From assembly GCA_937951345.1 (NCBI GenBank), contig CALFCF010000049.1, positions 1-45,015 on the forward strand: a DNA stretch of 45,015 nt, written 5' to 3'. The DNA is from an uncultured Granulosicoccaceae bacterium (lineage in GTDB: Bacteria; Pseudomonadota; Gammaproteobacteria; Granulosicoccales; Granulosicoccaceae). Numbering within the stretch: position 1 is the first letter of the stretch; every line of letters begins with the position of its first letter. The position numbers and the translations under genes are program-made. This document shows positions 1 through 45,015 of this stretch, one piece after another. Below the pieces are notes generated by a model. The model was given only the letters and a program-made list of their open reading frames with translations. It ran no database searches and had not been told where the DNA came from.

Positions 1-180
1 ATGCAAATACACGAGCATTTTGAGTCAAATTTCAACGCCGCTATGACAACGCAGGTAATAAATCAGAGGTTCCCTAGGTAATTTCCAGTTAGAAAAGCAG
101 TGTTAGCGTCTCTGCGGGTATTCGCACACTGTTTTCTATTCACCCCCAGTGCCAGTCTACCGTCGCAGCTCACTCGATTG

Positions 181-279
181 AGCTCAACCCGTAGATTTCT
201 ACGAATTTCGCTGAATCGAGCGACCTGCTTAGGTAGCCAGACTCTGGTGGCGAACCCTTCATGACTAGAGCAGGCTAGC
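181..279 (+). repeat. Dispersed structured repeat, family A, copy 1
   Basis: Ninety-nine bases that recur almost unchanged at 10878-10976. Three short inverted repeats follow one another: CGTAG/CTACG (190-194 with 199-203), TCGCT/AGCGA (208-212 with 219-223) and CCAGA/TCTGG (237-241 with 243-247). Near identity over the whole length outside any gene, combined with hairpins, resembles REP/MITE-like intergenic elements. The family is not one I can name. Confidence 0.85.
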
Positions 280-494
280 ACCGCCTGAAATTGATTCAAA
301 AGCGTGATTACGAAAGGAGTAGTTGCAGAATTGTAAGCTGATAAATCTGTAGTCCGGATGATCTTTGTTCTCTCGAGCTGTAGTATGTGAGCGCGTATCG
401 GCAAAATAGCGAGCAAAATAGTTCGCACAGATTAGTCCACACAAACCGGCATCAAGCAGCACACTGCTGTTTGTTGCAACAAACGCAATCGCAA

Positions 495-667
495 GAAGCC
501 GTCTTAAAATTGAGATTGTGCGCTCAGGCAAGGCGTGTGGCGCTCGAGCAGCGTATTCACACGCAGTAAATGAGCAGCGTGGAACGGCACACAACGCAGG
601 ATCAGCGTGCCGGATTCGGCGTCCCCGACTAGGCGTCCCCGATCAATTTTGAGATGGCTTCTAGTTG
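495..667 (+). repeat. Dispersed structured repeat, family B, copy 1
   Basis: The first of three copies (others at 26747-26875 on the minus strand and 44865 to the window end). It folds as a nested hairpin: GCTCA 522-526 pairs with TGAGC 571-575, GCGTGTG 533-539 with CACACGC 558-564, and CGCT 541-544 with AGCG 550-553. A second hairpin pairs CGGCAC 585-590 with GTGCCG 607-612. Near its right end this copy has an internal partial duplication of GGCGTCCCCGA. It ends about 75 bases before the start of the lipoprotein gene. Confidence 0.85.
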
Positions 668-742
668 ATAAAAACAGTCTGTCTTTCGTTTCAGGCAGAA
701 AGTTTTGGCGGACCTCAACAGGGAAACTATCGGAGAAGTTTT

Positions 743-2191
743 ATGGCTGTCGTAAATATCTCTAAACGATGCAGCACCAAACGTTTTCTCACCAGACCCA
801 CAATTCCGAAAGTTACTGGGAGCTTTTTAGCTTGCGCTCTATTGGCAGCTTGCGGCGGTGGTGGTGGTAGCAGTGGTGAAAGCGGTGAAATGCAAACACT
901 TTCCTCGGAGGAAATAATCAACAGTGCCAGCGCCATTGTCGGTAGAAATTTTGACGCGACATTGTCAGGTGTTGACGGGACTTTAGGTTCTGATGATGAC
1001 GGCAATACGGATGGTTTTTCGGGTGCGAATGACGTTGTGCAGAATTTTGTTGGATCTTCTCTGGTGGTGGACGATGCCGGCGCCTCAAACACTATGCAAA
1101 GTGGTAACACGGTGCTGATCGATCCGGATGAGTCGCAACTCTGTCAAGAGGAACTTGCCGCTGAACTAGGCAATATGGATCTTGCGCGTTGCCAGGCTCT
1201 GATGCAGGACGTCACTGTACAAGTAACCTCTAACGATGGACAGAGCGGTACGGTAGCTTATCTGTTTCAGGATAGCCCGGTTCTAACCTTTGGGTATGGT
1301 GGTAATACAGATAGTGCTGCAATCAATCTGGGCGGTCTGAAATCACTAACCGATGCGAATGATGCACTTGATCCGAACATGGCGGGCGAGGTGAGCATGC
1401 CTGTAACAGTGCAGGGGGAAATAACGTTTTCTGCCACCACAACGGATGACACTCCTGACGAGGAAGCCGGCAGCGTGGTAATTGCCGTCACAAGCCCGAT
1501 CCAATTGGCCGATGTGGATACGTCCCTGTCACTGGGCAATGGCGAGCTGGTTCGCGTCATTGTTGATGCAGGCACTGGCGAAGGAACCTTTGGGTTCGAT
1601 CTGGGTGCTCTGTCGCTTACCGCACCATTTCAGGAAGAGGATGTGCTGGGTATCGATCTGGCGGGTTTCAGTGCAACGGCGAGTTTAAGCATGCCTCAGG
1701 ATGCCGATGGCCCGGAATTCTCGGTCAGCAACCTCGGCATAGGTAACGGGCCTTTTTTCATGCGCGTAAATTCAGTCGATATTTTACAACTGACTATGGA
1801 GACTTTCGGTTTCACCGTGTTCCCCGAAACAGAAGGTGTCAATGCGCAGGGTGATTTTGTATCACTGCCCACCGCTGTTCGTATTGACGGAAATATGGAT
1901 ATCGGAATTATGCTGAACAACGCAATCGGTTTTGATCCATTGCGTAGCGAAGCGTTTATGTTGATGGCGGCCGCGCAGGCGTCTTCGGGCACCTTATTGA
2001 CAGATTCTGATGATTTCCTGTCTGGCGAACGCTTTGGTGTTTTGCAGGGTGGACCACTCAGCCTACAGATAACCGAAACTGACGAAACCGGCAGCGTCCA
2101 GCAGGATGTCACGGTTAATCCGGGTGAATGTCTGGTTGATACTCCTGATGCAAACGGAAATAACTCGTTCTCATCAGATGCCTGTTTGTAA
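743..2191 (+). CDS. Surface lipoprotein of unknown function
   Basis: A 482-residue predicted lipoprotein. I chose the ATG at 743 because GGAG at 732-735 is well spaced before it. An in-frame upstream start (665) would put about 26 extra residues before the signal peptide. The basic N-terminus (KRCSTKR) is followed by a hydrophobic stretch and a lipobox LAAC with the lipidated Cys at residue 37, then a Gly/Ser linker. The mature part is acidic, with an Asp/Gly-rich stretch near residues 75-95 that resembles calcium-binding loops, and is otherwise beta-rich in appearance. Two cysteine pairs (one mid-protein, one at the C-terminus) could form disulfides. I recognise no family. It is likely anchored in the outer membrane. 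It stands alone between repeat B and a possible terminator at 2298-2316. Confidence 0.8.
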   Translation: MAVVNISKRCSTKRFLTRPTIPKVTGSFLACALLAACGGGGGSSGESGEMQTLSSEEIINSASAIVGRNFDATLSGVDGTLGSDDDGNTDGFSGANDVVQNFVGSSLVVDDAGASNTMQSGNTVLIDPDESQLCQEELAAELGNMDLARCQALMQDVTVQVTSNDGQSGTVAYLFQDSPVLTFGYGGNTDSAAINLGGLKSLTDANDALDPNMAGEVSMPVTVQGEITFSATTTDDTPDEEAGSVVIAVTSPIQLADVDTSLSLGNGELVRVIVDAGTGEGTFGFDLGALSLTAPFQEEDVLGIDLAGFSATASLSMPQDADGPEFSVSNLGIGNGPFFMRVNSVDILQLTMETFGFTVFPETEGVNAQGDFVSLPTAVRIDGNMDIGIMLNNAIGFDPLRSEAFMLMAAAQASSGTLLTDSDDFLSGERFGVLQGGPLSLQITETDETGSVQQDVTVNPGECLVDTPDANGNNSFSSDACL

Positions 2192-2262
2192 GATCAGAGG
2201 TTCCTAAGATATTGAGCGATTTAGTTTCTAAGTATTCTTTATTTTAGTCTTCTGTTATGCAG

Positions 2263-2310
2263 CCTGGTATTTGCTTAACCTGGTATTTGCTTAACTTGGT
2301 ATTTGCTTAA
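2263..2310 (+). repeat. Three tandem 16-bp repeats
   Basis: The unit CCTGGTATTTGCTTAA occurs at 2263-2278, 2279-2294 and, with one change (CTTGG), at 2295-2310. The array lies just downstream of the lipoprotein gene, and the last unit supplies the left arm of the hairpin at 2298-2316. Confidence 0.9.
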
Positions 2311-2316
2311 AATACC
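2298..2316 (+). terminator. Possible terminator hairpin after the lipoprotein gene
   Basis: GGTATTT (2298-2304), a 5-base loop and AAATACC (2310-2316) form a perfect 7-bp stem about 107 bases past the stop codon. The stem is AT-rich and the following sequence has only a short T run (CGTTTT), so termination is plausible but unproven. Confidence 0.4.
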
Positions 2317-2356
2317 GGGCTGTATTCGTTTTAAAGCGGCTATCTCGTGTACCAAT

Positions 2357-2650
2357 CTAGTCAGTGTGATTAGCCGTACTATTGACGATAGTATCAGCGG
2401 TAGTATCAGAACCTACCGGTTCATTGAATCCAAACCGTCTTATAAGCCGGGCAATATTGCCGACTATGCCCCGTCTGGTAAAGTTTTTTTGTAACGACTT
2501 CGAGGCGATATTATCAACGGGTTGCTGTCGTGCACTTGCAGCTTGCTCAATGTCGCGCCAGTCGATAACGCGCTCAGCACAGCCGCAGCAATCCCCTAGC
2601 GCCACACGCGTCAGGTAGAAATGTTCAAAAGATTTGCTGCTGGATTTCAT
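2357..2650 (-). CDS. Small hypothetical protein
   Basis: A 97-residue open frame on the minus strand in the gap between the lipoprotein and the dipeptidase-like gene. In its favour, its ATG (2648-2650) is preceded by AAGGA with an 8-base spacer, better than for many sure genes here. The product begins MKSSSKSFEHFYLTR, contains a Cys cluster DCCGCAE near residue 20 and is rich in Ala/Arg after that. I see no signal peptide or known domain. It could be a small regulator or a chance frame; without homologues the call stays tentative. Confidence 0.4.
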   Translation of the reverse strand: MKSSSKSFEHFYLTRVALGDCCGCAERVIDWRDIEQAASARQQPVDNIASKSLQKNFTRRGIVGNIARLIRRFGFNEPVGSDTTADTIVNSTANHTD

Positions 2651-2815
2651 AAGATATTTCCTTAGTCAGCTAATAGGCTGTCATGCAGGTTGGTTATTGG
2701 CGCTTCCGAGTAAATTCTATACGATAACTGGCATTCACATCTTTTGTAGCACTGGTGTATTCAAAATACGCTACCATTTCTGTCAAATAATAGTCTGCCG
2801 GAAAAGCACATCACT

Positions 2816-3787
2816 ATGCGTATCGATTGTCTGCAATATGCAAACTGGTCAAAAAAGATCTTCGAGCAAATGCGCGAAGGTAAAGTTGACGCCGTCCATG
2901 TAACCATTGCCTATCACGAGAACTTCCGTGAAACGGTACATAATTTTGAGCAATGGAACCGTTGGTTTGAACAATACCCCGAGTTGATTTGTAAAGGCAC
3001 TACGGCCGCGGATATAGATGCTGCCCGAGATGCCGGTCGTACTGCGGTGTTTTTTGGTTTTCAGAACCCCAGCCCGATTGAGGATGATATTGGTCTGGTC
3101 GAGATTGTTCATACGCTTGGTGCGCGATTCATGCAGTTGACGTACAACAATCAATCTTTACTTGCGACCGGGTGTTATGAATCAGAAGATACCGGCATTA
3201 CCCGTATGGGTAAACAGGTGATCAAAGAAATGAATCGCGTGGGCCTGGTGGTCGATATGAGCCACTCAGCCGATCGTTCCACCATTGAAGCGGCTGATGT
3301 CTCTGAGCGGCCCATTGTTGTTACTCATGCCAATCCGCACGCGTGGGCACCGGCGTTACGCAACAAAAAAGACTCGGTTATCCAGGCGATTGTCAACAGT
3401 GGAGGGATGCTTGGCTTTTCTCTTTACCCGCATCATTTAAAAGATAAAAGTGACTGCACACTGTCAGGTTTCTGTGAAATGGTGGCGCGAACCGCAGAAA
3501 AGTTTGGTGTGGAGCATATAGGATTGGGATCTGATCTGTGTCAGGATCAACCCGATAGTGTTGTTGAATGGATGCGTGTCGGTCGCTGGTCCAAAGAAAT
3601 GGACTACGGCGAAGGGTCGGCATCACAGCCCGGTTTCCCACCGATGCCGGATTGGTTCAAAGACAATAGGGATTTTGGCAACATCGAAACAGGATTGCGT
3701 GATGTTGGTATGCAGGATGAAGAAGTTGCGGCCGTTATGGGCGGTAACTGGTATCGTTTCTTTGAAACCAATTTCGTACCACGGTAG
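2816..3787 (+). CDS. Divergent M19 (membrane dipeptidase family) protein
   Basis: A 323-residue protein of the peptidase M19 / amidohydrolase fold, without signal peptide. The second-zinc histidines typical of the family are recognisable in DMSHSADRS (His150) and VTHANPHA (His171), and the active-site Asp in GLGSDL (Asp240). The N-terminal DGHxD metal motif is instead DCLQY (Leu6, Tyr8), and the bridging Glu is replaced by Gln83 in FFGFQNP. The binuclear zinc site of classical renal-dipeptidase relatives is therefore incomplete, so ordinary dipeptidase activity is doubtful. The rest is strongly M19-like, suggesting a conserved subfamily with altered chemistry and not decay. It leads a co-directional cluster with the unknown gene at 3904 and the DUF3726 gene at 5723. 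Confidence 0.85.
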   Translation: MRIDCLQYANWSKKIFEQMREGKVDAVHVTIAYHENFRETVHNFEQWNRWFEQYPELICKGTTAADIDAARDAGRTAVFFGFQNPSPIEDDIGLVEIVHTLGARFMQLTYNNQSLLATGCYESEDTGITRMGKQVIKEMNRVGLVVDMSHSADRSTIEAADVSERPIVVTHANPHAWAPALRNKKDSVIQAIVNSGGMLGFSLYPHHLKDKSDCTLSGFCEMVARTAEKFGVEHIGLGSDLCQDQPDSVVEWMRVGRWSKEMDYGEGSASQPGFPPMPDWFKDNRDFGNIETGLRDVGMQDEEVAAVMGGNWYRFFETNFVPR

Positions 3788-3903
3788 GCAGCGCAGGTAT
3801 GGTGGGCACTGGAGGTTTTGAGCACTGTGCGTAATCGCCGTATGTTATCTCTATCGTTATGGTTATCGTTATCGCCATTTTGCAACCGTAATACTAGTAC
3901 CGT

Positions 3904-5667
3904 ATGACAACATATTTACAAAAATCGGTAAGCGGTAAAACGATGGATTCTGATCCGGGGTCGACTGCGCCATCTGTACCCCGTCGGGATCCTGGTCAGA
4001 TTATGCGACTTGAGCGTCTCGGTTCATCGCATCAATCCCGCCTTAGCTTTATGCGTATTCTATTGCGGCGCATTGCGACAGAGCGCTGGCATTTCAGCAG
4101 ACCGGAATTTGCCATTGACGAGGCGTGCGTCGGGCATGCCGTTTACTCAGTGCGCACAGCAACACGCACGTATTCACTGGTAGCATTCTCTCACCAATTA
4201 GCTGACGAGATGCGTTCTGATCGTGTTATCGCGGAAGCCTGGGATGCGACCTTTGCGTTGTTTGATGGTGAGCCAACAGCTGCAGATGTAGAGCGGTTGC
4301 GAAACAATGTGCCAGTACAGGAATCCGGTCGCGTCTCCGAGACAGAATTAACCATGTCCCGTGCAAACAAGTCAGTACGTTTGTGGTCGCATGTGGTTGA
4401 ATCACTGGCCGCCGGACGGCAGCCGGAGCTTGAGCAGATTGAATCTGTTGGATATTTAATGCGAACAACTGCGGTTTACGGTTCCGGAAAATTCGGTGCA
4501 GCCGATCATGCAGTTATCGCTGAACGACCGGAAATGCAAACATCATTTCAGGCTGAGATGTTGACGGTATACCTTATTCGAACATTTGTACGAGACCTGG
4601 TAGAGCACGCAGCGCTTGTTGCGGGCGGAGATAAAGCGGCACGGCTTGAACCGGTAATTGCGCGCCAGCTTGGGATCGGTAATTCAACCGGACTGGGTAT
4701 GGCACCATTTATTATCAACCATCCGGTGTTATTTAATAATTGGTTGATGGCGCGCGAGGAAGCGATCTCGCGCGTTCGCTCGGTCGAAACTGCGAGCGAG
4801 TCTGCGCAGTCTTTGTTTCATGCTGTGTTGAGACGGGCTGTGCTGCTGATCGATAGTTGGTCTTCTGATCATCCTGTGCAGCAGAAAAAACTATCTAAGC
4901 TACGTGCTGACATTCAATCGTTGACGCAGCATGTTGATAGTGAACAACTGATGGGTGATTATCCATGGAACCGTCTGGTGGAATGGTCAGAAAATTCCTT
5001 GTCAGTGGAAGGCCAGGAACTCCTCACCTCGCTAATACTGGAACCATACCCGGATCTGGTTGACGGGCTTGCCAGTTGTATGGTCGATCCGGAAACGTTT
5101 AGTCGTCCGATTGACGGCCATATGCCATTGCATGAGCTAAAAACAATCATAGAGGATAGATACGACTGGACGCTCAATATCGACTGGCATGCAGATGAAC
5201 AGCACGCTCGCGCCTGGTATGTATCTGAGGAAAAACTGGAGCCGCGTCTCGGTGAGCGTTTCGAGGAACCTCTGGCTGAATATGAACTGGCACTGGCACC
5301 GGCGCGTGATGTCGCTAAAGCTTATCATCTGCTGTGCGAGTTCAGTAATACCGGTGCAAAGAATGGCTCGACAGCGGCTTTTCTGTTAGCTCATCCGGAA
5401 TGTCGACAAGCTGTTCAGCGCGTACAACTGAACCTCCACGCACCCTACGCGGAAATCCGTGACAACACGATTAGCGCGCAGCTGATGCCAATTGATATGT
5501 TACGTGCCAAGCTGGCTTTTTTCGGCGCAACGCGTTTTGATCCACGTTCTGACCGCTGGTTACGAATCAGCATGTTCGGAGGTGCGCCTTACCCGGACGA
5601 ATTCCACGATGTTTATGATGACTTGTGGGTCTATCCGTCATCAAAAACATCACACTCATTCCGTTAG
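3904..5667 (+). CDS. Conserved-looking hypothetical protein, cytoplasmic
   Basis: A 587-residue protein with no signal peptide or membrane segment. I do not recognise the family. It is mostly alpha-helical in composition, with an Arg-rich N-terminal part (RLSFMRILLRRIATERW near residue 50) and a central Gly-rich loop (GSGKFGAADHAVIAERP) that is not a P-loop. The C-terminal part contains many aromatic and acidic residues. The gene lies 116 bases after the M19-like gene and about 55 bases before the DUF3726 gene, all on the same strand, so the three probably act in one pathway. An alternative ATG at 3943 would shorten it by 13 residues. The gap before it (3854-3876) contains a short ATCGTTATG-type simple repeat. 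Confidence 0.8.
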   Translation: MTTYLQKSVSGKTMDSDPGSTAPSVPRRDPGQIMRLERLGSSHQSRLSFMRILLRRIATERWHFSRPEFAIDEACVGHAVYSVRTATRTYSLVAFSHQLADEMRSDRVIAEAWDATFALFDGEPTAADVERLRNNVPVQESGRVSETELTMSRANKSVRLWSHVVESLAAGRQPELEQIESVGYLMRTTAVYGSGKFGAADHAVIAERPEMQTSFQAEMLTVYLIRTFVRDLVEHAALVAGGDKAARLEPVIARQLGIGNSTGLGMAPFIINHPVLFNNWLMAREEAISRVRSVETASESAQSLFHAVLRRAVLLIDSWSSDHPVQQKKLSKLRADIQSLTQHVDSEQLMGDYPWNRLVEWSENSLSVEGQELLTSLILEPYPDLVDGLASCMVDPETFSRPIDGHMPLHELKTIIEDRYDWTLNIDWHADEQHARAWYVSEEKLEPRLGERFEEPLAEYELALAPARDVAKAYHLLCEFSNTGAKNGSTAAFLLAHPECRQAVQRVQLNLHAPYAEIRDNTISAQLMPIDMLRAKLAFFGATRFDPRSDRWLRISMFGGAPYPDEFHDVYDDLWVYPSSKTSHSFR

Positions 5668-5722
5668 TATAGTAATGTCGTCAGCTTGACGATGACGTCT
5701 GTCTCTTTCGTATTAATACTTG

Positions 5723-6484
5723 ATGGAATTTTCGCTTAACGAAATTGCTGCAACTACGCGTAAGGCGGTTCGTGGGGCTGGTTATCCCTGGGGTATTGCT
5801 GATGAAGCTGCTGCTAATCAATACTGGATGGCGAGTTATCGATTAAACGGATGTCCGCGGTTAGTTCAGGTTCTACAGCAGCTAAATGGTGTTGATCACA
5901 AGGACTATTCACCCGACTGTCAGGACTTGCACTGGCGGTCATCCGGCAAATACCTTTGCCCGTTGATTACATCCTGCGCGTTGACCGATCGGGTAAAAAT
6001 GCTATCTGAAAATTCTACCTTAACAATTGCAAATGTTGCCGAACCACTGCTGTTGATCAAATCTGTTTTTTATCTTGCAAGCTTCACCGCAAGTGTGAGC
6101 ATGCGCTGGTCAGATTGTTTACTGGTTACCGACGGCAAGGTTATAAAAGGGTCCGGTTCGTTCAGGAATTACCTGATACCCGGGTCTGGATCGGCCAATA
6201 AATCGCTCAACGGTAAGTGCGAGAAAACGAAAACCCGGTCAGCATCAGATCTGTTTGAGGTCGCTGATGTAACACTCTGTATGTTTGATGTATCAGATAC
6301 AGCGACTAATGCAAAGCCGTCATTGTCTGATGTCGAACTAACTCTTAACGAACGCAGTACGCGAGCCCATGTGGATTTCACAGACTGGCAGGCATTGGAT
6401 AAGTTTGCCAACCGAACCTACGCGCCTGCAACAGAAGAGTCACGTTTGAAGGGCGCGGGTAGTAATCTGTCTGATAATGACTGA
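5723..6484 (+). CDS. DUF3726 domain-containing protein
   Basis: A 253-residue protein. Its N-terminus, EFSLNEIAATTRKAVRGAG followed by YPWGIADEA, matches what I know of the DUF3726 family, whose function is unknown. No signal peptide or membrane segment is apparent. A TTG at 5720 lies directly before the ATG at 5723; I use the ATG. It is the third gene of the M19-like/unknown/DUF3726 group, and a small bulged inverted repeat (GTCGTCA...TGACGATGAC, 5677-5696) sits in the gap before it. By association it may work on the same small-molecule substrate as the dipeptidase-like enzyme. Confidence 0.75.
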   Translation: MEFSLNEIAATTRKAVRGAGYPWGIADEAAANQYWMASYRLNGCPRLVQVLQQLNGVDHKDYSPDCQDLHWRSSGKYLCPLITSCALTDRVKMLSENSTLTIANVAEPLLLIKSVFYLASFTASVSMRWSDCLLVTDGKVIKGSGSFRNYLIPGSGSANKSLNGKCEKTKTRSASDLFEVADVTLCMFDVSDTATNAKPSLSDVELTLNERSTRAHVDFTDWQALDKFANRTYAPATEESRLKGAGSNLSDND

Positions 6485-6517
6485 ATCAGGGGCTTGATGA
6501 TTCTATATGCTTGTTCT

Positions 6518-6916
6518 TTAACCTTTAGAAAATTGTTTTAGCGACCTTAGAAACAAACCGAGTCCGCCAAAGCACAGAACGAAGATGACAATGAGGTCAA
6601 ATGCTGTCATTGCTCTGAAGGTAAAGTTGACCGACGCAATTACACCGAAAATCAAGGCGATGAGACTACCAGCAGCCAGAATCCAGCCGAGGAGATTCTT
6701 TGCGTTATAGAAAATCATGCAAACGCCAAAGATGAATGGGATCATAACCATGCCACTGGTTATATTGAAGCCGCGTAACGAATATAGACCGTATCCTAGC
6801 CCGAAACCTGAGCGTACGACGATAGCGTTTAGCAAAAGGTAAAAACCACCGCACATCATAACAAGCCCTACCAGAAACAGCGTTTGTCCACCATCTGTAC
6901 CACCTGCGCCTCTCAT
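6518..6916 (-). CDS. Small integral membrane protein, unknown
   Basis: A 132-residue protein with four likely transmembrane helices, approximately residues 12-30, 50-69, 75-94 and 104-123, and a Gly-rich N-terminus. A short basic tail (RSLKQFSKG) follows the last helix. I recognise no family. It converges on the DUF3726 gene and lies 65 bases downstream of the aldo/keto reductase on the opposite side, so it is probably transcribed alone. Confidence 0.7.
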   Translation of the reverse strand: MRGAGGTDGGQTLFLVGLVMMCGGFYLLLNAIVVRSGFGLGYGLYSLRGFNITSGMVMIPFIFGVCMIFYNAKNLLGWILAAGSLIALIFGVIASVNFTFRAMTAFDLIVIFVLCFGGLGLFLRSLKQFSKG

Positions 6917-6981
6917 ATTTTATCTCTACTTAAATAGCTGTTGTTTGCCTGCAATCAGGAATTCAGATTCATTGATTGTGC

Positions 6982-8028
6982 CTACATCGGTACCGGATAG
7001 CGACGATAAATATCTGCAATATCGTTACGAACCTGTTCATTTAGTTTGCAGTCAGCTGCGCCCAGATTGACGCTTAATTGTTTTATCGTGGTAGCACCAA
7101 CTATAGTTGAAGCCATAAATGGCCTGTCAATGCAAAATGCCAGTGCCAACTGGCTAGGTGGAATATTGTGCTCATCGGCCACTGCCAGATAGGCTTCAAG
7201 GGCAGGGGATGAATATTCACTTAATCGACCGTTGAGTGTGTCATTCAACGTGCGTCGGGATCCTTCCGGAATATTTCCGTCACGGTATTTGCCGCTCAGC
7301 AAACCGGCTGCAAGTGGTGAGAATGCCAGCAAACCGACCTGTTCATGATGCGAAAGCTCAGCAAGATCAAGATCGAAAAGGCGGTTCAACAGATTGTATT
7401 CATTCTGTATCGAGACGACACGTGGCAGATTTTTCTCTTCGGCTATACGTAAAAACTGCATAGTCCCCCAACTGCTTTCGTTTGACAGACCGATAGTGCG
7501 AATCTTTCCCTGGTCGATGTGTCCCTGTAAGGCGGTAAGGACCTCTTCGATATGTTCCAGTGTCTCGGCAGTGTCCTGCCCGGTCGGGTCGTATGTGAAA
7601 TTCTGTCGGAAGTGGTACGAACCTCTGTTTGGCCAGTGCAATTGATACAGGTCGATACAATCGGTTTGTAATCGTCGTAAACTACTCTCAAGCGACAACT
7701 GAATTTTTTCAGTACAGATTTTCATACCGCCGTGGATGTACGATTGATTGCCAACACCGGTGACCTTCGTAGCAATCATCATCTTGCGACTTTGCCCGCC
7801 TTTTTTCAGCCAGGTTCCAATATATTCTTCCGTTCGACCTTGTGTGTCGGCGCCCAGCGGTGTTGTTGGGTACATCTCTGCCGTGTCAATCAGGTTAACC
7901 CCGTGTTCGATCGCCAGATCAATCTGAGCGTGTGCCTCCTGTTCAGTGTTCTGTGTACCCCATGTCATAGAGCCGAGGCAGATCGCACTGACTTCAATAT
8001 CGGTTCTGCCTAGCCTGTTGTACTTCAT
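6982..8028 (-). CDS. Aldo/keto reductase, Tas type
   Basis: An NADP-dependent oxidoreductase of the aldo/keto reductase superfamily, closest to the Tas subgroup. The start MKYNRLGRTDIEVSAICLGS is the classical beginning of these enzymes. Further family marks are NLIDTAEMYP (catalytic Asp and Tyr), IATKV (catalytic Lys), DLYQLHWP (catalytic His), IGLSNES and the C-terminal cofactor loop around STIVGATT. I chose the start at 8028, which aligns with E. coli Tas, over an upstream TTG at 8091 or the ATG at 8034. The length, about 348 residues, is normal. The physiological substrate cannot be inferred. Confidence 0.9.
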   Translation of the reverse strand: MKYNRLGRTDIEVSAICLGSMTWGTQNTEQEAHAQIDLAIEHGVNLIDTAEMYPTTPLGADTQGRTEEYIGTWLKKGGQSRKMMIATKVTGVGNQSYIHGGMKICTEKIQLSLESSLRRLQTDCIDLYQLHWPNRGSYHFRQNFTYDPTGQDTAETLEHIEEVLTALQGHIDQGKIRTIGLSNESSWGTMQFLRIAEEKNLPRVVSIQNEYNLLNRLFDLDLAELSHHEQVGLLAFSPLAAGLLSGKYRDGNIPEGSRRTLNDTLNGRLSEYSSPALEAYLAVADEHNIPPSQLALAFCIDRPFMASTIVGATTIKQLSVNLGAADCKLNEQVRNDIADIYRRYPVPM

Positions 8029-8266
8029 TGCCATGATTTCTGTGCCCGGTGCCGTGGCTGATAGTTGTTGTTTTGCTTCATAATGTACCAAGATGCGTCA
8101 TGATTCACAAAACCGCCGGCAGAAACGAGCTGCGGTTCCGGTATTTCGGAGATTGGCGGTTTACTCTGCAAGCACTTAAAAAACGCGACTGTCACGAATG
8201 GGTTTAGGGTAACTAGCTTATTCCTCTTCCGGCAGACAAAAAATAATAATAACTCGCGGAGCCTTT

Positions 8267-9865
8267 ATGAGTACTCACATTACCCGTCGTTCTATCACGT
8301 CCGGCCGGATTTTCACTCGCAGTCTGTTAGTTGCATCGATCGTCGGCCTGGCGGCATGCGGTGGTGGTTCCAGTAGTAACACGCCTGCCATGGTACCAAC
8401 CGATACGGCTGCAAACCCCGGCGAACCCGGTACGGGTCTGCCGACACCTGCTGCAAACCCTGATGTAGGTTCAATACCTCTACCTGTGGCTGACGGCAGC
8501 CCGTTCAGTAAGGCAACGCTGGATGACTTCTTCGGACGTTCGCTTGAGAGCGACAGTGAGACACCGATTGCAGGTGGTCCACCGACGCGACCTAAAAATT
8601 TGCATGTCAACTTGCTGGCAAATGACTGGGTTGAACTTGATTGGGCTGCGTCTCGTGACGATCAGTCGGTTGTTGCTTATCGAATCTATCGTGGAGACGG
8701 CGTGGTATATACCGTTGCTTCATCAGACGCCAGCACAGATGGAGAAACCAACCGTACACTGCAAAACTATTGGGAAACAACGACCTACATTGATTGCAAT
8801 TTTACCCATGTGAGCACATGTCACATGCCCGGGCGCCAACCGGCTGTTGGTTCATTGCACACCTATCAGGTCTCTGCGGTTGATAATCTGGGTAATGAAT
8901 CTGAACGCTCCAACATGATAGAGGTCAAGTTGCATAGCGAGCAAGGTGGAGTGATACCGAAATTTGCTGACCCCTATCTTGATGGTGATGATGACTTTCA
9001 GTTTGTCACCGATTTGTCGAACACTGGAAATTTCATGGATCAGTTTGAGCTGATCTGGTCGGATGAGTTTGATAGTCCTGAGCTTGATGCAACGAAATGG
9101 TCTACCAGTCTGACCTGGCGTCAGGAAGATCAGAATATTATCAACGGCGAAATGCAGTATTTTGTCGATATTCAATCGCAACCGGATTTTGGGTTTAACC
9201 CGTTTGTTCTGAATGGTGAAACACTGACCATTTCAGCGATACGCACTCCTGCAGAGTTGCTGGATAAAGCGCTCGGTCAGCCGTTTTTATCAGGGGCGTT
9301 GTCTACGCACGAGGTTAAATCCGGACAGACAGGACCGGACGGTCAATTAATTGAAGACAAGTTTGCAACAACCTATGGTTATATAGAAGGCCGTATGCGG
9401 GTTGGACAGAAGTCCGGTATGTTGACCAGCTTCTATCTGTTCAGACGCTGGGCAGCGGAACACTCACCCGAGATAGATATTGTCGAGTATCTGGGCGAGA
9501 ACCCGTTTGGTGACGAACGCGCATTCCAGACTTATCACTATCGTGATGTTGTTCACCAGAACACCTTGTCGACGCCAACCATGTCGTATCCGCGCACTGA
9601 GGGTAAGTTCGGGGATGTTAAAGATCTGGATGGTTTCCATACCTATAGTGTGCTTTGGGAGCCGGGGCTGGTTGTCTGGTATATCGACGGAGAAGAAATC
9701 CAGCGATTGACAGGTCCACAAATATCACGCCAAAGCATGAACATTATTCTGTATCTGGTAACCGGTAGCGCCTGGGCACCGCAACCAGCAGACAATGCAA
9801 CTTTTCCATTTGATATTGAAATTGACTACGTGCGCGCTTATAAACGCCGACCCTGGCAGGGTTAG
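8267..9865 (+). CDS. GH16 glycosidase lipoprotein with fibronectin-III-like domain
   Basis: A 532-residue lipoprotein predicted to hydrolyse beta-1,3/1,4-glucans. GGAG at 8257-8260 supports the ATG at 8267. The signal ends in a lipobox GLAAC (lipid-bearing Cys31) followed by a Gly/Ser/Pro linker. Residues about 108-222 look like a fibronectin type III module (PTRPKNLHVNLL...VELDW...YRIYRGDG...YQVSAVDNLGNES). Residues about 262-530 form the GH16 domain, beginning LIWSDEFD. The catalytic motif EIDIVE is at 402-407, with Glu402 as nucleophile, Asp404 and Glu407 as acid/base; this six-residue spacing is the laminarinase type. It is probably attached to the outer membrane. It is a distant paralogue of the secreted GH16 enzyme at 29462-31537. 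Confidence 0.93.
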   Translation: MSTHITRRSITSGRIFTRSLLVASIVGLAACGGGSSSNTPAMVPTDTAANPGEPGTGLPTPAANPDVGSIPLPVADGSPFSKATLDDFFGRSLESDSETPIAGGPPTRPKNLHVNLLANDWVELDWAASRDDQSVVAYRIYRGDGVVYTVASSDASTDGETNRTLQNYWETTTYIDCNFTHVSTCHMPGRQPAVGSLHTYQVSAVDNLGNESERSNMIEVKLHSEQGGVIPKFADPYLDGDDDFQFVTDLSNTGNFMDQFELIWSDEFDSPELDATKWSTSLTWRQEDQNIINGEMQYFVDIQSQPDFGFNPFVLNGETLTISAIRTPAELLDKALGQPFLSGALSTHEVKSGQTGPDGQLIEDKFATTYGYIEGRMRVGQKSGMLTSFYLFRRWAAEHSPEIDIVEYLGENPFGDERAFQTYHYRDVVHQNTLSTPTMSYPRTEGKFGDVKDLDGFHTYSVLWEPGLVVWYIDGEEIQRLTGPQISRQSMNIILYLVTGSAWAPQPADNATFPFDIEIDYVRAYKRRPWQG

Positions 9866-9888
9866 TCAATCGGATTGTCAGGCTAGCG

Positions 9889-9910
9889 CAACCCGGTTTC
9901 ATCCGGGTTG
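9889..9910. terminator. Bidirectional terminator hairpin
   Basis: CAACCCGG (9889-9896), a 6-base loop and CCGGGTTG (9903-9910) form a perfect 8-bp GC-rich stem, flanked by further GCG/CGC complementarity. It lies between the convergent GH16 (plus) and EamA (minus) genes, the expected place for a shared terminator. The T-rich stretch on the plus side is interrupted. Confidence 0.65.
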
Positions 9911-9936
9911 TCGCGTGTATCACGTTTCGTGTTTCT

Positions 9937-10854
9937 CTAGGGCACAGTGATCGGCGGTGGTTTACGACGCTTGCCCGACAATGCGTTTCCGGCAATTGCA
10001 GCTAACAAAATTGTTCCGCCAATCAGTGTATTTACACTCGCTGTTTCACCCAGAAAAAGCCAGACCCAAAACGGACCAAGCAGTACCTCGGCCAAAGATA
10101 ACAAGGCCAGTTCAGCTGCAGGCAGGCTACGTGACCCCAGTGTATAGAGAATCAGGCCAGCGCCGACCTGAAAGACCCCCATACCCATCGCGATACCACC
10201 ATCGTGGATGCTAATGGCAATTGAAGTACCGACGTATTGACAGATAGCAAAGGTGATGACCACTCCGAAGAGACCGGACAGAAACACCGACGGCAACATG
10301 TCTTCAGTCCGGCCCCAACGTAAAGCTACGGTAAACACGGCGAACCCAAGGGCCGAACCAAGAGCAGCAAAACTACCTGTCAGATCAACGCCACCGGAAT
10401 TGTCAGAGACCATTACAGCGATACCGCCAAGGGCGATGACGATCGCAATCCACGTCGCAGCACGTACCGATTCGCGCAAAACAACCCATCCCAGAGCTGC
10501 TGCCATGAACGGAGCCGTAGCAAACAGCAACATCGCGTTAGCGACCGTGGTGGTCTGAATGGCGTAGATGCCGCCGGTATAGGCTGCCACCAGCGCAAGG
10601 CCCGCTATGATTGAGGTTATTCCTACGTGGCTGCTGTGGGCAAACGGGCCTTTGCCTGAGCGCAGACGAATCACTACGTAAAGAAACAAGGACAGACTAA
10701 TCGAACGATAGAACAGGATCTGCCAGACAACAGCTTCTTCGATCAGACGAATGCCAAGGCCAACCGTCGACCAAAGAACACCTGCCGCGAATACCAGAAG
10801 CATACCGTACTTTCTGCTATCAGTCGGCAAGGGTGTAGTGGGGGCTGCAGTCAC
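9937..10854 (-). CDS. EamA/DMT-family transporter
   Basis: A 305-residue inner-membrane protein with about ten transmembrane helices arranged as two EamA repeats, the normal length for the drug/metabolite transporter superfamily. The first repeat begins near GMLLVFAAGVLWSTVGLGIR. The second begins near TGSFAALGSALGFAVFTVALRWG and contains the typical PAAELALLSLAEVLLGPFWVWLFLGE segment in shorter pieces. The C-terminus is basic (SGKRRKP). The start is GTG, without a clear ribosome-binding site. Substrates of such exporters are amino acids, nucleosides or other metabolites and cannot be read here. Repeat A copy 2 lies in its upstream region. Confidence 0.88.
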   Translation of the reverse strand: MTAAPTTPLPTDSRKYGMLLVFAAGVLWSTVGLGIRLIEEAVVWQILFYRSISLSLFLYVVIRLRSGKGPFAHSSHVGITSIIAGLALVAAYTGGIYAIQTTTVANAMLLFATAPFMAAALGWVVLRESVRAATWIAIVIALGGIAVMVSDNSGGVDLTGSFAALGSALGFAVFTVALRWGRTEDMLPSVFLSGLFGVVITFAICQYVGTSIAISIHDGGIAMGMGVFQVGAGLILYTLGSRSLPAAELALLSLAEVLLGPFWVWLFLGETASVNTLIGGTILLAAIAGNALSGKRRKPPPITVP

Positions 10855-10877
10855 GGGAGATTTTTTTATTTTATTTC

Positions 10878-10976
10878 AGCTCAACCCGTAAATTTCTACG
10901 AATGTCGCTGAATCGAGCGACCTGCTTAGGTAGCCAGACTCTGGTGGCGAACCCTTCATGAATAGAGCCGGTTAGC
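10878..10976 (+). repeat. Dispersed structured repeat, family A, copy 2
   Basis: Matches 181-279 at constant offset with only a few substitutions and no gaps. The TCGCT/AGCGA and CCAGA/TCTGG stems are kept exactly, and the first stem is reduced to CGTA/TACG. Its last bases overlap the stop codon of the DUF3604 gene (10972-10974). It thus supplies part of the gene's end, the transcript's 3' region and the leader of the EamA gene. Confidence 0.85.
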
Positions 10977-13302
10977 GAAACGCAAAAACCGGACTACTCC
11001 AGGCCTGAAAACCGTCTTCGGTGGTGACACATATCCACAATGGATTGTCACCCTGATCCTGTAGTGGGATGTCGACAGTTGCATCCAGCGACAGATGGGG
11101 GTTGTTCTCTGGTAACCGGAATACCCGTAAATGTTTGGCAAGGCCACCGGCATCGAGTAGCACTTCATCGACGCCAAGTTCCTGAAGATTAATCTGCAGA
11201 TGTCCCTGGTTGGTAATCAATTCAAGCGCTGCGTCTTCAGACTCTTCAAGCCAGACATCAAACCCGCCAAAGTTACCCGTTGTGATGGCATCAAATTCGA
11301 TGGCTGAAGAGCCTGCCTGCTCAAGTTTTCGTTCATGGTTCCAGGCATTAATTTTATTCAGTCCCTTGATTGTTGCGTTGCTGAACCGAGCAGCCCCTGT
11401 CCAGGTGCTTTGCCGTCCTCGCCCGCGGTATTCAGCTCCGCTCCAGATAACGCGAATGCGCGATCCCAGTTCATCTTTTGAAAAGGGCCTCAGGGTTTCG
11501 ATAACCGTGGTGCCGTTACGCACTTCAATTCGTTCAATTGGACTCATTGCATGCACGGACAACGTCAGTTGTGCGCTGGATGCAGAGGTTTGCACGATGT
11601 CACCCATCATTACGCGCTCTACCGGTGTGGCAGTTGCATCAGGCCAGGCGGCCGGGTCCTTATCAAACAGTTTGCTATCGCCGTCGAAACCGACGTCAAC
11701 ATCCATATGCAACCGGCACCCGGTTGTGCCGTAGTGATGGCGTCGACGCAGACAATCGAATATGCCCTGGCGAGACAGATCGTCTGTTAAGAAACACGTC
11801 AACCCACCGTAGGCACCAAATTGTGCTGTACCCGGATAACTGGCGCCTGGCCTGCCTTTGTGGCCGTCGCTATTACAGACCACGCCACAACGATGCCCCA
11901 TCGCGAAACCGTCAGTCAGCAGCCACTCAAACGTGCCCCAAGCTGAGTGTATTTCCATCGCAGTTTCAAGTTTTGGGTCGTGCGCCTGTGTCATATCTGC
12001 GTAGCGGCCTCCGACATGAGCATACACAATGCAATCTTCATTCTGCAGTGCTTCGAAGAGCTCAGTTGCAGTTGGCGCGTCGGTATCGATATCCGATCGA
12101 TCGGGTAAAAGCGCGTGTGATGAGCGTCTGATCTGGCGACCCTCTGACATAAAAAATACATTGCGATCACCGCCCACCGCAGTATTGCCGGACCATTCGT
12201 ATCCGGGGAATACCACAAAGCGATTATCCTCGTGATATTCAGTTACCAGTTCGTTCAGGTAGTGCCAGAAAGCGTTGTTAACCTGGAAGTCATTGGCCTG
12301 ATGGCTGGTCACATCGAGGAAGGATTTGTTGCGTGCGAAATCGAAATACTGCCGTGCGGTTGTAATACCGATTGACTCACCGCTCTGACCGTGTAGATCA
12401 CCCCAGAAACTGCTGCTGTATCCGCTGTCGTCCGTCTGGCGCACTATTAAGGGACCGGCAGTTGCGGTGTTGTTGTTATCAACCAGTACCTTTATATAGA
12501 GAGTCCCTTCTTCGGCAACCGATAAGTTATCAATGACAATAGATTTCTCACCGGTTGGATAGTCAATTTCTCCCGGCAGGTTGTTAACCGGCAAATTACT
12601 TTCAATCTTAAGGCGTGCATTGGCCAGTGGCGTCGGGTTACCCCACAGATCTTCCGCTTTTATGCCCAGGCGAAATACGTCGCCGGGTTTCCTGAGTGTT
12701 GGTATTACAGCTTTCCAACAGTGCGGTGTATCCGGCACGATTGCTATATGCGGGGATTCAGGGAGTGGATAGTAATGGCCCACCGCACAGACATCAGCCA
12801 GTACTTTGAATTCAAAGCCTGCGTCTGCGAGCGTTGGAAGTCTTAATCCGGGTGACCCGCGTGACGTATCACCATAAACCACAGTGATTGTGTCACCCTC
12901 GCGCAGATAACCACCATGGAGACGCACAGTCAGTGCCTTGAACCACGGGCGCTGATGCGCAGTTTTGCCATAGACAAGCGATAGACGTGCACCTGTGCTG
13001 GCTGTCGCTGACACATAGTTGTAGTCGGCCGGCCGAGTAGTTTGCAGATCACCTACATCGGACATAAATCGAAAAACGATGCGAATGCTGCCGGTGTCAT
13101 CAATCCCGTAGCGCCCGACCGTATAGGTTAGTGTAAAGGTCTGCAAACTTCGGGTGGCAAATTCACCCCTGGGAGTCATTTCTACATGTCCGTACAACAC
13201 CGGGTCTTCCCCCGGGTGGACTGATGGCCACGCAGCACCGACCAGTTTGTCGCTCACGACGCCGTCAATAGCGTCTGGTTTACCGGATGTGTGATCGCTC
13301 AT
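10972..13302 (-). CDS. DUF3604 family protein (PHP-like metal-dependent hydrolase)
   Basis: A 776-residue protein without signal peptide. The N-terminal half (to about residue 290) is beta-rich, with Ig-like segments. The central part carries DUF3604 marks: FWGDLHGQSGES from about residue 299 (metal-binding Asp/His), DVTSHQAND, FPGYEWSG, AHVGG and CNSDGHKGRPG near residue 474. The His/Asp clusters resemble PHP-type metallo-phosphoesterases. The C-terminal third is beta-rich again. It is the last gene of an operon with the VWA gene (18-base gap) and the MoxR ATPase. Repeat A copy 2 overlaps the stop codon. The substrate is unknown; a metal-dependent hydrolase matured or controlled by the MoxR-VWA pair is my inference. 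Confidence 0.85.
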   Translation of the reverse strand: MSDHTSGKPDAIDGVVSDKLVGAAWPSVHPGEDPVLYGHVEMTPRGEFATRSLQTFTLTYTVGRYGIDDTGSIRIVFRFMSDVGDLQTTRPADYNYVSATASTGARLSLVYGKTAHQRPWFKALTVRLHGGYLREGDTITVVYGDTSRGSPGLRLPTLADAGFEFKVLADVCAVGHYYPLPESPHIAIVPDTPHCWKAVIPTLRKPGDVFRLGIKAEDLWGNPTPLANARLKIESNLPVNNLPGEIDYPTGEKSIVIDNLSVAEEGTLYIKVLVDNNNTATAGPLIVRQTDDSGYSSSFWGDLHGQSGESIGITTARQYFDFARNKSFLDVTSHQANDFQVNNAFWHYLNELVTEYHEDNRFVVFPGYEWSGNTAVGGDRNVFFMSEGRQIRRSSHALLPDRSDIDTDAPTATELFEALQNEDCIVYAHVGGRYADMTQAHDPKLETAMEIHSAWGTFEWLLTDGFAMGHRCGVVCNSDGHKGRPGASYPGTAQFGAYGGLTCFLTDDLSRQGIFDCLRRRHHYGTTGCRLHMDVDVGFDGDSKLFDKDPAAWPDATATPVERVMMGDIVQTSASSAQLTLSVHAMSPIERIEVRNGTTVIETLRPFSKDELGSRIRVIWSGAEYRGRGRQSTWTGAARFSNATIKGLNKINAWNHERKLEQAGSSAIEFDAITTGNFGGFDVWLEESEDAALELITNQGHLQINLQELGVDEVLLDAGGLAKHLRVFRLPENNPHLSLDATVDIPLQDQGDNPLWICVTTEDGFQAWSSPVFAFR

Positions 13303-13320
13303 ATCGAAATTGTTATACGG

Positions 13321-14460
13321 TTAAATCAGTAATTGATGGCTGAATTCTTTTAAACTCTGCAGATTGTGAGCGCTGCAATAGCGATCGATGTGTGGCAGGA
13401 TCGGGTCCATGTAACGATCCGATTCACCTTTCTTAAACCGCCCGAGCAACGGGTTAACCCAGATTAATTTTCGGCAGTTTGACTGCAACTGTTTGACGAC
13501 TGGTGCGAGTTCTTGTGGTGGTACGGTATCACAGCCATCGCTGAACACGACGATCGTTGTATTTTTGTTTAAAATTCGAGCGCCATGGTTGTCCTGAAAA
13601 TCAGTAAGCGCATGCGCAATGCGGGTGCCACCGAGCCAGGTGCTTGATTCGGCATTGATTGTGGCCTCAAGACCAGTCTCTGACAACCCGTGGCGACCAC
13701 TTCCCAGCGATATCAACTGTGTGTTGAAGGCGAACAGATCTGATTGTTGGAACGCCGCGGCAAGCTTTAGTGAAAAGCGCAAAAACAAACGCGCATAAAC
13801 TTCCATTGACTGGCTGACGTCCAGTAATAAAACAAAACCGGGTAGCCGTTTGCGACGTTGCAGGTAATGCAATTCAACAACGCTACCACCATAGCGTGGA
13901 ACGATTGATAAACTTCGCCGCATATCGATTTGAGCACCCCGACGGGTAGTTCGTCGTCGTCGGGATTTCAGTTTTCTGCTGTGGCGCGCGAGATCATCAA
14001 CAAGGCGCTCAATGGTTTGCATCTCCTGTAGATTGAAAACAAACCGGAAATCCGCCAGCGACAAGGCTTTGTAGTCACCCGCTCCGGTGAAGTCCTGCTC
14101 CGTGGACTGACTCGATGTGCCGGCAAATCCTACCAGTCTTCCGTCACTTTCAACTTTGGATGACAAGCTTGGAGCCGCACTATCACCTGACTTATCAGCG
14201 TTTATGTCCGCTTCGCCCGGACTTTGCCAGAAACTGTTAAACAGATCGTCAAAGCGTATCCAGTCTTGCAGCGAGTGGCAGTAACAGGTTTTCAGCGCGT
14301 AGCGGAACGACTGGCGGTTTTGCAGGTAGTCGCTGGTGGCGAGTGTATGCAGATCAATCAGGTGTGCCGCATCGTGACAAATGCCGTTGTCTCGCAGCAG
14401 CGTGCCGAACTCCTGCAGCCGGGTGCTCATGGCCCCGCACAGTTGCTGAGCGTCTTTCAT
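13321..14460 (-). CDS. CoxE-like VWA domain protein
   Basis: A 379-residue cytoplasmic protein. The C-terminal half is a von Willebrand factor A domain with the metal-ion-dependent adhesion site DVSQSM (about residue 214), the threonine-loop region around WLGGTRIAHAL and the FSDGCDT motif near residue 306. A basic helix rich in Arg (SRKLKSRRRRTTRRG) precedes it, as in CoxE-type proteins. CoxE relatives work with MoxR/CoxD AAA ATPases as metallochaperone or remodelling pairs. The MoxR gene is 64 bases upstream, and the DUF3604 gene 18 bases downstream is the natural candidate client. The start may instead be the Met at residue 11. Confidence 0.88.
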   Translation of the reverse strand: MKDAQQLCGAMSTRLQEFGTLLRDNGICHDAAHLIDLHTLATSDYLQNRQSFRYALKTCYCHSLQDWIRFDDLFNSFWQSPGEADINADKSGDSAAPSLSSKVESDGRLVGFAGTSSQSTEQDFTGAGDYKALSLADFRFVFNLQEMQTIERLVDDLARHSRKLKSRRRRTTRRGAQIDMRRSLSIVPRYGGSVVELHYLQRRKRLPGFVLLLDVSQSMEVYARLFLRFSLKLAAAFQQSDLFAFNTQLISLGSGRHGLSETGLEATINAESSTWLGGTRIAHALTDFQDNHGARILNKNTTIVVFSDGCDTVPPQELAPVVKQLQSNCRKLIWVNPLLGRFKKGESDRYMDPILPHIDRYCSAHNLQSLKEFSHQLLI

Positions 14461-14524
14461 GCTGTGCCGGTCACCTGAAACCGGCGAAACATCGAACGCG
14501 ATCTATGGAGTTTTTTCTGCTGAT

Positions 14525-15535
14525 TCATACAGATTCGCTTGATTCAGATCTACCGTCATACTTGTCATCACGCTCGCTATTGCCCGGCGGTGTTGAAGTT
14601 TCCACCTGTTCGGCGCTTTCGTTAAGCCAGGTCTGCAGGAATCTCTCGTTCTCCACAGTTTGTTGATCGCTACGTGTTTTCAATAGTGCCGGTAGAGTAT
14701 GGGAGATTTGCTCAGGTGAATTGCGCAGGTCTTTGACGTCAAGTGCATACAATGCGGCCAACCAGTCAAGTGTTTCAGCAACACCGGGTTTTTTGCTTAA
14801 CGCCTCCTGGCGTAGTCGTTGTACGAGACTGACGATCTGTGCTGCTAACGCTTCATCAACCTGCGGTAATCGAGCGCGCACTATCTGACGTTCTTTGTAG
14901 GTATCCGGAAAGTCTATGTAGTGATAAAGACAGCGTCTTCTTAATGCGTCGCTCAAACTTCTAACTGCATTGGATGTCAGAATCACCAATGGTTTGCTGG
15001 TAGCGGTGTAGGTGCCAAGCTCCGGTACTGTGACCTGATTTTCGGCAAGCACTTCGAGCAGCAGGGCTTCAAACTCTTCATCAGCGCGGTCAATTTCATC
15101 GATAAGCAAAATACAGGGGCCGTTGTGACTAATGGCTTGAAACAGTGGGCGCTTCAACAGAAATTGCTCGCTATATATAGCCTGGTGCATGGCACCGGTG
15201 TCTGTTGCGAGTGACGTAGTGTCCGCAATATCGGTCAGGTTACTGTTTGTGCCACGCATCATCTGAATGGCGAGCAATTGACGCTGGTAATCCCAGTCAT
15301 ACAATACCTGCTGTGCATCCAGTCCTTCATAACACTGCAGTCGGATCAGTTTTGCATCGAGAGCATCCGCCAGACTAGTTGCGATACCTGTTTTACCGAC
15401 ACCTGCTTCGCCTTCAAGCAGAAGCGGCTTGCTGAGTATCTGCATTAAATCAAGGGCAACCAGAAGTGCGCGGTCAGCTATGTAGCCGGTATCGCGAAGT
15501 CGGGTATCCAGTTCATCAAGGCGTTGCTGGCTCAT
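14525..15535 (-). CDS. MoxR-family AAA+ ATPase
   Basis: A 336-residue AAA+ ATPase. The Walker A motif GEAGVGKT lies at residues 42-49 and Walker B LLIDEID at 143-149. Sensor 1 is in LVILTSNAVRSLSDALRRRC, which also carries the arginine-finger region, followed by the MoxR lid. The family uses ATP to remodel partner proteins or help load metal cofactors, usually with a VWA protein. Here the VWA gene follows directly. The acidic, Ser/Glu-rich C-terminal tail (after about residue 305) is probably disordered. It is the first gene of the three-gene operon; paired inverted repeats lie upstream at 15566-15630. Confidence 0.92.
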   Translation of the reverse strand: MSQQRLDELDTRLRDTGYIADRALLVALDLMQILSKPLLLEGEAGVGKTGIATSLADALDAKLIRLQCYEGLDAQQVLYDWDYQRQLLAIQMMRGTNSNLTDIADTTSLATDTGAMHQAIYSEQFLLKRPLFQAISHNGPCILLIDEIDRADEEFEALLLEVLAENQVTVPELGTYTATSKPLVILTSNAVRSLSDALRRRCLYHYIDFPDTYKERQIVRARLPQVDEALAAQIVSLVQRLRQEALSKKPGVAETLDWLAALYALDVKDLRNSPEQISHTLPALLKTRSDQQTVENERFLQTWLNESAEQVETSTPPGNSERDDKYDGRSESSESV

Positions 15536-15565
15536 ACCTGCATTATAACGGAACCTGACACATGC

Positions 15566-15630
15566 GTAGCGAGCAAGCCTTGCGAGCTACCTGTAAAACG
15601 GGAAAGTGTGTAGCGGCGGTACTGAGCTAC
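15566..15630. promoter_or_regulatory. Two GTAGC/GCTAC inverted repeats in a divergent promoter region
   Basis: GTAGC-N15-GCTAC at 15566-15590 (with inner GCAAG/CTTGC) and GTAGC-N11-GCTAC at 15610-15630 share the same arms. Their centres are about 42 bases apart, roughly four helical turns. They lie between the divergent MoxR and VWA-lipoprotein genes, so they may be operators for a dimeric regulator; no regulator gene is adjacent. Confidence 0.4.
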
Positions 15631-15703
15631 TGGTTCGCATCATCGGTTTCAATTTCGCTGATTTCCAACCCACTGGTCCCGAAATTGCGTCATCGGTGAT
15701 GAT

Positions 15704-17167
15704 ATGCAAGTTTATTCAGCTTCCAATATTGATTCGAGCTGGTGTTGTTTCTGGCGACGCTGTTTCGTGTGCGCGACGCTGGTTTGTTTACTGGCTCTTA
15801 CTGCCTGTGATCCGGGTGATCTGGAGACAGCTACTACGTCCACACTGGTTGATTTACGCAACAGCAGCACAGGCAAGGTGGAGCTGGAAATTCTCGAGCT
15901 GCACCGGCCGCGTAACGGACAGGAAGCCGAGCTTGTTTTACAGTTCACATTGACGGGGATTGACCCGGCCACTCTACCGCGGGATGCGAGTCTGAATATC
16001 ACTATTGTTGATGACACCGGACTTCCGATCGTTACATCCGATGCTATTCCATTGGAATCGCAAATTGACAGCGGCGAAGTGGTTATTGTCGTACCCGCCA
16101 ACCAAACGGCCGAAGTAACAGCATTTGCAGCGGTTCAGGTGGATAGTTCTTCCAACGTTACCGATACTTTTGCAGAAACGGATGCCGTGCTCAGTATTGA
16201 TCTGAGTAATTCGATACGCGCGTCAGACTTGGCTCAGGTCAGGGATTTCAGTTCAGAGCTGGTACGTGGTAGCTATGACAGCCAGGTTGTTAGTGGTCGT
16301 CGTCTGCATCGTTTCGCGGTTCGTGTTTATGATCAGGAATGCGTATCAATACGTGGGCTGGATGAAGATGTTGGTGAATTCTTTACGCTATTGGAAGATT
16401 CTTTTGCCGATAGTGAATCTCCGGTGACTTATGATTCCCGCAACAATTTTATCAACGTTTATTTTGTACTTGATGCCTCGTCCAGCATTACACCGTCGGA
16501 CCAGGTGCAAATACTCAGCGCAGCGCGTTATGCTTCGGATCGTTTGCGTGATGACTATGTTGTCGATTTCAGACAGTTCAGCGGTGATATCGTACGGTTG
16601 AATTCGTTTAATAATTACCGGCCTGATATGGGACAATCGGCAACGGCATTCTATTACGCCATTGATACCGTGCTCGAAGAGATTGATGCTCGAGGCGCCA
16701 ACGAAGACTATAACGTCATTATCGGGTTTACGGATGGTATCGATCTCGCCAGTCGTAATCATTTCGGCTTGGCCTTCTCACATGACGATGTCAAGAAGTT
16801 GGTTCGGGACAAGGTGGCCCAGTTCCGGTCAACGCCAGGATTGCAGCGCGGCAGTGGATTGGAATTGCATGTGCTGAGTGTTGGTGACGTAGAGAGTGAG
16901 CGCGATAACCTGACTGCACTGGCGGCCGCTGGTGGTGGGCAACACGTGTTTGCAGCTGATAGTAGCTCGCTTGAACCATTGCTTGAATCGCTGGTTAACC
17001 GGGTGTTGTCGACCTATCATCTGCAGTACAGCTCTCAGCAGATAGCCGATGATACAGAGCTTGCGCTTGATATAAACATCAACGGCATCGATAAACCACC
17101 ATTAACGATACAGTTTGCTGGTGGCATCCGACCAGCGGACGAAGAGCATTTCTGTCGCCAGCGCTGA
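15704..17167 (+). CDS. VWA-domain lipoprotein
   Basis: A 487-residue predicted lipoprotein. A signal sequence with several cysteines ends in the lipobox LTAC (Cys35). An N-terminal beta-rich region (to about 200) precedes a von Willebrand factor A domain with FVLDASSS-like metal site (DASSS near residue 256) and the GFTDGID motif near residue 343. Such secreted VWA proteins usually mediate divalent-metal-dependent protein contacts at the cell surface. It is divergent from the MoxR operon and 143 bases before two sugar-type permease genes. An adhesion or binding role is likely, but the partner is unknown. Confidence 0.85.
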   Translation: MQVYSASNIDSSWCCFWRRCFVCATLVCLLALTACDPGDLETATTSTLVDLRNSSTGKVELEILELHRPRNGQEAELVLQFTLTGIDPATLPRDASLNITIVDDTGLPIVTSDAIPLESQIDSGEVVIVVPANQTAEVTAFAAVQVDSSSNVTDTFAETDAVLSIDLSNSIRASDLAQVRDFSSELVRGSYDSQVVSGRRLHRFAVRVYDQECVSIRGLDEDVGEFFTLLEDSFADSESPVTYDSRNNFINVYFVLDASSSITPSDQVQILSAARYASDRLRDDYVVDFRQFSGDIVRLNSFNNYRPDMGQSATAFYYAIDTVLEEIDARGANEDYNVIIGFTDGIDLASRNHFGLAFSHDDVKKLVRDKVAQFRSTPGLQRGSGLELHVLSVGDVESERDNLTALAAAGGGQHVFAADSSSLEPLLESLVNRVLSTYHLQYSSQQIADDTELALDININGIDKPPLTIQFAGGIRPADEEHFCRQR

Positions 17168-17310
17168 TTTACACGTTGCTCTGAGCGACTGGTATCGACC
17201 GGATTTTTAACGCCCGGTCAGACGCATTTATCACTATCTATCACTGAGGTGCCTTAGCCGTCTGGTTGATTGATTTGATCTTCAGTGACCTCGTCCGTTA
17301 GCATCGCGGG

Positions 17311-18369
17311 GTGAAACACCGCAATCTCATAGCGTTTGCTCTTCCGTCTTTGCTTGCCATGCTGGTCCTGGTTGCTGCGCCGACAGTAACGGTCTTTGTG
17401 CAGTCATTTACCGGTTTAGCAGAACGATCTGTCACAAAAACCGAGATTTGCGGCCCTTTTGGATGCGCCGAACAGAGCGGTTTATCGCAGCAGGCCACAA
17501 CGAGCGACAAGCCCGCCCGACGGTTTGTCGGATTGGCTCACTATCGAGACCGGGCTCATTTGGCCTTTGGTGAGATACACCATCGTTGGCACACGTCCGA
17601 TAGTCTGGTGAATTTTCTACAGAAGACGCTTACGTTGCCTTTTTACGGGGCTCTACTATTCACATTGGTTTATACCCTGATCGTTACGCCACTGGCGATT
17701 CTGCTTGGGTTGTGGCTAGCCTGCTGTATTAAAAGACTTGCCCCGCAATACCGTGCACCGGTTGTCTTCATCACGTTGTTACCGATGGTTGTCACGCCAC
17801 TGATGGGTGCGCTGGCACTGTTCTGGATGCTGGATACGCACGCAATACTCGGGACTGCATTGCGTGAAATTTCAGGCAATAACGCATTTTCACTGCGCGC
17901 TTCAACACCGTTAACCTGGCTTGTATTGATATTCCACGGCATCTGGCAGTCGGCGCCCCTGGCTTTTGTCGTCTATTACGCAGGGCTGTACACGGTTCCA
18001 CGTTCTCTACAGGATTCGGCCCGTGTTGACGGTGCGTCTCAGTGGCAAATATTGCGCTACGTGACGCTACCGCATTTGCTGCCGATGACGATCTTTCTGG
18101 TGCTGATTCAGATAATGGATAACTTTCGGGTGCTTGACCCGATCATCGGTTTCGCAGCTGACGGATTTGCCCGTACTCTGTCTTTTAACGTGTATGCTGA
18201 TTTGCAAAGCGATGCGATTCGCATGGGTTCTGCGGCAACCACATCCTCGTTGATGATAGTTCTGTTAGCGTTATTGATAACGCCCATCCTGATCTGGGTG
18301 ATGCGGCACAACACGCAACATAGTTTGCAGCCCGGTCTGCGTGCGCATCAGAGACGTAGTTTTGCATAA
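17311..18369 (+). CDS. CUT1-type ABC transporter permease (MalF-like)
   Basis: A 352-residue inner-membrane permease starting at a GTG. The first helix (residues 6-30) is followed by a long periplasmic insert (about 32-105) with a Cys pair (ICGPFGC). The remaining helices form the binding-protein-dependent transport domain, with the EAA-loop sequence DSARVDGASQWQ, which docks to the ATPase. This is the MalF-like half of a carbohydrate importer. The partner permease overlaps it by 29 bases. No ATPase or periplasmic binding-protein gene is adjacent, so these must be encoded elsewhere or shared. Confidence 0.9.
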   Translation: MKHRNLIAFALPSLLAMLVLVAAPTVTVFVQSFTGLAERSVTKTEICGPFGCAEQSGLSQQATTSDKPARRFVGLAHYRDRAHLAFGEIHHRWHTSDSLVNFLQKTLTLPFYGALLFTLVYTLIVTPLAILLGLWLACCIKRLAPQYRAPVVFITLLPMVVTPLMGALALFWMLDTHAILGTALREISGNNAFSLRASTPLTWLVLIFHGIWQSAPLAFVVYYAGLYTVPRSLQDSARVDGASQWQILRYVTLPHLLPMTIFLVLIQIMDNFRVLDPIIGFAADGFARTLSFNVYADLQSDAIRMGSAATTSSLMIVLLALLITPILIWVMRHNTQHSLQPGLRAHQRRSFA

Positions 18370-19279
18370 AGCCACATCAGCAAAAATTGTGTCTTCCAAA
18401 CCTGTAGCAGGTGCGTCGCAGTCTGCTTACCATGGATGGCCCGGCTTTTTGTCGACGCTGGGCTTGCTGTTATGGCTGGTTGTGGCTTCTCTACCGTTTT
18501 TATGGATCGCCTGGGGATCTTTTAAAGTAGAGGCTGATTTTTTTTCTAAAACCGATTGGCGCGGAGCACTGACCGGCGCTCGCACACTGGCTGAGACGGG
18601 TGTTCGCTTCACCACGGATGCTTACAGTGGTTTATGGGTGCAGGAGAGTTTCTGGCGACATGCGGGATATACACTTGGTATTGTGTCGTTAACCGTATGT
18701 GTTTCGCTCACCTTGGGTTTGCTTGCAGCCTATGCGCTGTCGCGCTCAAACAGCCCGTATGTGGGCTGGATTTTACTGTTCGCGCTTTTGTGTCGCGCAC
18801 TTCCGCATGTGGTGCTGGTGACCGGTTATTTGCCGGCATTTTTCAGTTTGGGCCTGTGGGGTAGTTGGCCCGTCGCGGTTGTTGTGCTGGTCGCGATCAA
18901 TCAACCCTTTACGCTCTGGTTGCTGTACGCATTTTTTCGACGTGTTCCACGCAGTATCGACGATAGTGCCATGCTGGATGGTTGTTCGCAGCTACAGGCT
19001 TTCCGGCGGGTTGTTCTACCACTGATGTGGCCGGCAATTGCTACCACTGCTTTATGCTCATTCCTGCTTGCTTACAACGACTTTGCCGTAACCGGTTTAT
19101 TGCTGAACCGCCACGAAACGACGATTGTACCGGCAACGATACAGTTTCTCGGCACAGCTTTTGATTCTGGTAAAATTATGTACGCGGTCGCTGCGGTAGT
19201 CTCAGTTACCGCACCACTTTTTCTGGTGGTTTGGTACTTTCAACGGCGGTTAGTGCGCCATATTTCGCCGGTTGCATAG
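18341..19279 (+). CDS. CUT1-type ABC transporter permease (MalG-like)
   Basis: A 312-residue inner-membrane permease, with a GTG start inside the end of the preceding gene, implying coupled translation. It has six likely helices and an EAA loop, DDSAMLDGCSQLQAF, as in MalG-type subunits of carbohydrate ABC importers. Together with the MalF-like protein it forms the membrane channel. The sugar is unknown; oligosaccharides released by the GH16 enzymes are a possible but unproven cargo. Confidence 0.9.
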   Translation: MRIRDVVLHKATSAKIVSSKPVAGASQSAYHGWPGFLSTLGLLLWLVVASLPFLWIAWGSFKVEADFFSKTDWRGALTGARTLAETGVRFTTDAYSGLWVQESFWRHAGYTLGIVSLTVCVSLTLGLLAAYALSRSNSPYVGWILLFALLCRALPHVVLVTGYLPAFFSLGLWGSWPVAVVVLVAINQPFTLWLLYAFFRRVPRSIDDSAMLDGCSQLQAFRRVVLPLMWPAIATTALCSFLLAYNDFAVTGLLLNRHETTIVPATIQFLGTAFDSGKIMYAVAAVVSVTAPLFLVVWYFQRRLVRHISPVA

Positions 19280-19397
19280 GTTTCTCTGTTGTCACAACCC
19301 GGCGCTGGCAGAAGTAGATTGAATTTGCCTTCGGGCAGTCATTTTTCGTGATCAAACGTTTAAATAACGGTGATCTAACAGCAAACAGGCAGGCGAT

Positions 19398-20033
19398 ATG
19401 GGTAAAAAGACGCGCAAGGCACGAAAACAGGCACGACAGCAGGGTAATGCAGTAATGCATGACAACCAGCCTGCGCAGCTTGATTCAGATGCCGATTCCG
19501 CAACAGTTAAGGAAGCGGTAACTACAGATACCGCGCAGCGTGTTTCTGTGCCAGATAACGTTGCCGATAGCAGCAACAAGTCCAGGGGTGGCGCGTCAGG
19601 CGTCGGTGCGACAATGAATGCACTTTTGGCCAGTCGCCGCAAAGTGATCATGGTTGTCGGCGGACTGGTGCTTGCGATTGGAGGGATGGCGACGTTGCAT
19701 GCCGTTGATAAGCAACGTCGTGAACTTCACGACCTGACAGTAATAGGTAATGGCTCACCGGCGATTGTTCAAATTCATGATCCGGGTTGTTCGGTATGTC
19801 GAAGGCTCAAATCCGTAACGGAGACTGCGATGCAGGATTTACCGGATGTGAACTTCAGACTGGCTGATCTGACAACCACCGAAGGTCGCAAGTTCGGTGA
19901 CAAGTTCAATCTGCCTAAAACAACGTTATTGATGTTTGATGGCAAAGGTCAGCATAAACACACGTTGCGCGGGTTGGTTACGCAGCAGGAAATAACGGAT
20001 GCTGCTACTCGTTTTTTTGATGCACCATCCTAG
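19398..20033 (+). CDS. Membrane-anchored thioredoxin-like protein
   Basis: A 211-residue protein. The first 80 residues are basic then acidic/Ser-Thr-rich and probably disordered. One transmembrane helix (about 83-101) places the C-terminal domain in the periplasm. That domain is thioredoxin-like: beta strand AIVQIHD, then GCSVCRRL with a CxxC pair (Cys131, Cys134), then a strand and KTTLLMFDGKG. Where thioredoxins have the cis-proline (xPTLLLF) this protein has Thr, and the usual Trp before the first Cys is Gly. Redox activity is likely, but partner selection may differ. It follows the permease genes on the same strand after 118 bases. Confidence 0.75.
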   Translation: MGKKTRKARKQARQQGNAVMHDNQPAQLDSDADSATVKEAVTTDTAQRVSVPDNVADSSNKSRGGASGVGATMNALLASRRKVIMVVGGLVLAIGGMATLHAVDKQRRELHDLTVIGNGSPAIVQIHDPGCSVCRRLKSVTETAMQDLPDVNFRLADLTTTEGRKFGDKFNLPKTTLLMFDGKGQHKHTLRGLVTQQEITDAATRFFDAPS

Positions 20034-20083
20034 TCGTTTGTAGCCATAGTTGACACGATAGTGTTAAGAACAGTTGGAATGGG

Positions 20084-21142
20084 TCAGGGAATCGTGCGCG
20101 GTTCCTGTTCCAGAGTAATATCAAATTGCTCTTGCACTGACGATTTTATATCCGCTGCCAGCTTGATCAGCTTCTCTGCATGCTCGCTGTTGTGGTTAAC
20201 CAGCACCAGAGCCTGTTTATCGTAGACACCCACATCACCGCTAATTTCTTTAAAGCCACGCCAGCCGGCCTGATCAATCAACCAGCCGGCAGCAATTTTG
20301 TATTGCCCGTTGCCACCTGGATAACAAGGCGCATCAGGCCAGCTCGCTCTGAATTTTCTCGCCTGCTCACCTGTCAGTTCCGGATTCTTGAAAAAGCTTC
20401 CAGCGTTGCCCAGTGCCGCTGGGTCCGGTAATTTCGACTGTCTGACAGCGATAACAAGGGCACGTATTTCGGCCGCATTACCTGCAGGCAGTGCGTTTTG
20501 ATCGGCGAAGCGTAGTAACGCTTCATAGGACAGCTCCGGTGAGAATATATCTGATAAACCAAAAGTTACTGCAGTTATCAGGTATCGGGGCGTATGAATG
20601 CCGCGTCGTATTGCGGAGCCACGTATTGATGATGATTGTTTGAAAATACTATTTCTGTAGGAAAAGCCGCAATCGTCCACTGTCATTTCGCATATTTCCT
20701 GCGTGTCGAGATCAACACAGGTGACAGACAGAATGGTGTTAGCGATCTCTACTCCGTAAGCGCCGATATTCTGTACGGGGGCAGCGCCCACAGTGCCCGG
20801 TATAAGTGACAGGTTTTCAAGTCCGTATGCACCTGCATTGACCATCATTCCAACAAACGTATCCCAGTTTAATCCGGCGTCGACCGTGACAATTTGTCGA
20901 TTGCCATCGCTGTGGTGATCAACACATTTATTGGTCATACGCACAGTCAGACCGGGAATGTTGTCTGCGACGACCAGATTGCTGCCGTCTCCGATCACTG
21001 TCAGCTGGCAGTTTTTTTTGCGGCAGAATTCCAGTGCGGCCAGTGTGTCGTCACTGTTCTTGAGCTCAACAAAGTATTCAGCGCTCTGGATGAAGCCGAA
21101 GGTGTTGTAGGGTTGCAGGGATTGGTCGCGAAGAATATTCAT
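20084..21142 (-). CDS. murB: UDP-N-acetylenolpyruvoylglucosamine reductase
   Basis: MurB catalyses the NADPH-dependent reduction of UDP-GlcNAc-enolpyruvate to UDP-MurNAc in cytoplasmic peptidoglycan synthesis. At 352 residues it is the long, E. coli-like type. The FAD-binding part shows NTFGF, GDGSNLVV (51-58) and IPGTVGAAPVQNIGAYG. The substrate domain has YRNSIFK (Arg163) and GNAGSFFKNP with the proton-donating Ser249. The catalytic Glu lies in the final LEQEPR. It overlaps the upstream MATE gene by four bases (21139-21142), so the two are co-transcribed and probably translationally coupled. Confidence 0.96.
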   Translation of the reverse strand: MNILRDQSLQPYNTFGFIQSAEYFVELKNSDDTLAALEFCRKKNCQLTVIGDGSNLVVADNIPGLTVRMTNKCVDHHSDGNRQIVTVDAGLNWDTFVGMMVNAGAYGLENLSLIPGTVGAAPVQNIGAYGVEIANTILSVTCVDLDTQEICEMTVDDCGFSYRNSIFKQSSSIRGSAIRRGIHTPRYLITAVTFGLSDIFSPELSYEALLRFADQNALPAGNAAEIRALVIAVRQSKLPDPAALGNAGSFFKNPELTGEQARKFRASWPDAPCYPGGNGQYKIAAGWLIDQAGWRGFKEISGDVGVYDKQALVLVNHNSEHAEKLIKLAADIKSSVQEQFDITLEQEPRTIP

Positions 21143-22626
21143 TTCAGATCAGAGGTAGCCGCGGCGCGCATGGCAGTCAATATGCGCGGGTAGTAGCGCC
21201 ACAACGTCAGCGCGCGAGCCAGCATCAATACATAGTAGCTCATCCATAAACCCGTGTTACCCCACCAGTGTATCAATAGCAAGTTTGCCAGCAGAAACAC
21301 GGCAACTGACTGCAGCATGGCATTGCGCATGTCGCGGGTATGCGTCACTCCGATATAAAGTCCGTCAAGTAAAAAGCCCCAGATGGCGACAAGCGGCGAT
21401 AAAATAATCCACCACAACCATTGCCCGGCATGCGCGCGCACATCTAACTGGTTCGTCATCAGATTGATGATCCAGGAGCCTGCAAGCCAGTAGAAAATAC
21501 TGAACAAGACAGCGAATATAACGCCCCAAATTGTGCAAACCATAAGCGCATGATGAAACGCTGTAAGCGTGTTTTCATATCCGGTAACTTGATCGCCTGC
21601 GCGCGAGCGGGAAGATCGTATTTGTTTTGCCTTACCGTAGGCAAATCCACATAGGGTCTCTGCCGCGTGGGCGAAACCGTCCAATGCATGAGCGCTGAAG
21701 TGCAACATGTGGATCAGTATGGCGTTGGCAGCCAGAGTCAGTTTATCAATGCGCAAGCTGGATTCGGTCAACCAGTAGAATGCGATGGTTAGTCCCAGCG
21801 TGCGGATCAACAGGTTGATATTAATCGCCAGCAGGTGACGCAGTGGGGCAGGCTCCAGCAGCGTTGCGAATTTAACGCGAATCGGCCAGATACGCGTGGA
21901 CTTGTTCAGGACAATCAACGCGTAAAGCAGGCTGGCGTATTCGGCTATGACTGTAGCCAGTGCAACCCCCTTGATGCCGGCATCAAATACAGCGAACAGT
22001 AATAGGGTCAGAACTACGTTGCCGACGTTTAACAGCAACTGAACGTACAGGACCTGGCGCATCTGCTGCAAACCGATCAAGGCTCCGATGACGGCATAGT
22101 GCAATAGAGTGGCCGGTGCGGAGAAGATACGAATGAAAAAGTAGTCGAGGGTCAACGCCTGCAATGTGCTGTCTGCACTGAAAGCGCGCATCGCAAGAAT
22201 GGCGATTGGTTTTTGCGCTATCAGTATCAGTAGACCCAGCACGAGGGCTGTCAGCAGTGCCCGGTACAATGTCAGAGCAAGTTCATGCTGATAAGAGGAT
22301 TCCGGGGTGGCTCGTCTGCTACTACTGTCCAGTGGTTTGTCACTGGCACTGCCAGAGGCTGCTCCCATGACCTGGGCTACCAGACCCCCTGTGCCCATTC
22401 TTAAAAACCCGAAGATCCAGAAGATGCTGCTGAAGATTATTGCACCCAGCGCAACGGCACCCATATAGTCCGGATCTGCCATCCGTCCCATAACTGCGGT
22501 GTCCACGATACCAACCAGTGGTACAGAAATATTTGCGAAAATAATAGGTACAGCCAGCTGTAGCGCACGGCTTCTTACCGGGCTTTTCCATGCCAGTACC
22601 CATGATGCAGGCGATGCAGTGATCAT
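21139..22626 (-). CDS. MATE family efflux transporter, DinF type
   Basis: A 495-residue inner-membrane protein with about twelve helices in two MatE halves. The start region LAVPIIFANISVPLVGIVDTAVMGR is characteristic of the DinF branch, which exports cationic or toxic organic compounds using H+ or Na+. A hydrophilic loop between helices 2 and 4 (near residues 90-110, Ser/Asp-rich) is longer than usual. The stop codon overlaps the murB start. A hairpin at 22754-22784 lies upstream in the divergent promoter region. Substrate unknown. Confidence 0.9.
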   Translation of the reverse strand: MITASPASWVLAWKSPVRSRALQLAVPIIFANISVPLVGIVDTAVMGRMADPDYMGAVALGAIIFSSIFWIFGFLRMGTGGLVAQVMGAASGSASDKPLDSSSRRATPESSYQHELALTLYRALLTALVLGLLILIAQKPIAILAMRAFSADSTLQALTLDYFFIRIFSAPATLLHYAVIGALIGLQQMRQVLYVQLLLNVGNVVLTLLLFAVFDAGIKGVALATVIAEYASLLYALIVLNKSTRIWPIRVKFATLLEPAPLRHLLAININLLIRTLGLTIAFYWLTESSLRIDKLTLAANAILIHMLHFSAHALDGFAHAAETLCGFAYGKAKQIRSSRSRAGDQVTGYENTLTAFHHALMVCTIWGVIFAVLFSIFYWLAGSWIINLMTNQLDVRAHAGQWLWWIILSPLVAIWGFLLDGLYIGVTHTRDMRNAMLQSVAVFLLANLLLIHWWGNTGLWMSYYVLMLARALTLWRYYPRILTAMRAAATSDLK

Positions 22627-22753
22627 GCGGGCATGGTGCTCTGTGTCAGCGGGTTGGCTGGTATTCGTGGGGTTGGCATGATTGAATAACGGGTATCCGG
22701 TCTCGAATGGCTTGTCGCTGCCGGAGATTCTGTGTAGTGTGCGCTGGCGATCA

Positions 22754-22784
22754 GGTGCTGGTGATTCTATCGAATCTTAGCACC
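22754..22784. promoter_or_regulatory. Interrupted palindrome in the MATE / M42 divergent region
   Basis: GGTGCT (22754-22759) pairs with AGCACC (22779-22784) and inside it GATTC pairs with GAATC around a TATC loop, with small unpaired stretches between. It may be an operator or a structured leader of the MATE-murB transcript. Confidence 0.35.
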
Positions 22785-22862
22785 CCTCTGTGACCATAGT
22801 TCTTGCATGAATCGTAGTTGAGCCGTTGATTTTCTAACACCCTGAATTGGAGATAAATACAC

Positions 22863-24098
22863 ATGAGTGAAAACAAACCCTGGCACGAGCCCATGCCGGA
22901 TGCACTGTTCTCAGTCATGCGGGATATTCTGGCCAGCCCCAGTCCGGTTGGTCTGGAATCGGCGATGACTCTGGGTGTTATAAAACCCTACATAGACAGT
23001 TTTGCGCCGTCGCATTGGGCGATGCATCAGTACACGGGTAACGCTTCGGTCGTGTGGGACACTCATCCCGGGCAGGATGACATGTTCTCGGTCATGGTCA
23101 TCGGACATGCAGACAAAATTCGCATGCAGGTACGCAAGATTGGCGAAGACGGAAAAGTCTGGATAAACAGTGACTCCTTTTTACCCTGCACATTGATCGG
23201 TCATGAGGTCACGCTGTTCTCGGAAGACCCCGACAACCCGGGTAGCTACCGACGCATAGAAGGCGGTACCGTTGAAGCGCTCGGCGCTATCCACTTCTCG
23301 GAAGCCGGGCATCGCAGTGGTGATAAAGGAATCCGGCCCACTCAGCTTTACCTTGAATTGCAAATACACGGTGACAACAAACGCGAACAACTCGAGAATC
23401 TGGGCATAAAGGCGGGTGATACGTTGCTACTTAACCGGCCGATCAAGCGTGGCTTTAGCCCCGATACATTCTACGGGGCTTACCTTGACAACGGGTTAGG
23501 GTGCTTCGTTACTGCTGAAGTCGCGCGACTCATTGCCGAAGCAGGTGGAACCAGTAAGGTACGCTGTCAATTTGCGATGGCGTCCCATGAAGAAATTGGT
23601 CGGTTTGGCAGCCGGGTATTGGCAGGTGTGCATCAGCCTGACGCAATAATAGCGGTTGATGTTAGCCACGATTATATTGCTGCGCCGAATATCGCTGACC
23701 GTAACATGACATCTCAAACGATGGGAAAAGGCTTTACGCTGGCCGTTGGCGCAATAGTTAGTGAGCAGTTGAACAAGCGTATTAAACAAGCTGCAATCGA
23801 CAATGACATTCCTTACCAGGTAACAGTGGTGGGTCGTGATACCGGCACCGATGGTATGGCTGGTGTACTGGCAAGTGTGGATTCTGCGGCAACGTCTATC
23901 GGTTTTCCTATCCGCAATATGCACACGATCTCGGAGTCCGGTCACACTGGTGACCTGGTGGCATCGATTCATGCCATAGCGGAAACGATTTTAGCCATGG
24001 ACAAGGAAGATGATTTGTCAGTGGCGTTCAAAGATGAACATCCGCGACTTGATGAAGCGGCGGAGCTACAGCATCCGGGGTTTGATCCCCAAACCTGA
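22863..24098 (+). CDS. M42 family metallo-aminopeptidase
   Basis: A 411-residue cytoplasmic peptidase of the M42 (glutamyl aminopeptidase / FrvX-like) family, which forms large tetrahedral assemblies and trims peptides. The two-metal site is complete: His82 and Asp84 in IGHADKI, Asp209 in AYLDNGLG, catalytic Glu243-Glu244 in SHEEIG, Asp266 in VDVSHD and His361 in SESGHTGDL. Length is slightly above the usual 340-370 because of N-terminal and C-terminal extensions. The methyltransferase gene starts 14 bases after the stop. Confidence 0.93.
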   Translation: MSENKPWHEPMPDALFSVMRDILASPSPVGLESAMTLGVIKPYIDSFAPSHWAMHQYTGNASVVWDTHPGQDDMFSVMVIGHADKIRMQVRKIGEDGKVWINSDSFLPCTLIGHEVTLFSEDPDNPGSYRRIEGGTVEALGAIHFSEAGHRSGDKGIRPTQLYLELQIHGDNKREQLENLGIKAGDTLLLNRPIKRGFSPDTFYGAYLDNGLGCFVTAEVARLIAEAGGTSKVRCQFAMASHEEIGRFGSRVLAGVHQPDAIIAVDVSHDYIAAPNIADRNMTSQTMGKGFTLAVGAIVSEQLNKRIKQAAIDNDIPYQVTVVGRDTGTDGMAGVLASVDSAATSIGFPIRNMHTISESGHTGDLVASIHAIAETILAMDKEDDLSVAFKDEHPRLDEAAELQHPGFDPQT

Positions 24099-24111
24099 TT
24101 TAGCGGGGAGT

Positions 24112-24756
24112 ATGTCAAGTCGAGACAAACAGTTTCTCGAGGCAGCCTATGCCCTTGAAGGAAACTCTGACAAAGACAGTATGTCAGTGTTTTATCAGCG
24201 ATGGGCAGAGGAATATGACAAGCGTATGCTTGACGGTCTGGGCTATCTTTCCCCCGCGAAACTGGCCCGGTTGCTCAAAACGCATGAACCGCCATGTGAT
24301 TCGCAAGCAATTATTGATCTCGGTTGTGGGACCGGGTTGACTGCAAAGGCTTTGCAACAAGCAGGCTACGGGAGCATTGATGGCGCTGACTTGTCAGACG
24401 CTATGCTTGAACAAGCGATCAAAAGCGGTGTGTACCGGCAGCTTTTCTCTGTTGATCTAACGCAAAAACTACCGTGGTTGTCGGCGAGCTATGACATCGC
24501 TGTATGCAGTGGTACGTTCACACACGGGCATGTTGATGCCAGGCCACTGACGGAAATTTTCCGTATACTAAAACCCTCCGGCGTATTCGCATTTACCGTA
24601 CATCAGGATCTTTGGCAGAGTGCCGGATTCGAACGAACGCTCTCGTCGCTGCACGATCAAGGTGCTGTCACCCTGGAAATCAAACAATCCGACGCCTATT
24701 TTGAATCCGGGCCGCAGGATGGCTGGTTCTGTGTGTATCGTAAAATGGATTTATAG
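24112..24756 (+). CDS. Class I SAM-dependent methyltransferase
   Basis: A 214-residue methyltransferase. The ATG at 24112 is preceded by GGGGAG at 24105-24110, clearly better than an upstream in-frame start inside the peptidase gene. Motif I (IIDLGCGTG, residues 67-75) binds S-adenosylmethionine; GADLS follows as the acidic loop, and the post-I strands YDIAVCSGTFTH and RILKPSGVFAFTV match the fold. The acceptor is unknown. The close spacing to the M42 gene suggests co-transcription. Confidence 0.9.
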   Translation: MSSRDKQFLEAAYALEGNSDKDSMSVFYQRWAEEYDKRMLDGLGYLSPAKLARLLKTHEPPCDSQAIIDLGCGTGLTAKALQQAGYGSIDGADLSDAMLEQAIKSGVYRQLFSVDLTQKLPWLSASYDIAVCSGTFTHGHVDARPLTEIFRILKPSGVFAFTVHQDLWQSAGFERTLSSLHDQGAVTLEIKQSDAYFESGPQDGWFCVYRKMDL

Positions 24757-25079
24757 TCCTGCGATAGATAGGTTGCGCCGGTATTTGTGTCGTTTAGTTC
24801 ATGCACAACACACGGTTTGTTTGGTCGATCATCTTTTCAGTGTGTCGAGCGGTTGTCTTTATATCGTTTGTTGCTTGGCATTGCACCAAAGGCATTGCAC
24901 CAAAGGCATTGCACTAAAGGTATTGCACCTACAGACCGGAGTAGGGGATTTAACGGTGTTTCCCGGGTATTTCAATTGCAACTCCGCGTTCAGGGTATCT
25001 TTCTTGCACAGCTTGGTATGTGCGAACTCTAACTCTCCATCTAAAGCACTGCATATTACCCGTTTTTCCACGAACTCTC
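24757..25079. other. Intergenic region with tandem 14-bp repeats
   Basis: A stretch of 323 bases without a supported gene between the methyltransferase and the TPR-like gene. The repeat array at 24877-24932 is its only clear structure. Short open frames across it have no ribosome-binding sites and are repeat-biased. Confidence 0.6.
24877..24932 (+). repeat. Four tandem 14-bp repeats
   Basis: The unit GGCATTGCACCAAA occurs at 24877-24890 and 24891-24904 exactly, at 24905-24918 with one change (CACTAAA), and at 24919-24932 in degraded form (GGTATTGCACCTAC). The order of decay from left to right suggests slipped-strand growth at the left end. Confidence 0.9.
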
Positions 25080-25904
25080 GTGGTTGCTGTAAAGTCCTGT
25101 GTATTAAAATTGATAGCAGTCTTTTTTCTGTTGCTTTGCAGTGGTGTGCTTTATGCGAATGCATTTCACGAGATGATGGAAATGCGCTACGGCGCTAATC
25201 TCTTTCACGCAAAGCGTTTTGCAGATGCCGAGGCGGTGTTTGAACGGTTGTATGAGCAGATTTCTGAGAAAGAAATTGATGATCTGCACCGGCTTTCAAC
25301 ATTAGTCAACTTCCTTGCGCAAACTAAATCATTCCAGGGTAAGAACTCCGAGGCGATTGTGTTGCAACATCGACGCCTTGAGATTTCTCAGCGTATTTAT
25401 GGCAAATCTTCACCGGAATTAGGGCCGGTATTGTCAGGTTTGGCTGAAGTATATTTTCGTCTGGGTAATCGCGAACTTGCGATTGCGAATGCTACTGCGG
25501 CTCTTGCCGGTTTGCAAAGACTCGGGTCCGAGCACGAAAATCATGTTGAGCTAGTCAGTGAAAACCTGACGCGCTATAAGGACGGACATTTTGATCAGGA
25601 CAATCTACCTGAGGATTTGAGTGAATTTTACAGCCAGTGTGAATCCATACTTGCAGGTGATAACGAATTCGCAGTCGACAGCAAGATGGGGCAGTTTGTT
25701 GAACTTGATGTGGACTTCAACCCTGACGGAATGTGGGGTGCTCTATTTTCTATTGCCGCCAAAGGGCGCGACGGTGAGGCGCGTAGCGGCAATAACCATC
25801 GACGTATATTTCTACCATCGGCTGATGAATCCATGCACAGTGAAGTTTGCGTTGTTGATCAGCGCTCCGGTGTAGTGACTAGCGCAGACAATTCTCTCGA
25901 GTAA
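25080..25904 (+). CDS. Secreted TPR-like protein
   Basis: About 274 residues from the GTG at 25080; another start at 25020 would add 20 residues before the signal peptide. The hydrophobic stretch LIAVFFLLLCSGVLYANA is a normal signal peptide, so the product is periplasmic. Residues following it contain helix pairs with tetratricopeptide spacing (NLFHAKRFADAEAVFERLYEQ; later LAEVYFRLGNRELAIANATAAL). The C-terminal third is different, acidic, with a DVDFNPDG segment. TPR modules bind other proteins; no partner is evident. No clear ribosome-binding site supports either start. Confidence 0.7.
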   Translation: MVAVKSCVLKLIAVFFLLLCSGVLYANAFHEMMEMRYGANLFHAKRFADAEAVFERLYEQISEKEIDDLHRLSTLVNFLAQTKSFQGKNSEAIVLQHRRLEISQRIYGKSSPELGPVLSGLAEVYFRLGNRELAIANATAALAGLQRLGSEHENHVELVSENLTRYKDGHFDQDNLPEDLSEFYSQCESILAGDNEFAVDSKMGQFVELDVDFNPDGMWGALFSIAAKGRDGEARSGNNHRRIFLPSADESMHSEVCVVDQRSGVVTSADNSLE

Positions 25905-26044
25905 TCTCTGCGGTTCTTCGCGTTGCGGTCGTTTGGCTGTAAACTATTCTGCTGGTAACCGCAGTTAACCCCCTGGCTGTAGTCCATGTTCTCAACTCGA
26001 GGATAATCTCGGGTGAAAATTCGCGCATAGATTCGAGTACAGCC

Positions 26045-26746
26045 ATGATTGAAGATCCTCCTTTATTAACCATCAAGCCCCGTACGCTGTCCGTTGATCC
26101 CAGTGTGTTGACGGAGCTCGCCGGCTTTGCAACCGGGGTAGTTGTTGATGCGATGAATGGCCGTGGTGCATTACCTCATTCGTTACAGGCATTATCTTCG
26201 GATATTTTGCCGTTAAGGTGTTGTGGCCAGATTCTCACGGTTGATCCCGGTCCTGCAGATGTACTGGCAGTACTTGCCTCAATGACTGAGATTGAGCCGG
26301 GCGATGTATTGGTTATCGCCACAGGTGGACATGACCGGTGTGCGTCTCTGGGCGATCGAGTGGCGGGAATGGCACGTAATGCAGGTGCAACAGGTATCGT
26401 GACTGACGGCCTTGTTCGCGATGTAGAGGGAATAGAAAAGGTAGGTTTGCCGGTTTATTGCAAAGGCGTTTCGCCCAATTCACCCTATAACAATGGACCG
26501 GGTTTCATCGGTTCAACAGTTACGATTGGCGATGTCACGATTACCCGTAACGATATTCTGCTTGCAGATACCGATGGCGCCGTGGTGGTGCCTGGTGAAC
26601 AGGTGGAAAAAGTGATTGATCGTTGCCGTCAAATAGCAACACTTGAAGCAGAGCTGGATGCTGAAGTAGAGAATGGGCTCATTGCACCTGAGGCAATACG
26701 TGAGCTTTTATCGGGTGACAGGGTTTGTCGTCTGGAAAAGAACTAG
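26045..26746 (+). CDS. RraA / HMG-aldolase family protein
   Basis: A 233-residue protein of the RraA-like superfamily, which includes 4-hydroxy-4-methyl-2-oxoglutarate/oxaloacetate aldolases and the RNase E inhibitor RraA. It shows VVVDAMNGRGALP near residue 32, SLGDRVAGMARNAGATG (101-117) and the key VTDGLVRD with Arg125 and Asp126, then the DxxxADxDGAVVVP segment. The extra length over RraA (about 160 residues) favours an aldolase/decarboxylase over an RNase inhibitor. Repeat B copy 2 begins directly after its stop codon. Confidence 0.85.
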   Translation: MIEDPPLLTIKPRTLSVDPSVLTELAGFATGVVVDAMNGRGALPHSLQALSSDILPLRCCGQILTVDPGPADVLAVLASMTEIEPGDVLVIATGGHDRCASLGDRVAGMARNAGATGIVTDGLVRDVEGIEKVGLPVYCKGVSPNSPYNNGPGFIGSTVTIGDVTITRNDILLADTDGAVVVPGEQVEKVIDRCRQIATLEAELDAEVENGLIAPEAIRELLSGDRVCRLEKN

Positions 26747-26875
26747 AACTAGAAGCCCTCTCAAGATCGACGCTGCACACGGATCCTTCGTTGTGTGCGG
26801 TTCTGCGCTGGTCTGCGCTGCTCGAGCGCCACATGCCTTCTCTGAGCGCACAATCTCAATTATGAAATGGCCTCT
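26747..26875 (-). repeat. Dispersed structured repeat, family B, copy 2
   Basis: Inverted relative to copies 1 and 3. It starts on the base after the RraA-like stop codon. The left hairpin region has lost about 20 bases compared with the others, but the second hairpin is kept with different paired bases: GCACAC 26775-26780 with GTGTGC 26793-26798, where copy 1 has CGGCAC with GTGCCG. Confidence 0.8.
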
Positions 26876-26926
26876 GGCTGCCCGATACGTATTGTTTCGA
26901 GACAGCTGGCTTATAAAAATCCTGCG

Positions 26927-28060
26927 TCAGTAGTCCAGTTCGAGATTTGCAAACTCAATAGGTGATTGTGGGTAGACAATGATGCTACCGGTCAGTAACG
27001 CCTGCTCAAGCGTGCCTGAAATAAACGGAACTTCTTCGTTCTGGGACCGAATTTTTATGCGCTTGAAGTGGATGCCTTTTGAATTCATCAGCTCTTTAAC
27101 AGCTTCCGCTCGTGCAGTACGTAGAATCTGATTGTATTGGCTATCAGCATGGTTGTCGTCATGCGCCTCAACAACATAGCCGAAACCGTTGCAGTCAGCA
27201 GTAAATTCAACATAGCGTTCAAGGATATTGTTAGCTTTTTTGGTTATTAGTGTTTCATTGGTATCGAACACGCCGTCCACCATCATCCAACTCTGCGCAC
27301 AATTGCGCGGCAGATCGCTGACTTTGGATACAAAATGAGGCATTTGCTCCTGCTGCGCTTTTTTGTAATCGCTAACGAAGTCTTCCAGTTTGGTTTTTAC
27401 GGCGGTTTTCAACCATTCGGCTCGACCGCTACAAGCATGGTGTTCGTCACCAGAGCCCCAGGTGCCGAGACGATACTCGCGCAGAGGTTGCCGAAGTATG
27501 GAGGCTGATTGGGTGAAACCGGCCCACAAGGATGAGCTGCAACGCGGTGGCAGATTACCGCAAAATCTGGTGACTCTGGCCATTTCCTCGGCTGTGAGTT
27601 TTGGCAAAGGTATGCTGACGACGTTGCCGTCTTCATCCACCAATTGGGTTTTTAGTTCCTCGATGTCCAGATGATCGTAACTGCAAACGCCACTGACTAC
27701 CGATGCACTGTCTTCGTCAAGCGTCGGGTAAATATTCATTATCGGTTGGCCCGGGCTCCAGCGAACTGACTCTTGATCAAGCAGGAGTATACCGGCGTCG
27801 GTGATAACAGTTTCAAGTTCTTCCCGGTACTCTTCGGTGAATTCAGCGCCGGTTTTCAACAGGGCTGATTCAACATTGTCGAGGTTCAGGTATATTCCTT
27901 CCAGACCCTGTAACGACATGTATTCGGGGTGGAAATTTTCGTTCCCGACAGTAATTGGATTCTTGCGGGGATACGGATAATTTCGATCACTGGCGTACAC
28001 CATAATGGCTTGTAGGCACAGTATCGACAACAATATATTGGCGAGCTTTCGAGCTTGCAT
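26927..28060 (-). CDS. Secreted protein with OmpA-like C-terminal domain
   Basis: A 377-residue exported protein with a signal peptide ending near VYASD. Residues about 30-260 match nothing I know; they contain several cysteines likely to form disulfides. Residues about 270-350 look like the peptidoglycan-binding OmpA-like domain: a long helix, YVVEAHDDNHADSQYN in place of VEGHTDxxGxxxxN, then RTARAEAVKELMNSKGI and a late strand. The typical RxG loop reads KIRSQNE, so ligand binding may be altered. It may be a periplasmic or outer-membrane-associated wall-binding protein. It diverges from the OxyR-like gene. Confidence 0.7.
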   Translation of the reverse strand: MQARKLANILLSILCLQAIMVYASDRNYPYPRKNPITVGNENFHPEYMSLQGLEGIYLNLDNVESALLKTGAEFTEEYREELETVITDAGILLLDQESVRWSPGQPIMNIYPTLDEDSASVVSGVCSYDHLDIEELKTQLVDEDGNVVSIPLPKLTAEEMARVTRFCGNLPPRCSSSLWAGFTQSASILRQPLREYRLGTWGSGDEHHACSGRAEWLKTAVKTKLEDFVSDYKKAQQEQMPHFVSKVSDLPRNCAQSWMMVDGVFDTNETLITKKANNILERYVEFTADCNGFGYVVEAHDDNHADSQYNQILRTARAEAVKELMNSKGIHFKRIKIRSQNEEVPFISGTLEQALLTGSIIVYPQSPIEFANLELDY

Positions 28061-28344
28061 ACATCCTTACCCGGGTTGTAAATAGAGTCTCTTTCGGTGA
28101 TAACGGCTGTTTTGAGTTGTTGTTTACAATTTTTACGACTTGAAGTACGCGGTGTTAGAAGTCTGGTAAGTAGGTCTCATGCATTAACAAGCACTAGGTA
28201 ATTATCTGCAGGTATGCAATTTTTTCCCAATATGGCAGTCGGATGTACTGTAGTATTTCAGCAAACTATGCGTATTTTACGCTGGGGCATCTGCGCTGCA
28301 ACGTACCAGACGGCATTTGCTGCCACTAACCCGGAAAATCATTG

Positions 28345-29253
28345 ATGCAGTTACCATCCGTCAAGCAGTTGCAATATCTGATTGCTGTAAACGAAACCAA
28401 GCACTTCGGACGCGCAGCGGAAAAATGTTTTGTTACCCAGTCTGCACTCAGTACCGGAATACGTGAGCTTGAGAACATTCTAGGCGTCAAGCTGTTCGAA
28501 CGTTCAAGGAAGCAAATCTCCACGACACCGTTGGGAGAGCAGCTGGGAGAGCAAGCACAGACGGTGCTCGCTGAGCTTGGCCGGCTGGCAGAGATGGCTG
28601 AGCATAATAGTGCGCCGCTCAGTGGGCCACTGCGTCTCGGTGTTATACCAACCATAACCCCTTTTTTGTTACCTGGCCTGCTACCGCAGTTGCGCGGCAA
28701 TTTTCCGAATATCGAATTTTTCCTTACCGAGGGCCTGACGCTTGAATTACATTCGCAGTTGATCAATGGCGATATCGACGCGATGCTGGTCGCACTGCCG
28801 ATGGACCTCCCTGGCACGCAACAACACGTTCTTTTTTCAGACCCTCTGTTGCTCGCCTACAGGGAAGAAACAAAATTGCTGGACCCGCAAACCTGGTCTC
28901 CGACCGAGGAATCGCTTGAATCGTTAATGCTGCTTGAAGACGGACATTGCCTTCAGAAACATGCCATGGAAGTGCTCTCTAACCAAGGTGCGTCACAGAT
29001 CAATCCGTTTATGGCATCAAGTCTGTCAACCCTCGTCCATATGGTCGCATCTGATCTTGGTTTTACCTTGCTGCCAATGATGGCTCAAGGATCACCGCTA
29101 CTCAAAGGTGCAGGAATTCGGTTGAGTCCCGTTCCTGGTGATCTTGGTGGGGCACAGAGCGAGCGTGAAATAACGCTTGTGTGGCGCGAGAATTCTGTGC
29201 GTTCAGACGACTTTAAACAGATCGCCGGATATGTCGCTTCATTGATGGGCTGA
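28345..29253 (+). CDS. OxyR-like LysR-family regulator
   Basis: A 302-residue LysR-type regulator. The N-terminal helix-turn-helix runs through KQLQYLIAVNETKHFGRAAE and QSALSTGIRELE. The effector domain has the OxyR-type segment LEDGHCLQKHAMEVL followed by SSLSTLVHMVA and GFTLLPMMA. Cys202 matches the peroxide-reactive Cys199 of E. coli OxyR, but the partner corresponding to Cys208 is Leu211, so the classical intramolecular disulfide cannot form. A TTG at 28342 precedes the ATG used here. Targets may include the divergent OmpA-like gene; no catalase or peroxiredoxin is adjacent. Confidence 0.88.
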   Translation: MQLPSVKQLQYLIAVNETKHFGRAAEKCFVTQSALSTGIRELENILGVKLFERSRKQISTTPLGEQLGEQAQTVLAELGRLAEMAEHNSAPLSGPLRLGVIPTITPFLLPGLLPQLRGNFPNIEFFLTEGLTLELHSQLINGDIDAMLVALPMDLPGTQQHVLFSDPLLLAYREETKLLDPQTWSPTEESLESLMLLEDGHCLQKHAMEVLSNQGASQINPFMASSLSTLVHMVASDLGFTLLPMMAQGSPLLKGAGIRLSPVPGDLGGAQSEREITLVWRENSVRSDDFKQIAGYVASLMG

Positions 29254-29461
29254 TCGCCCAGGCCAGTTTCAAGTTGGCTTTCAGCCGCGTGTTTTTTATC
29301 TACGTGTTCAGCTGCGTTTTTGTCAGACGGCGGAAGATTTAAACACTGGTGTTTGACAACGTTTGCATGCAGACGGGATCTCACAAACTACAAATGCGAG
29401 ACCCTTCTGTGGATACGTGCTAGTCAGCCGCTTATCCGCCCGCTTAGCGCTTATCCGCCGC

Positions 29462-31537
29462 TTACCGCGGCGCGTACACTCTCACGTAGTCAATCTCGAG
29501 CGCAGGATTCCCAAACTGTGCGATATCGTTATCGGTCGGGAACCGTTCTGACTGAGATCTGCCAAGCCCTCCGGCAGTAGTTGGAAAGTTTGTGAAGTTT
29601 CCACCTAGTGCGAGGTTCAATATGATGTACAGAGGTTCATTGTCTGCAGCCGGGTGGAATATCTCACTGGTTTTTACCCCATCAATTAACCACTCTACGT
29701 GACCGGGGCGCCATCGCACAGCATAGACATGATAGTCCTGGCTGTAGTCAGTGCCGGTGAAGATCTGGCCTGAAGGATCGGGGCGCAGAAAGTTTGCATC
29801 ACCTGCGTAAGACTCTGACACGTTGTCAAAAAAGTGCATGGTGTTGTAGATGTACCATGGCGCGTGGCCCAGATTTTCCATGATGTCGATTTCACTGCGC
29901 ATCGTGCCTTCATTGCGTCTACGCTGATGGAAAAGCCAGAATGCCGGGAAGGTGCCGACATGGTTAGGAATCTTGATACGCGCTTCGAAGTAACCGTACT
30001 TGCGGTTAAAGGAATTATGCGTAGCGAGTGCACCTGACAGGAAAGGTTGCGATGCCATTACATCACGCAATGGACCATAAAGCCGTCTTTCGTTTGTGCT
30101 TTTGAGCGGATTTCGTGTTGCACGGATTGCAAGTCGGGATCCGTCGAATTCAAACGGGTTGTTCAACTGCGGCAATAGCGCACGGTGCTCCGGATCTGCT
30201 GATTCAGTGCTGACGTAGAACTGGGCTTCGTTATTAATGATGCGGTATTCGTATCGCTCACCGTTGAACTCACCGTCCCAGCGAAAATTGGTTGTCCATC
30301 GTGCTGTGTTGACAGAATTACCATTGAATTCGTCACTGAATACCAGCTCATATCCATCACGGCCAACATCGGGTTGAGTCCAGCTTTGTGGATCGATCAG
30401 CCCATTGTCATTTGCAGGCACTGCAGGTGCCGCCTGCGGAGCAGGTGGTGCCACGGCAACAGACTGTGTAGCCTGCCCACCGGCATTAGCATTGTTGTTA
30501 ACGAACAGTTTTAAGGTATCCGACGCTGACGAATAGCGGTTGTCAGAGGTTATTGATTTAACTGACAGCGAATGATCGCCCCTCCACAAGTTCTCACTGA
30601 AAAACTGAGGCTCACCGGTAACGCCGGCCCATGTTCCATCCACGGTCACTTCGTATTGAGCTGCTGTTGGAATCCAATCCCATTCCCAACGAACAGTACC
30701 CGGTGCTACTTCAACGCCTCGCAAGCCGGTTGGTACTACAGGATTACCGCCGGTGTTGGTTTGTTGTGCTTGTTGCTGAGGTTCTGCCTGAGCTGAAGCC
30801 GCTGGCTGATTGGTGACAGCGTTTGCGTCGTTACTGACAAAATATTTCAGTGTATCGGATTGTGATGAGTAACGGTTATCGGAGGTAATGGATTTCACAG
30901 AGAGCGAGTGATCGCCACGCCATAAGTTTTCACTCACATACTGCGCGTCGCCGGAGACCCCGACCAGAATTCCATCAACCGTGACCTCGTACTGGGCCGC
31001 AGAGTTTATTGTGTTCCATTCCCAACGTACGGTACCCGGGGCGATCTCGGCAGCACGTAATCCTGTCGGAACGACCGGCGATCCATCAGAATTTTGTTCA
31101 GTCGAACTGCGTGTATTCGTATTTTGCTGACCACCACCGGTTGTTGCGACGATGGTTTCAGATAACTGGGAATAATTGCGTGCCGGATCGAAAGCACTGA
31201 TTTGAAACGTGTAGGTGGAGTTTGGCCCTACAGAGGTGTCATTGAAGCGCGTATCGCTGACTGTCGTGAAATAACCGCCATTGCGATAAACGTTATAGCC
31301 GTCAACGTCAGTGTCGTCCCAGGGTCGGTTCCAGGTGATGGTTATGGACCCATTATCACCGTTTGACCATCCCAGTCCGTTGACGATTGATGGACTCTGT
31401 GTGTCAGCGAATGCTAATGATGTGGTGGCCGATACAACCGCGATTGATACGATAACCGGCGAGGCTAGCGCCACGCAAACGCTCAGAATTCTTTTGTTCA
31501 ACATACTAATCGATTCAAGTTTCAACCGGGTATTCAT
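29462..31537 (-). CDS. Secreted multi-domain GH16 glycosidase
   Basis: A 691-residue exported beta-glucanase/laminarinase-type enzyme. The signal peptide ends near LAFADTQ; the start could also be Met12. Residues about 47-133 look like a fibronectin type III domain. Two near-identical 82-residue modules follow (154-235 and 266-347; PVVPTGLR...WEW...YEVTVDG...ENLWRGDHSLSVKSITSD...), probably carbohydrate-binding beta sandwiches, joined by Gln/Ala/Pro linkers. The GH16 domain (about 395-691) has EIDIME at 549-554, with Glu549 as nucleophile and Glu554 as acid/base. It converges with the OxyR-like gene and is preceded by a long non-coding region. Confidence 0.93.
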   Translation of the reverse strand: MNTRLKLESISMLNKRILSVCVALASPVIVSIAVVSATTSLAFADTQSPSIVNGLGWSNGDNGSITITWNRPWDDTDVDGYNVYRNGGYFTTVSDTRFNDTSVGPNSTYTFQISAFDPARNYSQLSETIVATTGGGQQNTNTRSSTEQNSDGSPVVPTGLRAAEIAPGTVRWEWNTINSAAQYEVTVDGILVGVSGDAQYVSENLWRGDHSLSVKSITSDNRYSSQSDTLKYFVSNDANAVTNQPAASAQAEPQQQAQQTNTGGNPVVPTGLRGVEVAPGTVRWEWDWIPTAAQYEVTVDGTWAGVTGEPQFFSENLWRGDHSLSVKSITSDNRYSSASDTLKLFVNNNANAGGQATQSVAVAPPAPQAAPAVPANDNGLIDPQSWTQPDVGRDGYELVFSDEFNGNSVNTARWTTNFRWDGEFNGERYEYRIINNEAQFYVSTESADPEHRALLPQLNNPFEFDGSRLAIRATRNPLKSTNERRLYGPLRDVMASQPFLSGALATHNSFNRKYGYFEARIKIPNHVGTFPAFWLFHQRRRNEGTMRSEIDIMENLGHAPWYIYNTMHFFDNVSESYAGDANFLRPDPSGQIFTGTDYSQDYHVYAVRWRPGHVEWLIDGVKTSEIFHPAADNEPLYIILNLALGGNFTNFPTTAGGLGRSQSERFPTDNDIAQFGNPALEIDYVRVYAPR
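30494..31078 (-). repeat. Duplicated 82-codon module inside the GH16 gene
   Basis: Coding segments 30830-31078 and 30494-30742 encode almost the same 82-residue module, separated by a linker of about 30 codons. The DNA differs mainly at synonymous positions, suggesting a duplication kept by selection on protein sequence. Confidence 0.85.
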
Positions 31538-32548
31538 TGACCCGGTAAGGAGAAAACAATCCGTCCAAGGCAGCTCGGGACTACAAGTTGGCCTATAGAT
31601 TCAGATCACGTCGCTCGTCACAAATAGCCATTAGCTGACAACAAAAACTCAGGTTCATTGATATTTTGTTTATGAACTAACATCCTGCATAAGGTTGTTG
31701 TCTGACATATTCAAACTCGGTGCAAATTAGATTCCGGAATGTGTCCAAATTGTTTCCTGAACAGCATTTTTCGGTTACTAAGCCGTCAGATTTACGCCTC
31801 TACATCAGTTTTCTGTGCCAATCTCTAAAATTATTCTTCTGAGCAGTATCTGCCGGTTCTGGCAGTGCAAAATAGTTCTTTATGTTCGAACACTATTTTG
31901 CTGGTGATACCAAGCAACACACCGCCGCTTTCCAGCCGCTTATGCTGCCGGTGTAAGTTGCATCTTCTCCGAATTTATCCGCTTGTCGCGGCTTGCGGTC
32001 ATCAATGACATTGCAATCAGGTGGCTGCCAATCTAATGTTGGATTCAGCTGTTGAGTGCTCTCTCCATGGAATTATTTGCGGCATATTCGTGCCACGATT
32101 ATTCAGACTCACCACTGAGGGTGCCTCTGACAGGTTCTTCTTGGTACACGTTTCTACATGTTTCTGCGTGTTTCTACATTTGGGCTATGTAGCGTTCGCT
32201 CCGTCGTCGAACATCTGGCATCATCATGGCAGGAATGAATCCTCAAGCTATGATGCGGAGCAAGTCCCGCAGCAGCCTTAATCTGCTGAAAATCTGCTGA
32301 AAAAGTTGCTGTCTACGGCGGGGATAGCGCCCCGGCCGATCGATTTTTGCCAATTAGATCTGGCCGATTAACCCCGGCTGATCGACTCTAGCCAAACGAC
32401 TGCTGCATGATGTCGCTCAATTTTGGCAAAATGGCAGAGCGGCATAACAACGGTTGATTCCTTCACCTGCCGGCTACAGAATGAATGATAGTCCAGCAAC
32501 CTGAAACAAAGCTGAAACATTTCAATATCTTGCAAATCCTTTATTGTC
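31538..32548. other. Long non-coding divergent region
   Basis: About 1 kb without a supported gene between the GH16 enzyme and the HtrA-like protein. The open frame at 32021-32281 lacks a ribosome-binding site and domain signals. Structures present are the 10-bp inverted repeat at 31867-31901, three GTTTCT(A/G)C units near 32150-32178, and a degenerate direct repeat of CCCCGGC(C/T)GATCGA at about 32330-32353 and 32373-32394. Confidence 0.6.
31867..31901. promoter_or_regulatory. Perfect 10-bp inverted repeat upstream of GH16
   Basis: GCAAAATAGT (31867-31876) and ACTATTTTGC (31892-31901) are exact complements around a 15-base spacer. It lies 330 bases upstream of the GH16 start and could be an operator for a dimeric regulator or a stem-loop of an unrecognised transcript. 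Confidence 0.5.
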
Positions 32549-33451
32549 GTGAAGTCTGAAGATCTGAGAGGCGTTGTGTCCGTACGTACGCAAGTCCCTG
32601 AACAAGCGCTCACAGCCGATGTTTTGGGTTGCGAACGCCAGGGCCATGGCGTCATATTCAGCGACGACGGGCTGGTGCTGACCGTGGGCTATCTGGTGAC
32701 TGAAGCTGAGACCATTTGGGTAGTCGATGCTAACGGTTCTGCTGTATCAGCTAGTTTGCTGGGCTACGATCAGGCTACCGGCCTGGCGGTTGTGCAAATG
32801 CTGGGTAGCCTCGATGTGCCACCGCTGGAGCTCGGTTATTCAGCGGATCTCGTGGTCGGACAGAAGATGGTTATGGTCGGCTGTGGTGGTGCCGAGCAGG
32901 TTGTCGATACAGAACTTTGCGAAGTTGGTGAATTTGCCGGGTACTGGGAGTATTTAGTAGAACAGGCATTATTCACCGAACCTGCGCACCCGGATTGGGG
33001 TGGCGCTGCGCTTGTCGGTGAAGATGGACACCTGTACGGCATCGGGTCACTTTTGCTGCAGCCGGAAAATGACAAAGGTGAAGCGCGTAACATGATCATT
33101 CCGATCGATCTTTTTCACTCAACACGACGGGCACTGCTCGCACGTGAAGAGCCTGATAGTCCCCGTCCCTGGCTCGGTTGGTATATTCGCAATTCTAAAA
33201 ATGGTCCTATCGTGCTTGGCACGGTCGATAGTGCGCCAGCTGAAAAAGCCGGGATCGTTGCCGGCGATGTTGTGGTTGCTGTCAACGGCCATCGCGTTCG
33301 CTCCATAAACGAGACATTTAGAAAGATATGGGGAACCGGTAACGCTGGCGTCAGTGTCGACCTCGCTCTGCGGCGCGAAGACGCATTGCGGATAATAACA
33401 GTCGAGTCGGTTGATCGTTCTGACATGTTGTGGCGCCCCGTTTTGCACTGA
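32549..33451 (+). CDS. HtrA-like pseudoprotease with PDZ domain
   Basis: A 300-residue protein with the trypsin-like and PDZ domain order of the HtrA/DegP (S1C) family, but no signal peptide. Aligning the three catalytic blocks: SDDGLVLTVGYLV has Tyr48 where the His should be, QATGLAVVQM has Gly78 for the Asp, and AHPDWGGAALV has Gly151 for the Ser of GNSGG. All three catalytic residues are therefore absent. The PDZ domain (about 205-290) is normal, starting at RPWLGW and including GDVVVAVNG. It probably acts as a peptide-binding scaffold. The GTG start has no good ribosome-binding site. The phosphatase gene follows after 19 bases. Confidence 0.82.
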   Translation: MKSEDLRGVVSVRTQVPEQALTADVLGCERQGHGVIFSDDGLVLTVGYLVTEAETIWVVDANGSAVSASLLGYDQATGLAVVQMLGSLDVPPLELGYSADLVVGQKMVMVGCGGAEQVVDTELCEVGEFAGYWEYLVEQALFTEPAHPDWGGAALVGEDGHLYGIGSLLLQPENDKGEARNMIIPIDLFHSTRRALLAREEPDSPRPWLGWYIRNSKNGPIVLGTVDSAPAEKAGIVAGDVVVAVNGHRVRSINETFRKIWGTGNAGVSVDLALRREDALRIITVESVDRSDMLWRPVLH

Positions 33452-33470
33452 CTTTTATTGGAATGCATCA

Positions 33471-34097
33471 ATGACCACTCTGTACCTCGTCAGACACGGG
33501 GAGACCGACTGGAATGCCGAACGACGGGTTCAGGGGCAAATGGATTCTGTTCTCAATCAGCGTGGTGCTGAGCAGGCGGCAGCACTTCGCCCGGGAATTG
33601 AAAATTTGCAGATTCAGCAGGCCTACACCAGTACAAGCGTACGTACGCGGCAGACGGCTGACATTTTGTTGGCCAATACGGATTTACCGTTAATAGCTGA
33701 CCCGGATTTAAGAGAAATAAAACTGGGGCCGTGGGAAGGGGTGTTGTGGGCCGACGTTGATAAGTCCTACCCGCACGAATCTGCGGAATTTAAAAATAAC
33801 CCCCACTTGTTTTCGCTCGACGGGGCAGAGTCCTACCTTGATGTGCAAGAACGAGCAGTCAATTGTTTGCAACGGATCGTGGCCGAATGTGCCGAAAAGG
33901 CTGTTGATCGGGTGTTGATTGTCAGTCACGGCATGTTTATAAAAACTTTGATCGGTGGGCTTGCCGGAATCCCGGCAGAGCGATTACGCGAAGGCCCGGA
34001 TATAGCTAACTGCTCGGTGTCGATAGTCGACTGTAAAGAGTCGACCTTCCACGTGCGCGAAATCGGTGGACAGCCGTTCGACCAGGTGGACTGGTAG
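33471..34097 (+). CDS. Histidine phosphatase family protein
   Basis: A 208-residue phosphatase of the phosphoglycerate-mutase-like superfamily. The catalytic RHGE tetrad (Arg8-His9-Gly10-Glu11) lies in LVRHGETDWN; TSTSVRTRQTA, the LREIKLGPWEG acid/base region and the second catalytic His in VSHGMFIK complete the fold. The size matches cofactor-dependent GpmB/CobC-like phosphatases. I chose the ATG at 33471, which begins directly at the first strand; an upstream start would run into the preceding gene. Substrate unknown. It probably shares a transcript with the HtrA-like gene. Confidence 0.92.
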   Translation: MTTLYLVRHGETDWNAERRVQGQMDSVLNQRGAEQAAALRPGIENLQIQQAYTSTSVRTRQTADILLANTDLPLIADPDLREIKLGPWEGVLWADVDKSYPHESAEFKNNPHLFSLDGAESYLDVQERAVNCLQRIVAECAEKAVDRVLIVSHGMFIKTLIGGLAGIPAERLREGPDIANCSVSIVDCKESTFHVREIGGQPFDQVDW

Positions 34098-34254
34098 TTT
34101 TTTTAAAAATTCTCCGGCTAAAAATAAAAGCCTGCGATCGAATACTATCTCATGTGCACTTATTTCCGTTGCATTCGTTTCTGCTGACGAATAAATCAAA
34201 ATCGGTTACCGATCGTTACCAATCTGCTTATTGGCACCGCAGTTATTCAGTGGC

Positions 34255-37200
34255 CTACCATTCCCATTTGTAGCTAAGCGTAACGACGGCATTCTGCCGG
34301 AAATTGGTATCAAACGTTTCGTTGAATCCCCAGTTGTTGTACTCAAGCGAGAATGTATTTTTGCGCCAATTGTTGTAGCCGAATCCGTATGCCCAGGACG
34401 TGGGGCCACCTTCCAGTGGCTGCGTAATTAACGACCGAATAAACCAGTTGGGTCGCGGAGCCCAGGAGATCAGCCAGGTGAGTGCAAGTTCTGAATTGGC
34501 TGATTTGTTCAGTGACAGTGAACTGTTCAGATTTTTCTCATCAAGGAATTGGTGCTTAAATTTTCTCGTCAATGATACAACTGCATTCTCCAGATCAAGG
34601 CCGTCACTGGGTGAGAGCGGGTTCCAATTGTTTATCTCAAATCCCCAAGATCCTGGTCGCCAGTCATCGTACCCAAGTCCCCACGTGTAGTTCACAGGGT
34701 CATCAGAATTGTTGATCGTAACCGCAGAGCGCAAAAAGAAGAAACTATCCTTGACAGGTTTCCATGCAACCGAGGAAGTCAGGGAGTAGTGGTCTTCGTT
34801 GCCGAACTCCTGTTGCGTGTTGTTCAGAGCAATGGTGCCTGAGAATCCGTGAGAATGATCGTCGTCGGCGTCTGGCAGGTGTGGAGGAACATTCGCAACC
34901 GGTGACAATCCGTTTGCATTGCTGGAGGGTGTCGTCACGTATATGGGAGTGTCAACAGCGGCCGCGACTGTTGGTGCTGCCTCTGAAAATGAATTGTCTG
35001 CGTTGCTGTTGTCTGGTCGTATTGATGTAACGGCCGGTAGGCCCGGCTGAGTTTGAGAAGCGATCAATTTTCCACCGTTTGTTACTGTCGCCTGATTTGT
35101 GTCAACACCTGCTAATGCAAAGTTGGCGTATTGAGCTTCACCGAATATACGGAATGCATGGCGTCGTTTTGCCGCGCGGGCAGCAGGTGAGATATCGGCT
35201 GATATCCAGTATGCAAATGCTGTTTGCCAGGAGGGACTGTCGCTTACAGATGCGCGTTGCCTTGAGGCGAGCACGTGCCACATTCTGGCACGTGACACCA
35301 GGTGTGTGCCTGATATTTCTGTGCGAGCCAGTCTGTCGTGGGTTTTTATCTTCGTATTCGTGGCTAGTTGGGTAAGCGTTGCGTCTCTAAGTGATTCCGC
35401 GTCGAGTTGATGCGAAGATACGCTAAGCCGGGTAGCCCCATTCGAGCCTAGCGAGAGTGTTTTTCCGTTTAGCATTTCTGGCCGTTGATCCACATATTCA
35501 AGCAGGTTGCGATACTTGTTAAGCGTCGCCGTCAGCGTATGGGCTATTTCGACCGGCTGTTGCAATCTAGATTCAACGGAGTTTCTGGCGTTGCCGTCAA
35601 CGCCTTCGGGGGTTAATGATAATGCAATGCTTGAATGCGTCTGCGTTCGGTTTTTCAGATTGTCGTTTAGCAGATGGTCTTTTTGCAGGTAACTCAAAAT
35701 TCTGAGTAAGCCCCGAGCCGTAGGATGATGGTCTGTGAATTGACCGGGTCTGTCGGGTTTATCTGTGTCGATCGTGTGTTTGATTGGGTAACTCAGATGT
35801 GCAATGCCAAATGCTGATAATGTCAACAACGCAGTATCTGATGCGGGACCATTTTCTTCGCGGTGATCAATAATTCGTCGTATCGATTCGCCACGCAAAC
35901 GAGTGAATCGATGGCGTTCAGAACCGAGATCTTGTGGGTGCTGGTCGATTAACGGGTTGAAACCACTATCGTTGTTTGGCGCATCAGGGCGAAGCACAAT
36001 AGTTGCGCCGCTCGGAATGGGTGCGTTTTTGTCGATGTATGCGAGCAGTCTCTTTAAGGCGTCGGTTCGTTTGGCATCGGATGTATTGCTGGTGATGGTT
36101 TGTTCTTCGGACAGTTCTGTGTGTGCTACGACGTTTGGGTCAGGTTCTGCTGTTTCGATTTGTCCCGTTTGGGCTGATAGGACGGCTGATTGGCCGAGCG
36201 ACTGGTTAGAGTCTGAAGGTGGCTGCACGGTTGCCGCAACAGGGTGCTGTACTGATTCGGTTGAAATAGTGGTGTGTTGGCGCGATCGCTGTACGCGCGT
36301 ACTTTTTATCGTGTTGATCCGTTTCGCCCGTTGTATAGGGATAGAATCCTGCTTTTTGTGCGCGAATACGGCCAGTCTGCTTGGCTGTGGCCCTATGAAC
36401 GAATCGTATACGTCGATATAAGTACCAGAGGCCGGTGTTTTGTTAATGCTGAAAGTAACCAGTCGTTCAACGGCAGATTGCGATGTCAGCAGTTGACTGG
36501 CGATTTGCTTCAAATTTTGTTCGCGCGTAGGTTTACCACTATTCAATGTATTTCTAGATGCTCTGACTCGTGCAGCTTTTAACGCGTTCATCTGCTTTTT
36601 ACGTTGTTTCGTCCTGTATTCAGTATCTGAAATCGTGGTGACTAAGCGCTCAGTCGTGGTTTCAGTAGGATTTTTCGAAAAGAATTTTTTCTGCGATTGA
36701 GGCTTGGCATCAAGCACGATGGTAGCGCTGGCAAGCACGGGTTCATTTTTATCGATCAGCGGAACACGAGCGGTGGATTGTTTAGGGTTGTTCGCAATGT
36801 CACGCTGTGTAGTGTCATTGATGTCAGCTTCCACCGTTGCGATATTACGTTTGGCAATTTCAGCAAACCGTCTCGACTCGACTACACGTTGACGTTGCGC
36901 AGGCTGCATTCTTTTTTTCTGCAGTTTTTCGAGTTGTATAAGTTCCAGAACTTTGCCAACGATGGAAGGCTCAAGAAATGATGGCTGGACATTGTGTTTA
37001 CGTGACAGTTGTACGTATCGCTGTTTGATTTTATTGATGCGCTTATTTTTGCCTCTTTCAAAGAGTCGTTGCTCAGTCTTCAGGCTGTTAATCCTGGCTT
37101 TTAGATTAATATCCGATGTTTGCGGGTTCAGGATCGACTGTATCGGTTTCTCTTGTTCATTTGTTGTGTAAGCATCGTTCGTAAAAGAACTGTCGCTACC

Positions 37201-38664
37201 GGTATTCGTACGTAATACCGGTTTCTCCGTGAAGTTGCTAGTGCCTGAATTTTCATGTGCTGAGAGTATTTCTGTTGTTGCTGAATCGAGTCTAGCGTTA
37301 TCTTTAAAAAGCGAATTTTCAGCTATAAAATCCTTTTTTGCGGAGGTGCCTTGCAGTTCTCCGATAGGTGAGTTTTTCTCTGATGCGGCCGATGTTCCCT
37401 TGGCTTCCAGGTTGCTGGAAAGGTTGTTTTGCAATGGTTCGTTTGTATTCGCTATTGCATCTTCTGTAGGCACTGCCGCTGATGACGCAGGTTGTGGTTT
37501 TGTATCAGGATTTAGTTGCAAATTTGATTGCGCTGGAGTCGCTGCGTTATTTGGCACACTTTCCGGTAAGCTGGGAGTTGTACCGGAACTGTCTGTGTTT
37601 GTGAGGGCTACAGAGCTGCGCTGTACATCAAATTGCGTCGCGTTAACTTGATGTGCTGGAACTTGCTCTGCAGTAGTTACTGGAGTGGCAGAACAAGTGG
37701 CTACGGACTGAAACGGATAGACGTCAACCCGTGATAAATTGCTTTCAATTCCCTTGAGACGCGTCGGACCAAACGACTTTTTACGATGGTACAAAGTGCC
37801 GTTATCCGGGTGCGGGAAACATTGGGCCGTATAGAGCTCCCAGAAACGTTTTCCACGAAATAATCGTGTCTGTGATTGCGTGGTTAGTGCACCAGGCACG
37901 TAGCGCGGTATCGCAGTTTGACTGTTGATGCCGTAAGTGGCCGGTATGTCGAATCCCAGTCGATTCATACCCATCCAGCCGGTTATTGAATTCGGGGCGG
38001 CAATAGTACGCGCGATAGCATTGCGATTTTTTTCGGTCGTCAAATTAAAATAGTTGTCATCATCCTGTATGTGACAGTAATTCCATGACAACAACAATTG
38101 TTCTACCGGGTTTTTCAGGGTCGGGTATCGGGTAACGGTATTCAGCAGCTCGTGTACCAAAAAATCGAACGTTGCCGCATAGAGGGCAGGAGACTCCTCA
38201 GTACCGAGCCATTCGTCGGGAAGACCATAAAGTTCTATACCTTGATGACTGATTCGATCAATCAGTTGATTGGCATGATCTTCCGACGGTGCACAACCGA
38301 GTTGGGTGGCCGCTTCTAGTAACGGTGAGGGATTGGCAATGCCTGCCTTGCCTGTCATTGCTTCGACAACGACCGGTCGATGTTTGTCTATATCAGCGTG
38401 AGGGACTCCGGAGCTTGCGACGAATAGTAGGCAACCAATGACTAACGGTTTGTAGCCCTGTGGTAGACAGCGTGTGATTATCCGGAGAGCGCGTCCGTAT
38501 ACTTGCGCTAACGACTCTTGCGCTAATAACCGTGAGTGGATGTTTGCAACAAAGCCCTTTGCGATAAATGATGCCTGATGCCTGAATCTAGAGTCTTTTA
38601 CCGTGCAATCTGTGCGTGGCGGGCGAGAAGAACAGGCGTTCCGATTTATTCTTCGGGGCCACAT
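34255..38664 (-). CDS. Giant envelope protein with repeats and C-terminal barrel
   Basis: A 1469-residue protein of unknown family. A long basic N-region precedes a signal-like hydrophobic stretch (about 72-90, cleaving near VPHAD). An N-terminal cysteine-containing domain follows (about 100-330), then a Ser/Thr/Asn/Gln-rich disordered part (about 340-560). At least five degenerate modules follow with a core such as IDKNxPxxSGATIVL, at about residues 633, 734, 870, 931 and 1056, interspersed with Lys/Arg-rich helices. The last 200 residues alternate aromatic strands (WGLGYDDWRPGSWGFEINNW; GYNNWRKNTFSLEYNNWGF) and end YKWEW, as outer-membrane beta barrels do. The start overlaps the end of the DUF3131 gene by 19 bases. 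I infer an outer-membrane export or anchoring component of the three-gene operon. Confidence 0.8.
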   Translation of the reverse strand: MWPRRINRNACSSRPPRTDCTVKDSRFRHQASFIAKGFVANIHSRLLAQESLAQVYGRALRIITRCLPQGYKPLVIGCLLFVASSGVPHADIDKHRPVVVEAMTGKAGIANPSPLLEAATQLGCAPSEDHANQLIDRISHQGIELYGLPDEWLGTEESPALYAATFDFLVHELLNTVTRYPTLKNPVEQLLLSWNYCHIQDDDNYFNLTTEKNRNAIARTIAAPNSITGWMGMNRLGFDIPATYGINSQTAIPRYVPGALTTQSQTRLFRGKRFWELYTAQCFPHPDNGTLYHRKKSFGPTRLKGIESNLSRVDVYPFQSVATCSATPVTTAEQVPAHQVNATQFDVQRSSVALTNTDSSGTTPSLPESVPNNAATPAQSNLQLNPDTKPQPASSAAVPTEDAIANTNEPLQNNLSSNLEAKGTSAASEKNSPIGELQGTSAKKDFIAENSLFKDNARLDSATTEILSAHENSGTSNFTEKPVLRTNTGSDSSFTNDAYTTNEQEKPIQSILNPQTSDINLKARINSLKTEQRLFERGKNKRINKIKQRYVQLSRKHNVQPSFLEPSIVGKVLELIQLEKLQKKRMQPAQRQRVVESRRFAEIAKRNIATVEADINDTTQRDIANNPKQSTARVPLIDKNEPVLASATIVLDAKPQSQKKFFSKNPTETTTERLVTTISDTEYRTKQRKKQMNALKAARVRASRNTLNSGKPTREQNLKQIASQLLTSQSAVERLVTFSINKTPASGTYIDVYDSFIGPQPSRLAVFAHKKQDSIPIQRAKRINTIKSTRVQRSRQHTTISTESVQHPVAATVQPPSDSNQSLGQSAVLSAQTGQIETAEPDPNVVAHTELSEEQTITSNTSDAKRTDALKRLLAYIDKNAPIPSGATIVLRPDAPNNDSGFNPLIDQHPQDLGSERHRFTRLRGESIRRIIDHREENGPASDTALLTLSAFGIAHLSYPIKHTIDTDKPDRPGQFTDHHPTARGLLRILSYLQKDHLLNDNLKNRTQTHSSIALSLTPEGVDGNARNSVESRLQQPVEIAHTLTATLNKYRNLLEYVDQRPEMLNGKTLSLGSNGATRLSVSSHQLDAESLRDATLTQLATNTKIKTHDRLARTEISGTHLVSRARMWHVLASRQRASVSDSPSWQTAFAYWISADISPAARAAKRRHAFRIFGEAQYANFALAGVDTNQATVTNGGKLIASQTQPGLPAVTSIRPDNSNADNSFSEAAPTVAAAVDTPIYVTTPSSNANGLSPVANVPPHLPDADDDHSHGFSGTIALNNTQQEFGNEDHYSLTSSVAWKPVKDSFFFLRSAVTINNSDDPVNYTWGLGYDDWRPGSWGFEINNWNPLSPSDGLDLENAVVSLTRKFKHQFLDEKNLNSSLSLNKSANSELALTWLISWAPRPNWFIRSLITQPLEGGPTSWAYGFGYNNWRKNTFSLEYNNWGFNETFDTNFRQNAVVTLSYKWEW

Positions 38665-40283
38665 GTTTCACATAGAAGCGCAACTTCATCGTCTGCCTCA
38701 TCCTCTGTGGGCTGTTTCCGGATGTCGGATAGTATGTTTAACTGCGCGCCGCATTTTTCGCAGATTTTTGCGAGAGTTTCGTATTTCTTGTATAACAGTA
38801 CACTCAGAATCACACCGTTGGTGTTGGCTGTTGTTACGTCGTTGTATCCGCCATTTTCATAGACACCTGAATACCACCCCAGGTTCTCGTCAAACGCACT
38901 ACCGATTGTTGCAAGCAAAACTTTGCTATATTCGTCATCCGGGAACAACATCGCCATAGAAAGTGCTGCTTTTGTTGATACAGTTTTAAGATTGTTATGC
39001 TGCGCTCCTGTTTCAGTTATTGTGTTAAACGGCAGACCTGATGTGAAAATGGTGTTGTACAAAAACCAGGGTTCCTGATTAATGTTATCCTCTGATATTG
39101 CTGTAACAATACCTGTTTCCTTCCAGCGTCTTTTCTGAACTTCAAATATATTCTTTAACAACTCCGTGTTGATACTATCTGTTCCGAGTTCCATCGCATC
39201 CATTGCGTAAGATTCAGTCACGACGTAGTTGTTAGCATGATAAATTCTCGGGTCTCGTGCATCATGCGCGATCTTTACACCAAGTATTTCTGTGTCAGCG
39301 CGATGTTTATTCTCGTAGGACATTGCTGTGTCAACCGGGAAGCCTGCTCTACCAAAAATTTTGCCGGCATACTGTTCGTAACCAAGACGACCTTCTTGTA
39401 AGTTCAGTATTTCTCCAGTCAGTGGATCCTTTGCCATGCCATACATTTCATCATTCTGAATCAGCTCAGAGTAATCCCATCGTGACAGTGCAGAATTCGC
39501 CGGGTTGTGGTATTGCGGATGCATGCATTGAAGTGTGTCCATCCACGAAATTAGGCGTGCAAGATCGAGTACGGATACGCCAATGCCACCCTCAACGGCA
39601 TTGTTACCGTAATCAACCATTTCAAGTGTATGTGTGTTGTAAACCTTGTTGGGTGCTTTGCCGTCGAAAAGCTTAATGCGTTGCATGGAGTTCATAAGCT
39701 TCATGATTGCATCGTCAAATTCTTTTTGACCGATAAAGCCAAAGTCTCTGGCAGCGAGAAAAGCTGCCAGTGCCGATCCTGTATCCCACATGGTTGTCGA
39801 CGGGTATCCGTGAACTGAATTCACCAGACCGGTTTCGGCGTTGTAGTTATTCTCGAAGTACTTCCAGGCGATGCGTGCAACACGCATGTCGGCTTCACTG
39901 AGTTGTTTTTTCTCGACCAGACACTGGTTGTGCTCTCCACCTGATTCGAAAAGTGAGGCCAATGTGTCGTCCTTGCTGGTGACGCGTTGATTATTGTTGG
40001 CCGTAGCGGCACTCAATAGAGGCGTATTCGTGATTTGCGTCGCGCTGTTATATGCTGTTAGGTGATAACCCGTAGTTGAAGAACTGGCAACTATTGTCGG
40101 GTTGGCAAGCGTTCTAATGCCGGAGATCAGGCCAACGACCAATACCGCAACACCGATCGCACCTGTACCGATTAGAAATGCTGATGTAAAACGTTCGCCA
40201 TTTAATAAGCCTGCGAACTCGCTGTTCGCATTTTTATGTCGTCGTGACTGGCTTCCGACCAAGCTTCGTTTTAAACGGTTCAT
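38646..40283 (-). CDS. DUF3131 membrane protein with C-terminal Cys4 motif
   Basis: A 545-residue protein with one transmembrane helix (about 33-57), so the main part is probably periplasmic. Residues about 120-500 match what I know of DUF3131, an alpha/alpha barrel-like family akin to six-hairpin glycosidases (ENNYNAETGLVNSV, TMWDTGSALAAFLAARDFG, YGNNAVEGGIGVSVLDLARL, YENGGYNDVTTANTNGVIL). Carbohydrate processing is therefore likely but unproven. The tail has CEKC (508-511) and CETC (538-541), a zinc-ribbon-like pair that is unusual here. It overlaps the upstream coiled-coil gene by four bases and the downstream giant gene by 19 bases, so translation is coupled. Confidence 0.85.
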   Translation of the reverse strand: MNRLKRSLVGSQSRRHKNANSEFAGLLNGERFTSAFLIGTGAIGVAVLVVGLISGIRTLANPTIVASSSTTGYHLTAYNSATQITNTPLLSAATANNNQRVTSKDDTLASLFESGGEHNQCLVEKKQLSEADMRVARIAWKYFENNYNAETGLVNSVHGYPSTTMWDTGSALAAFLAARDFGFIGQKEFDDAIMKLMNSMQRIKLFDGKAPNKVYNTHTLEMVDYGNNAVEGGIGVSVLDLARLISWMDTLQCMHPQYHNPANSALSRWDYSELIQNDEMYGMAKDPLTGEILNLQEGRLGYEQYAGKIFGRAGFPVDTAMSYENKHRADTEILGVKIAHDARDPRIYHANNYVVTESYAMDAMELGTDSINTELLKNIFEVQKRRWKETGIVTAISEDNINQEPWFLYNTIFTSGLPFNTITETGAQHNNLKTVSTKAALSMAMLFPDDEYSKVLLATIGSAFDENLGWYSGVYENGGYNDVTTANTNGVILSVLLYKKYETLAKICEKCGAQLNILSDIRKQPTEDEADDEVALLCETCGPEE

Positions 40284-40933
40284 CTTTGAGTGGTTCCTTC
40301 ACTCTCAAGTACCGTAATTGCTCTGGTCAGAACGCTGTGAATAGCACCGACGGAATTGTCGGTATGGCCTTCGTTCCATTCGCCGGCAAGGATATCAATG
40401 GGCGCCATCAATGATTGCAGGGTTTGTCTTACTGCATCGTGTTCTGTGCTGGTGCGCCAAATAACTTCCTTCGTTGACAATAACTTTTCTGCAGCTGAGG
40501 ATGGATCATCGTACTTGGACAATTCTGCGTCGGTAACAGTGTCAATAGTCTGCTTCAGCTCACTGGTTTTATTAAGTCGCTCGACTTGCCCCTTATAGTT
40601 GGCAATCTCTGCCTTCAGGCCATTGATTTCAGCATTGTGGTTGGGGTTGGCAGGCGTCGCAGCGGCTATGGCAGGAGGGACTTCGTTGACTTTGGTTTCT
40701 AGTGTGCTCTGACGTTTTTCCAGTGAAGCCACTGTGTTTTGCACAGACGACATGGCACCCTGATAACCGGCTTGCGCCTGATGCAGGGCAAATTGTTCAT
40801 GGCGCATACCCGCCTGTTGCCATAGCAACCAGACGACAACCAGTATTGTTGCCAAATTCAGGGTTTTGAGTATCATGCGAGCAAGATTGACGCTGTCCAG
40901 AGAAAATATCGGCAACAGCTCGCGCAACATCAA
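40280..40933 (-). CDS. Single-pass coiled-coil membrane protein
   Basis: A 217-residue protein with one transmembrane helix (about 22-40, ILVVVWLLW) followed by a long periplasmic coiled coil (about 45-135, with heptad-like SVQNTVASLEKRQSTLETKV) broken by an Ala/Pro/Asn linker near 88-100. The last 70 residues are helical with no known domain. It is the first gene of the operon with DUF3131 and the giant barrel protein. A structural role, bridging the inner-membrane DUF3131 protein and the outer-membrane component, is my inference from topology and gene order. Confidence 0.8.
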   Translation of the reverse strand: MMLRELLPIFSLDSVNLARMILKTLNLATILVVVWLLWQQAGMRHEQFALHQAQAGYQGAMSSVQNTVASLEKRQSTLETKVNEVPPAIAAATPANPNHNAEINGLKAEIANYKGQVERLNKTSELKQTIDTVTDAELSKYDDPSSAAEKLLSTKEVIWRTSTEHDAVRQTLQSLMAPIDILAGEWNEGHTDNSVGAIHSVLTRAITVLESEGTTQR

Positions 40934-41099
40934 TCCAATCGGTTTTTTCTGAGTGGCGTGTCACTTGTTGTGACTTTCTGTAGCATGTTGCACTCAAGAT
41001 TCTTGTTATATTTTTCAGTTACGTGATTTATGAGAGTTATTTTGACAATTACACCGGACGACCTGGCCGCAGCTCACTTACCGGCATCATAAACCGCTG

Positions 41100-41867
41100 A
41101 TGAATATTGCTTTTCAAGCCAAAAATGTCAGTAAGTCATTTGGTAGCCTGAACGTTCTTGACGGTGTCAGCCTGACGGCCAGTGAAGGTGACGTTATTTC
41201 CCTGATTGGCAGCTCCGGATCGGGAAAAAGTACATTTTTGCGCTGTATGAATTTCCTGGAGGTTCCGGATACCGCGGAAATCACCCTGGGTAACATTCAC
41301 ATACAGGTAGATCAAAGTAACCGACAGCATGTACTAAAACGTGAGCAGCAAAATATTGAACGACTAAGAACCCGGCTAGGTATGGTTTTTCAAAGCTTCA
41401 ACCTGTGGTCGCATCTCAATGTGCTGCAAAATGTTACCGAAGGGCCAATACGTGTGCTGGGCGAGAGTCAACGTGAAGCGGAAGAAAGCGCTATGGCGCT
41501 TCTTGCCAAGGTCGGGATCCACGATAAGTCAGAGCAATATCCTGCTCAGTTATCCGGCGGACAGCAGCAACGGGTAGCTATCGCGCGGGCGCTGGCAATG
41601 CGACCGCGTGTACTTTTGTTCGATGAACCCACGTCAGCGCTGGACCCCGAACTGGTTGGCGAAGTGCTCAAAGTCATGCGTGAGTTGGCAAAGGAGGGGC
41701 GAACCATGGTGGTGGTCACACATGAGATGGGATTTGCCCGCGAAGTATCCAACCACACTATTTTTCTCGATAGCGGCAAAATAGAGGAAGAGGGCACGCC
41801 GGAGCAGGTTTTCCGGAATCCTGCATCTGAGCGGTGCCGTCGATTCATCAATAGCGTCATAGCCTGA
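41100..41867 (+). CDS. Polar amino-acid ABC transporter ATPase
   Basis: A 255-residue ATPase of the HisP/OccP/GlnQ type that powers uptake of polar amino acids. Walker A is GSSGSGKST (37-45), the Q-loop MVFQSFNLW, the signature LSGGQQQR (151-158), Walker B VLLFDEP (171-177), and the H-loop VVTHEMGFA. The insertion between Walker A and the Q-loop, containing [14 protein letters not shown], is typical of the His/Arg/ornithine/opine branch. It is first in the set ATPase, binding protein, two permeases, with a 337-base gap before the binding protein. Confidence 0.95.
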
Positions 41868-42204
41868 GCCATAGGGATAGCCGACTTACCCCGTTTCGCG
41901 GCAGGCTTGTTTGCGAACTGTGTAACGTTTTATGTGGATCACACGCGCCCAGCCAGCAATGTTCCAGCTTTGAATCCCAAATTTATCTGGAATTGTTGCC
42001 CCAACCTGAACGGAAGTACTGTTGAGACACGGGGCGTCATTGGGGGATCAGCGACACAGACATATCTGTCTCATGCGGGAACGCTGTAACGATTCGATGA
42101 TGTTAGACTGGACAGAGTCGGGCAGCAGACTGTCACGACAGTTGGTTTATTTTAAGTCACAGCCTGACGGCTTATGGTTCATGCTCTACGCAGGAAGAAA
42201 ACTT
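41868..42204. promoter_or_regulatory. Leader region of the amino-acid binding-protein gene
   Basis: A 337-base gap inside the transporter cluster. It holds two small palindromes, ACAGA-CATA-TCTGT (42057-42070) and ACTGTC-AC-GACAGT (42129-42142), which could be regulator sites. An upstream-extended reading frame of the binding protein passes through but lacks a ribosome-binding site, so I treat it as a leader. A separate promoter for the binding protein and permeases is likely. Confidence 0.4.
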
Positions 42205-42999
42205 ATGCGAAAAATCAAACTTAAAGATCTGTTGAGCAGTCGCTCTTCGGCTCGTGTATTACTAGCGCCGATGCTCGTTGCTGGTGTATTGGTTCAATCC
42301 GCGTTTGCTGCTGATGTTCGCATCGGTACCGAAGGCGCATACCCTCCGTGGAACTTTGTCGATGACAGTGGCAAGTTGGCTGGTTTTGAAATTGACCTGG
42401 GCAACGCAATGTGTGAGAAGGCTGGCATCTCTTGCGAATTCGTACAAAACGAGTGGGACTCGATCATTCCGAATTTGTTAGCTGGCAACTACGACATCAT
42501 CATGGCAGGTATGTCAATCACTGAAGAGCGTATGCAGACAATCGATTTCAGTTCCGACTATTTTCCGCCGGATCCATCCCGTTATGCAGCTGCTGCTGAC
42601 AGTGATTTTGATTTTGGCAATTTGAAAGGTGTCAAGATTGGTGCGCAGGGTGCCACCATTCAAGCTGACTATCTCGAAGCCAACTTCAAAGACGGCAACA
42701 CATTGCTGACATACGAAACACCTGATCAGTCTGTTGCTGATCTGATGGCGGGTAACATCGACATTCTGCTGGCCGACGGTGAGTTTCTAAACCCGGTTGT
42801 TGAAGGTAGCGCCGGCAAGCTTGCGCTGGTGGGTCCGGGTGTTGAAATCGGCGGCGGTGTCGGTATCGGCATGCGCAAAGATGACAAGGAGCTGCAGGAA
42901 AAATTATCTGCTGCACTTGCAGCCCTTAAAGCTGACGGTACCGTGGATAAGTTAATCAAAGCTTCCTTTGACAAGGAAACTAACTACGCGAACCAGTAA
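42205..42999 (+). CDS. Periplasmic polar amino-acid binding protein
   Basis: A 264-residue solute-binding protein (SBP_bac_3 family). The ATG at 42205 follows AGGAAG (42192-42197). The signal peptide ends QSAFA before ADVRIG. The mature start RIGTEGAYPPWNFVDDSGKLAGFEID contains the classical family signature, and later parts (NEWDSIIPNLLAGNYDIIMAGMSIT; DLMAGNIDILLAD) match the two-lobed fold that binds arginine, lysine, ornithine, histidine or opines. The exact ligand cannot be read. The gene is separated from the permeases by a strong hairpin, which usually allows higher expression of the binding protein. Confidence 0.94.
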   Translation: MRKIKLKDLLSSRSSARVLLAPMLVAGVLVQSAFAADVRIGTEGAYPPWNFVDDSGKLAGFEIDLGNAMCEKAGISCEFVQNEWDSIIPNLLAGNYDIIMAGMSITEERMQTIDFSSDYFPPDPSRYAAAADSDFDFGNLKGVKIGAQGATIQADYLEANFKDGNTLLTYETPDQSVADLMAGNIDILLADGEFLNPVVEGSAGKLALVGPGVEIGGGVGIGMRKDDKELQEKLSAALAALKADGTVDKLIKASFDKETNYANQ

Positions 43000-43080
43000 C
43001 TGTAGTTGGGTGCGTTTAATTGGATGCGTTTGTCATCACGCATTGAAAAATTCGCACTGAAAATCGCACTGAAAAATGAG

Positions 43081-43106
43081 GGGCCGGCAAGAGTAACTGC
43101 CGGCCC
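43081..43106 (+). terminator. Strong hairpin between binding protein and permeases
   Basis: GGGCCGGCA (43081-43089) and TGCCGGCCC (43098-43106) form a perfect 9-bp GC-rich stem with an 8-base loop. No U run follows, so it may be a partial terminator or an RNA-stabilising structure favouring binding-protein mRNA over permease mRNA. A direct repeat TCGCACTGAAAA just precedes it. Confidence 0.6.
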
Positions 43107-43186
43107 TGTTACGTTTCAGCGAACGTATAAAACCTCTCAGCGATAATTTCTACCACTGTCCAATGACATTGTATGCAGTCTGATCA

Positions 43187-44008
43187 ATGGAAGGGTTGAT
43201 TACCTCACTATCCGAGCTGACGGGCACTAACCTCAGCTACCTTTTCAACGGCAAACATCTGGCCTGGTATGCCAGTGTCCGGTTTACAATATTGGCAGCA
43301 TTTTTTGGGGCTGTGCTGGCACTGTTGTTCGGTATGCTGGGCGCTTCAGCAAAACGCTCATCTTTTGCACCGTTTCGCTGGTTTGGATCAGGGTACATTA
43401 CGATGGTCCGAGGTGTGCCGGACGTGTTGTTTTTCCTGTTCTTTCCGTTGGCTTTCGAGCAGTTTGTCGAGTATCTGTTCTCGCTTAATGCATGTACTGT
43501 TGCAGAGCGTGCCAGCGGCAAGTGGCCGCCGTGTAATGCCGCTCAATGGTACTTGTCGACGTCAGAGTATTTTGTCATGGCCTGTGTTTCATTGGGCCTG
43601 GTTTATGGTGCGTTTGCAGCTAACGTCATACATGGTGCTATGCGCGCTGTACCGGAATCACAACTGGAAGCAGCACGTGCCTACGGTTTCACTAAGCGTC
43701 AGGTGTATTGGCATTTTCAGGTGCGACAAATGTGGATTTACGCGTTACCCGGATTGTCTAACGTGTGGATGTTGCTGCTGAAGGCAACGGCGTTGTTATC
43801 ATTGTTGCAAATAGCAGACATTGTGCAATGGGCCGGTAAACTTGGTGCCGCTAATTACTTTCCGGCAGCAGGTTTAGTGCACGGAGACTGGCGCTGGCGC
43901 TACTACATTGTGTTGTTTCTGTTTTATATTCTGCTTACGTTCTTGTCCGAGCTGTTTTTCCGTAAACTGCAAAAGCGTGCCAGTCGCGGCATGGCTCTGG
44001 ATCAGTAG
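43187..44008 (+). CDS. Polar amino-acid ABC permease (HisQ-like)
   Basis: A 273-residue inner-membrane permease of the HisMQ family. Helices start near FTILAAFFGAVLALLFGML, followed by the family mark TMVRGVPDVLFFLFF, a periplasmic loop with two Cys (ACTVAERASGKWPPC), and the EAA loop ESQLEAARAYGFTKRQ that contacts the ATPase. It pairs with the next gene, which starts one base after its stop codon. Confidence 0.93.
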   Translation: MEGLITSLSELTGTNLSYLFNGKHLAWYASVRFTILAAFFGAVLALLFGMLGASAKRSSFAPFRWFGSGYITMVRGVPDVLFFLFFPLAFEQFVEYLFSLNACTVAERASGKWPPCNAAQWYLSTSEYFVMACVSLGLVYGAFAANVIHGAMRAVPESQLEAARAYGFTKRQVYWHFQVRQMWIYALPGLSNVWMLLLKATALLSLLQIADIVQWAGKLGAANYFPAAGLVHGDWRWRYYIVLFLFYILLTFLSELFFRKLQKRASRGMALDQ

Positions 44009-44009
44009 C

Positions 44010-44798
44010 ATGAATATCGAGTCGATAGTTGCGACGCATTGGCTCAGCGCCGTTGTCAACGACGTCATTATCCTGTTCAAGCCAGCGCTGTTTAATATCT
44101 ATTTCGCCCTTGCGTCAATTCCGCTTGGTTTTCCGCTAGCGATTGGTCTGGCTTTAATGAAAAACAGTCGATCACGTTTATGGTCATCGTTTGCCGGTGG
44201 GTTTATTTACGCATTTCGAGGGTCACCGCTTTTTATCCAGCTGTTTATGTTTTATTCCATTGCACTGGCGTTTAACCAGACGCTGTGGAAGCCGCTTGGT
44301 ATTGACGACTTTGTACTGCATCCACTTTTTCTGGGTCCATTCGTGTTGATTCTAAATACCAGCGCTTATGCGGCTGAAATTTTTTATGGAGCCATAAGAG
44401 CCGTGCCGAAGGGGCAACTGGAAGCCGCCCGTGCAGTCGGCATGTCCAGGTCGCAGGTGTTCAGAAGTGTTACCTGGCCAAACATGCTACGACTGGCGTG
44501 GCCGGCTTACACTAATGAAGTTGTGTTTCTATTTCATGCCACAGCGCTGGTTTACTTCACGCTGCCCGTGATCAACGAGCAAAAAGATTTGATGAACAAA
44601 GCCGGTGAACTATTCGAGAAGGATTACAACGTGTTTTTGCATTTCTCAGTTGCGGCGGGTTATTTTCTGTTGATATCGATATTGATATTTTTTCTGTTTG
44701 GTCTTGTCTACAAGGCACTTAATAAACATCTCCAGCATCTCTCAGATTCAACAGACGGGGCAGGAAAAATGAAATTCCGCCCGAATTATATGCGTTAA
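44010..44798 (+). CDS. Polar amino-acid ABC permease (HisM-like)
   Basis: A 262-residue inner-membrane permease, second half of the HisQM-type channel. I chose the ATG at 44010, one base after the preceding stop; an earlier in-frame start would overlap that gene by 100 bases. Marks are IYAFRGSPLFIQLFMFY, NTSAYAAEIFYGAIRAVPKGQ and the EAA loop GQLEAARAVGMSRSQ. The C-terminus is hydrophilic. It ends the transporter set; repeat B copy 3 begins 66 bases later. Confidence 0.93.
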   Translation: MNIESIVATHWLSAVVNDVIILFKPALFNIYFALASIPLGFPLAIGLALMKNSRSRLWSSFAGGFIYAFRGSPLFIQLFMFYSIALAFNQTLWKPLGIDDFVLHPLFLGPFVLILNTSAYAAEIFYGAIRAVPKGQLEAARAVGMSRSQVFRSVTWPNMLRLAWPAYTNEVVFLFHATALVYFTLPVINEQKDLMNKAGELFEKDYNVFLHFSVAAGYFLLISILIFFLFGLVYKALNKHLQHLSDSTDGAGKMKFRPNYMR

Positions 44799-44864
44799 TT
44801 TGACGCTTATTCGTTTTTAATACTCAGGTTTTCCGTGAAACGTCGTGCAGTGCGACCGGATATG

Positions 44865-45015
44865 AGAAGCCATCCTATAATTGACATTTTGCGCTCAGAC
44901 ATGCCGTGTGGCGCTCGAGCAGCGCAGTTTACACGCAGTAAATGAGCAGTGCAGAACGGCACATAACGAAGGGTCAGTGTGCAGGACTCGGCGTCCCCGA
45001 TCAATTTTGAGATGG
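44865..45015 (+). repeat. Dispersed structured repeat, family B, copy 3 (runs off the end)
   Basis: Aligned with copy 1 from AGAAGCC onward to the window edge, in the same orientation. The central stem is kept as GCGCT/AGCGC around CGAGC, the outer as CGTGT/ACACG, and the second hairpin as GCACA (44959-44963) with TGTGC (44978-44982). It has one GGCGTCCCCGA unit where copy 1 has two. Confidence 0.82.

Follow-up and report, generated by a model that had tools for sequence, protein, structure and literature searches.

The locus lies in a 45,015-nucleotide contig of an uncultured Granulosicoccaceae bacterium; this whole stretch of DNA is hereafter called the window. On its minus strand, three genes encode a small coiled-coil protein (CC), a DUF3131 protein and a 1469-residue exported protein (F4), as listed in Table 1. 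The coordinates of the open reading frames give the overlaps of 4 and 19 bp between neighbours that the initial annotation had reported, and its description of the three products agrees with our results: CC has a hydrophobic segment at residues ~26-44 followed C-terminally by coiled-coil-like sequence, as expected of a single-pass coiled-coil protein, the second protein matches PF11329, and F4 ends in ...VVTLSYKWEW. A promoter scan gave no signal above chance.

Table 1. Features of the three-gene locus and of its surroundings in the window
Feature	Coordinates	Strand	Basis
CC, one-pass inner-membrane protein, 217 aa, TTG start	40280..40933	-	ORF call; motif common to relatives
DUF3131 protein, 545 aa	38646..40283	-	PF11329, E 7.5e-124; AlphaFold pLDDT 83; fold matches
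DUF3131 domain	38784..39884	-	PF11329, residues 134-500
Candidate catalytic residue E297	39393..39395	-	inferred from GH189
Candidate catalytic residue E303	39375..39377	-	inferred from GH189
Candidate catalytic residue E398	39090..39092	-	inferred from GH189
F4, exported barrel protein, 1469 aa	34255..38664	-	ORF; orthologues
F4 leader, ~74 residues	38440..38664	-	orthologue comparison
F4 N-domain, conserved C124, C197, C282, C324 (window numbering)	37675..38337	-	orthologue comparison
F4 linker, ~935 residues	34870..37674	-	orthologue comparison; disordered in orthologue model
F4 C-terminal 12-stranded β-barrel domain	34258..34857	-	alignment; orthologue model; fold matches
Terminator-like hairpin just 3' of F4 stop codon	34200..34214	-	consensus scan only
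GH16 protein, secreted, 691 aa, fn3-type and GH16 domains	29462..31537	-	Pfam, E 3.7e-18
OmpA-domain protein	26927..28060	-	

CC has no reliable family among its Pfam and NCBIfam matches; those to SMC, FPP and similar coiled-coil families were low-complexity matches and were discarded. A C-terminal motif, IWRxS...LQSLMAPIDILA, is common to CC and its relatives.

The window's F4 matches no Pfam or NCBIfam family, and its 563-residue orthologue L038 no Pfam family. A comparison of orthologues resolves the protein into a leader, a signal-like hydrophobic segment, an N-domain with four cysteines, a variable linker and a C-terminal domain of ~195-200 residues. No in-frame ATG, GTG or TTG lies nearer to the signal-like segment than the called start, and F4 of a same-genus relative has a similarly long leader. 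Orthologues with the full set of parts have ~520-1469 aa. F4 is much shorter, 235-281 aa, and nearly the C-terminal domain alone in Cocleimonas and one Thiotrichaceae genome (235-255 aa in Cocleimonas, without a linker). Among relatives, the linker differs in both length and sequence, with TolA-like EKLAAEKAAAEK repeats in one locus (L039), KPEA repeats in another (L045) and, in the window, four basic repeats of the type KRINxxKxxRVxxSR / KRLxxxKxxRVxxSR (residues 539-795), of which a further locus (L035) has at least five (residues 568-900). Repeats of this basic type are confined to the window's genus among the loci examined; they could possibly serve in binding an anionic polymer or peptidoglycan.

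Because the linkers of orthologues vary while the short forms are almost only C-terminal domain, the size of F4 reflects its linker and not its barrel. The "giant barrel protein" of the initial annotation does end in a predicted barrel, but this accounts for the last ~200 residues only, the bulk being variable linker. Its proposal that the small coil spans the periplasm is likewise changed, since the F4 linker is at least as likely to do so as CC.

Conservation of the gene order and linkage to a synthase

Homologues of the three genes are found together in distant taxa: the order CC-DUF3131-barrel is seen again in Granulosicoccaceae, Thiotrichaceae/Cocleimonas, Crenothrix and another class. 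In 19 of the 20 loci that could be assessed (all but L071), the barrel gene directly follows the DUF3131 gene of the trio (DUF3131a), the gap between them ranging from −28 to +127 bp; in 10 related loci, DUF3131a is itself directly preceded by a gene whose product has a membrane segment and a coil (Granulosicoccaceae, Thiotrichaceae, Cocleimonas, Crenothrix and one family outside the class). Among 398 genomes sampled from the phylum, the barrel profile matched in 11, each of which also has DUF3131; the latter is clearly present in ~20 of the 398 when cross-hits to cyclic glucan synthases are excluded (hypergeometric p ~2e-16, treating as independent genomes that are related and fall into 5 genera). 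The arrangement is not a product of chance.

In Crenothrix polyspora (L077) and genome G106 (L097), a single same-strand run comprises a GH2-like gene, a GT2 gene, a second DUF3131 gene (DUF3131b), CC, DUF3131a and the barrel gene. In many Granulosicoccaceae, the DUF3131a-barrel pair adjoins RR-SpoIIE, STAS, RsbW, GT2 and DUF3131b, and some of these clusters further encode an Acyl_transf_3 protein together with a small membrane protein. The window's genome has its synthase cluster on another contig (C100), unlinked to the trio, with RR-SpoIIE, RsbW, GT2, DUF3131b and a Kelch/galactose-oxidase-like protein; no acyltransferase was found in this genome, an incomplete assembly. Large Kelch/galactose-oxidase-like proteins, with fn3 or CBM domains, are encoded beside or close to DUF3131b on C100 (L034, 12124-15420) and in L041, L048 and L049, and are possibly oxidases acting on the same glycan. 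The presence of a BcsA-like synthase beside the trio in relatives speaks for the tie to polysaccharide making or export that had been suggested from the window.

The GT2 enzyme matches cellulose synthases (E 1e-33 to BcsA chains in the PDB; E 6e-65 to CelA, under the curated cut-off). The enzyme retains the DDG-, DAD- and SED-type motifs and has QRFKYAGG in place of the QxxRW that cellulose synthases carry. A Pfam scan of the L038 copy returned GT2-type families only and no PilZ domain, which in a synthase stands for c-di-GMP control. Since SpoIIE, STAS and RsbW genes neighbour the synthase, we infer that it may be controlled by a partner switch.

The gene set also occurs on plasmids. On pDSJ10 of Pantoea stewartii, the barrel profile picks up an unannotated protein of 299 aa (E 2.5e-19); a Salmonella enterica plasmid encodes an unannotated protein of 299 aa in the matching place; and on a Paracoccus seriniphilus plasmid a 506-aa protein has a barrel-type protein as its BLASTP match. 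The enterobacterial set includes OpgC. Some alphaproteobacterial sets have GT2 and DUF3131 and no recognisable barrel. On the Pantoea and Salmonella plasmids, a globin gene, for which gas sensing is a possible role, lies within the DUF3131 operon (L103, 14804-15238; L131, 14801-15235), followed by a response regulator and GH2. In L045, a single 932-aa ORF (15626-18424) contains both an Acyl_transf_3-type and a DUF3131 region, so that two partners may be naturally fused there.

In the surroundings of the trio, an OmpA-like gene directly follows the barrel gene in four loci (L055, L056, L057 and L063), and in the window an OmpA-domain protein is encoded 6 kb beyond the trio. The GH16 gene of the window lies 2.7 kb beyond the barrel gene; the top NCBIfam matches of its product, EglC glycanase and kappa-carrageenase, are both below the cut-off, and a homologue lies near the trio in a same-genus genome (L054). 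We did not accept it as a member of the unit, as it is separated from the trio by two opposite-strand genes and recurs nearby in the same genus only.

Predicted folds of the DUF3131 protein and the barrel

The DUF3131 protein of the window has a long hydrophobic helix at residues 30-53. Its AlphaFold2 model is mainly helical, with a pLDDT >90 for most of the domain, and the best 15 PDB entries in structure comparisons all belong to the SGL (β-1,2-glucanase) clan (Z-scores 35.3-23.7), the next family following at 21.4. Within the clan, GH189 (8wy1) was the best match (Z 35.3, rmsd 2.9 over 351 residues, 18% identity), ahead of GH144 enzymes (Z ~30-31) and GH162 (Z ~24), and 8wy1 was also the best PDB match of a sequence profile built from 32 DUF3131 proteins (E 5.7e-6). 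The model thus supports an (α/α)6 glycosidase-type fold and, by fold, membership in the SGL clan, which narrows the kinship to six-hairpin glycosidases noted earlier.

PF11329 also matches weakly in frames of ~2,850 residues, several of which bear the Glycoamylase domain present in cyclic glucan synthases; we therefore did not count all matches to PF11329 as DUF3131 proteins. PF10091 has no match in the window's genome, where DUF3131 is a stand-alone protein of 545 aa.

In the SGL clan, the conserved glutamate acid, phenylalanine and tyrosine are E239, F286 and Y367 in XcSGL. Our DUF3131 alignment has two invariant glutamates, E297 and E303 (QEGRLGYEQ), a nearly invariant E398 (SEDN) and an invariant Y409, whose order matches that of E1356, E1442 and Y1456 in GH189 (PMC10834661). 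Because the profile alignment with GH189 holds for its first 85 columns only and breaks down in the later half of the domain, and because GH144, in a weak alignment, favours E303 and not E297, the three glutamates are candidate catalytic residues by analogy.

For the barrel, we modelled the orthologue L038 with AlphaFold2, from an alignment of 27 rows that includes the window's barrel, to which its own is ~47% identical. The C-terminal barrel postulated for F4 appears in this model as 12 antiparallel strands (residues 370-562, pLDDT ~90), preceded by an N-domain that is confident in part and a linker that is disordered. The best PDB matches were KdgM (Z 13.3), EstA, AaaA, NalP, a designed 12-stranded barrel, FapF and VhGalP, almost all lying within one Z unit. 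Because the top matches are tied, the number of strands is informative and the barrel family is not.

Proposed function

Because it travels with a cellulose-synthase-like enzyme across many bacteria, the trio probably serves the export side of a polysaccharide-producing machine. We put the probability at roughly 0.6 that it makes up the part of a synthase-dependent secretion system that lies in the periplasm and outer membrane, probably for a glucan, with partner-switch control. The BcsA-like GT2, in this genome encoded on C100, would polymerise the glycan, probably a β-glucan, and extrude it across the inner membrane. Two membrane-anchored DUF3131 enzymes might trim, transfer or cyclise it in the periplasm, with CC as a scaffold, and the proteins may form a physical complex. 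The N-domain and long linker of F4 would bridge the periplasm and the 12-stranded barrel would release the chain, the whole presumably being controlled by the SpoIIE phosphatase/STAS/RsbW partner switch next to the synthase.

The gene order in distant taxa, the linked GT2 runs, the 11/11 co-occurrence, the SGL fold with the local sequence similarity of DUF3131 to GH189, and the 12-stranded barrel all argue for this reading, as do the Acyl_transf_3 or OpgC genes and partner-switch regulators in the same clusters and the GT2 cluster in the window's genome. Against it speak the missing linkage of that cluster to the trio and the alphaproteobacterial sets without a recognisable barrel. To our knowledge, moreover, the KdgM-type porins known to date serve uptake and the SGL-clan enzymes known to date are mostly degradative. 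The trio, first proposed as a system of its own, is conserved as a unit but incomplete as a system, lacking the synthase, the second DUF3131 protein and the partner-switch regulators. More tentatively, and with the balance leaning against it, the full set could be a separate, widespread synthase-dependent system, occurring also in human- and plant-associated Enterobacterales, that makes a β-glucan (possibly β-1,2- or mixed-linkage, and acylated), acts on it with paired SGL-clan DUF3131 transglycosylases and passes it out of the cell through a tethered 12-stranded barrel, with partner-switch rather than c-di-GMP control.

OpgC succinylates periplasmic glucans, and its presence in the enterobacterial set, together with the long and variable F4 linker, would fit a periplasmic glucan of the osmoregulated or cyclic type that is not exported to the surface, F4 mainly tying the envelope layers together through its linker. 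We regard this as unlikely. The F4 of Cocleimonas is hardly more than a barrel; since it has no linker, tethering cannot be the conserved role of F4, and the conserved barrel suggests a pore.

Such a pore could also face the other way, the barrel importing foreign β-glucan oligosaccharides that DUF3131 cleaves in the periplasm. The uptake porins KdgM, NanC and VhGalP are among the top barrel matches, most SGL-clan enzymes are hydrolases (PMC12102758), and the window has its GH16 gene near the barrel gene. That gene is near the trio within the genus only, however, whereas the recurring partner is a synthase, accompanied by an acyltransferase or OpgC, and the loci compared show no recurrent gene for a sugar transporter or for cytoplasmic catabolism next to the trio; we therefore consider uptake less likely still. 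An autotransporter-like F4 that displays N-domain and linker outside the cell, with DUF3131 as a glycosylating or wall-acting partner, is improbable: the tied structural matches include NalP, EstA and AaaA and the long linker ahead of the barrel is passenger-like, but short F4 versions have no passenger, linkers often consist of simple repeats (EKLAAEKAAAEK, KPEA) closer to periplasmic spacers, and the recurring partner is again the synthase.

Comparison with known systems

The export reading places the gene set beside the Bcs, Alg, Pga and Pel systems, with which it shares a BcsA-related GT2, a periplasmic glycan-acting enzyme and a barrel protein of the outer membrane whose N-terminal part is periplasmic; the processive GT2 is linked to the export genes in relatives and unlinked in the window's genome. 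From the Bcs type it differs by the lack of PilZ in the scanned synthase, by QRFKYAGG, by enzymes of a different clan and by its partner-switch genes. Bcs-type outer-membrane barrels have 16-18 strands, whereas that of the F4 orthologue has 12, and Pfam found no TPR family in the window's F4 or in L038. The gene set works like a synthase-dependent polysaccharide system, yet, with neither PilZ nor TPR, it falls outside the Bcs type on the features tested.

DUF3131 resembles GH189 in fold and local sequence similarity, but is a stand-alone, membrane-anchored protein beside a BcsA-like GT2, whereas GH189 lies inside a synthase of ~2,850 residues. F4 shares a 12-stranded barrel with the KdgM/NanC porins; unlike them, it has no Pfam porin match and, in most members, an extra N-domain and linker. 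As its Z-scores to autotransporter barrels, the designed barrel and FapF are similar, we make no claim to a family.

Closest in gene content are block 3b of Klebsiella pneumoniae, with a cellulose-synthase-like enzyme, OpgC, an anti-sigma antagonist and three DUF3131 proteins (PMC12974863), and SGI3 of Salmonella, with a cellulose synthesis protein, OpgC, an anti-sigma antagonist, a β-galactosidase and a serine phosphatase regulator (PMC3401170). In the available portions of these sources, both are gene lists without demonstrated function in which a barrel is not mentioned; the related Pantoea and Salmonella plasmid sets encode a stand-alone 299-aa barrel-type or unannotated protein. The statement that no named system has this composition agrees with the literature searched, where we found none, although most subscription papers lay outside the search and a name may exist; it needs qualifying in that parts of the set have been listed, without function, in Klebsiella and Salmonella (PMC12974863, PMC3401170, as far as available).

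With our analysis, the Pfam family DUF3131, of unknown function, gains an enzyme class that can be tested. An outer-membrane component is also added to a gene set that is on record only as gene lists from Klebsiella and Salmonella and that we detected in Pantoea, Paracoccus and marine bacteria. Should the polymer prove to be a β-1,2- or related glucan, cellulose-type synthases would be linked to a clan so far tied to cyclic and other β-1,2-glucans, and the partner switch would be a route other than c-di-GMP for controlling a secreted polysaccharide.
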